Shown piece after piece: positions 1 through 64,000 of a DNA stretch of 64,000 nt (position 1 is its first letter; each line of letters starts with the position of its first letter). The stretch is taken from positions 67,372,033 through 67,436,032 of the forward strand of contig OX485804.1 of NCBI GenBank assembly GCA_950295325.1. Reading direction: 5' to 3'. The position numbers and the translations under genes are program-made. This stretch comes from Polytrichum commune. Taxonomy: Eukaryota; Streptophyta; Polytrichopsida; Polytrichales; Polytrichaceae. The notes beneath the pieces were generated by a model. That model searched no databases. It was not told where the DNA came from and saw nothing but the letters and a program-made list of their open reading frames with translations.

Positions 1-379
1 AGATCTCAAGACAGAAATGGAGCCTCAGCGGCTTGTAAGTGGTCGGGTATGAAGTCTTAGCGGGAGTTGATGCCATGTTTGTCGAAAGTCGTGTTGGCGC
101 TCCTCACTAATAAGACTTCATCTAGCATGTTGGAGTGCAATCTTGGTGATATGAATGATGTCATTTGCTCCAAAGTGATATTCTCTGCGAGCAAGTTTGG
201 TTGAGGTCAACATGTTCCTGAAGATGAACAAGCATTTATCCAATTCTGACGTATCTAAGGTAGTCAAGCTTAACCCGCAATGGGAGTTTTTTATTCCCAA
301 GCGACCAACAATGTTGGAATACAACACCAACAATGAAGATAACGACGACATGGAGACAGATGATGAATATGAGGTTTAA
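1..379 (+). pseudogene. hAT-type transposase C-terminal fragment (broken)
   Basis: Two consecutive frames together resemble the C-terminal dimerisation region of hAT transposases. Bases 61-204 encode a stretch with LSKVVLALL, then SSSMLE, which matches the family's 'P-x-L-S-x-x-A-x-x-L-L ... S-S-x-x-x-E' pattern. From about base 197 the next frame continues with VEVNMFLKMNKHL, like the closing helix of these enzymes, and ends in an acidic tail with a TAA stop at 377-379. The join needs a frameshift near 195-200, and the first frame has a TAG at 58-60. The window starts inside the element, so the catalytic part cannot be seen. The family call rests on motif resemblance only. Confidence 0.45.
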
Positions 380-3246
380 CATTTATATTTAATAACTACA
401 ATTGACTATAGGGATTCTTGAAACTTAATTTTTTTTAAGTTAACTATAGTGAGTTAGTTACATTATAATAGTTGTCTAAAATTCTTCTAATTAACTATAG
501 TTGCTTTCTAAAATGTGTTGAAAAAAATCTAGTTAACTATAGTTATTCTGGCAGTTGTCCAAGGTTTGCAATGCTTGGCAAGCCATCACCTGCCAGGGTG
601 GCAACTCTCCCATTTAAATCAATTGATTGTAAATCACTTCTAATACTTCTAATGGATCAATGAATAGTCACAACACATAGAGGAGCAACATTCTTAGAAA
701 AGGGGCATTGAGAGGAATCCATTGTTTCCATACGTGATAAGCAAGTTCGGCACAAAATAATTTAGATCTTGAGCAAAGTCTCATATGTTGTTTTTCTATC
801 AACTAGGACCTCCACAAAATCAGCATTTTGATATCAAAAGCGTCAAACTTGCTTATCAACTACATACTATTCATGTTAGGATTAGGAAAGCTTTACACTT
901 TCAAATATGTATTAAGTATTTTAGCACCAAAACCTTAATCTAGATGCTAGGAACAAGAAGACTTAAGTTTACACTTAAGACTTACGAAGTTTTCTTGTTC
1001 CTAGCACCTAAATTAATGACAAACCAAACCAACCAAATTTTATAATATTAGGTCATGGAGCAATTATGGTGGCACAACCCTGATAAATCCTTGATCTCAA
1101 TACATTGGGACGAATGTGGTTGAGACAACTCATCCCTCTCCACCCCATGTCACCCATTCCAACTGTCTACAACTTTCTCATCTCACTACTTCCCAATTGC
1201 TCACTTTCCATTTGCTTGGATCTTCGTAGTAAAAAATGATTCTTAAGATTTCTTGCAAGATCCTTAAAACATGATGACATGCATGACTTGATTATGCACA
1301 ACCAAGGCCATGCACGAGCTAGTCCCATTTGCTTTGAAAACCTAAACATGAAGTGCATGGCATGCACCCTACTACGAGGTTACTATGGACCTCATTGTTA
1401 ACAGAGCTTAGACTTGGTAATTACCCTGACTCGCAATCCTAGGAACATGCCTCATGATTTCACTATCTTCCTTGGTGATACTAACGTTGATCCTTTGTGT
1501 AGGACCCCCGCCTCATCAGTAATGAAAAGGAATTTCCACCTCAAAGTGAGGCCAATCACCACTTTTAGGCTAACTACCCTAGCAGAGTTTTGACAAGCTA
1601 TGCAAGCTACATCCTTTATTTGATTGGGACATTCTTATAGCGTTGGAAAGGCCTTAATAACAACTTTTAATGATATTTAATCACCCAAATCGGATGGAAT
1701 CTAGGTTTTAAGATACCAAAAGAGTGTTAATGTCCTAAAACATGTGTTCTACTAGTAGGCATCATGTGGGGGCTCTCAAGGGGGTCCCACAATTAGCCTT
1801 CATGAGGCTTGATGTGATCCTTAGCACATTTGTACTGCCGCACATGCATTTAACCACCCTTCCATACGCGTGGCCATAGCTTTGTCGTTTTATGGGACTT
1901 GAGCGTCACGTTAAGGTCCACCCCGCAATCAACGTGTTAGGTCACTCCAATTAGAGACACAACATTGTCATGCTCCACTCTAAATGTTTTGCATGCATTG
2001 GTGGGTCGCAAGCAAACTTGACCCCAAAAACTAAGGGCAATGAGAGATGAATCAGGGTTCCTTCTACAACACTCTACGCAATGCAATGCAACGAATTGAC
2101 AACATAATCACCTCTAGATAGATGGCACAATCACATCAATGAGTATAGGGTACAAGCATAGTGAAATGGACCAAAAAAATGCTCCGGTATCCTGAAACCG
2201 TAGTTTTTTTGGTCAAACGCTTAGAAATAATAGCAAAATGTTGTTTGCATTGATTTTTTTCATGGTGACCTCTATTATTGTGTTAAGTACTCAAATGTAG
2301 AATACCAAGATGAGATCTTCAAATCTTATCATTGAAAGTAATGCTCAAAAACAAATGGCTAGATTTGATTTTGGGCGTGAATTTCATGACCTTAACTATT
2401 TTCATATTCCTTGAATTCATTATACACTTGAGGTCATCATCAAGTATTTTTGTAAAAAATCATCAATTCAATGAAATTTTATCATATTGTAAACAAATGT
2501 TTGATAATTACTTGTTCAATATCATCACTTGCACACTCACTTGTATTGTCTTCTAGAATATGTAGACTTTTTTTGAGAGTGTTTTTGTCAACATAAATTG
2601 CTTGGCTTTGTAGATCAATAGGGTTTTCTAAATGTTATATATCTTTTTTTCACAAAATTCGAAGTTAGCATGTTGTTTTGAATCACTTTCACTTAAACAT
2701 GTGTAAGGATTAAGAGTTGTCCACTTTGCCATGCTTGCGCCCTCTAATTAACTCATAATAATGAACCTTACCCCAACACCTAAGATTTCCTACAAGAACC
2801 TTTAAACATGACGACATGCAAGACTTGACAATTGTTAAATATGTTCCATGAGAAATTTAATCAAGTAGAACAACATGATTTCTTGTATTGGATATTATAC
2901 TTCCTTAAGATTTGTAAAAACTTTTAAATTTGATACGTAACTCGTCACTTTTTATACCCTCCAAAAATAGGTTACAATGTTGCCAAATCGTATCTCTATT
3001 CATATATATGTTATGTGAAACTTGTGAAACTTTTGAAATCTTTAAACTCGAAAATTCATTGAATTATCTAGATTTCAACTTCTTTACATCCATCATGATT
3101 AGATGGCATTTACCTATGAGCCCTTAAAGAGGGATTTCAAAATGATGACCCATTTTGGACCCAACAACCCTCCCATTTTAGTGCCACTTGGGAGTGAACT
3201 TGAACAGACATGTTGGCTTTTGCCTATATTGAGTAGGGAGACTAAA
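380..3246. other. AT-rich intergenic sequence with small repeats
   Basis: No gene is supported here. The motif TAACTATAGT recurs between 400 and 560, and about 55 bp at 497-552 recurs in inverted orientation near 7965-8020, suggesting a small dispersed repeat. A hairpin lies at 945-1006 and is listed separately. The open frames are short and have no recognisable domains. Confidence 0.5.
945..1006. repeat. Perfect 15-bp inverted repeat (hairpin)
   Basis: TGCTAGGAACAAGAA at 945-959 is the exact reverse complement of 992-1006. The 32-base loop holds two further ACTTAAG-type segments that can pair, so a longer imperfect stem is possible. This could be a small foldback element remnant or a transcribed hairpin. 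No transcript evidence is available. Confidence 0.6.
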
Positions 3247-3835
3247 GGGGCACTTTATATTAGGGCCCATTTCCAAACCCTAGACATCAACCAATCAAAG
3301 TGCTTAGATTGCCCAAATGGGCCCTAATATGGGCCCAAGGGCTTTATATTGAGAGTCGGCCCACTTCTCCTAAAGCTTGCGTGGCGGGTGACATGGCGGC
3401 GTTTTGGAGGGAAAAAAGTGGGCCAAAGGCAAAAAAATGGGTCGAGGGTTTATGGAGACCCACTTCGCACCTACGGCCCACTTCACCCAACTTCCGTCAT
3501 AAAGTCATATGACTTTATGACTTTATGACTTTATGGTTTTATGACTTTTTGACTTTTTGACTTTATTAGTTCAAGCAAGGGCATAATTCATTTAAGCCCA
3601 AGTGTGCCGTGGATTGGGCCTTACAATATAAAGTCCCTAGGCCCATTTGGAAGGCCCACTTTAAAGTACAATTTCCAACTTGGGCCCTACAAGTGGGCCT
3701 ATGGACTTTATATTGCAAGGCCCACTCAACGGCCCACTTTGTAAAGTAGGGCTAAAGTTAAGGCCCACTTAAGGTAGCAGTGGGCTCAACTCCAAATGGG
3801 CCGGCCGCCAAATGGGCCCTAATGTAAAGTGCCTC
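3247..3835. mobile_element. Non-autonomous DNA transposon with 26-bp TIRs
   Basis: The 26 bases at 3247-3272 (starting GGGGCACTTT, ending GGGCCCATTT) are repeated in inverted form at 3810-3835 with 24 of 26 positions matching. The 589-bp interior has no transposase. It is packed with GGCCCACTT and its complement, so large parts can fold back. Similar flanking bases (CTAAA on the left, CTAAC on the right) hint at a TAA-type target duplication as in PIF/Harbinger MITEs, but the match is offset by one base, so the superfamily is not settled. An ACTTTATG array sits inside at about 3506-3568. Confidence 0.6.
3506..3568. repeat. Short tandem repeat, ACTTTATG-type unit
   Basis: Seven or so degenerate copies of an 8-bp unit (ACTTTATG, drifting to ACTTTTTG) lie head to tail inside the TIR element at 3247-3835. 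Confidence 0.7.
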
Positions 3836-5776
3836 TAACTCTCAAATAGGTTAGTCTCCGCAATACTTAGGAGCTTGAGAATAGAAGGCAATTATGAGTA
3901 CACGTATATGAGACCAGTCTTCTCCACTGGGACTTCTTCTTTGCACTTGGGGTTGTATGCCAAGGAATACTTCAATTTTGGCGTGATGTGAACCATTGTT
4001 ATTCTTCTTCCAGGAAGAGGGGTACTACACTGTTACGCATGTGGTACTCCCAATTAGTGCATGTGGTCCTCTTCCCCCAAACATACACTATTTTGCCAAG
4101 CCTCAAAATTAGTGAGGGCAAAAAATTTACTCAGTGATACTAAATGCATAAGAACATGTTCATCTACCACACATTTCAAAAAAAATTAATGCATGCTCAA
4201 TAGTGCTTGTAGTCTGATTAAAAATATATATTTACAATTACACACATCTACCACACGCAATATTAGTCCTCCCTCACTACTATGGATTTGTAATGTACAC
4301 CATCATTTAACCCCCAAGTATATTAGTGAAGAAAGCATTCTTCTTTGAGAGCAGTGCATTTGTTACTTGCACAATCAAAGCAAACAGAGAATCACGTGCT
4401 TAAGTGTAGAAATGCTCACTTGCAAAGCTTATTTGTTTACTTTGCTATCAAGAAGATGTGTAATTCAAACACTGGGGTTAATCACATGCATATCCATGAT
4501 ATTATGATAGAAACATACTTAACCTACATCAAATGTAAAACTGTCAGAGTGATCAAATTGCCATTTCAGTGAGTAATGTATGAAGGGACAGTATTGAGCT
4601 TCCTACCATCTATTATGGTCTATTCCCGCCTCTCACAAGGCAATCCAGCATTACAGGAGATGACAGCTCTGTTGGTACCCCTTACTTCTACCATTCACAA
4701 GCCCCATAGCAAAACTCTAACTTCTTAAAATAGACTGTGATTGAAGTATTTTGTGACTTCTTCTTGGCAGACATACATGCACCAATGTTTCGAGCATTAG
4801 TGCAGAATAAGAAAACAGCAACAGAATTGTTCACTACAACTGAACAGGCAGAATCCCATGATAAAGCCCATTCATCAGTGCCTTAAGCAAACCAAAACCA
4901 ACATGAGCACAGCTGCCCGATAGCAACTGGCAAAATTTGATTAAGAACCAAAACAGAATCTACAACTTATTTTCAAGAAAATTTAAGAAAACTTAGTTAA
5001 TGAAGCCTATCAACATTCTGCTCAGTAAGTTACTCAAAACAATGGTGAGCAGAGGCAGCTCAACTGCAAATGGTCCACATATACTCCAGTTTCTGCTGAG
5101 CAGTGAAATCCACTGGCTCCCAGTTTATCAATGCACCTGCTTGCCAAGCCAGCTGAAGGACAGACCAGTTGTAGACATTACATGTGTGAATCCTATTCTA
5201 GGCGAATTCTGCTTTTCATCATGATCATCACTTCCCACAGTAAAAACAAAAACAAAAAAATGCCAAACATAAAAATCTACAAGCGGAAATGGACAGTTTG
5301 GAAATTTTGAACAACTCAGTGATATCCCATGATGCCCACTGCCAAAGCCTTACAAATAGAATGATAACAGTCACATAGAGATATGAAATACATCTATTGC
5401 TCTGCAAATCCACTATTTGACCTTATGGGAAGCACATAGCAACCATGTTATTCATGGCCTTGACTATGAGAGGAAACTCTACATGTACACTACAAGCTAA
5501 CCAGTATCTAGTTTGGGACCCAAAGGCCATAGCCACTCCTCTGTCCTTGCAATGTCAAAGATGCAGGTTGTAACTTTGATGTTTGAAACAGACTTGGCCT
5601 ATAATTTTAGGCTGGTCTGACAGAATCTGGTGGAAGACTTCCCAATCCCTGCCAACAACTGGCAAATTGAAAGATGCCAAGTCCATCCAGAAACTAAAAG
5701 TGACCTCAACAACTAGGAGTGGAGAGTTTGAGGATCTACCCACATCATTCACTACTGTACATGGTTCAACTCCAGA
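3836..5776. other. Intergenic sequence and probable ELF4 3' flank
   Basis: No gene is supported. The part next to 5776 probably contains the 3' UTR of the minus-strand ELF4 gene, but its length cannot be set without transcripts. The open frames on both strands are short and unrelated to known domains. Confidence 0.4.
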
Positions 5777-6166
5777 TCACGAAAAGTCTTCAGACCTTGA
5801 CTTCTTATGTTGATGCCCGGAATGGGTTGCAACAGGCATACTGCGCCCTCCATTTGAGATGTGTTTTATGGTTGTGTTATTCTGATCTGAATTCACCTCT
5901 TGAAGGTTTTCAAATGCATTGGCAAAATTAGTAGACATGTTTGCATACAGATCCACCACTTTCCCGATGTTGTTGTTGAGTTCCCGGATTAGCATTACAT
6001 TCCGGGTGAGACCCTCTGGGAGGTTAGCCTTGTGATTTTGGTTGATTTCATTGATGAGCAAGCGATTGTGGTCAAGGAGGAACTGCACTTGCCTAGACAC
6101 ACTGTGAAAGATTGAGGACACTCGCCTGTCCATCACTGGCGCCTTAACCCCCCTCTCTCCATCCAT
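5777..6166 (-). CDS. ELF4: EARLY FLOWERING 4 (ELF4) family protein
   Basis: This intronless frame encodes 129 aa when started at the first ATG (6166-6164), and stops at TGA 5779-5777. Residues 18-85 carry the ELF4 domain (DUF1313): QVQFLLDHNRLLINEINQNH, then LTRNVMLIRELNNNIGKVV, then an N-terminally conserved LY-x-N-M-S-T-x-F segment. In flowering plants this small helical protein binds ELF3 and, with the MYB factor LUX, forms the nuclear evening complex that represses clock genes around dusk. A short acidic and lysine-rich tail follows the domain. Known ELF4 genes are usually intronless and 110-130 aa, which fits. A second methionine at residue 12 is an alternative start. The same frame is open a little further 5' without an ATG, and an in-frame TAA lies at about 6217. 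ELF4 and ELF4-like paralogues cannot be separated from this sequence alone. Confidence 0.9.
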   Translation of the reverse strand: MDGERGVKAPVMDRRVSSIFHSVSRQVQFLLDHNRLLINEINQNHKANLPEGLTRNVMLIRELNNNIGKVVDLYANMSTNFANAFENLQEVNSDQNNTTIKHISNGGRSMPVATHSGHQHKKSRSEDFS

Positions 6167-6483
6167 TTCTCTCCTCCAAACCTCCACAGCTTTCAACTCT
6201 TTCTCTACTCGTTGTTAGTTCTTATTCCTCTTTGCTTCTCCTCCAATATCACTTCCTCTAGTGACTCACTCGGCTGAAAGCTGCAAATCTTAAGATCCAA
6301 TTCCACTTGTTGCAGCTGCATCACAGAAGTAACAGCCTTTAGTTATTGAGAACCACAAGACTTCAAAGCGGAGGTCCAAGATAGAATAAAACGAAACACA
6401 GACTGATCAAAAACTCAACATAAAGTCAAAAATAGATTGATATCAAACTAAGTCAGAGACAGCAACACAGTTTTTAAACACGC

Positions 6484-6508
6484 CACACACACACACGCAC
6501 ACACACAG
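6484..6508. repeat. CA microsatellite
   Basis: An uninterrupted CA tract except for one CG step, located about 320 bp upstream of the ELF4 start codon. Confidence 0.85.
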
Positions 6509-9196
6509 CTGATGCAACATTCAACATAAATATGATATCATATACAAACTGATTCAACAAACCCTTCAAACAATAAAAAATTGAGAATCTCACACAACTG
6601 TTAATAGTATGAACAATATAAGCACACATTTTAAACTTTACCGACTGTAAAACACCAAAACCTAGTAAGCGGTTTCTAAAGAATCTACATTGTGCTCAAG
6701 ATGATACAACACGGAAATGGAACAAAGTTGATAAAAAGTGAACACATTCTTGAACCAATGGAAAACACGATATAATTGATGGTCTTGCTGTGAATCCGGC
6801 CTTCTCTTCCTTCGAACCAGTTACAAATACTTCGATTGAATGACGCTTTAAACCTATACCATCCAATCTCCACATTTGCAACAGGAAGCATAAACACACC
6901 TACCCACGCGTAAACAAAATACCATCGGTGGCACTTGTTATCGACGAAAGGTAAAACACACATAAATACACCTTCAACTCCATGCCTAACAGACTAAGCG
7001 CATGGCTGCACCACGGCTACAAGAGAACCTCCTCAATGAGCACAAGTCCCAAAGAAGACCAACCATCGGATGAGCAAACCACCATTAACAACCAAATCCT
7101 CAATGTGGAACCAAAAAGGAGAAAGTGGCACTTACAACCGAAAATTGCCATCCGAACGAGCACTTCACACATCATGTGCCGAGATTCGAAGCTCGGTCTC
7201 GCCGCCGTTTCCAAAGTTGCGAAGCTCGGATGAGCGCCACCAAACCAAACCCTACCCAATGTGGAACTTGAAGTTTAACATGCGATCCTGCAGTAGCCGT
7301 GGATCCTATTTAGAAAACAATCACACAGAGGTTTCTATGATACCCGTGACAATTACGTGACAGTGATGATGTTCCGGAGACGGAAATATCTGGAGAGCCA
7401 CTGTGGTACACGCGATAGACTGCGAGGGGACGATGGCAACGGGAGCGTCCGCAGCTATGGCGGACATGCCACAAGACGATCCAAGGGGCCAGAGAATAAA
7501 GTGAAAGACACAGATAGCGACGAATGAACTAGGTAACGGAAAAGGTAAATTTGGATGACAAAGTGCATGCGCGCTCATTCGTAAGGGGCCCCGGTGGCCT
7601 CCAAAAGCAACAGTTGTCACGCGATCCTAGAAATATCGTGCATTGATTTGGTCCTTGTTGGCATAAGGTGACGGGTTCAAGGATTCATTTTACTTGCTTG
7701 TTATTCGGTTACTTTTCTTAATCAGCCACTTATATTTGATTGGTGTGTGGTTTGGTGCAGATTAAATAACAAGAAAACGGTAGAACCGCGAGGCTCTGTC
7801 CTTTACTATGAAAGACTACAATTGTAGTTGTCCACTTTGCTCATGCCAATCCATGGTTATTCACTATACCAAACCTTTCTTGGATTTTGGTCACCTTCTC
7901 AAATGCCGGTCAAGGATTGAAGCTACTCATTTACACTCAAAATTTTCAAAATGAATAATCAAGAACTACCGAAATAACTATAGTTAACTAGATTTCTTTC
8001 AATGCATTTTAGGGAGCAATTATATACATATTTATATAGAGACAGAGACAGAGAGAGAGCTGACTTTTCAATGCTTTATGCAAAGCTTGAACTTCCTCTT
8101 TTCAGAGGCTTAATCCTTCAACATCTTCCTCACTGCTTTGCAAGGGTGGGTGGGTGGGAACCCTCTTACCACTCAGTCTTTCAAACCATACCTTTCCTAT
8201 ACATTACCTTAATGCTAACAATGCATAATGCATAGTGTTTGTATCCATGCCTAATTGTATGTAATCAACATAAACATGCTACTTCATGTCATATTGTGCC
8301 TCATAAGTATTTGTATTATACTTAGGGTTTCAGTATTCATATATTGTTCATAAGTACTAATAACAAACTGTGGCTGACTATTCCATACCTTGGTAGATTT
8401 AATCACCTATCCTCATGCCTTGCTCCAACATATAAGTAACCTATCTACTATACATATGGAATACATACCAGGGTATATGCCTAGTAGTCTTAACCAAAAG
8501 AAATGCATAATATGTCATAGTCACAATACATCATTGTATTGAAAGTGTGAAGGGTCTGCCTCACCTGTGCCCATGCAACCAACCAACAAACAATTGAGGA
8601 TTAGTTACGTACACGAGGTAAATAACAGCAGAACCCAGTTGTTATCCATGTCGCACACATAAAACTTACATCAAATGCATAATAGTACTTCAAATGGTAA
8701 CACTCATTACACAATGTCAAATGGGTGTTCAAACCTGTTCCTTAGCCATGAGTGTATCACCACAAGTAGAATACTCCGCTTGGTGAATAGCTCTAGTATC
8801 CTCTTCTTAACACACGTATCTAGTATCCCAGTAAGTGTGCACTAAGTTACCGCACCAAGCTCTTGTGTGAATGGTAAAAAAGAGCCTCTTTTAGGGTTTG
8901 AGGGTTTATATTGAAGATCTTGCCCGTGGTAAGTTCTGCCAACCCTAAGTTCACCATGGGTTAAAAACGTGCTTCACGTCCTTAGCCCTGGTTACTTTGT
9001 TCCATTCATCCATACTCATGAAAACTTAATTCACATGGTAATTACATTTTCTTTCCATGTGTATATAAGATATATTTCATGACTCATCGTCCTTCTTTTT
9101 TATTATTATATTTATAACAAAAAATGAAGTATTTGCAAGGTGTATAAAGTGAGGGTTCATGGTCCTAGAGCGAACACTTGGTTTAAAGCAAGAACT

Positions 9197-9218
9197 AGAG
9201 AGAGAGAGAGAGAGAGAG
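9197..9218. repeat. GA microsatellite
   Basis: Eleven consecutive AG/GA dinucleotides just upstream of the retroelement insertion. Confidence 0.85.
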
Positions 9219-9331
9219 TCCACGTTAAATAAAGTGGACCAAAAATAACAAGAACAAGTAACGTCCAAGTGTGAACGCAAAGTGGTTAGGAAATTTGCTC
9301 TTGAAATGAAGAAGTTGATGCATAGTCTATG

Positions 9332-9342
9332 TCCTAGAGACA
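9332..9342. repeat. 5' target site duplication of retroelement
   Basis: TCCTAGAGACA is repeated exactly at 12786-12796, directly after the element's 3' tail. An 11-bp direct repeat at the two ends is the expected footprint of target-primed insertion. Confidence 0.75.
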
Positions 9343-9602
9343 TACCCTCAAGAACGCATACAAAATACAAAACCATCACATTCACATAAGAACTAATAGA
9401 CATAACCTACAACCCCCGCCACCTCCACCACCGGAGTATCCAACCCCCCCCCCCCCCCGCATATCCAAAAAAACCATACCCAATTTCCAATACACTCTAT
9501 AATAAACGACCGTACTCACCCTTTCAAAGATAAAAACAAAATTACAAAACAATACACATTCTATCTATGCCAATGGCAACTTCCAAACGGAACAAATTAC
9601 CA

Positions 9603-10012
9603 CAAATGGCTTCCACAAAGAGACTTATTCACATGGAACAACCAAGACATCATAAATCATAACATACTACTCCTAACACGGTATTACACCCAAAAACAAC
9701 ACAAACACTTCACCAACATCCTACAATTAAACTTTAATGAAGACCAATTGAGAGAAGCAAGATACATTCCCCCCCCCCACAGAATATACCCCTATGTCAT
9801 ACCCACATTAATGAATGCAACCCCGACAATGACATTGCATGTACGCAACATACCATCCAAAGCCAACATGGCGCATCACATATTTACGACAACGATGGTC
9901 GTCACTTAGTTACCATCCCGGAACAAAGATTACAATGGTTATGGGAACAATACCAAGCCGCACTAACTAAAGTACACAACTTAGACCCCCCATACAAACA
10001 TTTGAAAAAGAA
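9603..10012 (+). pseudogene. Retroelement polyprotein, 5' part with frameshifts
   Basis: A frame beginning near 9607 reads WLPQRDLFTWNNQDI and stays open to the ten-C run at 9769-9778. Beyond it the protein-like reading moves to another frame (YDNDGRHLVTIPEQRLQWLW at about 9885-9945). It then moves again at the six-C run 9986-9991 into the frame that continues as VAWLYQRYKY at 10013. This looks like one ancestral coding region broken at two C homopolymers. I recognise no domain in it. It may be the region linking RT to the downstream enzymes. Confidence 0.5.
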
Positions 10013-11359
10013 GTGGCGTGGTTGTACCAAAGGTACAAATATAGAATGCCCAAAAATGACCCTCTCAAACTCGCACAATACACCCTCCCTAATGCCATCA
10101 TTGAACACCTCATCAACTCCTTCCACATCACCCACTCCTATTTTTCATCCCCTGTAACATGTCCTACCACGCTAAAACAATTTTCCTCCCCATTTACCCG
10201 AGACAAAGTATTCGGTTCAATAGGAACAGCATTCCAACATAAATGGATAGGGAATGGGTATGCCCATCCACATACAGAAGTAGACACACAACAAGCCCTA
10301 CACTGGGCAAGACTTGCAACCCAAAATAACCCAGATACAATTACAATACTCATAACAACCGACCCAAATTGGTACCAGAACCTTCAACCTCATGTAGGCC
10401 CTTTCCCAGATTCACATGTCATAACACACCTTAAAGCGGACACCATTATATACGATGAACCCACTATACCACCCGAATTACGAATTGAACCACGCATAGA
10501 AAGCCGTGACATCCGCATACTATGTATACATCACAAAAACACGGTACTCGGCCCGAGAAATTACGCACACCAAATGGACATTATTAGCAATACCTTACAA
10601 TTACCCACTACATTTAACACAACGGCGCCACCCACACCCATAAACACCCTAGTAAACCGTAGTAAGAAATGGTCACAACTCATATACCCTCCTCCACCTA
10701 CGACCCAAGTTACTAATGTCCCCATCTCCACCAACCAAGATATATGCCATCCCCTCAAATATCAACCACAGTTCTGCTATTACACAGACGGATCATTCAT
10801 CCCACCCAAAGAAACAACCCAAGGACATTGGAAACGAGAAAAAGCGGGATATGGCATATACAACCCTTTCAAAAACCTCAAAATCACATAAAGACTACCC
10901 GGACTACAAAATATACTAAGAGCCGAACTAATGGCCATACACCATACCCTCCGCCTCCTCACTACCACATATCGCAACGAACCAGCACACATCTTCACAG
11001 ATTGTCTTAATGTGCTATACCTATTAAACACACAAATAAAACATCCAACCCTCCATAATAGCCACCCGGACAAAAAGATACTCGAATCTATAATTGAAAT
11101 GTTGCAATCCCGCTCACAAACCACTACACTCCATAAAGTCAAAGCTCACACAAATATTAGTGGTAACGAACAAGCGGACAAATTAGCCAAAATGGGTTGT
11201 GAACTCGAACAAAGAGATGCCACAACCACATATGAACATGCACACCCTACGCCATACTACCTACAGAGAGACTGGTGGCACTCAATGCAAGAAACACCAA
11301 ATAAAGGCCCCATCCGACACCTTGGTAAATACATCGCTAAACATGACAAAAAAACTTAA
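10013..11359 (+). pseudogene. Retroelement polyprotein: methyltransferase-like region plus RNase H
   Basis: This is one reading frame interrupted by a single TAA at 10889-10891. Residues from about 10200 to 10540 (VFGSIGTAFQHKW, GNGYAHP, ILITTDPNWYQN, then IRILCIHHKN) follow the order of motifs of PCIF1-type adenine-methyltransferase domains, although the catalytic N-P-P-F-like box is altered to A-H-P. From 10770 an RNase H fold begins: Y-Y-T-D-G-S (D codon 10787-10789), R-A-E-L after the stop, I-F-T-D-C, and K-A-H-T with N-E-Q-A-D. The four acidic catalytic positions and the histidine are therefore all still present on either side of the stop. The frame ends at TAA 11357-11359, just after a seven-A run where reading shifts to the next segment. 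Confidence 0.65.
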
Positions 11360-12242
11360 CCTATCCATCATAGCAAACCAAACACATCAACTCCACAAGT
11401 GGCTAGACAACAAAGATATTGACAAAACACTATCAAATGATTTTTGGAACAACCCGATTATCACAAACAAACAAAAAACATGCCTAGTCAAATTCAGAAC
11501 CGGACAATACATGGGACATGCTAGAAAACAACTCTTCTTCGGAAGAAATGCATACCCCTCATATACGTGCCCCATATGCAACGCACAAGAAGCAGACACA
11601 TGGTTACATGTACTCCTCAAATGTAAACAACAACACATTCACGCACTAATAACCAAAAGGCATAACAAAGCCGTATGGGAAATACGCAAACTTCTCATCT
11701 CAAACAAAAAGACAAGATACTACACACTCATGAATGCAGGTACATATAATGAGCTCCCCCAAGAAAACATAGTCCCATCATGGTTACTTCCATGCACATG
11801 TACCACCCAAAGATGTCACTGCAACGCTAGGCTCAAACCTGACATATTATGCATAATAGGACACCCATATAAATCCCCACCACCAGAAGCACCCACACCG
11901 GAAATTACAGTTCAATTCATAGAATTCACATATTGTAATGACAGATTCTCCACTGAAATCATAAATCAAAAAATTACAAAATATCAACCCCTCATAAATA
12001 ATAATATTGCAAAGGGGTGGAACGTAGCCCCACTTATTGTATTAGCATCTGGTGCTAGAGCCACAACTCACATCCCCTCAATGAACGAACTTGAAACAAA
12101 GCTTAAACTCCCTACATCACAAATTAGGAACACATTCAAACAACTTAACACAATTGCCATACAATATGCACACTCAATATTAATCCACAAAAGACGAATA
12201 GAAAATAAACAACCCATCACAGACCTACAAAATCATAATTAA
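11355..12242 (+). pseudogene. Retroelement polyprotein: CCHC knuckle and restriction-like endonuclease
   Basis: After a shift of frame at the A7 run (11348-11354) the polyprotein continues to TAA 12240-12242. A zinc knuckle CPIC-x9-H-x4-C starts at 11568. It is followed by R-L-K-P-D, I-T-V-Q-F-I-E-F, then K-I-T-K-Y and G-W-N-V-A-P-L-I-V. A CCHC knuckle, a K/R-P-D, a following acidic beta strand and a K-x-x-K-Y is the arrangement of the PD-(D/E)XK endonuclease at the C terminus of R2-, NeSL- and Dualen-type elements, which nicks the target. The distance from P-D to the next acidic strand is longer (about 27 residues) than the classic R2 spacing. Within this segment the frame is uninterrupted for almost 300 codons, suggesting fairly recent insertion. 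The full open frame starts at 11199, but the part before 11355 overlaps the RNase H frame. Confidence 0.65.
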
Positions 12243-12746
12243 AATTAGAGAGGGGCAGTGGTCAGACCACTAGTTATTAAGTTACCACCTATAGCTCAGA
12301 AAGGTGGGGAGTAGCCGGCTGGTTGGCATAACTTTCATGCCTATGATTAACTCACTTGCAGCACCAAGTCAAAGTGTATTGCACTAACACGCTCAAACGG
12401 ATTCAACGCGAATCGAACCCAGACCGTATTAATACAACACGCACATCCTCATCCAACCAACCTTGGAACTATGACTTGGCGACCAACCATACAACCAACC
12501 ACCACTTATACTCCAAACAAATATGCACGCTTCTCGTCTCAAACAAAGTAGCAAAACCCACAAAACTCTAAATTAAAACCCATGCACCTACATACCCCCC
12601 TTCCCCCCCCCCCCTCCCGGTTTAACCAGTTAAAACATCAGTTACTAACATAGTGTCTACTCCCTGCAAAGGGTGAAGTAGTATTACACCCAATGCCGCT
12701 ACCCTGGGGTACGGCCACGGTTGTCCTATGAATAGACACTTTATTC
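12243..12746 (+). other. Retroelement 3' untranslated region
   Basis: Non-coding tail of the element. It holds GTGGTC/GACCAC and CCACCT/AGGTGG short inverted repeats near 12260-12305, a C run near 12600-12615, and a segment near 12400-12425 whose minus strand reads like a tRNA T-arm (GGGTTCGATTC). These may be structural signals for the element's own reverse transcriptase, but that is an inference. Confidence 0.45.
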
Positions 12747-12787
12747 ACTCCGGTCCCTAATAGGGACCGGAGTTCTTCTTCTTCTTC
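12747..12787 (+). repeat. Retroelement 3' hairpin and TTC tail
   Basis: ACTCCGGTCCCT at 12747-12758 pairs perfectly with 12762-12773 around a three-base loop, and is followed at once by about five TTC repeats to 12787. A 3' stem-loop plus a short simple-repeat tail is a common priming signal of non-LTR elements. The downstream target duplication begins inside the last TTC unit at 12786. Confidence 0.75.
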
Positions 12788-12796
12788 CTAGAGACA
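12786..12796. repeat. 3' target site duplication of retroelement
   Basis: Exact copy of the 11 bases at 9332-9342, placed straight after the TTC tail. Confidence 0.75.
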
Positions 12797-15700
12797 AAGC
12801 CAACAAACACCAAACATAAGCATGTTAAAAAAAAAGTTGGACTATGTTGTCAAATTAGGTCCCTATTCTACACCCAATAGTGAATATAATTATGTTTTTG
12901 GTTAAAGAATCAAAAAACATGCAATCCAATAACCATTATTGAATCATGGAAAGTCATACATTCAATCCAATTTTCTTTGATGCTTCATTGTAGATTTGCT
13001 AATGCAGCACATGTTCCGTTGTATAGATACAATCGGTAGAAGTTGGGGCATGAGAAACAATCCGAATAATACCCATACATGCATTGGGGGTCAAGCTCAA
13101 ATCAAATACCTATTATAAAGTATGTTTTGGAGACCTTCAAAACATTGCTTGTGGGGTGATCTTGTTCTAATACCAATGTTAGATACAAAAATGGTCCCAG
13201 GTTTTTCATCTATTCCAGTTTGGCCAACTCGTACACTGACCTAAGTTGGTAGCGTATGAAGCACACTCCCAACCACAATTTTTACTCATAAACACATAGG
13301 ACAAGGAACATGAATGCGAAACATAATCATAGATTTTCTTTCCCTTCGGTTATTATCACTTTTGAAGCCAATGAGCTCACATTATGCAATGTGAACACCT
13401 TGAGAATGTAGTGTTATTAAGCCCCTAAGGAGCCCCTCAAGTGCCAATCGTCAAGATTTGGGTTTTTACAAATGTGGGCAATGCTCATTCTTCTTGGTAG
13501 AACCCATTTGTGAATTTGTTTTCCAAGCTTGGTTTGCTATTGTAGTTTTTGTGTTAGGTTTGTAATGGTAGTTCCTAATTACACGCACACGCATGTGGAT
13601 ATAAAGATATTTATTGATATTACCCTAAATCTTGTGATTGATGACCGCTTGAAAGTCAATACATGGGCATTGTTGGGTTGCTGAACTTTATGAAGGGCAT
13701 GCTATGTAGAAAATGGTAGGAAGGTCCATTGATTTCCAACGTTAGCATTAGGTTTGGCCTAATCAAATATTATTGTTGTCACCTTAAAATTGTTCGAACG
13801 AGATGAGTATGTATAATTCTCTTCACTTTGGGAAATCAAGATCTATAGTTTGTCTATGACCTAGAATAGCATTTATGCTTATAAAACCATTGGTGAGATC
13901 CTCAAACAATTTAGTAGCTAATCATAGAAGTGACAAATATAAGATTTGTTTTTCTTTGATCCATTTAGCTTTGTCAAGACCCCTCACGCGCGTGCACAGT
14001 TAAGAAGCGTGCTCTTCTAAGGCATATAAATTACCATGTTCTCCATACTTCTTTAAGTTTTAGATCCATAACTATGCAATAGTTGCAAGCACATGGTATT
14101 GATATTTTGTTGCCAACAACAAAACATCATTATGCATATTTATACTACACATCCATTTTGCAATCAAGATATAACATGTTTATTTTTTACGCAAATACTC
14201 TTATGTATAAATACAAAAAACTCACTTTTATTATAGATTGTGAGCCAATTTTTGAGGGTTATGGTTTCACTATCAACAATTTAGTGATATTTTGATGGAA
14301 TTTGTACTTAGATTGATGAAAGAGGTGAACTATGGGCAAAGTAAGCGGTCATAACTATAATGATGGGCTTAGGAGCTTGTAGTTAGTTACACTATCATTG
14401 TCCCCCCTCGAGGGAGGCAAAGCAAGACATACATTTCTTTGATTAGTTTTGAGCGTATTGTTAAACTTATAGTCTTGTCTCCCTCGGCACATAGATTGTG
14501 CGAGGCCGATAGTTAAACTAATTTATGTGAACCAATTAGCAATTACCACAACGATTTCGGGATTGCACCTTTGAGATTAAGTGATTTGTTATTTTGGATA
14601 TGAGTTATACATCAGTGTTGACGGTCGGCCATCCATGGTTGTACAACATGTTAATCATGATCATAATGGTATAAGGAGCCAATGTTAAACCATCATGATA
14701 TGCTCGCATGGCCATATATTTCATGACATGAAACATGTAAGATGGTTCAATATACTTTGATGCATGACACATCCTAGGTACATGAGATCTCAAAATACAT
14801 GCAAACATTTTTACAACGGAAACCTATATCGAACCCCATATTCTTATTCTTATTTAAGAACCGCAGCCGATCAAATGGTGAATATTATGCTAATGTGTTT
14901 GAATAGATTACCAAGGAGGTGGTTGAGGATTAGGGCACGGGTTAGGGTTAACATGAAGCAATGCTTATGGAGTTTACACTGCATATGAACATGATAATAC
15001 ATTGTTTGTTGTGAGCCACTTGTATAAAACAACATACCACATGAATCATTGCACAATTTTTTTCTTTGTCATACTATGTTCTTTCATGTGTAGATGTTGG
15101 TCCCAAGTGTGTCTCCTACAACTTAGGATATTTCTATATCCAGGATATCAGTTTGTCGAAATAGGGATATGTATAATGTTTGAATGTCCATGTCTTACTT
15201 AGAAATCAATAGGAAAAGATTCGTGGATTTCATACAACCATGATGTTTTATTTACATGAACTTTGTGTTATGGTTTCTCATGTCAACGACTTAGCATGTT
15301 TTCATGTATACATCTATGTTCAGAGGGTAATGAAATGGAGGGTAGTTTGGTGCACGGTAGTGTTTTGGACCCCTTTGTTTATGATTGATTTTCTTGTTTT
15401 TTGATTTGCATGTACATTATAGGTAATCTTAAAAATATTGTGCACTAAGTTTATCAAGGGATGTGTTTCTTAACAAAGATTCTCCACCCTTGAAACCCAT
15501 TTTTCCATGTACATCAGACGTTTTCATTCATCCAACATTTTTAATCCATCCAACGTGCAACATGCTTACAAACAAATCATACTAAACATAAATCTTAGGA
15601 TCCTACAATTCAACCCCTGTATTAATCCTATTAGAAAGTAGTGGCCTATATTTTATACATATTTACTTTACTTATGATGGGATTATCTATTTTTTCATTG

Positions 15701-17619
15701 ACTTCTCATTATTTGGAATTCCTTTATAATTTGTTTAATTTTAGATTAATATAATATTCCCTATAGTATATTGCACATCGTTTGTAAAATGCACTAAGTG
15801 CCCCACATGTAGTTGTGAGAAAAAGATCATTAGTCCACACAAACACAAAGACCACAAAAATATAGAGACACACACCCTAGGGATGACAAGGAAAACACTT
15901 ATTTTAAGAAATCATCCATGATAATGAATAAAATTGAATCAATTTTCATATGTCTATACCCTTACACATGGAACCGATTGTCACATGTAGGTATGCATTT
16001 CCCTCCCTTTTTCATACCATTTGTTATTTTTTAAATTAAGAAACTATGAGCAACAATTATACTTTTATGTTTTTACACACATGACTCGTATTTTATTAGG
16101 GGTTTGTATTCATAATACTTTAAGCATTCATCTCAAAAGAATTAAAAGGTGCCCTATGTTTGATCTCACATTGTTTTTTAACTTTTCTAAATGACCGACC
16201 TAGGTATGGTTTTGAGGTTTGTAGTATCGTTCCACATGTATGTACTTTCCACACAACAACTAAACTTAATTGTGAGGATGTGTACAATGACGTGCACAAT
16301 TTTGACTTGGAAGCTCATCAGAAAATACAATATCATTTGCTTGGGCGATTTTATCACTATGACGATTGTCACATGACATTGTAGTGTAAACTGAGGGCAA
16401 ACCACAATCAGTGCATCGTGGAGCATGCACATATTGCAGCAGATTGGATATCTTATTTCCGGGAAGGAGAGGGTAATAAGGAAGACATAACATTCTAGTG
16501 TAGTAACCATAGTTGTTGACTACATCCAAAAACAATTACGGCATCCTGCTTAAATCACCTCTTTATTGACAGACTTGTTTGTCAGAATTGGACCATGATT
16601 TTCCATAAAATTATAGTAACAAAATATGATATGTAAGTTATTATAATCTTTACACTTTTGAATGTTTCAAGTTAATGTCAATATGGCCCCTATGACTTGT
16701 CATGGTAGTTAGAAATGACATTAATGTTGACATGGTCCCTATTGAGAAGAATATGACAAGAAATGCAAGTCAATCCTTAAGAATAAAAGACATGTTGGGA
16801 AACGAGACTCTAAAACATAGAGGGAAATTTTATCAAAAGTGGTCGTTATGACTAAATTCTCTATCAAGGTCATGTACGCACAACAACACATTGCACACTT
16901 CTATTTCATCAAATCAATAATATACAACATATGTGGCCATATTGTTCATGGTAACATGAAGGCCAATGACAAATCAAGTTCTCAACTTATATGTTGCTAG
17001 AATTAAGGAATTGGATTATCACCCAACAAAACTTGGAAATATCAATGCTCTAAACTACGACACTCTATCATTGCAACATGAAGAAAGTAATCAATAAGTA
17101 ATGAAGAGGTAACAAGGGACCTATTTCTATATGGCCAAGATGTTGTGTATTTCACAAACTGAAAGTGAGATGATTGGTTGTCATGTCATAAATAATGGTT
17201 TTGAACTCATCAAGGCAACATGCTTTATGCAAGGCAATATACAATCATTGTCATTGAATCTTATCTTGAAACATTGAAGGACAATACTCAAATAAGAGAA
17301 TAAATGAATGGTGGCCATATAGGTTGATACATGAACTAAAAAACGATGCACCCCTTCATTTTAAGTACGGAGCTTGAGGAAAATGTAGGAATAAACATCA
17401 TCAAGGCATGGTTGTGGATGCTTTGATGAAGGCTAGAGAAACACCACACAATCATAAAACATTCCATGATATACACGAGGGTTCAAATTTTATTACATCC
17501 CTGACACAACCTCGTATGCAATAAATTGTTCATAAAACAACATGTCATGATTATCTCATGGATGGGAATAAACCACATAAAGGTTCCTAGGCAACTTTCA
17601 TCGTGAGGTGGAGATTTAT
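12797..17619. other. Gene-poor AT-rich sequence
   Basis: I see no gene, RNA gene or well-bounded element. All open frames are under about 110 codons, overlap on both strands (for example 16160-16535) and lack domains. It is probably old transposon and intergenic sequence. Confidence 0.4.
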
Positions 17620-17844
17620 CCTCACCAACACTCAAGGTTACGATGGAAGCTTCTTACCATCCTCAACGAGATGGTGGTGGTGACTAAACCTAGTCGTCAC
17701 CATTGCTTGAGGTTATGTTAGAAAGTTTTATTCACCCTCAATGAGGTGTGGGTGGTGAATTAACCTAGTCGCCACCACCGCTAGAGGCAAAGTAAGAAGG
17801 TTTATTTCAAACTCAATTAGGTGGTGATGGTGATTTAACTTAGT
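17620..17844. repeat. 75-bp tandem repeat, three copies
   Basis: Copies at about 17620-17694, 17695-17769 and 17770-17844 share the order 'C-N-C-A-C-C ... GAGGT/GAGGC ... TCAATGAGGTG ... GGTGAATTAACCTAGT'. The second and third are both exactly 75 bp. The copies have diverged by many substitutions, so the array is old. Confidence 0.7.
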
Positions 17845-19169
17845 TGGCTTGAGGCTATGGCGAGGGCTAGAGTTAGAGTTAGGTAATAGGAGGTAACCTC
17901 ATTTTGAGGATCTTGAGATTAAACAACCTCTCCAAGCAAGGTTGAGAGCTCATCTTTTCTAAGTTGAGTGTCTCAACTAAGCTTGTGAGATGTAGTTTAC
18001 AACTTGCTTGATTAAACGTGTAGATCCACGCGTCTTTGTGTGACACTAGCTCAATTCATCATCAAAAAAATTTTGAGCACAATTATAAGGATTTTACTCT
18101 AAAAAAATTATTTACCTCTAAGAATGTAAACATAATTGCATGTGTATTTGGGTGTCTAATTTAGCTTGAGTGAGGAAAAACCACCGAAATAGAGGACCTA
18201 ATTTAGGCTTTAAAATATGTGTGTATGTGTGTGTGCACACGTGAGTGACTAGTGTTATAGCTAGTCAAACATTTGGAGTTTTTCATGGCATAAAGGTGCA
18301 TGGAAGCTTGAGGATGCCATTTGATCACGGAGATATCAAAGGGTTGCGCTTTGTAGCTAGCAACTATTAGAAGGCGGTGATAAGAATCCTTGGAGGTTTG
18401 TAGGGTTTTAAGCATTGTTGAAAGAGGGTTTGTGAGCCCAAAATGGTGCCCACATGTGGTGATTAACTCTTCGAAACCAATTTTAGTTTGACTTTGATGA
18501 GTTATGATTATTCACAAAACATAAAAAGAGTGAAGTGTGGTGTGGATTTAACTTTAGGCATTAGGGGGTGTTGTGTGATTATTTCAAGGTTTGATTTCAA
18601 TGAGAGTATGCCTTGATTATGTGAGTAGGGGGGGGGGGGTAAGGGAAGCAAGGTGAGCTCCGCGGGTTAAATGCCCACTTTTGGATCCACCTTGTTAGTT
18701 TAGGAAGAAGAAAGCTTGGTGGATGGGGATTAGTCCCTACTTTGGAGGAGAAGGTTAAGGGATTGTGATTGGAGGTGCTAATCCTCTCACCCTATCCTCA
18801 CCTCTCTCTCCCTCTCTCCCTCTTTGCTACTTAAGGTGTTTTTTCTCTCATTTCCCTCTCTCTCCATCAAGCACTCTCAAGGGAGCAAGTTCTTAAGAGC
18901 TTGAGCCACGTGGGTGGGTTATTAGTTTTAGTGAAATTAATTAGTTAAGCTCTCTCTCTCTCTCTCATTATCTCATTATAAAAGGGGGAGAAGCTCTTAG
19001 AGCTTGAGACAAGGTGTGTGGATTAAGTAGCTATTAGAGTAGTTGTGTGTTAGATTAGTTCATTAGCGGGGTAAGTTAGTACACGTAGCCAAAGGACAAG
19101 GAGAAAGGAGTTAGGGTGATGCTCGACTAGCACCTAGGGTCGGTTAGTGAATGTAGCTCATAGCTGACC
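17845..19169. other. Intergenic sequence with pyrimidine tracts
   Basis: No gene is supported. The stretch contains a G run near 18629-18638, CT-rich tracts near 18795-18865 and a CT microsatellite at 18952-18966. Such tracts are common near plant promoters, but no coding sequence follows. Confidence 0.4.
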
Positions 19170-19576
19170 CAAGGCCGAAGCCAACCGGTTCAAGGCCGAA
19201 GCCACAGTTTCAGGCCGCAGCCACCAGTCCAGGCCGGGGCCAAAGTTCAAGGCCGAAGCCACAGTTTCAGGCCGCAGCCACCAGTCCAGGCCGGGGCCAA
19301 AGTTCAAGGCCGAAGCCACAATTCAGGCCGAAGCAACGTTCCAGGCCGAAGCCACAGTTCCAGGCCGAAGCCGCAGTTCAGGCCGCATCCACCAGTCCAG
19401 GCCGAGGCCAGAGTTCAAGGCCGAAGCCACGGTTCCAGGCCGAAGCCATAGTTCAGGCCGAAGCAACATTCCAGGCCGAAGCCGCAGTTCAAGCCGAACC
19501 CACAGTTTCAGGCCGCAGCCACCAGTCCAGGCCGAAGCAACGTTCCAGGCCGCAGCCGAAGCCAACACAAGGGCCA
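19170..19576. repeat. GC-rich minisatellite, 19-bp unit with 57-bp higher-order repeat
   Basis: About twenty degenerate copies of a unit near AGGCCGAAGCCACAGTTCC fill this block. Two adjacent 57-bp blocks, 19192-19248 and 19249-19305, are identical and each consists of three different 19-bp units, so the array has a higher-order period. Base composition differs sharply from the AT-rich surroundings. Because 57 is a multiple of three the array stays open in several frames, which explains the 92-codon minus-strand frame here. Confidence 0.85.
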
Positions 19577-22500
19577 ACTGATCCGGTGGGAGTGCAATCA
19601 ATTAACAAGGCCTAGCAACTTAGTTGTCTAGCCCGAAAACTAATCTAAATCACACCAGGCTATGGTAGGCCATCCTAGATCTTAAGTAAGGGTTGGGGTT
19701 TATTAGACTAGGTAGGGTTGTATGTGACTCTTTGAATGTATTAATGATGGATCATGGAGGTGAGTGTTTTTAAACACTTGCAATCCCTTGGTCAAAATAA
19801 GATCACGTGTGCCACGAATGGAGAATGTGGAGGATCTTGGCAAGGTCAATACAAGGGGAGTAAAGATCAAGGGTGCTAGGGGACTCTCTTTAAGGGCGTG
19901 CGTGGCCAAGGCCGCGGGTTGGACCCTTGAGAAATCACATTCCACCACACGCCAAGAGATTCAAAACAATGTAACAAGTTAAGTTAAGATAAAGTGAGTA
20001 CCTTGGGCATGAAAGCCACATAGCAATTCATACGATGATGTTATGAAGTGAATGTGATTCTCAAAACCATCACCCGGACTAGGACGCTTAAGGGTGGTGG
20101 GTTTGGCCTCACAGGGTTATGACTCGATTTTTTTGTATTGCACAAGCTTTGGTTGCAATTTTGTAGTTGGTGCAAAAGCTTTGGCCAGATTTATAGTTAA
20201 CAAAGAAAAGGAGTTCAAATAATGTACAATTATGTGCAAAGAAGGGGAATGACGTAAATTTTTGTGATGGGGTTGGGCATGGTGAAACCAAAGATGAGAA
20301 AGGAAATGCTAAACTTCTAGATAGACCATCTTAAATGCAATAATGTACACTGCAAAAATATGATCTATTTTAAATATAGGGTAATAATTGAGCTTCAAGC
20401 TAACAAACAATTATTCCTTTAGATGTACTCATCACGGTAAGCAAATTTGAGCTCATACATTAGAGGCAAGTAGGTGGATGGTGAGAGAAAACTTGAGGTT
20501 GAGGTGGAGGAAGACAAAAAAATCAAAGACAATTGTTTAAGTAGGGGAGGCTATTGAATCCAATGCTGAAGGGGTGGCTTAGGGCAAACACTTCTCAAAA
20601 AATTAGAAACTACATGCAGCCAAAGATATGGGTTTTACGGTATCACAAAACATTGAAGAGGTTTTGTAATAAAGAGGCCTCACAAAATATGTGACTTTGA
20701 GTTCAAAATAACGTAGGTTGTTATAAATTCCATGAAATTAAGTTTATTTTATTTTTAAGATACCATGGCATAAATCATATGTCATCAGTCTATGGTTTTG
20801 CAATGTGAGGATTTCATATTGTTTGTGAAGGCATATCTAATTTTTGTATCAGGAAATTCTAAAATCGCTTTGAGGCTGAACCGCATTGCAATGAATTATT
20901 GGCTCTACCTTTGAGATGCTTTTTGAAGTGAGCCAAAGTTTGACCTTGGTTGGAGAACCAACTAGAATTGGCCATGTGTGTAGGATAATCACATGGCATA
21001 GCGTTCTTGTGACAAACCACTTATTGATTTATAATAAACATACGGTACATGAAAATGATTTACCCCATCCTTTCAAAGTAATTGAAAGGTATTACAAAAT
21101 ATGTGTAATTAGAAAATTACCTTATCGAATGGGTCATTTAATTACTTCTCACCAAGATAATTCCCTCAAAGAAATGATGATTGTGCATGGAACAAACAAA
21201 GGAATGCATGGTTCCTTTGGGAGTGGAAAATTGATCAAATTCAAGGACTTTGTAAATGATTTAACCTTGTGTTGTGACTTGCAAGTATTGTGCCACAAAT
21301 TTTTTAATCCCTACATGTGTGGAGGGCGTTGCTCTATCACATAAAAAGATCATCTACATATAATTACACAAAATTTGAGCAAGGGTATGTGGACGAGATC
21401 CTCATATGAAGGCAATATTGGGTGCCATGCTATGTACACTTGTTGGGAGGGATTGCTTGAAATAGCGGATCAATCACCCCAATACATCTCACACTCGAAG
21501 AAGAAGGTATGAGGGAGATTGAAACTAACCTGAGAGGTTGATGTAGGAGGCTAGGGAGAATCTTTGAAAAGGTAAAGACTCGTGGTTGGGACTAGTCCTC
21601 CATCTTAACCATACAAACATGTGCTTCATGTATTGCAACCATGGACAAAAGGTAAAGATAATGTAGTCGTGAGCAAAGGATACGCTTAGATGAAGAGGCT
21701 CATCTCTACTATGTGAGGTGTTATCGAGCAACAAATTGTCCAAGTTTGGTAACGTGTTTTGGACGCACATTTTCGAATCTTGGTCCACACAAATGGTCTT
21801 TGAGGAAGTGCAACACCTACATTGTGCAAGGTTTTTAAGTTGCCACAATAAAATGAAACCAATCTATATGAAGAGAAAATCCTCACAAGTTGCTTTATGC
21901 ACGAGACAAAAGGCCGTTGAGAAGAGCAAAGTAGTGAAAAAAAAATTTGATGTCATACATTGGAGATGTCGAGTTTGCTTGTTGATGGAATACTTTAAGC
22001 ATGATTGTCATGAGAAGGCAGAGGAACCCAAATATAATCTTATAGTTCAAGTATTTGGAAGGTAGGGTCATCCATTGGCAAAGTGTTACACCCTACATTC
22101 TAGGTTGAATCTCAATCAACTAGAGGTGAAGGGTGAAGGGTTAATAAACGGAGGTTGTGTTCCTCCAGTTGACATATCTTTGCAGGCTAAGTATGTTGAG
22201 CTTAGGGCATAATTGGTAGTCTTGGAATCCAACAAGGAATAACTTTAATACACGTCAAATTTTGACAACCAATTTTTGTGTGGAGCGGCGTGGAGGAACA
22301 ACCAAGATGTTGAATGGTGTGTGGGGATGAGGTCGAAGACCACATTCAATGGAGCAAAAGGTGATGATTTATGCTAGACCCACATCATGGAAAGGCCGTC
22401 CGGCAAGTTAGGTTGCTCGAGTCATTTGTGTTTAGAGAGATACAACACCAACCTCCTCTATGGTACCAATGGATTGCCAAGAGGTTTGTAGGATTTTTGC

Positions 22501-25500
22501 CTTTGGCAGGAACAAAGGTTATAGGTAGCATACGTGACATTGGTGCAATGATTGGTCTTGCACGTGGTTGGAGTACAAATCCCTCATGCACAAGGATGTT
22601 AGTACTATGATGAACATTGTGGTTTAGCTAACCCTAAGTATGACTTGCTTGTGTACATTTATGTTCCTATATGTTTTAACATGCTTTATGCCATTGTTGC
22701 AAACCATGCATTATTTGGAGAGATTTATGTAGCAAATGGATATTTTCATTTGTGACACTTGACAATAGTATATCTATGACCTCTACTATGGTCCGGTTTT
22801 TTGGTTTCTCATTGAACACCTTCACCGAGATGAGAACTTTTGACATGCATGCATGATATTATGAGCTTGATTTGGGTGCAAGGCGCCTTTGAGATCATGG
22901 ATTTGAATGAGATGGGGGTTGAAATATTCACATTCAAATGTGGGGCTATTGTCCATCATGCTACCACTATGAGTGGGATTGGAATGTCGCAAGAGGTGTT
23001 GAATGGGATTGTGGTTGAAGTGAGGGGACTATGCCCTGGTAACATATCTAATCCTTACATGTTTCTATTCATGTTTATGTACAAATATTTTCTTTGAGTT
23101 TGTTGTTTGCACGTGTGCCACACATTCAAGTCTAAGGTGCAACTTTTATGTGCGGATTGGGATCACCTTATAGGCTCATTGAAGAACTATCGACTTTATT
23201 CTTGACATCAACCATGATGGACTCACTAGAGGCAAGATAACACCAATATTGGTGCAACTGCATGCCCAGGAGCTTTCTGAAGGCCACTCAAAAATCATAG
23301 ATGTTAAACGCAATAGTTGCATGGGTGTTATTCATCACCATGTTGGATTAAGCAAAATTTAATCATGAATGTGTGCAATTTAAGGGTGCAATAGAAGCCA
23401 ATGTTGTAGATGCCATGCAAGAATTCATAACCATCAACCCATTAACTAAGTTATGGCAAACAATATCCATGTCTATGATGCTCCACAAATTATTTGGAGA
23501 GTGGTTTAAAGTGGCAAAATTTGCCGCCATTCAAGTGTTTGGTTTAGTTAAGATGAACGCACATTTTCTTCAATGACATTGACAAAATTTGAACCTTGTA
23601 ATCGGCTCACAACGCACTTGGTAGCATGTGTGGGGATATTCTTGCACAAGTTCTATACCCTAAAGACATTTATGTTTGACAAGGTTTATAATTATTAAAG
23701 TATTTGTACATGAAGAGGCAACATGATCATTAGGAAATTTCTTAATAATCATGCATCCTTTGTAGAGGCAATTCTTGTAGATAACGCCTAACATTCCCTA
23801 TGATTGCAATCGTGGTTCCATAATGTTGCCTTATTGAGTCCATACTCGGATCTTGTGGTGCAGATGTTAGGCAGATATGTTGGTGTTGTGGTCGTTTTTG
23901 CTATTTTTGGTGATGTAGCTCTTTGCTGTTTTGTTATTGTTTTTGCAGTGCATGCAGTCTTCGTAGTCCATGTAAAGGTTCATTGTGATTGTACGTGCCT
24001 TAGAACGTGAGGTTGGAACTTGTAGTAATGTGTTGCAACTTGGTAGTTAGTCCCATATGTATGCATGCAACTATCATTTGTTTGCCTTCGACTATCATTT
24101 ACTTGACTGCAAATTTTATCAATTAGTTTTGTGTAACTTTTTAGCTCAATATTGTGTCGTGCATTGGTCACGAAGATCATGTAATTAGTAGTTACCTTAG
24201 AGTCTTAATAGAGGTTCAAGTTTTTGACCAAAGCAACAAAGGCCATGTTTGTGGGAAAATGAACTCCACTTATAAGAATTTGCCAATGTATGTTTTTTTT
24301 CACATCATAATAGCCAAATTTCTTGACCATGATATGAATTGCATTGCCCACAATTACTTTTGTTTGCTTGATCTTGTTCGCCACGCATGTCATTTCAAAA
24401 TCCCAAATGTGCAGCCACCTTGAATATCATTGAGATTATTATATATATATATTGTCCTTGTAGCCATTTAAGCTACATTTTGAGTGCCCAATGGGCTAGC
24501 CCTTCGCTATTTGCAAAAATCTCTTGAGAAAGGTTGACGAAGGCCTCAATGAATTAACAATCTTGGAGTACAAATTCAAGATCCTTGAAACTACTCATCC
24601 AAGTTGATAGATAGTTCAAATACAATACATCAACCGACAAACCTAGAGGATGGTTATATGTGTAGCCAACATGAAAAGTTGTAGTACAAACTATGAATGC
24701 ATTGACACATTCACCCAAATATCATTCACCAAACATTGAGCTCATTTAACAATGTAAACAAAGTGTTCCTTCTATGTTGTGGATCATATTGGAACATTCC
24801 AGGTAATTGCATGTGCATCATTGATAATGTCATGAAGCAAATGGTCCAACATTGGCGCCACGGTCTTAACACAATAAGGCCCTTGGCTCGAGGTCTTCCA
24901 CAAATATGGGCCAACCCTTTGGTTGGTGCCCTTATTCACCGAAAGTCCCATCTTTTGGGCCTCGTCTAGCATTTAATTGGTGTTCATTGGGTTTGGACAA
25001 GAAATCACCAATTTTGGAGGAACACCAACACCATACTACATAATAGTTGAGAGGGGAGTGGATGACAAGATGGGACAATAATGAGACATTCATCAACTTT
25101 TGCATGTTACGAGACATAGCTAGTATGCTCATGGATGTTACGTATAGGCAATGGATGAAATGTCTTATGTGTGGATAGAAAAGACAAGAGAGTTGTTGGA
25201 AGCACCCTCCACTTCGATGAAGGATTGGTTATGAAACACAAGACATCCTAAGGTAGATATGTGTTATTTGGATAGTTTTCACTTTACATGCAATTAGTGT
25301 GAGATAATTAGCAAATCCAAATCGTGCCATAGCCATTTGAAACTTATATGAATATCTTATTTAGTGTACTTATTAGATCCACACCTAACTACATACCACT
25401 CAAATATAGGGGTCCGAATTAATATGATGTTGGAATTAGGTACGTTTACCTTACAAGCTTACGACATAATATAAATCCTAGCCGTCCATTGCAAAAGAGA
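19577..25500. other. Gene-poor sequence, probably decayed transposons
   Basis: The longest frame, 20916-21344 (142 codons, plus), has no family I recognise. Frames at 21718-22065, 22371-22610 and 22840-23097 (plus) are similarly featureless. A TA run lies near 24437-24452. No RNA gene or bounded repeat was found. Confidence 0.4.
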
Positions 25501-25539
25501 GATCCACCCGATTCTTGAAGTGCAGCCAGTCAGCAGACG

Positions 25540-25600
25540 TGGGCCTTACCCTGCTTCCCCATCCCACGCGCGGTTGGCCGCACAGGAATTAGGGTTAGGG
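25540..25600 (+). promoter_or_regulatory. Site II and telo-box motifs upstream of eIF3a
   Basis: TGGGCC at 25540-25545 matches the site II core, and TTAGGGTTAGGG at 25589-25600 contains the telo-box core (AAACCCTA on the other strand). The pair is known in plant promoters of ribosomal and translation-factor genes. They lie about 250 and 200 bp before the start codon, and a CT-rich stretch follows at 25622-25650. Promoter function is inferred from the motifs. Confidence 0.4.
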
Positions 25601-25794
25601 GCGAAGGCAGGAAGGGAAGCTCGTCTCTCTCGCTCGTTCCTTTCTGCCGAGCGTTGCTGCTGAGCAGCCGCCTCGCTGCTCTGCCATTTTTCCCTTGCTG
25701 CTTTTGCTCCGCTCCCTTCACCCCCGCGCACTCTACTCCAATCCACACGTACTTACAAAGGGAGGCGCTGCTGCGATCCGCTCGTGCCGCCACC

Positions 25795-28700
25795 ATGGCG
25801 ACCTTCGCCAAACCCGAGAATGCCCTCAAGCGGGCGGAAGGTAGGGTTTCACTTGTTGTTTTCTTTGTCACTCGACTTAGCATCTCCTCACTCTCGTTGG
25901 AATTAATGACCAACCAAAATATATGGCTCTGAATCACATGAGCTTCCTTTACATTATAATGCCAAGGGTCGGAGAGGGTTAAGCTCAGGTAGGGTTTTGA
26001 TTTTCTCTTCCCTGAAGTGTGCAATTGTATCCTTACATCGTAATTACTTGGCAGTGTTCTATGTTTGTTATCAAAATGTGTGTTTGATGACAAGTATAGT
26101 AGACAGGATGAAGTCAAATGTGGGATAGGGTTGAGCTGACTTGAATTTTGGTAGGGTTTTGATTTTCTTCTTCGAGAAGTTTGCAACCTTTTGGTAAGCT
26201 CGCAATTACGGGAGAGTAGTCCATTTTATGGATGGAAATCTGTGTTTTGGAGTATAGTAGACATGGTGAAGCCAAGGGTGGCAGGTTTTGAGCTGACTGA
26301 GATTTTGGGATGCTGGCAGAGTTGATGAACGTGGGCCAGAAACAGGCTGCACTTCAAGCTCTACATGATCTTATTACATCCAAGCGGTACCGGGCATGGC
26401 AGAAAACACTCGAGAAAATCATGTTCAAGTATGTGGAGCTCTGTGTGGACATGAAGAAGGGCAGGTTCGCCAAAGATGGGCTTATTCAATACAGGATTGT
26501 CTGCCAGCAAGTCAATGTGAGCTCGTTGGAAGAAGTTATCAAATATTTTCTGCAGCTTTCCAGTGAGCGGGCTGAACAGGCACAGGCACAGGCACAAGCT
26601 GCAGAAGTGACTCTGGATGTAGAGGACTTGGAGGCAGAGAAAAGGCCAGAGGATCTGATGTTGAGCTATGTCAGTGGTGAGAAAGGGAAAGATCGCTCTG
26701 ACCGTGAGATGGTTACTCCATGGTTCAAGTTTTTGTGGGAAACCTATCGAACGGTTCTGGAGATTTTGCGAAACAATTCCAAGTTGGAGGCCCTATATGC
26801 TGTACGTAAAGCTACTAGCTATAGCGTTCACCTTCTTTCTACATGTAGAAGATTCATGATTTGATGGATGATGCTGATAATGTAACCTACATAATTGAAT
26901 GGGACTGGTAGAGTTGTTCACTGGTGATTGTGGTCTAGTCTCAGTCTAGTACCATGAGTATGCATATCTAGAATGATGAGGATGTTGGGCACTTGAATTA
27001 GGGAATTGGTGGAAAGATGTGTCATCCTGTTTGAAATGCATTTTTGTTGTTTTGGTGTAATTAGGGTTAGACCAACTTGCCATTTCAGGTCTGAGTTTGT
27101 AACAAATTCCTTCAGTGCCATCCCCCTGAATGGTCTTGGTTGTTGTGACATCTCATTACAGATGACAGCGCACAGGGCGTTTCAATTTTGCCTTCAATAC
27201 AAACGTACCACAGAGTTCCGGCGGCTCTGTGAAATTCTTCGCAACCACTTGACAAATCTGAACAAGTACAGAGATCAGAGGGACCGACCTGATCTGACAC
27301 AGCCAGAAAGCTTGCAATTGTACTTGGAGACCAGGTTTGAGCAGCTCAAGATAGCCACAGAACTAGAGCTCTGGCAGGTGAGGTTTTGACCTGTTTCAAC
27401 TATGAGGTTCCATATGGGCTGCATGTCATGCAAATCCCTAATTCCTGCATCTTTGTAAAGATATCATACATGGACTCAGTTCTACACTTGTCGGATAATC
27501 TGGACATGGGTGAGAGGAACCTTACAGATGGTGTTACTGGTGTACCTCATCAGTGACATCAAGCATTTGCATTGATTAAGAAGAAACCGCTGGTGCTATG
27601 GACAAGATGATGCAGTTTACACACGTGCATTCTAGTCCTACTTTATGAGGGAGTACAAAGCGTCTGAACTGTCTATTTCTTGCTGTACTATCAGGAAGCG
27701 TTCCGATCGATTGAGGATATTCATGGGTTGATGTCGATGGTGAAAAGAACACCCAAACCACAGATGATGGCTGTCTACTATGCCAAGTTGACTCAAATAT
27801 ATTGGGTGTCAGATAGCCTCCTCTATCATGCATATGCCTGGTACAAGCTCTACAATCTGCAGAAGAGTTACAACAAGAATCTTACTGCTAAAGACTTGCA
27901 ACTCATGGCGTCGTCTGTGCTGTTGGCTACTCTTGCTATCACACCTTATGATAGCAAGCATGGTGCTCACCATTTCGAGCTGGAGATGGAAAAAGACAGG
28001 AATGCAAGGATGGCCAACATATTGGGATTTACTATTGATGCAAAGAGAGATTCTCGAGAAGTGGTGAGTGATTCACATGATTCTGCACAGCATTGAATTT
28101 TCCTTTTGTCTGTGTGCACCAGATAGTCAACTTTTGTGAGTGGCTTCATTCCTATCCTTTGAGTGACAACACACACCTTTCTCAGTGACAACACACAGCT
28201 TTTGTACAGCTAGGAATGTCTGATTTATTTGTTAGACTTTCTTTATCATCCTATTGAGATGCCCCATCTCTTGGTGGATAAGTTGCTGCGCCTGTGTTGG
28301 AAGAGAGCAATGTGACGATTACTCATACTTTGTTGTTTGTTTTAACTGCAGTTGTCAAGGTCAGCACTGCTGGCAGAGCTTGTAAGTTTTACTCCAACCT
28401 GTGATTGTTGACTCTCAATTCAGGTCACAGAGTCATGAATCCGTCTCTTGACCTTTGCCCTATTTTTTGCTTAATTGTATTTCGGAATCAAATGTGACAC
28501 TGATGGACGATATTTTCTATGTGCTTCCTTTACTTCAGTTATCTTAGCTGTGAACAGTTAAGCGTCTGGGTAAACAGTCCCCCCGTGAGACATTCATTAT
28601 TAGTGCTGTACATGTAGTTCTCCAGGCTAGAATTTGATGTTGTCTCTGGGAATATCATGTCTGCATATCTTCCTTGTTCTCTGCCAGTGCCTCTTTTTTC

Positions 28701-31700
28701 TTTAAATCTATGAATTTGGTTTTATGACTTACCATTTCTCCTCTTGTGAGTTATGACATCTAGTGGCTTCATGCCATACTTGTTGCAAATTAGGTTTCGA
28801 AGGGTGTAATGACCTATGTGTCACCCGAGGTCAAGGACCTGTACAATTTGCTGGAGAACGAGTTTCATCCCCTTGACTTGGCAGCCAAAGTGCAACCCCT
28901 TCTCTCCAAGCTGTCAAAGCTGAGTGACAAGTTGTCCGCAGCTTCACCTGTGCCAGAAGCCCAGTTGGAGCAGTACTCTCCTGCTCTGGAGAAGCTGACA
29001 ACTCTTAGAGTTCTCCAGCAGGTAAGAGGACTAGAATCAGGCTCACTGTTCAGCATCTTGCCTTTAGCTCCTAATGCTTTGTGCTCTTGCATGTGAAAGT
29101 TTGCCTTGTTATTTTTGAGTCATCAGCTGGATGCCAGCATTTGAGCATTCCAGCTGTAAGGCGTCCTTAGTCAGTATGGAAAGGGGTAAAACAGCATCAA
29201 TGTTGATGTATGTCATTTGAATAATGGAGCTTCAATTGAGTGTCAGTTTGTGAACGAGTCTAAGTTCTGTTCAAGTGCAGAGTTTGAGTGAATGCTTTTG
29301 TTTGCAGGTATCTCAAGTGTATCAGACAATCAAGATATCCAACCTTACACAAATGATCACCTTCTTCGATTTCTCGGTTGTAGAAAAGCTTGTTGTTGAA
29401 GCAGTGAAGTACAACTTTGTGCAAGTCAAGGTTGATCACCTCAGAGAAGTTGTCAGCTTCGGGGGCCAGGTATGCACTTAGCAGCTAATCTTATGTTTCT
29501 TGAGGTTAATTGTTTAGATCCTTGGATTTCCTTAATTGAAAATATAAATTGCCTAGAATTTTGAGGATTTGACAAATAGTACCAAACATGGAGTTGGATA
29601 TTGGTTTGGTGTTTTGGGATTGTGCTGTGTATACCAAGATAATCTGCAACTGAACAGCATGGAAGATATTCTCAACCAATTTATTTATTCACTGATGAGT
29701 GTTTGCTTGCAGGACCTGGAGTCAGACAAAGTAAAGAATCACTTGACAATTTTGGCCAAGAGGCTCAATAAGGCTGTTAACCTTATCCAGCCACCTACTC
29801 TTGAAAGGCCTTCCAGACAAATCCTACCATTTTCTGAGCTTCAAAATGTTGTTGAGAAGGAGCATAAGAAGCTCCTTGCTCGCAAGGTTCTAATTGAGCG
29901 CCGTAAAGAGGAACAAGAACGGCAGATGCTTGAAATGGTATGCATTGTGGCTTTTTACAGGGATTCGACTTGCATCTTAACTTGATTATCACTTTTTTTG
30001 AAGTCTGTAGTTCTATCCAGTTTGCGTCTGGACTTCAATGGTTTTTGTAACTTAGAAAGATCTCCTTCAGTCTATTATGACTCATTCCAAGATGTGGTTG
30101 CTTCTCTAGGAACGAGAAGAAGAATCCAAGAGGCTGAAACAGCAGCGGCAGACAGAAGAAGCTGAGGCTAAGAGGCTTGCAAATGAATCAGCCAAGCGAG
30201 AGGAGGCTAGGATTCGCAAGGAGATTGAGGAAAAGGAGCTGGAAGAGGCAAGACTGCTACTGGCAGAAGCTGAAAAGCGGAAAGGAAAGAAGGGGAAGAA
30301 GCCAGCAGGAGATGGAGTAAGTTTATGTCACCTCCAAATAAAATCTTACACCCACATTGCAACACTTGCACAAATTGTCCCAGTTACTTCATTTGATAAA
30401 AATAAAGAATAAAAGTGACTCTAGCTCTCTTGTCTTCAACGAAAATAAAATAACATGGCAATGGTTATGGAATGCAGGAAGTGACCAGGCTTACTAAGCA
30501 GATTCTTATGGAGGAGGCACTGAGTGAGCAAATGAAAGAGAGGCAAGAAATGGAGCGCAAGCTGCAAAAGCTATCAAAAACAATGGATCATCTTGAACGT
30601 GCAAAGCGTGAGGAGGAAAGACCACTCATTGAGAACACCTACCTGAAGCGTCTTGAGGATGATGAGAAGTTCTACCAGGAACAGCAAGAGGTGCCACTCT
30701 CTTCTAGTTTAAGGCCATTAAGATTGTGCCTTGTCTATTAGAGTTCAAAAAGCGGGTTCCTGCAATTTGGTTTCTCAATTGAGCAATGTTTAACATTTTT
30801 TTTCTGTAATGTGACAGCAAGCAATTGAGCAGAGTCAAAAGCAGCATGAGACTGATGTGGTGGAGAAAACCAGACTGATCAGAATGATTGGAGACAAGGT
30901 ACTTTCTGTTCAACAGTAGCTTTTGTATGTTCTTGTTTGTTTGACTCTCCAGTCGATCAATTGCTTATCTCGGCTTGCATGTTTCAGGATATTTTCCAAC
31001 TACAAGTTGTCGGCCGCCGACAAGGTGAGTTTGAGAGGTTGAAGAGACTTCGGGAGGAGAGGCTTGCTGAAGAACGAGCATTGAGGTCCCAGGAGCGGGA
31101 GGTAAGACGCAAGAAGGAATACTACAAACGTGAGGAAGAATTGCGGCTCCTGAAGATTCAGGAGGAGGAGGAAACTAGAAAGAGGGAAGGTAAGAATCGA
31201 ATTAGGTTCTCTTGTTTATCTAAACGTCAATGCAAATGTCAAGATAAAATGATCTAGTTTTGCATATAATATTACATTGTTGTTTAGGTGTATAAGTTGG
31301 AATCTTTTGGTGATTTATATTTCAATTTTTCTTTGCAGAGGAAGAGCGTAAACGCAGAGAGGAGGCTGAGCGACGTGCCAAGTTGGATGAAATTGCTGCA
31401 AAACAGCGACAGGCCGAGATTGATGCTGAAGAGAGGGAGAAACGGGAAAGAGAAGCAAGGAGACTTGAAGAGCTTAACAAGCCTGGAAAGTTTATTCCTC
31501 CTTCTCTTCGCAAGAAGCTAGAGAGTGGTGGTGCAGACAGCTCTGACACGTGGAATGATCGGCAAGCACGTCCTCACCTTGAGGAAAGACCACGTCTGTT
31601 TGGTGCGAGAGGTCCAGCTGCCCCTCGAGAGGGTGATCGGCAGGTTGATGGGGAAGCAGACAATGGCCCTCCTCCATCCACAAACCGCTACCAACCACCA

Positions 31701-31880
31701 CGAGCTAGGCTTCCTGATCATGAGGGTCCTCCTCGTGCATATGAACCTCCACGAGGTGCACTTCGAGGAGATGGGGGTTCTCGCGGAGATGCGTATGCCC
31801 CTCCTGGCCGTCCAGGGGTAAGGCCATCCATTGGTGGACGTCCTGTAGGGGAAGGAAGACCAGCAGGAGATCGGTGGTAG
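25795..31880 (+). CDS. eIF3a: Eukaryotic translation initiation factor 3 subunit A
   Basis: Thirteen exons: 25795-25840, 26320-26801, 27162-27377, 27695-28063, 28352-28381, 28794-29021, 29308-29469, 29713-29937, 30110-30316, 30478-30690, 30818-30898, 30988-31189, 31339-31880. All junctions are GT-AG and join in phase to 3003 nt, 1000 aa plus TAG. That is close to flowering-plant eIF3a (about 990 aa). The ATG sits in GCCGCCACCATGG. eIF3a is the scaffold of the eIF3 complex on the 40S subunit and helps recruit mRNA and scan for the start codon. The N-terminal half is the helical repeat region ([33 protein letters not shown]) leading into a PCI domain at roughly residues 320-500. Residues about 540-880 are a long charged coiled coil ([17 protein letters not shown]). 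The end is Arg/Gly/Pro rich, as in other plants. Exon 5 is only 30 nt. Confidence 0.96.
28352..28381 (+). other. 30-nt micro-exon of eIF3a
   Basis: TTGTCAAGGTCAGCACTGCT and the next ten bases encode [10 protein letters not shown], a segment conserved in plant eIF3a. It is flanked by TGCAG before and GTAAGT after, with introns of 288 and 412 bp. Skipping it would remove ten residues without changing frame. Confidence 0.85.
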
Positions 31881-33419
31881 TTTTGACCCCTTCAACTATG
31901 ATGATGATCTAGAGATATGAAGCGAGGGAGGTGTCGTCTACACTTGGAGAGGCTTGGCTACCTAGATTTTTGTCAAAATTTTGCTGCCACTTGCCTTGAG
32001 GATGCTGTGCACATGGTTGAGTTAGTGGCGAAAGCAAGGCAGTGCTGGGGCAGGGGAAGATGATGATTTGAGAAGGATGAGCAGATGCTCCTCTCCCAGT
32101 TCTGAAGTATCCATTCCTTAGTCTGTTGTTTTATGTCCTGTTGTCATCTCCACAAATGGAACCATATGTGGGCATCAATTTTGTGCTTGTGGTAGCTTCA
32201 TCTTCTGGAGCACTCAATTTGTTTGGGAAATTAATAGAAGCTGCTGTACCTTACCTGAGATCTTACCTTGAGCTTTGGAACCAAGTTCATAAATCATGAC
32301 AAATTTCGCAAGTAACTCCTGTAGCACGTGTGCTGCAGAATTGTTGAGACAAAGCTAAAGTACCATTGCCCACTCTGGAAGCCTCAGCCAGTTTAGCACT
32401 TCGGTTTTAGTATTATCATGGTGTTTTATTATCTATTGGATACGACTTTGAGTTCAATAAGCATCACCTACTAGGAGTGATTTGTACCTGTAGGTGTGAG
32501 CTTGTGATAATGTGAAGTTTGGTTCCAAACAATGCAGATTACCAATGTGCTTGGTTGTCAACAGGTTTGTGGTTGCATTCCTTTTCTTCATTTGATTCTT
32601 TGTTTTACTTCAATCATCCTGATGCCACCCTCATCCTCAATCAATTCTGCAAGGCCCTCTTCTTAATGAAATTGTCTTCCTATCTCCCTATCTCCTGTGG
32701 GTTGGTCTCCTGAAACTCCCAATTCAACCACTATTTTGTCAAATGATAGCATAAGTTGGTGTAAGTCTTGAATTCCAATGTCCGATTCTTCAACTTCTCA
32801 CAAGGTTGTTAGTTTGTATTGCTACTTTATTGCTCCTGTACAAGTTTTATGCTGCAGTTTTGTAACAATGAAATGGATGAGTATGCAAGATAAAACATTG
32901 GTACATAACCAAGAAGACCCTACCTTTCTAGGATTTGAAACCTTGAAATTGTCGATTGCATTGAGGCAAATTTGGATTTTGAATGTCTCCCACAAATCTT
33001 AGACAGATCAAGCTGTTGAAGAGTGTAACTTAGAGAAGCTCTCATTCAAACTCCCAACTGTGCACACAATTGTTGTTTAGCCAGATGTTGGGTTCATAAT
33101 GCAACCTCTCATCATGAGTAAGGTACCAAATTGTTGTTGAGAATGCAAATTTGGAGAAAGTAGGCTTGTCTTCTCATTCCAAGAAATGAAGTAGTAGTGT
33201 CTAGTTCAAGATTGAGGTGAGTGTGGGCCCTCAAACCCTAGAAAATCCTAATTGGACCTCACAATCCAAGACATTTTGGACAATAAACTTGTTGACAGTT
33301 ACAAAATTGGAGAGGAAACTTGCACTTTGAAGTATTTTGCTGTTGGCTGCCCAATGTATGGTTGGACTGAGAGAAGAAGGCCATTTCATGTTAATAAGTG
33401 CAACAGGTCTTGCAGCCTC
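31881..33419. other. eIF3a 3' flank and intergenic sequence
   Basis: The first few hundred bases after the TAG should be the eIF3a 3' UTR; no clear polyadenylation signal decides its end. Bases 33255-33419 extend the minus-strand F-box frame past its TAA as a second open stretch without known motifs. Confidence 0.4.
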
Positions 33420-33656
33420 TTACTTGGTGGAAAAGTAATTATCACAGGCACGTGGACTTTCAATCCACAACTTCTGAAACTCTCGAGATAAAATGATGTC
33501 ATTCCACTGCCTACAGACCAGTCGAGTTACGCACAGATCTCTGATAGATAACCACATGAGTATGGTGGGAACAACATCGCCTGGCAGAGATTGCCAATAC
33601 ATCATGCCATGTCTGCAATGAGAAGCTGACATTATGGAAGATTGCTGAGGAGACAT
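33420..33656 (-). pseudogene. F-box domain protein fragment
   Basis: From the first ATG at 33656 the frame runs to TAA 33422-33420 and encodes 78 residues. It includes an F-box: SLPGDVVPTILMWLSIRDLC, then VTRLVCRQWNDIILSREFQ. F-box proteins bind SKP1 and bring substrates to SCF ubiquitin ligases. In plants the motif is normally near the N terminus of a 350-450 aa protein with kelch or similar repeats. Here the frame stops soon after the motif. Reading on past the stop gives another roughly 55 open codons without recognisable repeats. Upstream bases are open without an ATG. It is either a truncated pseudogene or the first exon of a gene whose other exons I cannot identify; I favour the former. 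Confidence 0.6.
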
Positions 33657-34209
33657 TGACTTTTGTGAGTTCAAGGCTTGGCTGGAGGAGAAGCTTAAAA
33701 ATAATCACTTTCCTTGTTTCTTTGAGCGCTTCTTGCAATGGTTGCATCACAGCCATGGAGGGCCATGCTATCTAACCTCACCTTTGTGTTGTGAACATGT
33801 TGATCAAGGGATACAAGATTGGTTTGCCATACATTTTCCCAAGCAAGTTGCCAACAAATGGTCGGTTACCATGACCACTTAATTAGAGCCCTCTATCAAA
33901 AGATGGTAGTAGTTTGCATGTTGAAGAGGCTTTCTCATATGTGCTTGCATCCTTACGAAGCAAATGGTACTCCAATGAAACGTTGCTCCATATGGAATTG
34001 GTCCATGTTTTTCATAGAGTGTTGGAATGCAATAAGGAAGTTGGCTTCAATTAGACTTCTTGGCAATGACATTTTTTTTATGAATGGAGAGACATTGCCC
34101 TTGTCCCCCATTTGCATCCATGAAAATCTCCACATCCATTAGCATACAAGTCTTAGTGCACATGCTTTGGCAACTATAAAACTTGCAAATCTATAGCTAT
34201 GGTATACAT

Positions 34210-34353
34210 TAGAGGGCTCCCTGTTTCATCTTTACATGTGCCGGAATGTAGTTTCCACGTGGGATACAAGTGGGTCGTGACGAATGTGAGCATGACACAT
34301 TGCATATGTTGAGGGGAAAATAATTCATTTGTGTTGGAATAGGGAGCCCTCTA
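34210..34353. mobile_element. Small MITE with TA-type ends
   Basis: TAGAGGGCTCCCT at 34210-34222 is the exact reverse complement of 34341-34353, with weaker pairing for about eight more bases inward. If the outer TA on each side is the target duplication, the element is 34212-34351 (140 bp) with TIRs starting GAGGGCTCCCT, as expected for a Tc1/mariner-related MITE. There is no coding capacity. Confidence 0.6.
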
Positions 34354-35966
34354 TAGTACTTGCAAAAAATGTAACTGGTGGAGGATGGGTACTATGGGAC
34401 TTGTGTGTTGGTAGTACCATTGTGATCTCAATTACCTATTAATATTTGTAATTGTCCAAATAAACAAGCAATGGTGTAGATCAATTAGTGAACAAGGATG
34501 CTCAAAGGTAATCATTGAGCATTTAGAATCGACAATGTGGTTGGCCCTCACATCTCAATTCTTTACGTATACCAATCTCACGTGTCTTTGACCATTGTGT
34601 AATTACTTGGTACTTGCTCCATTATAACATATCGGTGAAGAGAAAAAAATGCCACCATAAATCATGTGCAGATGTTTGACCACTCTTGGTAGAGCACCCA
34701 ATGTTGGTATTGCTTGCCGACTTCTTGAGCTAAGGCAAGTGTGCCTAAATAGGTCACTTAACTCGACACCTATTCGAGACTTGAGTAGTGTTAGGTGTGG
34801 ATCTAAAATTATACACGAGTTAAACGAAGGTTGGACTAAGTTAAGTGCTCAAAAGTTGCTTATTAACATACTATAGACTCAAGATCAACACCATTGGGAC
34901 AGGTGGGCAGGGGTTTGAATTATCCACATCCTCAAATTGGTTTTCGGTCATAATCGATTGATGCGTGGACATACTTTATAGATTATGAATGATATTCTAT
35001 CTCCACAAAGGAAAAATCAAACAAGTTTTCATAACCCTTCTATCCTTGGATGAGTGATTGGTTATGCTCTATGAAATGCATCTTCTTCCCCAATCCCAGA
35101 ACGCCACCTCATGCGTCAAATGGTTATTTATGGGATTCAGCGACCGGAAGAGGCGGTGACCTACTCACATTTTGTGGATTGTGTTATGGATGCTCATTCC
35201 GGGTGACCAGAGGAGCCGGTGACTCTAGGGTTAGCCCTGCGACGTCGCCCTGCGGAGACTTTGGAGCACCTGCGTCGTCTTCTCCCTCATTCCTCTGGGG
35301 TTTCGGTTGCCACGAGGGAAATCCCTACTCTCACAATCGCTTTTACTCTTGCTCACTTTTTCGCACATCGCCACACACGACCCTCTTCGATCCCATCTTT
35401 CAATTGGGTCCATTTCGTAGCCTCTTTGGTGCTCGATTCAATCTCCTTCACTTCTTTCTTTCATCTCCTCTCGCAGCAACAAGCTTCTGTAGCTCAGACA
35501 GGGACATTTCACTTCGCAGTTGATCGTTATCGTTGTGGACGGTGCTCGCCTCGCCATGTCATTTTAATGCACCGCTTTTTATCCGAGAGTATCAGTTTCG
35601 AGCTTCAACGATCTGCTCTGTTTTCAGAAGTTTTGAGTTCCTCGTCGCTTTCGAGAAACTGTTGCTCGTGAAGAGGATTCGAAGACGCTTACATATGACA
35701 TATTGTACTTACATGTGACATATATACTTTTTGAAGATTTTGGAAGCAAGAATTGTTTGACAGGCAGCTGAGTTTCGACAAGTGGATTTTGGATTATATA
35801 CAAAATTTTAGGTCAACTGGTTGTGACTGGTTGCAGCTGGAAGTTTTAGCGGTATGTGGACCCGAATACTCATAGTGGAAGATATGCTCTGATCCTGTGA
35901 CAAGAGAATTGAGGTGTATTCAGGCATAGGAATGAGCCTGAACTTGGAGGAGGAGTTTTCTTGAAG
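34354..35966 (+). other. Intergenic sequence and probable FtsH4 leader
   Basis: No separate gene is supported. From about 35080 the sequence becomes more GC-rich and pyrimidine-rich, and frames up to 157 codons overlap in different phases (35050-35523, 35219-35671). I read this as promoter and 5' UTR of the FtsH4 gene, whose ATG is at 35967. TAGGGTTAG at about 35226-35234 is a telo-box-like motif. Confidence 0.45.
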
Positions 35967-38900
35967 ATGGCGTGGCGAGTACTGGTAGAACAGGTTAGTT
36001 GTGTTCAATTTCTTTAGCTGTTAATTCCGCTAAGGTTTTATTTGTACACATCATAATTGAATTTGTAGGAATTTTGTCAGTGACATTATAAGCTTGTCAT
36101 ATACCACCCTCCAGCTTAGAATATCGGATTTTTGAAATCATAACATAACGGTGTATATTGATTTTGTGGTTAGTTTAACGATCGTAATCATGTGTTCATC
36201 ATAATCAAATTGTAGGAATAATTTCAGTGACATTATAACCTTGTCATATGCTACTCACCAGCTTAAGAAATTGGATTTTTTGGATATCATAACACAATAG
36301 GGTTATATTGATTCTGTGGTTAGTGTGAAGATTGTGAATCATGCGGCTGGCGCTTGTCACTCTCCTCCTGGGCCCTCTGAGACTAAGTTGCAAATTTAGT
36401 GCTATAATATTTTTCAGAGAATTTGTAGCTCTTAGTATGTCACTTTCAGGAAGTTGCTGGTGTTTCAACTTTCGTTCTATCTTCTGTCACATTGGTTCTT
36501 GCACGTGATAGTTAGCCACATGCATAACTTTCGTATCCTAAAGCAGGTGCTCTATGTGCAGGGCGGCCACGCTGCGAAGCAGATGGCGACAACAAATGTG
36601 CTAGCAGGGTTAGAAGGTCGCTTGAGAGTCTTAAGTCGGCTACGCTCAGCTCTTATTCGACGTAATGAAGGTAAATATGAACATCTGTACAGTAGGTATG
36701 AAACCAATAAACGGATCAGTGAAGCAAGAATTTCGGACCAGGATGAGAAGGGTAGAGATTTGGGCCAGGATGGAGGCTGGTGGTTTTCTGAAAGTAGGAC
36801 TTTTCTACCAAAGCACTGCTGAGTGCACAGAGCACGTTAGATTAGATTGTTTATGGGAGTGTGGGTTTGTTTGGAATATTTGGTTGAATTTCTAAATGGC
36901 TGAGGCCGGTTCCTCTTTTGCAGGTCGCACACTTTTAGATGGACAAAAAAGACCTATGTCAAGTTACACAAGTAATTACTCTCGGAGGTTAGAGCAGTTG
37001 GATAGAGAAGCTGTGAGTAAGTTAGATGCAGAGGAGAAGCAAGTTGGTCTGTTGAGACAATTGAATAGGGTTGATCCTGAGAGTGTGATTAGATGGTTTG
37101 AAAGTCGACCCCTTCCACATCATTCCTCTGCTGCAATGGCAGAATATGTAAAAGCATTGGTGAAGGTGGACAGGCTTGACGAGAGTGCGCTGCTGAAAAC
37201 ACTCCAACGAGGTACCTTTTGTGCAATATTTACTCAGTGGTTGTGTATAGTACTGTGGGTATTTTTCTGCTATATTTGATTATGTCTGTTGTTAAGTGAG
37301 CCAGCGTGGAGATGGTAGGAAGCTTTTTTCAGCTTTCTGCTATGAAGCAAAGTTTCGATGCTGAGGCATCATAAGGTCAAAGTGCCTGCTCTTCAGAGTG
37401 GTCTTTAGGTATTCTTTTTTGATCCATGATTGCACTTTGAGGATTAGCCATTTTAGACACATCCTTCTATGCCCTTGCTTGGAAGTGTTCCAGGTGATTC
37501 AGCTTTCAGTTATGGATAGTGAACACATGTCGCCCTATCTCTTTGTTGTGATAGATTGGCTTGTGATGAGCAGGAGCTGCTTTATCTGGGAGTGGAATGA
37601 GATCTGACCCTAATGTCAACATAGCCACAGCTGCACCTGCGCTTGGAGCTGTGGGAGCGATGACTAAGGAAGGTTTGCTAGGTTCTGCACAAGCACCAAT
37701 TCATATGGTTACTGCAGAAGGTGGACTTAAAGTCCAAGCATGGCGGACTTTGCGCACATTAGCTTTAGGGTTCCTGTTGATTTCAGGGGTTGGAGCTCTG
37801 ATTGAAGACCGAGGGATTGGCAAAGGTATGCAGACAGACATCAATTTATATGCATATTACGCAAATTTTCCTATATCTTGGGGTGCAGTTGTTTTGATGT
37901 GTTGTGTATACTTTATTAAGATATATACGTTTTCAAGACTTGACTATCTTGTACAAATCCATTACTCAATACAGGGCTTGGCTTGAACGAGGAGGTGCAA
38001 CCAAGCATGGAGACAAGCACAAAGTTCAGTGATGTCAAGGGTGTGGATGAAGCTAAGGCTGAACTTGAAGAAATTGTTCACTATCTTCGTGATCCTCAGG
38101 TATGCCCCAGATGAATGGCCTCTATGACGTTATTCTGCTAAATGTGTGCAGCAGACAGACATTTTTAGTTAATAAAATTTCCTCTGCACAGACCTCACAT
38201 AGCCACCATGTTCTAGTTTATTCTGGGATTTTGGTATATGAACAGTATTTCCTTTGGATTGAGAGTAATATGAATGATTTGGCAATGCTGCAGCGTTTTA
38301 CAAGGTTAGGTGGGAAATTACCAAAGGGAGTCTTGTTGGTGGGACCACCTGGTACAGGAAAGACCATGTTGGCCCGGGCTATAGCTGGGGAGGCTGGTGT
38401 TCCTTTTTTCTACTGCAGTGGTAGTGAATTTGAAGAGATGTTTGTGGGTGTTGGAGCACGACGTGTGCGAGACTTATTTGCTGCAGCCAAGAAACGGTAA
38501 CCTTCTTGTCATTTATTTAGTTCCTGCTGGATGTAATCTGCTGTTGTCTTGTGAATTGGAGGGATTAGGTCTTCTTGAGAGCATATCAGTACAATGGCCA
38601 TGCTCTCTAATTTCATCATCTTTATATTACTGCAGAGCACCGTGTATCATCTTTATGGATGAAATTGATGCTATTGGGGGCAGTCGCAACCCCAAAGATC
38701 AACAGTACATGAAGATGACATTGAATCAGTTGCTTGTGGAGCTGGATGGATTTAAGCAAAATGAAGGCATTATTGTCATTGCAGCAACAAATTTCCCTGA
38801 ATCACTTGACAAGGCTTTAGTTCGACCAGGTCGATTTGATCGTCATGTGGTGGTTCCCAACCCAGATGTGGAAGGCCGACGCCAGATACTGGAAGCACAT

Positions 38901-40384
38901 ATGAGCAAGGTATATCCCATGATATATTATGTTTTATGAAACTCGATTGTATGCATGTTCACATATGTCAGAATTTTGAACTTGGGTTTCAAAGGTACTA
39001 TCAATATGGCCCTGTCAGCTTATTGATGAACTCATTAACATGCCTTGCAGTTTAATTGAAGTAAATAAAATGAGTGAAGGTCCACATCAAGATCAAACAC
39101 GAAAGCTTAAAAGAGGCAATATTCCAGAACTCGAGTTCTCCATATCATCCAAATATAAGATGAGTCCTGTATAGAACTAGAGATGCATATTTTCATGGCA
39201 CACGTATCGCTCATAGTTTATGGTGACTGGTGTGCAGGTGCCAAAGTCAGAGGATGTGGATTTGACCATCATTGCACGTGGAACCCCTGGTTTCTCAGGT
39301 GCTGATTTAGCCAATCTCATCAATGTAGCAGCTCTGAAGGCTGCGATGGATGGACAGGTGGATGTAAGTATGGTAGATCTGGAGTTTGCAAAGGATAAAA
39401 TCATGATGGGAAGTGAGCGCAAGTCGGCAGTAATTTCAGAGGAGTCAAGGCGGTTGACTGCTTACCATGAAGGGGGTCATGCACTGGTTGCAATCCATAC
39501 CGAAGCAGCACTACCAGTTCACAAAGCTACAATTGTTCCAAGGGGTATGGCTCTTGGTATGGTTACCCAGCTACCTGATAAGGATGAAACCAGCTTTTCT
39601 CGCAAGCAGATGCTTGCACGTCTTGATGTATGCATGGGTGGACGTGTTGCGGAGGAACTAGTGTTCGGAGAAGGAGAGGTATATTTTATGTACCTTTTTT
39701 TAATAACTTTTTCCTTTTGTCATAATACTCAGGAAGCTACCTCATGAGTCCATTCTTTTTGTTGGTTATGCAGGTGAGAGATTAGGTTTGGATAAACAGA
39801 ATTTTCTAAGGGAGTTGTTGAACAATTTTGGGATTATTGTACAATGTCTCAGTGAATGTATTCAAGAATATGGTTGTCAAGCTAAAACTGGGTCATGTGT
39901 ATTCTACAACTAGGTTACCTCTGGTGCATCTTCGGATATTGTAGCTGCAACTAGACTGGCCCGAGAAATGGTGACAAAGTATGGAATGAGTAAAGCAGTG
40001 GGCGTGGTTGCGCATAATTATGAGGATGATGGCAAGTCAATGAGCACAGAAACTCGCCTCCTTGTTGAAAGTGAAGTGCGAGAACTATTGCAAACTGCAT
40101 ATGAAAATGCAAAGCAAATTCTTACCACACATCAGCGGGAGCTGCATGGCTTGGCAGCTGCTTTACTAGAACACGAAACCATGACTGCAGCGGACATCAA
40201 GAAATTGCTTGTACAATTGAAGGATCAAGCAAATAGAGCCCAGACTCCAATTCCACTTCCAACTCCCCAACCAATTTTACCAACAACACCTGCATCAGCT
40301 GCTCAGGCAGCTGCCAATGCGGCAGCTGCTGTTGCTGCGGCAGCCACAGCAAAAGCAAAGTCGACCGCTCCTGCTGGACCATAA
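35967..40384 (+). CDS. FTSH4: Mitochondrial i-AAA protease, FtsH4-like
   Basis: Nine exons: 35967-35993, 36562-36670, 36924-37211, 37574-37825, 37975-38099, 38294-38496, 38636-38909, 39238-39678, 39914-40384. All are GT-AG and in phase, giving 729 aa plus TAA (Arabidopsis FTSH4 is about 717 aa). The N terminus starts MAWR, as in FTSH4, and is Arg/Leu-rich without acidic residues over a long stretch, which fits a mitochondrial presequence. One membrane segment lies at about 201-218 ([14 protein letters not shown]), followed by [13 protein letters not shown]. The AAA module has Walker A GPPGTGKT at 284-291, Walker B IIFMDEID, and the second region of homology ending [11 protein letters not shown]. 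The zinc protease motif is HEGGH at 503-507. FtsH4 faces the intermembrane space and degrades damaged inner-membrane proteins in a homohexamer. The C terminus is rich in Pro and Ala. All catalytic residues are intact. Confidence 0.95.
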
Positions 40385-41168
40385 GATCCTGATAAACAGC
40401 AGCTGTACACATTGACAAATTATCAGGTTCTTTTTCTGAAGCTGTCTAGCAGAAGGGAGAAATGTCTACTGAAACGATGTGTATTCCGATTGTGGGATGA
40501 AGAGAAGGTGAAAATCTCAAGAATGATGCTTTCACAAGATGGACCTCATCATAGCTCCAGCAGGAGCTATTTGTAGTTTGCAGCACTTCCGAGGAGCTAG
40601 GTTTGCACTCTACTTTCTAGCTACTATATTCACGTATTGGAATCTTACCAATTCTTGATGTGACAAGCCATTCACGCTTTGTGACATGATCTCTCCAAAG
40701 ATATCTGGTTTCAAAAGACTAGATGCTTGTAACATGACAAGAGATACTTTTTGTCATTCTTGGAGATGTTTCATGAACTGCTAAAATCAGTAGTGGATGG
40801 TTATCCGACACATTTTCAAGTGCTGACAATACATACTCTGGTGCTACTGCTAGTGAGTCTAGGGGTGAAGTTTGTCCATTTTCTCGGAGTAGTGCATTTT
40901 GCTCTTCTAGTTCAAGAGATTGTACAACCAATAATTGATACACAAGTTAAAATTTGGATCTGGAGAGATTGAATTCTAATGTGTGTATTGTCTCCACTTA
41001 AAGGAATTATGGTTTGCAGGTTGTGTGTTGACTTGGTTCTGATGTGCATTTGAATATATGCAAGGTAAGTTTTGGTGGTGTATAGCTTCTGCCATGGCAT
41101 CCAAAGCAATTAGGGCAAGCCACTTGACCTCAAAGGAACCCTAATATCTCAATATTGGATGACAGTAA
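40385..41168. other. FtsH4 3' flank and intergenic sequence
   Basis: The bases after the stop should include the FtsH4 3' UTR. Nothing else is recognisable; the overlapping short frames on both strands (40719-40972) lack domains. Confidence 0.4.
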
Positions 41169-41548
41169 GGTACCGAGGCCTTAATGTGTCACTTATAGAG
41201 TTTTCTGCAAATTCCAGATCGTTAGAAGTGCCAAAATAATGGCAGAAAAACATCATAGATTAGTGAACACGAGTTGGATTGAAGCAAATCAATTTCAACA
41301 CAAACGAAGTTTGTACGAGTCCAGGGCAAAATCAGAATGGTCATTTTTAGTTTAGGGTATATGCTTGACCAAACTCAAAAATGCTGAGTAGGGGGATCTA
41401 TTCATGTGGGGATGCTCCCTTGTACTCCAGTGACTCAGATAGCTTCAAGTAGCTTGGAGGCAGGCATGCACATGCTAGCTTAGCTTTAGGTTAGAGACCC
41501 AAAGTTGGTGTCACTATTGGACAAGTGTTACTTTAAGGCCTCAGTACC
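41169..41548. mobile_element. Possible TIR element, 380 bp
   Basis: GGTACCGAGGCCTTAA at 41169-41184 recurs in inverted form at 41533-41548 with one mismatch. Weaker inverted similarity continues inward for about a dozen bases (GTGTCACTT against the complement of AAGTGTTAC). No target duplication is obvious and the interior is non-coding, so the superfamily is open. Confidence 0.45.
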
Positions 41549-43066
41549 TCCTAGGTTAAGGTCGGGGATATTCCTATCCCAATCTCAATTCTAATCTCAA
41601 CCTTGACCTTATGAGCACATATCTCAATATTGGATGTATTGGATGATATCCAAAAGTTACACAAAAGTTACACAACCTATTCAAGTTGGAGGTTGTTTAT
41701 TCAAGTGGGTCTCAATGGTATTACAATTTTGAAGGGTTTAGGGTTTAGGGTATTTTGTGGAATATTTTCAGTCCCACATAATATTGTTATGGATGTGAAT
41801 AATGTTATGAATGCCATCATGTGATATGAACATTTTGAAAAATGACATGGAAATTTAGTTTGACAAATGAAACATGCCTAGTTAAACCTAAATGGAGGGT
41901 AGCTCGATACTCCACTAAACATGTCACTGTAGTATCTTTACCACTTTGGCACTAATTTATTTATTTAAAGAAATTGTATTTTTAGATATAAAAATAATGA
42001 TATGGGAAATTAAATATGGGATTGTTGAATCTAAAATACATAATTGGATAATATATTTTCTATAAATAGATGAGTGGTAAAGGCAGTACAATATTTAGTG
42101 TGGTATTAAAATTGGTGTGTCATTTTAATAAAAATGTTCTTTTTGACTTGTCTTGTAACAAAAAGTGTCACAACGTGATCCTCTCTAGTTGCCACCTAGT
42201 GATTGCAAAATTATTAACGTTAGTGGAAGATGAATAGTGTGGGCTACACCAAGTCATACCCTATTTAGTTTCACATGCATAATGTCACTTACCCTATTTT
42301 GAGGCGTATGTTAGGTTACACTTATGATCAACAACTTCATTATTATTGTCAGCCCATGTAACTTGGCGTTCAAGGGCACTCATTAATATCTTGGCATGAG
42401 TACGATCAATAGTGTTAGATAAATTTTCACTTTAAAAAGTTGCTTATGTTGACAAATAATATCATATTTGCAATTAGGATACATGACACTTTGACACCTC
42501 TAGGCATCTAGTTTTGGCCCTTTGCAAATAGTGTATGTGACACTAAATACCATACACGGCGTAGTGTACTGATTAATGTTATCACGTAAGGAACCATGTG
42601 GCCCACAAAAACAAAGTTCAATCTAACTTCTAGCTGGGGCTGAATGTATATTAAGCACACCCACATTCTAACCCATGCCCTGCCCACACATACCAATGGA
42701 TGGCTCCCACCAATATGGTTGGTAATTTCGTTCATTTTTTACTAGTGAACGAGTAAAATGTCAATATGGATAATCTAATGAATGGCTAAAATTTATATAA
42801 AAGCCACCCATATTGGTGGGAGGATTTGGGCAAACCAACATACCCTTGTTGGATACCTAAACCCTTGCCTCCAAGGAACCAATGTACAGGTTGTTTGGCC
42901 CCTATCTCTTTGTGCTTTTGAGGTGATGCAAACTTGTACTAAGTACTAAAGTTTGCCACTTGTCATTCTTGTGTACTTTCACAATGAATCCTCCTCCAAA
43001 GTCCAGTTAGTATTGAATTTATCTCGTGTTGGTCAAATCAACCCATTGTTAAAGCGATCGTGCAAG
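41549..43066. other. Intergenic sequence with dispersed repeats
   Basis: Bases about 42421-42560 resemble 50908-51045 over their whole length, ending in GTGACACTAAATACC in both. Bases about 41755-41812 resemble one arm of the foldback at 52292-52437. No gene is supported. Confidence 0.5.
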
Positions 43067-43390
43067 CTACACTAAATAGGATATTTAGTGTTTCATACAC
43101 TAAATACGAATGCATATGCTAAATATCGATAAATCTATGAAATTGAGTAACATCAAATGTAAATTCAAACACTAAATATCAACTATGGTAATATGTGGAA
43201 GTTACATGTTTGAATTTAGTGTTAGTAAGGATATGAATTTTTTTTTAACAATGATAAAAGGAGAATCCCAAGATATCTTCTAGCATATCTTCTAATACTA
43301 ATTGTCAAAAAATTGGAAATTAATGCTGAGCAGGGTAGGGTGGTAACAACATCAAATATAATCAAACACTAAATATCCTAATTAGTGTAG
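43067..43390. mobile_element. TIR element with 26-bp ends
   Basis: The 26 bases at 43067-43092 (CTACACTAAATAGG, then ATATTTAGTGTT) recur inverted at 43365-43390 with one mismatch. Each end is itself nearly palindromic around the central GGA, so the termini can form small hairpins. The interior repeats ACACTAAATA several more times. There is no coding capacity, and no convincing target duplication was found. Confidence 0.6.
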
Positions 43391-45210
43391 TTGACTTCTT
43401 TTTATACTAGAAAATACTAAGTGCGGATTTGAAGCCAAACCATTAGTGTTCTATTTATTTTTGGTTTATAAGTATTTGCATGTTGCCTACCATTGCCCAG
43501 GAAGTTTTTTGGGCATAGTCGGTCAAGATCCAAGTGATTCTAAATCCAGCCAGTTACATGTTGACATCTTCATGTTTTGCTTTATTCATTTGAGGTATAT
43601 TCTATTGATTCCTCTAAAACGATCTGTAATTCTTTCGAAGTCTCCAACCTCAACCGGTTATTTCTCAAACTCAATTGGTTCGTCTTTAACTAACCGCCGG
43701 TTCTTCCCAGACATAGTTGGCTGCACAATGCACAATGAAGATTGTCATTTGGTTGTCTATTTGTTTTTATCTAGATGTAAAGTTCATAACATTACTAAGA
43801 TGTTAAACCTGCACAAGGGGGGAGTTATCATGGCTCATGTGTTGGCAATGACATAGGTTGTGTACGTGGGGTTTGATGTGCAATTGCCAATTATTTGTCA
43901 AAACTTGTTGCTTGCCTTGGTTTTTTGGCCCTTCTTTTTTAAATTTGATTTTAATGGAGAAAATAGTCACCTTTTTTTGGGGTGTGATTTAAAAAACTTT
44001 GATTGTAAGGTAGTTGGGTCTTAACTACTGTTGGACTAGACATGCATGATGTTAATAATCAACATCAATAATGGTATCAAGGAACCTACGTATGTGTATC
44101 AATATTGTAATATTGGTCAAATATTTATGTCTCAAGGAGAAAAAATCTTTGTATACCCTAATTACTTTTTGGGACAACACCATTCCAAACCATATTGATA
44201 CCAAATTCATTTTACTAAGGTATAAAGTTCTTGGATGGTATATAAACTTGAATGATGTCGAAAATAAAAATTCCATCAAATATCTATATCCTTTTGGTAT
44301 CAAAAATCATGAAATCCTCATTATATAGATACATGCATGTTCTTAAGCCCTAAAGGCCGAGACAAGTACAAACCCTAAAGTCCAATAATGATTATGTTCT
44401 TTGGGCAGACAATTACGGTTGACCATACTAGTGTTCTAAGGACTAATGTATGTTTACGTTTGAGACTTCCGATATGAAACACGTGATTAACTAAAATGTT
44501 GTGTGAACAATCATAACTTTACATAGATGCCATCCGTGTGGTCATATTTATCATTGGAGGTACATAGTTTCTCAAAAAAATTGCTAAATTTGTTGAATTG
44601 TTTAAGATGATGTTGGGGAGATTTCACTTGGGTCTTTAAGGGTTAAATGGACATTTTTTCCCTATTAGCTCACTTCTCCCAGCATATGAAAAATGTGACT
44701 AGTACGAGATGGATAGTAAATTCAATTGAAGCCATAGCCACTTTCTTCATAATTATGGAGCTCATATGAATATCTTATTCATTATCAAGCCAAAGATTTT
44801 CGTGCTCATTAAATATGTATATGGGTCCCCTCAACTATATTCACTATTAAGCTTTAAACGATTATCATATTTTGAGCATGTGTTATTGATCCCTTTTAAA
44901 CACATCTCTTTTTTATACATTCTTGGAGCCACACATGACCACATATCACTTAAATATAAGTGTCCAATTAAGATACAATTATGAACAAAACAAAGTACAC
45001 CTTGAATAGACAACCACGAACAATTCACAAGTTTTTTTTGAGATTTGAACATTAGATAAAATACTGCACAAACTTGTACACATGTATACAAAACTTTACA
45101 TGACATTGATAGTAAGAAAATTTATTGCAAAGCCAAATGAGAAACTATATGTAGATACTATGTTTTGTTCAAGTTGCCTACAAAATCTTCAATAATTGGT
45201 ACAATATCCC
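43391..45210. other. Gene-poor sequence
   Basis: No gene or bounded repeat was recognised. A 136-codon plus-strand frame (43446-43856) and the opposed pair at 44052-44328 have no known domain. Confidence 0.4.
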
Positions 45211-46203
45211 CTACTCTTCAACAATGTCAATTCTTCGTGGTATAATCTCATAAAGCACCATGCAAACATGTTCACTGAAATTAGGATACATTGAACATAC
45301 ACGTTCCCATAATTCTTGGATACCTCTTGTAGGTGTTGTAAATTTGTTCAAGTGCCATTTGAGAAGTGCCTAGATGTGGTCAATGGGATTCAAATCCGGA
45401 GATTGTGCAGCTCATTGAAGGAGTTGAAATGGTTGTGATGCCAATCATTCTTTCTCAATCTTGCTCATGTGCTTGGGATCATTGTCATGTTGAAGGACCA
45501 ACCTACTTGGATCCATATTATAATTTTGTATAGTGGATCATAAGAATTTTTCTAAAATAAATTTGAACATTTGCCTATCTATCCTACCTTCAATTTTGTA
45601 CCATGCTCCCAGCCCAAAAGTTGTCATGCATCTCCAAATCATCACCGACCCACCATCATGCTTCGCAATCTAATGGACATGTTGAGGTCCAATGCATTCT
45701 CCATCTCCAATCCAACACCATAACCTACCATATGAATTAAACCTATTTATCTTTGTCTTGTCATTGAAAATCACGTGTTTCCAATCATCAATGGTCCAAT
45801 TCTCATACCTTTGAGCATACCTCAGGTGTGCAAGAACATGTTTACCACTCAAAAATGACTTCCTTTGTTGCATTTGTGCACCGGATCCAACCCTTCTCAA
45901 AACATGTTTCACAATGATGTTAGACAACAATTTACAAGTTTCAGATTGAAGTTGTTTTGTTGTTGCAAATGCAGTTCCAAGTCGACCTTCAGTAACAAGA
46001 GTGACACAATGCCTCTTCTCTTGGTTTGCAAGAAGCTATGGATGCCCTCCTCTTTGTCTCTCAATCTCGCCCCCTACATCCTTCCTTAGATGCGCTACAA
46101 AAGATTGGCTCATGCCCACTAAAGCGGCAACTTTGCGAGTAAAAACACTACTTCTAAGTTGCACCAAAGCCTAGTGCTTCTGTTCTTGAGACAATGGAGG
46201 CAT
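45211..46203 (-). pseudogene. Tc1-type transposase, full length, seven in-frame stops
   Basis: Read from ATG 46203-46201 to TAG 45213-45211, one frame covers 331 codons without any frameshift, the normal length for Tc1 transposases. Motifs appear in order. First comes a helix-turn-helix region (TRKVAALVGMSQSFVAHLRK), then a second DNA-binding segment. Next is W-K-H-V-I-F-N-D-K-T with the first catalytic Asp, then LVLQHDNDPKH with the second. Last is SPDLNPIDHI, where the third acidic residue is Asp instead of the Glu usual in Tc1. Thirty-four residues separate the second and third acids. Seven internal stops interrupt the frame, four TAG and three TGA, none TAA. These enzymes cut and paste their own DNA into TA sites. 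I could not find the element's TIRs. Confidence 0.85.
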
Positions 46204-49200
46204 ATACTTGCAAACGATTCTACAAATTGCACCTCACATACTATGGAACCAAGGCTATACAATGCACAAGAAAATCTCATGACGTTCTCAACTACGCAAT
46301 GCACATAGAGATGTCGATGTTGGAAGAGTGGCGGCGAACAAAATCGAACACTCTAATCCTAACCACTTCAACATTTCCTATTTTAGAAACCCTAAACTCT
46401 TTTCACTTTTTGGTTTCACATTTATGCAATTGATTACTTGGACTCTTGCTTTGATCACTTCATCACTTTGTTTCCATATTTGAATCGGTTGACAATGAGA
46501 GCTGAAATTGAATTTGTGTACAACATACTCAATTTTGTTGATAACTGTGAGTAGCCGAATTGAGCACGTCAACCTAAAAAGGTTTGATGAGACATACCTA
46601 CTTGTCTCATTTGCTCCAAATATTTTGTCCATTTCTTTTCTCCCAATCACCAAAAGCCTTGGCAAATGACATCCAAAGCATGTTGACGAAACAAAAGCGG
46701 TCATGTCAATGTTGTGACCCGCATGTCCCCTTCACAATAGTTCTCATGCAGGTAGCTTAAGATTGTGACCTAGAGATTGTCGAAATAGCTGAGAGCTTGT
46801 CATAGATTTTCCGCAGGAGATTCATGGACACGCAACCTAAGCATTGTTGTATGTTTGGTAAAAAGGCCTTGCTTTCAAAATAAGAATACAAGTGTAAAGT
46901 GGGGACGAGTGAAAAAAGTGCAAGTAAGAGGCTCCTTGTCCCCTCCATGCTACAGGGAAGACACAAATCTTCAAGCTCTCAAGCTTTGAACCCTCAACTT
47001 CTCTACTGCAAAATAACTCTTTTATCATGAAAGAACAACTTCTTAGAACTTCCTCCAAATTCAACTCTGGTAAATGATTGTTGGAGTGCAACAATGGTAC
47101 GGTAATGTATTTCATTTTAATGATGATGGTGGCCAACGTTCTGAAAGCATTACAGTTTCCCCTTAGTTCTATAGTGATTGGAATTCCCTTTATATATATA
47201 TATATATAAAACAGTAAAAAACATTTTGCACACATAATGGGTTATGAGTTTACTTGCATCATCTTTGGACACATTAATCATGAAGGGGCCCAAGGTGTTG
47301 AGGGTGTGGCATAATGTCTTGAACCAAGACATCGCAACCACATCATAAAGAAGGAAGCCGTTTATGTGACACTTTGAGGATACAAGTTATCTGGAGTACT
47401 TAAGGTTGCGCCAAAGGCCACTTCGTGAGCACAATCTGATGAATGACTTCTACAAATGTTTTGACACCAACTGCTTCATGGGGTGTCATTTAGTGTTGGT
47501 TGTGTGTGCATCATAATGTGCTTAATAGCAGGGATTGTGCCTCGGAAGGCTTAGAGTTGTTTGGGTCCACCAAATGGAAGGTCAACTTGTCACCTGGTGT
47601 TGACGGTAGTTCCCATCGGCCTGACAACGTAAACTATGCAATTTCTCGCCCTAACACTAGAACTAAAAGGACGTACATAGAGGAGTCGTTAAATGTTGTA
47701 GAGCATGGTGTAGATCATACCTCATGAGTGTTGGATATAGGTTGTAATGCCTATAAGTGGCATATTGCTAGATTACCTCCAACTCAACCAAAAAATGTTG
47801 TGCACTACAAGCCAATACATGTACTTTGTGCAATGCAAAAGTTAGCGTTGGAAAACATGGCACTCCTGCTCCAACTTACAAAGGATTGAAGAAAAAGTGC
47901 CACTCCATCAACAATGTGGACCACGAGTTTTGGTTATGCCGTGACAACATCAAATGTTGTGTGAGTGGCAGCAAGAAAAAATATGTGTTGGACTAACCTA
48001 TAGTACCCACCACATGGCCGGTGAAGACATGGACTAATCTCATGAAGGAGGAGGTCTTGGCTCTCGAAGACACCGAGTTCCAGATGCAGCAAAGGGAGGG
48101 CCTTTTGCCATGTTGGAGGTTTTCTACAATTGCAACATTGCCGTTCCCTTGTTCTTATTTTCGTGTGCATGTGAACCCGGACTCCCACCCAACTTCTAGT
48201 TTCTCTAAGACAATGCCTTGCAACCCAACATCACCAACCACATATCATAAAAACAAATGGGAGAACGCCAAATTCATGGACGGCTACTATGTTGTTGGAG
48301 TCACTGCCATTCTATATCTCGGATTCAAAGTTTTATTAAACATTGTCTCCAAGAATGACAACTCCTATTGAGTCACAATTGGTGACATCTTGCATTCATA
48401 TGCCCAAACTTCATGAAAATATCCTCTTGGGTTTCAGGAAAGATTGGAGAATAGATGTATTGCAAACATCTTTATTATGTGTTTAGATTTTTATACAAGG
48501 TTGACTGCGATAATGACAAGTTCATTCATGCTCCAACATTCACTTGCAATAAGGTCATGTGACTTCTTGAACTTGCCAGTGTTGTGGAGTGTGAGTAGTG
48601 TTTCAAGTGTTGTGATCAGCCTTATGTGGGCCAATGTCAGAAAGTGATTGTATTGGTGTGGATTGTTATAATAAAAATCAACAATGGATTGATAGTTTTC
48701 TCAAGTACCCATGGTAATAGGCCCCCTTCACTATAGTTCACTCAATATGTTGGTTCTTAAAGATGGAAAAAGAGAAATTAAATTATCTCCAAATTTAGTA
48801 TCACTACCCTATAATCATTTGTGTTTATTAAATTTGGCTTCATCGCTCACATGTTACCGCTCACTGCTCATGTGTCACCGCTCACCGCTCATGTCTTAGC
48901 TTCCCTCAAATTGGCCACACACAAGTAATTCATTCATCATTGTAGTGAAGTTTACACACATAAAGCTTCAATAAGCCTTAAAGAAATTTGCAATATGTCC
49001 ATCAGACTTGGGATTTTTCCCCTTTGCTAGTGACTGAATTGCATGTGTAAGCTCCTCTTCCATCATGGGTGTCCCAACACCTTCTATGCATCGTGTGAGA
49101 AAATATTTGGTACCAACTCAAAATCTCTATGCATCAATATTGTTGCCGAGCATCCGGTTCATTAGTAGAATCAAATGTGGAGTAAAAGGAATGACAAACT

Positions 49201-52200
49201 CAAGTAAGATCCTCCCGTGAGGAAACCAACGTCTCATCTTCATCATACAACTCTAAAATCAACCACAAACTAATAGTGTTCAAGTTCTATGTTGGATGGA
49301 TGAGAGGTGTGCTCATATATGATAATTCCCTCTTTCCTATGACTCATAAGTGTTTGAGTGTGAAAACCTAACGTTTTATGGATTATCTTGAAATCAAATA
49401 TTGAGTTGGTAATGTTGTAAGTTATTTATTTCTAGTGACGAGCCTCGACATGACCCATTGAAGAGGGATGTTGTTTCCCAACACCTACCATTGGGGTTGC
49501 AATAAAACTTGGCCCTTGAGATTTAATGTTGATTCATTCTAAATTAACCTCATAGATTAATATGGAACTTTGATGCAGATTAACTTGATGTTTTGTCTGA
49601 AAATGAGAATGGTTGGGCTCTACGTAAGAATCAACATTTTCACCCTCCCCAATGGTAGGTGTTATGAACATTACTTGTTGAAGGAGACCAATTGCAAGGG
49701 TCAAATGATAGCTTGATCTTTAAAATAAAACCAAATTGTTTTTTCAATTTTGGGAAGGCAAAACGCTTATGGGACTGAAAGTGTTGTATGGTTATCCATT
49801 GGTATATTGGAATTCCTTAGATTTTTATTCTATAATGGACATTTTTACAATCTTGATATTCTCTAAGGGCAATGGGCACCTTTATATATTCTACATTGAC
49901 CTACATGATGGTAACTATATATCATTAGGTCATGAAATAGAGTATGATAAGGGTTGTTGGCATTTGGATGGGATCATTAGTATCACAGTGAGCCCCATAA
50001 ATATTCAGAGATTACATGGCATGAACCAACGCGAGCCGTTATGCAAGCAAGGGGAAAATAGGGGTATGAAATCATGGGTTGGGCTTAGGAGAATTAGGTC
50101 CAAAAAGGCAAAGGAGTCATGTGCATTCTCTTTGGATAATCACAAGCATTCAAAGAAGTGAAGGATGCATTGCACAATCGAGATTGTCAATGTAGTATGT
50201 TAATTAATAGTTCCATGTCATTTTTTGTGTGGATGAATTGGACATCACTTCTTGCATTCAAATGCTTTTTTTTTTCAAGTACACATAATCAAATTTGTCA
50301 CGGTATGCGGTGTCGGCGGCCGCACCTTATCCGTTGGGCTTCATCCATTTAGAGTTGGATGGATGAACCTTAGTTTTGGAAAGTGAGGCTCCTAAGTGAG
50401 GAGCCTCCTTCTTGGTTTGGAATTCTTGCCAAGTGAGAAGGAAGAGAGTCAAACCCTTGCAAGAGCTTTAAATCTCTCTTCAAATGCACACAATGAGTCA
50501 AGCTATCTCTCACTCCGCCACGGGAGAATCCAAGAGTGTAAGTAGGGGAAGAAGAACTCAAGATTTATTGCAAAAACATGCAATCTTGTCGAGATGTGTT
50601 GTTCATGTGTGACCTTGCTATGTTTTAGTGTTGTTTGTTAGTGGTGGTTGGTACTCGAGCTGCAGTGACATACGATCGGTATTTACACGACAAATTCTTG
50701 AATTTACGAGAGGTTACTTGTACACAATGTATACGAAAGTTTGAGACGACCAAGAAATGCATAGAATAGGAAGGGAAGAGTAGAGCATAATTGTATGACA
50801 CTTGCCACTAGTATGTTAGAATTAATATGTTCCCCTTGCACACTTAAATGCAGACCTACCATCTCTAGTATCCCAAAGTGCTACAGTTAATATCATAATG
50901 TATACAAATTTTCACTTCAAAATTTACTTATGTTGACGAATAGCATCATATTGACAATTAATGGACATGACACTTTGAAACCTTTAAACATCTAGGTTAG
51001 GCCTTTTGCATGTGATGTTACGTGACACTAAATACCGTAAATGATGTGTTGGAGGCAAATGTGAATAAGTAACGGGCAAGGCAAGTATTGGGCCCTCGTG
51101 GTAAAAAGGTTCCCATGTTTACGGCATTTCATCCATGTCGAGTCCCACTGGAACATAGTTTCATGGATTGCTTGCTACTTAAAAAACATTTCTCAAATTT
51201 GAGCTTCAGAATATGATATTATGGTAGCCCTGAATGATTTGTACACTAGTACTGCAGTAAGCTTAAATCTCGTGTAAAAAGTAAACTCAGCTTTTCTACA
51301 TTTGATGCGGTTCATAATAAGGAAGGAGTGCTGGAACTTTCCTCAATGTCAAACTGGGGGAGCACACTAATTAAAGGAATCCGCACGATTTGGGGCCCAT
51401 TTATTCCATTCACTCGGATTGGGTTCTCAACATGCTAAAGTGTATTCAGTGACAACGAGGCAAAACATCATCCACTTCCTACAGTTATGATACAGGAAGT
51501 GGGATTTATATGTATTTTTAGCCATGACATTAGTCAGCTCGTGCTGGTCAATGTGTATGTTTGACAAAGTTTTTGCAAGGTTTTTTTAAGTCTGACACGT
51601 AGAAACTTGCACAAAAATAGATTGCATGTTAATTGACACGCACGATGTAGGTTTTGACATGGAGTGTGACTTGGGAAGACAAAAAACCACAAGTCAATTG
51701 GCACTTAAGAAATTGAAATGCCATGTACTACTAGGCGTGTGACATTGAGGTGACATTTTAGAAGAAAATGTAGATGTCGATTGACATTTTGTTTTTGTTT
51801 TTGAAAACGTCGAGTGAGACTTTGGATTTGAAGTTGAACGTCGAATGAAATTTGTCAAACATACACACCGGTGCTGGTAATCTCCCTTGCCTGGTCTGTC
51901 GTGTGGGTGATACTCAACAAAAATTGAAATGTTAATAACCATAACATCACTCAACGACGAGGACCCTCATAATTATAACAACGAGATGTTGGGAGTTTAG
52001 TTTGAATTTAAATCCCCATGCATAGTTTTTCATGCATCTCAGTGTTGTATTATGAAGGCTCACATAGTTGTACACTAAGTAATGTTGTGAGAAGGTTGTT
52101 GGCTCCATGAGACTAATCGGAGGTGGGTCATAGACTCAATGTCAGCATGAAGCTCACATGATGACATGATCCAACTCTTTGATGCGGGAACTAATGGTCT

Positions 52201-52291
52201 GGATATTAGGGCCCATAGAGAACTCCACAACATCTGAGTAATGCTATGATAGTACACTACTAGAAAACACAATCCTCTAAAGAAATCCATG
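46204..52291. other. Gene-poor sequence
   Basis: No gene is supported. A TA microsatellite lies at 47191-47208. Bases 50908-51045 are a second copy of the dispersed repeat near 42421-42560. The 141-codon frame at 49736-50161 and the 116-codon frame at 48021-48371 have no domain I recognise. Confidence 0.4.
47191..47208. repeat. TA microsatellite
   Basis: Nine TA dinucleotides in a row. Confidence 0.85.
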
Positions 52292-52437
52292 CATAACATT
52301 ATTAAGATCCATAACAATGTTCCATGGGATTGGAAATATTTTATAGAATATTCCCACATTTAGAGTTAATATGGGGAATATTCCACATAATATTGTAAAT
52401 CCCACAAAACAATGTTATGGATTTGAATAATGTTATA
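52292..52437. mobile_element. Foldback MITE of about 146 bp
   Basis: The left arm (52292-about 52355, beginning CATAACATTATT) and the right arm (about 52375-52437, ending AATAATGTTATATG) are inverted copies over some 60 bp with scattered mismatches, leaving a short loop. A related arm occurs near 41755-41812. It has no coding capacity; it can form a single long hairpin when transcribed. Confidence 0.6.
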
Positions 52438-54220
52438 TGTTTAGGAAGAACCGTCTTCACACAAAACAATGGTCATTGCTGCACAAACCATGCTCCGGCA
52501 AAGTTCTTTTGCGTTCCCCAAAGGAGGAGAGTATCCCAAAGGATCATATCGGGATAAATCCTGACTTATTTCCGGACCCACATAATAGCCTGCAAGGGGT
52601 CAAGGGGTGTTTACACCATGGACCATGAAATCATCCCAAGGCCCTATAAAATATGTGATTGGCTTTTGAACTCGTCCCGGGACCAACCCATACTTAACTA
52701 TGACTCTCCAACACATTATAAGTACGACTATGCCCACAACAAAGGATGAGTACACATGTGAGATATAATATAATGGTGGCAAACACAACATATTGGTCAC
52801 TAAACATGTGTCAACACGATGAGGTGGCATGCCGTGTCATCGATGACATAAGCTTAGTACATGTATTGACGTATATGGAAGATATTCATTGCCAAGGTGC
52901 ACATATGATGGAGGTTTGAAATCATAAGTTCAATGGCGGGCACCGGGCACGCACAAATCATTTCATTTTTCATGCCACGTACTCAATGACGTGGATGTGT
53001 AAGTCATGGTGGAGTTGTTGTTCAGTCATAGTATTGTTGAGTACAACCCACTAAGGACATTTGTAAGCCCAGCTAGGCTTTTGTAAGGACAAACACCTAA
53101 AATTTAGCTAGTGCTAAGGAGTTATCGGAATCTGATAGTTCTATGGCTCCCACCAATGACGTTGTGCTGGGCGGGGGAGGTACATGGTTCGCCAACTGCA
53201 TGCCATCCACTTCTTCGGTGGTGGTCATGAAGACATCTGTTGTGCTCTGTTGATGTCTTTGGGAGCGTGCCTCCTTCACCAAGACTACTTTTCACCCCGG
53301 TTTCCGCACTTCGCCTGACCAAAATACATGTGTTGTTTGCCCGGGGAGGGCACTCATACATGTATTTAATAACCCATGTGCGACGGAAGGGTATTTATCA
53401 TGGGGCTATTTATCTAAGAAATTGGAATTCTTTACACCCTATCAATACAGATAAATCTAAATTTTGTCATTTTAGATGACCTTATTTGTATTTATAAAGT
53501 CACAACTGAACTAGTTTCTAGTACCCTATGTTCCTTATAATTTTTATATTTGACCCATGAATGACAACTCATAGGACTCTTGAAAGTTTGTAGTGAAAAT
53601 TCAATAAACCATGTCTAGATTGAAGACATCAAACAATGTACCAAAACATAAAAACTTGAAGCATTATTAGGACCTCCCATTGTTCCCAAACATACATCAA
53701 ACAATGTTCAAATCAAACAAACTTGAAGCAAGTAAACTTGAGAGAAGCACCAAAATAAAACGAATGAAGACAAGATTCTACTACTAGAACTCCGAAAACC
53801 GCACACAACCACAAAATGCACGTCAAGAACTTCAACACCAAATCCTGCCTCACAAGTAGCGCTGCATTGGCGCAAGCAACCCTAGGCAAAAATCAAAGAT
53901 ACAACGCACAAAGCAAAGAACACCAAAACCCTCGTCATCCAAATTTTTCATTCAAGAATTTGGATTGAAAATTGATAGTTTTTCATCCATTGACCACCAT
54001 AAGATGCATTATATACCTCTGCCTCAATATTTTTTTCTCTACCTACTATTCCCAACCCTATTTTAGATTGAAAGAATTAGATAAACTAATGCATTATATG
54101 GTACCCTTATTTTTTTATACACACAACTTTGTAATTGAAGAGGTGCTTCATTATATCGAAGAATTGTATAAATTTTATCACAAATGAATAAAAAATACCC
54201 TACATTCTTTCTCACATGGT
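52438..54220. other. Intergenic sequence
   Basis: No gene recognised. Opposed short frames at 53097-53479 lack domains. This may include the 3' end of the CACTA element to the right, but no terminal CACTA inverted repeat could be fixed. Confidence 0.35.
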
Positions 54221-57200
54221 TTAATAAATTTTCGCGAGTGCCCTCCCCGGGGTTGCTTGGCTCGGATATATGAACGGCTCCAACATCTTTGGAACCTTGT
54301 GGCGGAAATTCACGACCATGAATCCAGCCTCGTCTCTTACATACGTAGGGTTGCCACGGTTGTCATATTGCTTCATCCACTCACACCTAAAAAGTATGAC
54401 AGGTGTACGAAGAGGCCCATAGTTCAATTTCAATATATCCTTTAGTACTTCCACATAGTTCAATGTCACCTCCTCCGAACCCACTGAAGGCATGTGAAAC
54501 ACAGAGGCAACACCACTGTCGTAATTTTTGAGCATCATGGATTGCTGGTCCTCCACGCGGAAGTGGTTTCCATACGCCTTCATCCTCATGTATCGTGTAG
54601 CTAACTATGATGGTCTGCTGCACATCATAACCCTGTCCATGTCATCCGCATCGTTCGGGTCCATAGGGTGATTGTGCACTGCATCTTTAATCCAATTTTC
54701 AAACGTGCAAATGTTGGGATTTTCTGCCTGTTCGTCTTTCCACTGCATGCACATCCAACTAGTTGTTCACTAGTCATAGGGTAGTCACTCACTAGTTATA
54801 CACTAGTCATTCACTGGTCATTCACTAGTCATTTTCACGTGCAATCATGTATTCCAAAACAACAGGACACACTCACAGGGGAGTGTACAAGCTGGAAAAA
54901 CACAATCAGACTCACCTATGCCAAGGTACCATGAGGAAGACATTTGTCAATGCGTATTGGTGGGCAAGATCTCTCAATGATGGTGTCATCAAGTACTTTG
55001 TTCCTGCCCCTTCCAGCACCTCCTCTGCATCTCCGTACTCCTCATCTGCATCCCAAACTCGGCGGTCGACCACTTCAAACTTGTGTAAATATTCAGTGAT
55101 GAAACCTAGGCATTCCTCCCGGGCGTAACCCTCCGCCATGCTGGCCTCCGGTCTTGCCATGTTCCGAACATAGTGCTTTAATGTTTTCATGTATCTTTCA
55201 ATAGGATACATCCACCTTGTGGAGACAGGTCCACACATGTCCAATTCATCAACAAGGTGATATAGCAAGTGCGTCATAATGTCAAAAAATGAAGGAGGGA
55301 AATGAATTTCCAGAAGTGCCATGCTCCGTGCAACGTCCGCCTGTAGAGCGGCAAACTCTAATGGGTTCCAAATACTATCACATATTCTTCGAAACACTTT
55401 AGAAATCCTCATCACAACCATTCGTGGACCAGGTTGTAAAAGTCCTCGTAAGGCTAGCGGCATGATTTGCTGCATAAGCACATGGTAGTCATGTGATTTC
55501 AAACCCCCGTATTTCCTCTTGCGTATGTATTGAGCCATGTTGACACATGTCCTGACGGTGTCTTCAAGTTCTCGATAGTACTAGCAAAAATTTCAAACTC
55601 ATCGGTGGTCAACACATATGGTGCGGCTGGTTTCAACATTTTTCCGTTTTTCTTTGGATGGGGAATGAGCCATAAATGCGACCTGATGCCTCTACGTTGC
55701 AAGTCTCGCCGGACCTTTACCGTGTCTTTATGTCTGGTGACGGTTTTCAAAATATTCTTCGCAAAATTTTGCTCACAATGCATAACATCCAGCGTGTTCC
55801 GTATGAACAGATCCTGCCAATATAGTCATATATTGGTTAGTTCAAGCACTAAAATAAAATCGACAATTAACGGCTTGGTTTATGACTGTCATTTGCGTCG
55901 TTTATGAGGACAATGACTAGTATTGTTTGTGTTATGAGGGCGATTTTAAGTGTCCATTTCTATAGTTTTTGTGTAGTCATTGCCAGTTGTTGAACATGAC
56001 ATGTCCTAGACGTCATGTACGCTAGGTTCCCTCATGCACCCATGTGTATCGTAAACGACTATTCTGTGACTGCTTTACAACTACAAGCTCATGACATGAG
56101 CACATGTTTATGCCATCTGTGAGCACATTGAGCCTTTCTTTACTCTGTGATTGGTTGTACATACCGCTGCGTGTGCCGATACATGCAATAATCAAGAGTC
56201 AAAGGAGTTGCATCATTTACCTTCCAATAAGGCAGGTTGTGTAAAATGCTCCTCCTTTTCACACCATGTGTTTTCGAGGGATCTCCAACGGCGCCTTCCT
56301 TGTTGTCCTCATCCAACCAGGTCTGATACTCGGTGGCTCGCTGCACTTGCTCATCTGTAGTAACACGATTGGGTTTCCCTCGAAGTTCTATACGTCCATT
56401 GAAGTGGTCCTTCATTCCCGGAGACCTCTATGGATCGTCATGGGCTAGCCACCGCCTCGTGTCTGTATAGGTTTGCTTTGCAAGTTCAACAGAATGTTCA
56501 CCTTTGAAATCAGGCCCACAAACAGAACACGCCGCATAGCCTTGATGTGCAACACCTGCAACTGTCCCATAACCGGGAAAATCATGGATGGTCCATAGCA
56601 AAACTGCTCTAAGTTTGAAAGCCCTCGATCCCAACTCTTTGAGTACGTCGTAAGCAGCCACACCCTTCCACAATTGCATCAACTCCTCAACCAATGGTTC
56701 CAAGTACACATCAAAAAATTGCGATGTCACAGATTGTTTCCCCGAAATTAGCAGCGCCAACATAATAAAAAATTTCTTCGTAGTCAACCATGGGGGTATG
56801 TTGTAATTCAACAACATTACCGGCCACATACTCCAAGTTGTACGTTGCAACTTAAAAGGGTTCACTCCATCGGCTACCATTGCTAAGTGAATGTTACGGT
56901 CTTCCTGGCCAAAACTAGAATCTACATTTTCATGTACATGTTTCCATGCCTTTGAATCACAAGGATGTCTTACCAATTCATCTGTGTTTGTGTTCTTTGC
57001 ATGCCACACCATGAGTTCAGATATTGCCGGTGTACGGAACATATGTCTTAGTCTTGGAATAAGGGGAAACTGTCTAAGTACTTTCCAAGGCCTCTGTTTT
57101 TTGGCCTCATCTTTGTAACGTGGTTTCTTGCACTTCGGACAACTAGTGGCATCTTCATATTGCCCTCTAAATAAAACACAACCTGCTTGGCATGCATGAA

Positions 57201-57960
57201 TTGTATTGTAATTCAATCCTAATTTTTGAATCAAGGTTTTTGCAGCATGAAGGTTTTTGGGTAACATATTCTCACTGGGTAGAAGGTGTTCACGGAAGAG
57301 GGTGAAAAACTGGTCCGCAAATTTGTTGCTTACACCATGGATCGTACACAAAGTCATTATCAATATCGTGGCCGCCAATATGGAAGACTTGGCTCCATGG
57401 TACAGCTCCTCCATGGCTTCTTCCATATCGTGGGGATCACCATAATTGTGTTCTTCTGCATTACTACCACCATTTTCCCCCAAAGGCTCATCCTCTGACT
57501 TATCGTCCGAAAGTGGGACTTCATTATCGGCCAGCTCATCGACAACTGTGAATGCACCCATTACTATGTCCTCAATTTGCTCTTCCACTGTAGGGGGGTG
57601 GGTTGGTGCCTCATCAATTTCCTGGAATGCTTCCTCGAGCATGACATGCATATCCAATCCTTCGTTGATGTGTCCGTCATGTGGTCTTGAGTGTCTTCTA
57701 AACTCTTGTTTCCACTCCTCATCGGAGCCCTCCCTCTCTCCAGGCCCCCTCCACACTCTAAATGTGGGTTCCCTCCCATTCCTGATTAGATGATCATTTT
57801 GCAATAGAGCATTGAACTCGTCCTTTGCATTTGTAGCATGGGCAATGAATTCGTTTTAGGTTATACAAGGTGGCCCTCTTTTGCTCCCTCCTCCACAGAC
57901 GGTCGTCGCGATGTTGTTGCCGTCTCCTGTCATTAAGAGGGACTCATCCTCCGTTCATGT
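54221..57960 (-). pseudogene. CACTA (En/Spm) transposase, tnp2 type, decayed
   Basis: The gene reads right to left. At about 57860-57900 is IHCPCYKC, typical of the transposase-associated N-terminal domain. From about 57840 to 56163 is the transposase_21 core (YHGAKSS, LHAAKTLIQKLGLNYNTIHAC, SCPKCKKPRY, TIHDFPGYG, SILHNLPYWK). From 55813 the sequence resumes with NTLDVMHCEQNF, then SHDYHVLMQQ and a DUF4218 region (FPPSFFDIMTHLLYHLVDEL, GPVSTRWMYPIERYMK) ending at a GT donor at 54916/54915. The last exon, 54741-54221, is DUF4216 (ILFRCEWM, FIYPSQA). Introns lie at about 56162-55814 and 54915-54742. Lesions are a frameshift near 57840, TAG at 56430-56428, a frameshift near 55540 and TAG at 54607-54605. 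It cannot encode a whole transposase now. Confidence 0.85.
54757..54834. repeat. CACTAGTCATT repeat cluster 1
   Basis: Units of the form CACTAGTCATT and variants fill most of the 174-bp last intron of the CACTA transposase. The CACTA at the head of each unit matches the terminal bases that name the superfamily, so these may be copies of transposase-binding subterminal motifs. Confidence 0.7.
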
Positions 57961-58070
57961 CCCCTGCAAGCTTGCCACTGTGCACATATCAGTGACTGTA
58001 ATGTGTGGTCTTCAAACAGGGTTCCCACCACCCATTTAATGGTTGTTCATCTGTCATAAATTGGTCGTAC
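57961..58070. other. Region 5' of CACTA transposase
   Basis: Short spacer between the transposase N-terminal segment and the next CACTAGTCATT cluster; nothing else is visible. Confidence 0.3.
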
Positions 58071-58174
58071 ACTAGTCACACAGTAGTTGTTCACATGTAT
58101 GCAGAGAACACTCAACATGAACTAGTCATTCACTGGTCATTCAACAGTCAGTCACTAGTCATTCACTAGTCATT
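58071..58174. repeat. CACTAGTCATT repeat cluster 2
   Basis: Same unit and orientation as the cluster at 54757-54834, just upstream of the transposase N terminus; variants include CACTGGTCATT and CAACAGTCAGT. Confidence 0.7.
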
Positions 58175-58960
58175 AACCTTGAATTTAAGGTCAGCGGCTC
58201 TTAAATGGACAATTTTAGCTTTGTGCCCACTTCTTGTGGTTTGCAAAACACTAATTAGTGTGAGATGGTTGCAAATTTCAAATAAATTGTGGGTACTATG
58301 CTCATAGTTGTCAAAGCTATGAGAATATTCTTGTTCATCATCGACCGGATGATTCTCGAGCTCATCAAAGACACATGTACATTCCTTCCATCATGTTGAC
58401 CATACAACGTAGACAGGAAGAAAAAGAAAGTTGGCCTTGCAGACTAAGTTCCAAAGTGGAGACCTGGGCATGAGTTTATGAAATGCAGGCCCACTCTCAA
58501 ATTTGAGGTCCCAATATCAAGTGGATTGGGAAGTTTCGTTAAGTTGGCCTTGACCAATGATAAGGGAGAACTGCCCGCTAGTGACAGATGAGCCAGTTGG
58601 GTTTGAGGAATAAATAGTTAACATTCATGAAGTACATGAAAATTATTGGTCATACTACATGAATCTCATTAAATTTACCTCAAATCAGTAAAGAAAAATT
58701 GAACGGTATCACTAACAGCTGCAAATTTTGTCCACAAATAGAAGGACATTTGAAAAGGTTGTAATTGCAAATATCACAAATGGAGAAGGATATACAATGT
58801 GGGAAGCCAACACCGTGTTTGACGACCCTCATAAGTGAGCCAAATGAACCTCCAAACAATAAAGATGGCTATGCACATGTCTTGTGCCAGAGATTTGAAT
58901 CAACACTTAAGAAATATTTGATGAGCTTATAATTGCTATTGTGATCATATGTTCAAATAT
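58175..58960. other. Spacer between repeat clusters
   Basis: No coding or RNA feature recognised. It lies between two CACTAGTCATT clusters and is probably internal or subterminal CACTA-element sequence. Confidence 0.3.
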
Positions 58961-59104
58961 CACTAGTCATTCAATAGTCATTCAGCAGTTGTTCACAAGT
59001 CATTGAACAGTCATTCACTAGTCATTAAATAGTCATTAAGTAGTCATTCACTAGTCATAGGGTGGTTACTCATTAGTCATTCACCAGTCATTCACTAGTC
59101 ATTC
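58961..59104. repeat. CACTAGTCATT repeat cluster 3
   Basis: About a dozen units of roughly 11 bp (AGTCATTCACT and variants such as AGTCATTCAAC, AGTCATTAAAT), all in the same orientation as clusters 1 and 2. Confidence 0.75.
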
Positions 59105-59393
59105 TTCAAATTGGAACAGTCTACATAGTGAAGCCCTAGCGCCTCGAATTGTATCCGTTAGGTCCCCGCCCCTAAATACAATGCAGTCCATGGCGTATTG
59201 CACGTCTGGACTCAAGGCAAGAAACTCAGATTGTTGTCTTATTTGTAGAGAGTATAGAGGTAGTTTGTGCGATTCTATGAAGTATAAGGTTGAGGATATG
59301 GACTCGGTGACCGAACCTCTCAGACCTCCCAAGACCAAGGAGAAGCGTGGCCAGCTTGTTGTCAGTGGTCCCACTGAAGATGACGATGGGGAC

Positions 59394-59401
59394 CTAGATA
59401 G
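59394..59401. repeat. Left target site duplication of hAT MITE
   Basis: CTAGATAG, repeated exactly at 59800-59807. Eight bases is the hAT hallmark. Confidence 0.9.
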
Positions 59402-59799
59402 CAGAGCCCTACATTGGGTGCCCATACCTATACCCACCCATGCCCATGTGTTTTGGGTGGGCATGGGTGCAATATTATTGTTCATGGGTGGGCATGGCTG
59501 CGATATTATTGTTCATGGGTGGGCATGAGTTTGATATTATAATGGGTGGGCATAGGTGGGGCACAATTACATAATCATACAAGACACATAATACAATTAC
59601 ACAATATACATTATACAATTTTTGAATACATGAGCGCAATTTGAATAGCATGGGTGGGCATGGATGGGCACATGTCATGCTATGTGTGGGCATGGGTGCG
59701 TACATGTCATGCTATGGGTGGACATGGGTGGGCATAGGTCACTGCTGATGGGCATGGTCTGGGTATGGGTGCAATTAAAAAGGAAAATGTTGGGCTCTG
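59402..59799. mobile_element. hAT-superfamily MITE, 398 bp
   Basis: It begins CAGAGCCCTACATT and ends in the complement of CAGAGCCCAACATT, one mismatch in 14. A perfect 8-bp target duplication (CTAGATAG) lies on both sides. CAGAG/CAGNG termini and 8-bp duplications identify the hAT superfamily. The interior is built of degenerate GGGTGGGCATGG units and has no transposase. The intact duplication suggests a fairly recent insertion. Confidence 0.9.
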
Positions 59800-59807
59800 C
59801 TAGATAG
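59800..59807. repeat. Right target site duplication of hAT MITE
   Basis: CTAGATAG, identical to 59394-59401. Confidence 0.9.
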
Positions 59808-59880
59808 GTGCTCCTACGAGTTGGAACGCGACAAACGCGTCGCGAAGATCAAAGAGATCATGAAGCCCATGGAACAAGCG

Positions 59881-61167
59881 GTAGTGAGTCTGTAAGTGTT
59901 TTTTACATGCTAAATGTTGTAAGGTGTGTCCGAATCTTGTGGGGATGAATAGCCTCCACATCTCCGATGTCGACGACCTACATTGGCGCCACCAAATCCG
60001 GCAATGCTCAACACAAGTTACCATCTGATGCTTCGCGGCACAGCAACTCCGGAAAGTCGGGGTTTGTAGACGTTGGGGTTTTGGGCGCTGGTTGTTGGTT
60101 GCTCGTTGGGAGTGCATGAACGTGCCACGTGGCGACATCTCCGCCGTTCATATGGACGGTGTGGATGCAGTCCACTTCTTTGTGGCTCAGCAGGGGTCAC
60201 AGAGTGTTGTCGAACTCCCCCCCTCATTCTCTCCCTTTGGATCTGCGCTCGTCTCTCATAGTACTCTTTGTTCCTAATAAGTTACCCATCTCCCATGCTG
60301 AGGTTCAAGGTTTGTAGATTGTGATGGTAGGGTATGGTTGTAAGGGGTTGTAGATTAAGCTGATGTAGGGTGTGATTGTGGGGTTTCTGATTGCTAAGGG
60401 TTTGTGGATGAGTCTGGTGTAGGGTTTCATTCCTAAAAGGAAGGAAAGGGATTTGTGTGCTGACAAACGGAGCTGGAACTTTGCATTTCTGATAACGGAT
60501 CGAGGGAGGGGAGTTGTGATGTGTTTGGTGTCTTGATCACGCGTGCATTGCACTTGAATCTGGCCGTGTGGAGTTATCAGAAAAAAAATCGGATTCCTTG
60601 TTGCAAAGCATTGTGGTGTATTGTCCGCTTCTGCAAGTTATTGGCTTCGGAGGAATCGAGGACGAAAGGTCTGCAGTGAGTTCTTAGATCTTGAGTGCGT
60701 CTCGTGCGTGTGGCATTGCTCGTTTTGTTCGTGAGTTTTGATTCATGGATTGATTGATTGTTCGGCAGTTCGGCAGTTCTTTAGTTTAGACTCCTCGTGT
60801 GACTTTGCAATTGAGGAGGTGCATTTAAGACATTTCAAACTGGGAAGTGCATCTGAAGTGGTGATTCGCGGAGTGGCAGTTAGAATAGCGCATCTCGTGT
60901 AGGATAGAGCTAACTTCTATTCATACTTGTAAAAATAAAGTCAAACTATATTGAAGTTTTATGACTATGCTACTACCATATATATTTTCTGAAAGTTCTG
61001 GGAGCTCTCCATGGAAGTTCCGCATTGTTGGGTCGTTCAGATCAAATGACATCAACCCTTGACTTCTTCTGGGGTTGTAATCTTTTGGTGAGTTGATTAC
61101 ACATTAGTCTGAGATGGCAGGGAAATTTTGTGTCATGAAGTCTGAGTTGGTGGGTTGCTCTATGCAG
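59881..61167. other. Sequence between split exon and unidentified gene
   Basis: Relatively GC-rich from 59900 to 60300, with overlapping frames on both strands and no known domain. It may hold promoter or 5' exons of the unidentified gene downstream, but I cannot define them. Confidence 0.35.
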
Positions 61168-62680
61168 ATCACCTTGATGGCACCTTTAAGGTAATAAGAG
61201 TTCATGGTGTGGTGTCTCCTGGGCTGCAGGTTGAGGCAATACCACCGTTGAAAATCACAGCGTCCTCCTCAATTAGATGTGGTAAGTTCCAATCTAACTT
61301 GTAAGTTAGTACCAAGATTCATGTTTGGTTGACCTTGACTCCAATTTGTCAAGATTGGATCCCCTAGTAATGTTGTGGAATGATTCTTAGACACTCCTCT
61401 AGTAAGAAGGCCATTTGATCAATGGTTCTTCAACTTATTGTTTGTGGGTTCTCTTCTATTGATAGATGAACAAAGGTCATCCCACCCTGACAAACAATCT
61501 GCAGCAAGCTCTCCCCTTCCAATGCCCCAGCTTGTAAACCTACCTAAACACTTAGTAAAATTTCTTCTCCACAACATCGGTCAAATAGCAGCCAAGTCTG
61601 AGTACAATTAGGTGAGCTACTGTACAATTCTCTTAATAATCTTCACTGCCTCCAATACCCAATTTTGCAACATATGGGTGTAATTACAGAGAAGTAACAG
61701 AGTAGGGTAGTCTTCTAAAAAAACTCACTAATACTTGGGGACAAAATCCTAGGGAGGGATTTGAGAACATCATGAGATGCATAGTTTCATACCCTGTTTT
61801 ACTGATCCAATATTTGTAAGATACAAAGACAAGCTTCAATCCTTAACTACTGAAGTGGGGTTAAGGGTAGTAACTAATGGTCTGGACCCAGGATAAATAC
61901 TTTATATATTTCCGAGTTCAGAATCATATTCTTCTCCTTTTACATCCAGTGGCAAAATACTGAGTGGGCTGGCAATAAATGTTGTACTTATAGTTACCAT
62001 CTGTTGATGGCATTTGATGACTTTTGGTTTACATAGTTTGTGTGAAGAATCACATAGTTTAAATTTACTTGTCTTCAGAAAATTGTTGCTGCTATAAAAG
62101 CTGTTCCAAGAGCAGAGTGGAACCCAAGAGAGAGGTATTGTCTTGTTACTTGTTTGCTTTCATAGGTATCCTGACATTTACCTGCCTGAATTGTACAGTG
62201 GTAATTGGATACTGCTGGTCTTGTGTAACTGCAAAAGGTATTCTAGTGCATGTTTTAAGATGTCTCCTGAAATTATCCATGATAACTATAATATAAAGCC
62301 AACCTTTTGTTACTTTGATCTTACAGAATGATGCCTTCTAAGTTGTGTTTCTGCATGCAGGTTGTGGCTGTTTCCCAGTTCATCTTTGTCAGATGCTGAG
62401 AAGGCGCTGAGCAACATTGGTGACTTGGCAGTCAATGTATGTTGGTGATCAACCTCGAGAATCCTCACCTTGTCAATGCTCCCTACATGAGTTCTTGGGT
62501 TTTAAAGACCATCTTTTTGCCTTGCTACGCAGAAAAAACTGACATATCCTATTGGAAGATGTAGCCACCCAGTCAGCAGTTGCTGAGGATTATTCTTCAC
62601 CTCAATTTTTATTAATACCGGATACTTTACTGCACGTACATCAGGTGGATCGAGCAGTCTTTGAGGTTTCAGTTCCTTGA
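61168..62680 (+). CDS. Unidentified gene, C-terminal exons
   Basis: Four exons join with GT-AG borders and consistent phase: 62079-62134, 62166-62237, 62361-62436 and 62645-62680 (TGA at 62678-62680). They encode about 79 residues, including KIVAAIKAVPRAEWNPRERY, then PDIYLPELYSGNW and CNCKRLWLFPSSS. An exon-like piece further 5' (61168-61281, between CTATGCAG and GTAAGT) reads DHLDGTFKVIRVHGVVSPGL. It ends in phase 1 while 62079 starts in phase 0, so at least one exon between them is missing from this model or 61168-61281 is not part of it. The first intron of the set is only 31 bp, which is unusually short, so the 62134/62166 junction may be wrong. I do not recognise the family. If real, the 5' end lies upstream and is undefined. 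Confidence 0.35.
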
Positions 62681-63365
62681 TTAATTTTTAGTCATGCCGT
62701 TGTGAATTAAGCTGCGAATTTTGAATTGAAGGTTGCCGGTTTTGGAGTATTTTGGTGACGTTTGTATCCTCAATTCAATACAAGGAAGCACATCATAATC
62801 AGTAAGTGATAGTACTACCACAACTTGGCCACTATGTCTGTTAGTGAATAGTTGTTGAATTGCACTTTTATGAGACTTTGATGAGGTTTCACTAGTCATT
62901 CAGACATTTTATCTAGGTTATGTAGGCCTCTGCTTGCAATTACACGGTATATCCACATTGCAGCCTTTGCGAACATTGCCTTCCTACATGGCAACTGTGG
63001 TTGAGATGTTGTTGCATGGTGTCATTGTCCTCTAAATTTCCTTTCTGACCCATGTGGCAACTGGCATGCTTTGACAGGGGAAAGTGGATATTCTACAAAA
63101 ATATCCCACATTCAACTTAGTCATGATTTTTGCTTAGTGAAGACACACTTATTTGCTCATAAGCGAGCGATGCTTAGCTGATTTAGGGGGTGATTCTGAT
63201 ATGTTGAGAATGCGGTGTGATGAAGGTTTGTATCGGTCATGATGTACCGTGCATTTTGTATCGTTCATTTTGTATCGTTCATTTTGTATTGTTCATTTTG
63301 TATCGTTCAATTATTGAAAGATTGTTGCATGCTATCCATTGTGCTCAATGCAGGCGTGACAGCTT
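62681..63365. other. Intergenic sequence
   Basis: No gene recognised. A short tandem TTTTGTATCGTTCA-type repeat of four copies lies at about 63252-63308. Confidence 0.4.
63252..63308. repeat. 14-bp tandem repeat, four copies
   Basis: Four head-to-tail copies of CATTTTGTATCGTT, with one CGTT to TGTT change in the third. Confidence 0.8.
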
Positions 63366-63539
63366 CGGCGCACTGAAGTCAGCTTCGATCGCTAGGTAGG
63401 CGGCACCGGGGGTACGAGTGCGCCGCAACCACAGAGTACTGCGGAAAACTGCAACCTTGGAGGCTCGGGAAGATCTTCAAGACATGGTGGGTTCAGAGGA
63501 ATCAGTAGAGACAAAGACTGAGGATAAGTACAGTCCAGG
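63366..63539 (+). other. Possible coding exon
   Basis: A frame open from about 63399 reads VRVRRNHRVLRKTATLEARE, then DMVGSEESVETKTEDKYSPG, and ends at a GTGAGC donor at 63539/63540. It could be the first coding exon of a gene that continues beyond this window, possibly starting at the ATG near 63485. No domain is visible. Confidence 0.25.
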
Positions 63540-63724
63540 TGAGCGTCCTCAACCATGACGATGGTTTCTATAAAATGTGAACATGGGTAAGTGAGTGGAG
63601 AGGGGGTCTATAATTTTTGGAATGAATCTTTCTACCATGGTGTTCATGAAAGTATGTATAGGTCAATCGTATTTGTATGTCATAATGGTTTTATGATCTT
63701 TAACTAATCATTGCCTGCATATCC
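63540..63724. other. Spacer before last repeat cluster
   Basis: If 63366-63539 is an exon this is its intron; otherwise nothing is recognised. Confidence 0.25.
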
Positions 63725-63910
63725 AACTAGTCATTTGCTAGTCATTCACTAGTCATTCAACATTCATTCACCAGTCAGTCAGCAGTCATTCATCAGACAG
63801 TCAACAGTCATTCACAAGTCAGTCAGCAGTTATTCACTAGTTATTGAGCAGTCATTCACCAGTCATTCACTAGTTGCAAACTAGTCATTAAGAAGTCATT
63901 CATAGTCATT
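63725..63910. repeat. CACTAGTCATT repeat cluster 4
   Basis: About sixteen units of 10-12 bp, mixing AGTCATTCAC and AGTCAGTCAGC variants, in the same orientation as the three clusters near the CACTA transposase 5-9 kb away. Confidence 0.75.
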
Positions 63911-64000
63911 CAAAACCCATACATTCCCTAAACCCTAGTCCCAACTGCACATATATGAAGCCTACATCATATATTGTGTAGGAACTGTTGACCAACTGAC

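Follow-up and report, generated by a model that had tools for sequence, protein, structure and literature searches.

A 5'-truncated LINE copy probably derived from a large dual-endonuclease element with PCIF1-like and chromodomain-like parts

The window analysed here (the whole stretch of DNA, 64,000 nucleotides) contains a 5'-truncated, broken retrotransposon copy at positions 9343-12785 of the forward strand, the strand of all features below unless stated. It is flanked by an 11-bp target-site duplication, TCCTAGAGACA, at 9332-9342 and 12786-12796. When the two flanks are joined, the resulting site aligns to a repeat in another locus of the genome (L053) with 128 of 136 positions identical and no gap, so the element boundaries are real and the copy is a true insertion; this empty-site paralogue agrees with the 11-bp duplication claimed in an earlier sequence-only reading. 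The insertion lies inside another interspersed repeat, with window positions 9219-9334 being 94% alike to L053 positions 3700-3835. A longer copy, L009, is 85% identical to the window copy across 3,464 columns (window 9342-12786). Because the second open reading frame (ORF2) of L009 matches the window copy by tblastn in five pieces and three frames, and because the RNase H region has one in-frame stop at 10889-10891, we consider the window copy dead. Its truncation at 9343 would be the usual outcome of incomplete reverse transcription. No second copy was found inside the 64-kb window by tblastn or blastn with L009.

The downstream part of the copy holds the motifs that first drew attention to it. 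The RNase H region spans 10767-11200, its start being approximate, and the part after the stop matches Pfam PF00075 (E 4.5e-12), as the earlier reading had proposed. The CX2CX9HX4C knuckle is indeed present at 11568-11624, and a second cysteine cluster, CXCX4CXC, lies at 11793-11822 just before the nuclease motif. The restriction-like endonuclease (RLE) runs from 11829 to the stop codon at 12242 and includes the RLKPD (11829-11843) and KxxKY (11970-11984) motifs noted before, plus a glutamate at 11922-11924. Conservation was judged from a C-terminal alignment of 16 copies from three families, chosen for long frames. The Cys/Cys/His/Cys of the knuckle, the four cysteines of the second cluster and the PD, E and KxxKY residues of the nuclease are invariant in 16 of 16, as are the E, D, H and D of RNase H; the first aspartate of RNase H is present in 15, with asparagine in L027.

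The earlier reading had sought a nuclease fold after the knuckle, and a search by predicted structure with the corresponding part of L009 provides one. By sequence, the RLE region gave nothing of weight against the PDB (best E 0.39 and 0.8). The AlphaFold model, built from an 11-row alignment, has a mean pLDDT of 56, with residues 191-300 in blocks of 57-86. Foldseek ranks six R2 proteins at the top of its 614 PDB matches to this model (best E 9.1e-4), and VIA-align places the same six R2 entries first (Z 9.4-10.3), followed by viral cap-snatching nucleases (Z at most 8.7). The lead of R2 over other fold matches is modest, and the domain order, the position after the knuckle and the invariant catalytic residues agree with it. 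On this model, the C-terminal nuclease is a PD-(D/E)XK enzyme with a predicted fold closest to R2 proteins.

Related copies are abundant in the host genome (407.8 Mb in 64 contigs). The RLE-containing frame of the window has at least 116 matching places, which are all those scored from 5,924 first-look candidates and hence a lower bound. Longer copies with a reverse transcriptase (RT), which the earlier reading had sought, were recovered (L009, L010, L013 and L014); these and L015 were read further. Four families (A to D) were seen, and the window copy belongs to family A. Family D, read from the RT downstream only, carries RT, PCIF1-like part, RNase H, knuckle and RLE in the same order (RTs L048-L050 and L052; downstream parts L053 and L054). 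Two copies, on contigs C1 (L055, L017, L013) and C4 (L056, L018, L014), are bounded by 14-nt direct repeats, TATGTAGATGAAGG and TATAGTAACTTAAA, the initial letters of which may be part of the tail. Between these repeats the copies measure about 13.5 kb and 14.6 kb, respectively, by hand-derived lengths. Target duplications across copies are 11-14 nt, and no flanking direct repeat was found for L009 or L010 in the DNA examined.

ORF2 forms stop-to-stop frames of up to 2,919 codons in the C1 copy and 2,924 codons in the C4 copy. Within this frame of about 2,900 codons, a 2A/StopGo-like motif occurs about 580 codons in and is followed by an apurinic-type endonuclease (APE), RT, a chromodomain-like part, a PCIF1-like part, RNase H, the zinc knuckle and the R2-type nuclease. 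The ORF1 frames of the same two copies extend for 1,310 and 1,833 codons from stop to stop, the latter starting in the flank with its first methionine just inside the element. Their C-terminal parts are related (27% across 437 aa, 3e-54), and neither ORF1 has a confident Pfam match.

Pfam locates an APE upstream of the RT in three of the four copies scanned (L009, L010 and L013). In L009 the matches occur in the order APE (PF14529, 5.3e-7), RT (2.5e-26), PCIF1_WW (1.5e-9) and RNase H (8.2e-15), with one stop codon between the 2A-bearing frame and the APE frame. L013 shows the same order, its APE being recognized via PF03372 (1.2e-5) in one open frame with the RT. The APE match of L010 (2.7e-9) is in the same frame as the RT, with one stop between them. 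In L014, where, as in L013, the 2A-like motif and the APE region share a single frame, Pfam recovers the other domains of L009 but not the APE (at E 1); the APE motifs QETK, GDFN and SDH are legible in that frame. Since the longer copies carry an N-terminal APE, the domains run APE-RT-RNase H-RLE, the layout of a dual-endonuclease element and not of an RLE-only one. We therefore consider, with a probability of roughly 80%, that 9343-12785 is a dead copy, truncated at its 5' end, of a large LINE built on the dual-endonuclease Dualen/RandI plan. The earlier description of an RLE-type element unlike the usual plant LINEs thus holds for RNase H and the R2-type RLE, and needs amending for the APE that the longer copies also have.

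The RT itself is nearer R2 than L1 by sequence similarity. In phmmer searches of the PDB it matches R2 at 1.9e-26 and L1 at 7.4e-15, and the family D RT shows the same preference (4.2e-39 versus 4.6e-22). By contrast, the RT of L045, an L1-like element of the same genome, has L1 entries as its best matches (3.4e-55). The window thus holds a real non-LTR element with RNase H and an R2-type nuclease, distinct from the L1-like copies of the same genome. Such L1-like elements with long open frames are present at L041-L047 and L051. An unrooted tree of 15 RTs, which includes L010 and was built, like the rooted one, without a Dualen reference RT, splits R2 and these elements from L1 (human and the genome's own L1-like RTs) with support of 100/97. 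In a tree rooted with a nuclear maturase, from which L010 was left out because its cut region was uneven, support is 51/36 and the outgroup branch is 8.8; an AU test gives p 0.469 for grouping with L1. An ordinary L1 or RTE RT together with an APE, one of the two outcomes that would have spoken against the earlier reading, was not seen, yet the rooted tree is compatible with an L1 grouping. A scan of viral contigs for relatives with the RT alignment yielded 94 pattern matches, zero of which were confirmed.

Kojima and Fujiwara reportedly described the Dualen/RandI non-LTR retrotransposons in 2005. The Chlamydomonas Dualen encodes a cysteine protease, which is not known to define the group. In our element, Pfam identified no peptidase in the proteins scanned. 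The shared features are APE and RLE in one element, an RT, RNase H and a 3' tail of a simple repeat other than A. Excerpts of PMC4640811 and PMC3636483 state that Dualen encodes both nucleases, and the former lists Dualen/RandI among RNase H-bearing elements. The APE-RT-RNase H-RLE plan is thus that of known Dualen/RandI elements; the most unusual parts are the PCIF1-like and chromodomain-like ones, which, with the 2A-like motifs, the long ORF1 and the lack of a detected protease, set this element apart from that group. According to passages of PMC4640811, the position of dual-endonuclease elements has been read as a sign that the APE took the place of the restriction-like nuclease in LINEs.

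An alternative is that these elements form their own clade, having put APE, RLE and RNase H together independently of Dualen, for example by an R2-like element capturing an APE. The long RT branch (2.1 changes per site in the unrooted tree) and the undetected protease would fit such an origin, as would the extra domains, which go unmentioned for Dualen in the portions of the literature cited here. However, two nucleases in one element are the mark of Dualen in those same portions, and independent assembly is the less simple account, so that we regard a separate lineage as unlikely and retain the Dualen/RandI assignment.

The host differs from the hosts recorded for this group. It has a plant plastid, whereas the available text of a 2015 survey of 257 genomes lists Dualen/RandI in green algae only (PMC4438587). 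Parts of other sources place Dualen in Chlamydomonas relatives (PMC8226300) and in cryptophytes (PMC12747079), and give (ATT)n and (CTATTT)n as RandI tails in green algae (PMC3747384). On contig C8 (146,561 bp), rbcL is followed first by tRNA-Arg(CCG) and next by an ORF taken for accD. Such a gene order, like the rbcL protein, is in keeping with bryophytes and other non-flowering plants, which makes a land plant likely and a bryophyte probable as host. In the PDB, rbcL scores highest against entry 9chz (1,082 bits), with 1,062 bits for the runner-up. Light-harvesting genes are present in the genome, with 14 equal-score matches clustered at C5:1751760-1846160.

Three features of the element escaped the earlier reading: the PCIF1-like and chromodomain-like parts, and the 2A-like motif, which is absent from the truncated window copy. 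The PCIF1-like domain lies at 9989-10297 (PF12237, E 3.2e-10, 40.3 bits versus a cut-off of 31.1). Across the genome, all 150 places scored from 697 candidates exceed the Pfam cut-off for PCIF1_WW; two family D copies fall just under it, with 28.5 and 28.2 bits. Two profile searches of the PDB with homologous copies returned only PCIF1 entries, at modest E-values (0.0098 and 0.038; 0.0022 and 0.096). The likeness to PCIF1/CAPAM, a cap-specific adenosine methyltransferase, centres on a stretch around SSP..C...S..RD..FGS.G. In the NPPF motif of PCIF1 the asparagine is catalytic. Unlike the enzyme, the element lacks this residue in 18 of 18 copies: the position is histidine in all 16 aligned copies from three families, the window copy also having histidine, and phenylalanine or histidine in the two family D copies.

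Despite the loss of the catalytic asparagine, sequence comparison indicates that the PCIF1-like domain is under purifying selection. The dN/dS ratios, which are rough because many dS values are near saturation, are 0.08-0.16 for this segment, from the 9 of 11 pairs that allowed a calculation, compared with 0.09-0.22 for the RLE (10 of 11 pairs). AlphaFold returned a pLDDT of 39 and a pTM of 0.24 for the PCIF1-like region, and we rejected the model as a fold-search query. A search of the host for a cellular PCIF1 with a PCIF1 fragment (PDB entry 6irx) gave three weak places (best 5.2e-4), all within the PCIF1 places counted above; 150 of 216 candidates were scored, and an intron-split gene could escape such a search.

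The chromodomain-like stretch (YLCQW..W..L..Y) occupies approximately 9484-9684, limits set by eye from homologous copies, and the window copy itself has no Pfam match within them. Pfam Chromo matches three of nine aligned members, the best at E 0.0014 and 18.9 bits, which is under the cut-off of 25.1; hence we label the stretch 'chromodomain-like' only. A profile search of the PDB places chromodomain-Y-type proteins in the first six of 15 rows (E 0.021-0.07), with CBX4 chromodomains in two further rows (0.21 and 0.24) and unrelated proteins in the other seven (from E 0.15). Nine copies from four families all keep the Y, L, W, W, L and Y positions, and dN/dS for the segment is 0.03-0.17 (7 of 11 pairs). 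By these sequence criteria, the stretch between the RT and the PCIF1-like part is likely a chromodomain.

Could these two segments be chance or decayed matches without function? The sub-threshold Chromo score, the lost PCIF1 asparagine and the unsuccessful fold prediction of the PCIF1-like region would agree with that. Against it, PCIF1 is above its cut-off at every scored place and is the sole protein returned by both PDB profile searches, dN/dS is on a par with that of the RLE, and the whole segment (A4) has 67 invariant columns in 11 copies from four families. We consider an origin by chance or decay distinctly improbable and both parts probably genuine domains of the dual-endonuclease element. 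Open-licence literature (Repbase being outside its scope) yielded, in the portions available, no text linking PCIF1 with a domain encoded by a retrotransposon, or Dualen with a chromodomain; excerpts of PMC5348765 and PMC6338049 note chromodomains for LTR elements.

Two other known systems invite comparison. The element shares with R2 its closest RT by sequence and its closest C-terminal knuckle and RLE by predicted fold, but it also has an APE, RNase H and an ORF1, the RLE is not its sole endonuclease, and the 3' flanks of the copies compared differ among themselves by eye. An RLE-only element of the R2, NeSL or Utopia type that acquired RNase H, as the R2-like RT and RLE might suggest, is highly improbable, because the APE is in the same frame as the RT in L009 and L013, and in L010 with one stop between, and because RNase H lies downstream of the RT here, unlike in oomycete Utopia, where passages of PMC4640811 place it upstream. 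Plant L1 elements with RNase H (Ta11-type, from part of PMC5348765) share the APE, RT, RNase H and target-site duplication with the dual-endonuclease element, whose RT is nearer R2 by similarity and which adds the RLE. Its RNase H also differs from theirs in keeping the histidine of the D-E-D-H-D set in 16 of 16 copies; archaeal-type RNase H has arginine there, according to an excerpt of PMC4640811.

All five longer copies contain NPGP motifs, eight in total. Three of the eight have the canonical StopGo core (DIELNPGP, DVEPNPGP and DIETNPGP), defined in part of PMC12846837 as (D/G/C/N)(V/I)ExNPGP, and in the remaining five E is replaced by Q, H or K. The same portions cite Odon 2013 for 2A in APE-type LINEs and report that plant viruses show no evidence of using StopGo naturally.

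The domain content suggests a replication cycle, every step of which is read from that content. Ribosome skipping at the 2A motif would detach the N-terminal leader from the enzyme part, and the enzyme would then recognize the 3' RNA structure of the element. One of the two nucleases would nick DNA, where reverse transcription would be primed, and the other would cut the second strand, while RNase H would clear the RNA. The chromodomain-like part may steer the complex to marked chromatin, and the PCIF1-like part, without its catalytic asparagine, may serve to bind a capped 5' end or the template RNA instead of acting as a methyltransferase. Tentatively, and with the odds somewhat against it, the elements may represent an undescribed dual-endonuclease LINE lineage with its own chromatin reader and chromovirus-like targeting, a dead PCIF1 module for cap or RNA binding, and StopGo release of its enzyme; it could then be the first LINE known with a chromodomain and the first known case of natural StopGo use in plants. 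With chromodomain-like and pseudo-PCIF1 parts placed after the RT and before RNase H, LINEs would gain two further routes to chromatin and RNA. Many long-open copies in one plant genome would let the strand assignment of each nuclease be tested.

The 3' UTR (12243-12785) is alike in other copies and contains a putative conserved RNA structure at 12652-12740, closed by the stem AGTGTCT...AGACACT, and a terminal hairpin with 13-bp arms at 12747-12773. It ends at 12774-12785 in a (TTC)n tail, as previously described; this tail is that of family A, and families B and C have (CTAT)n or close variants. The structure was assessed in 23 of the 33 sequences found (21 distinct rows); set aside were L040, which has lost the hairpin, L003, which is cut off, and eight more, most of them near-duplicates, and L005 was not among the 3'-end sequences found. 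In this alignment 97.8% of cells are paired, both-side changes occur in 30 cells, whereas shuffles give 11.0 and none of 500 reaches 30, and covariation is 0.300 compared to at most 0.099 in slid controls. Support for the structure is moderate, because the four pairs with a both-side change are no more than shuffling gives (224 of 500) and because a single genome supplied every row.

Rfam and ARAGORN detected no known RNA or tRNA in window 12200-12850, and Rfam gave only seven sub-threshold microRNA-type matches in L055 and L056, those in L055 all upstream of the element. By eye, a block of the 3' UTR (window 12300-12500, several copies) has on its minus strand a tRNA B-box-like sequence, GGGTTCGATTC, and the same block has the inverted arms GCACCAAGTCA/TGACTTGGTG; ARAGORN finds no tRNA in the window. 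The family A stem pattern occurs at 241 places in the genome and its reversed control at 0. Set beside the coding matches, of which there are at least 116, some of these 241 places may be SINE-like partners or truncated copies.
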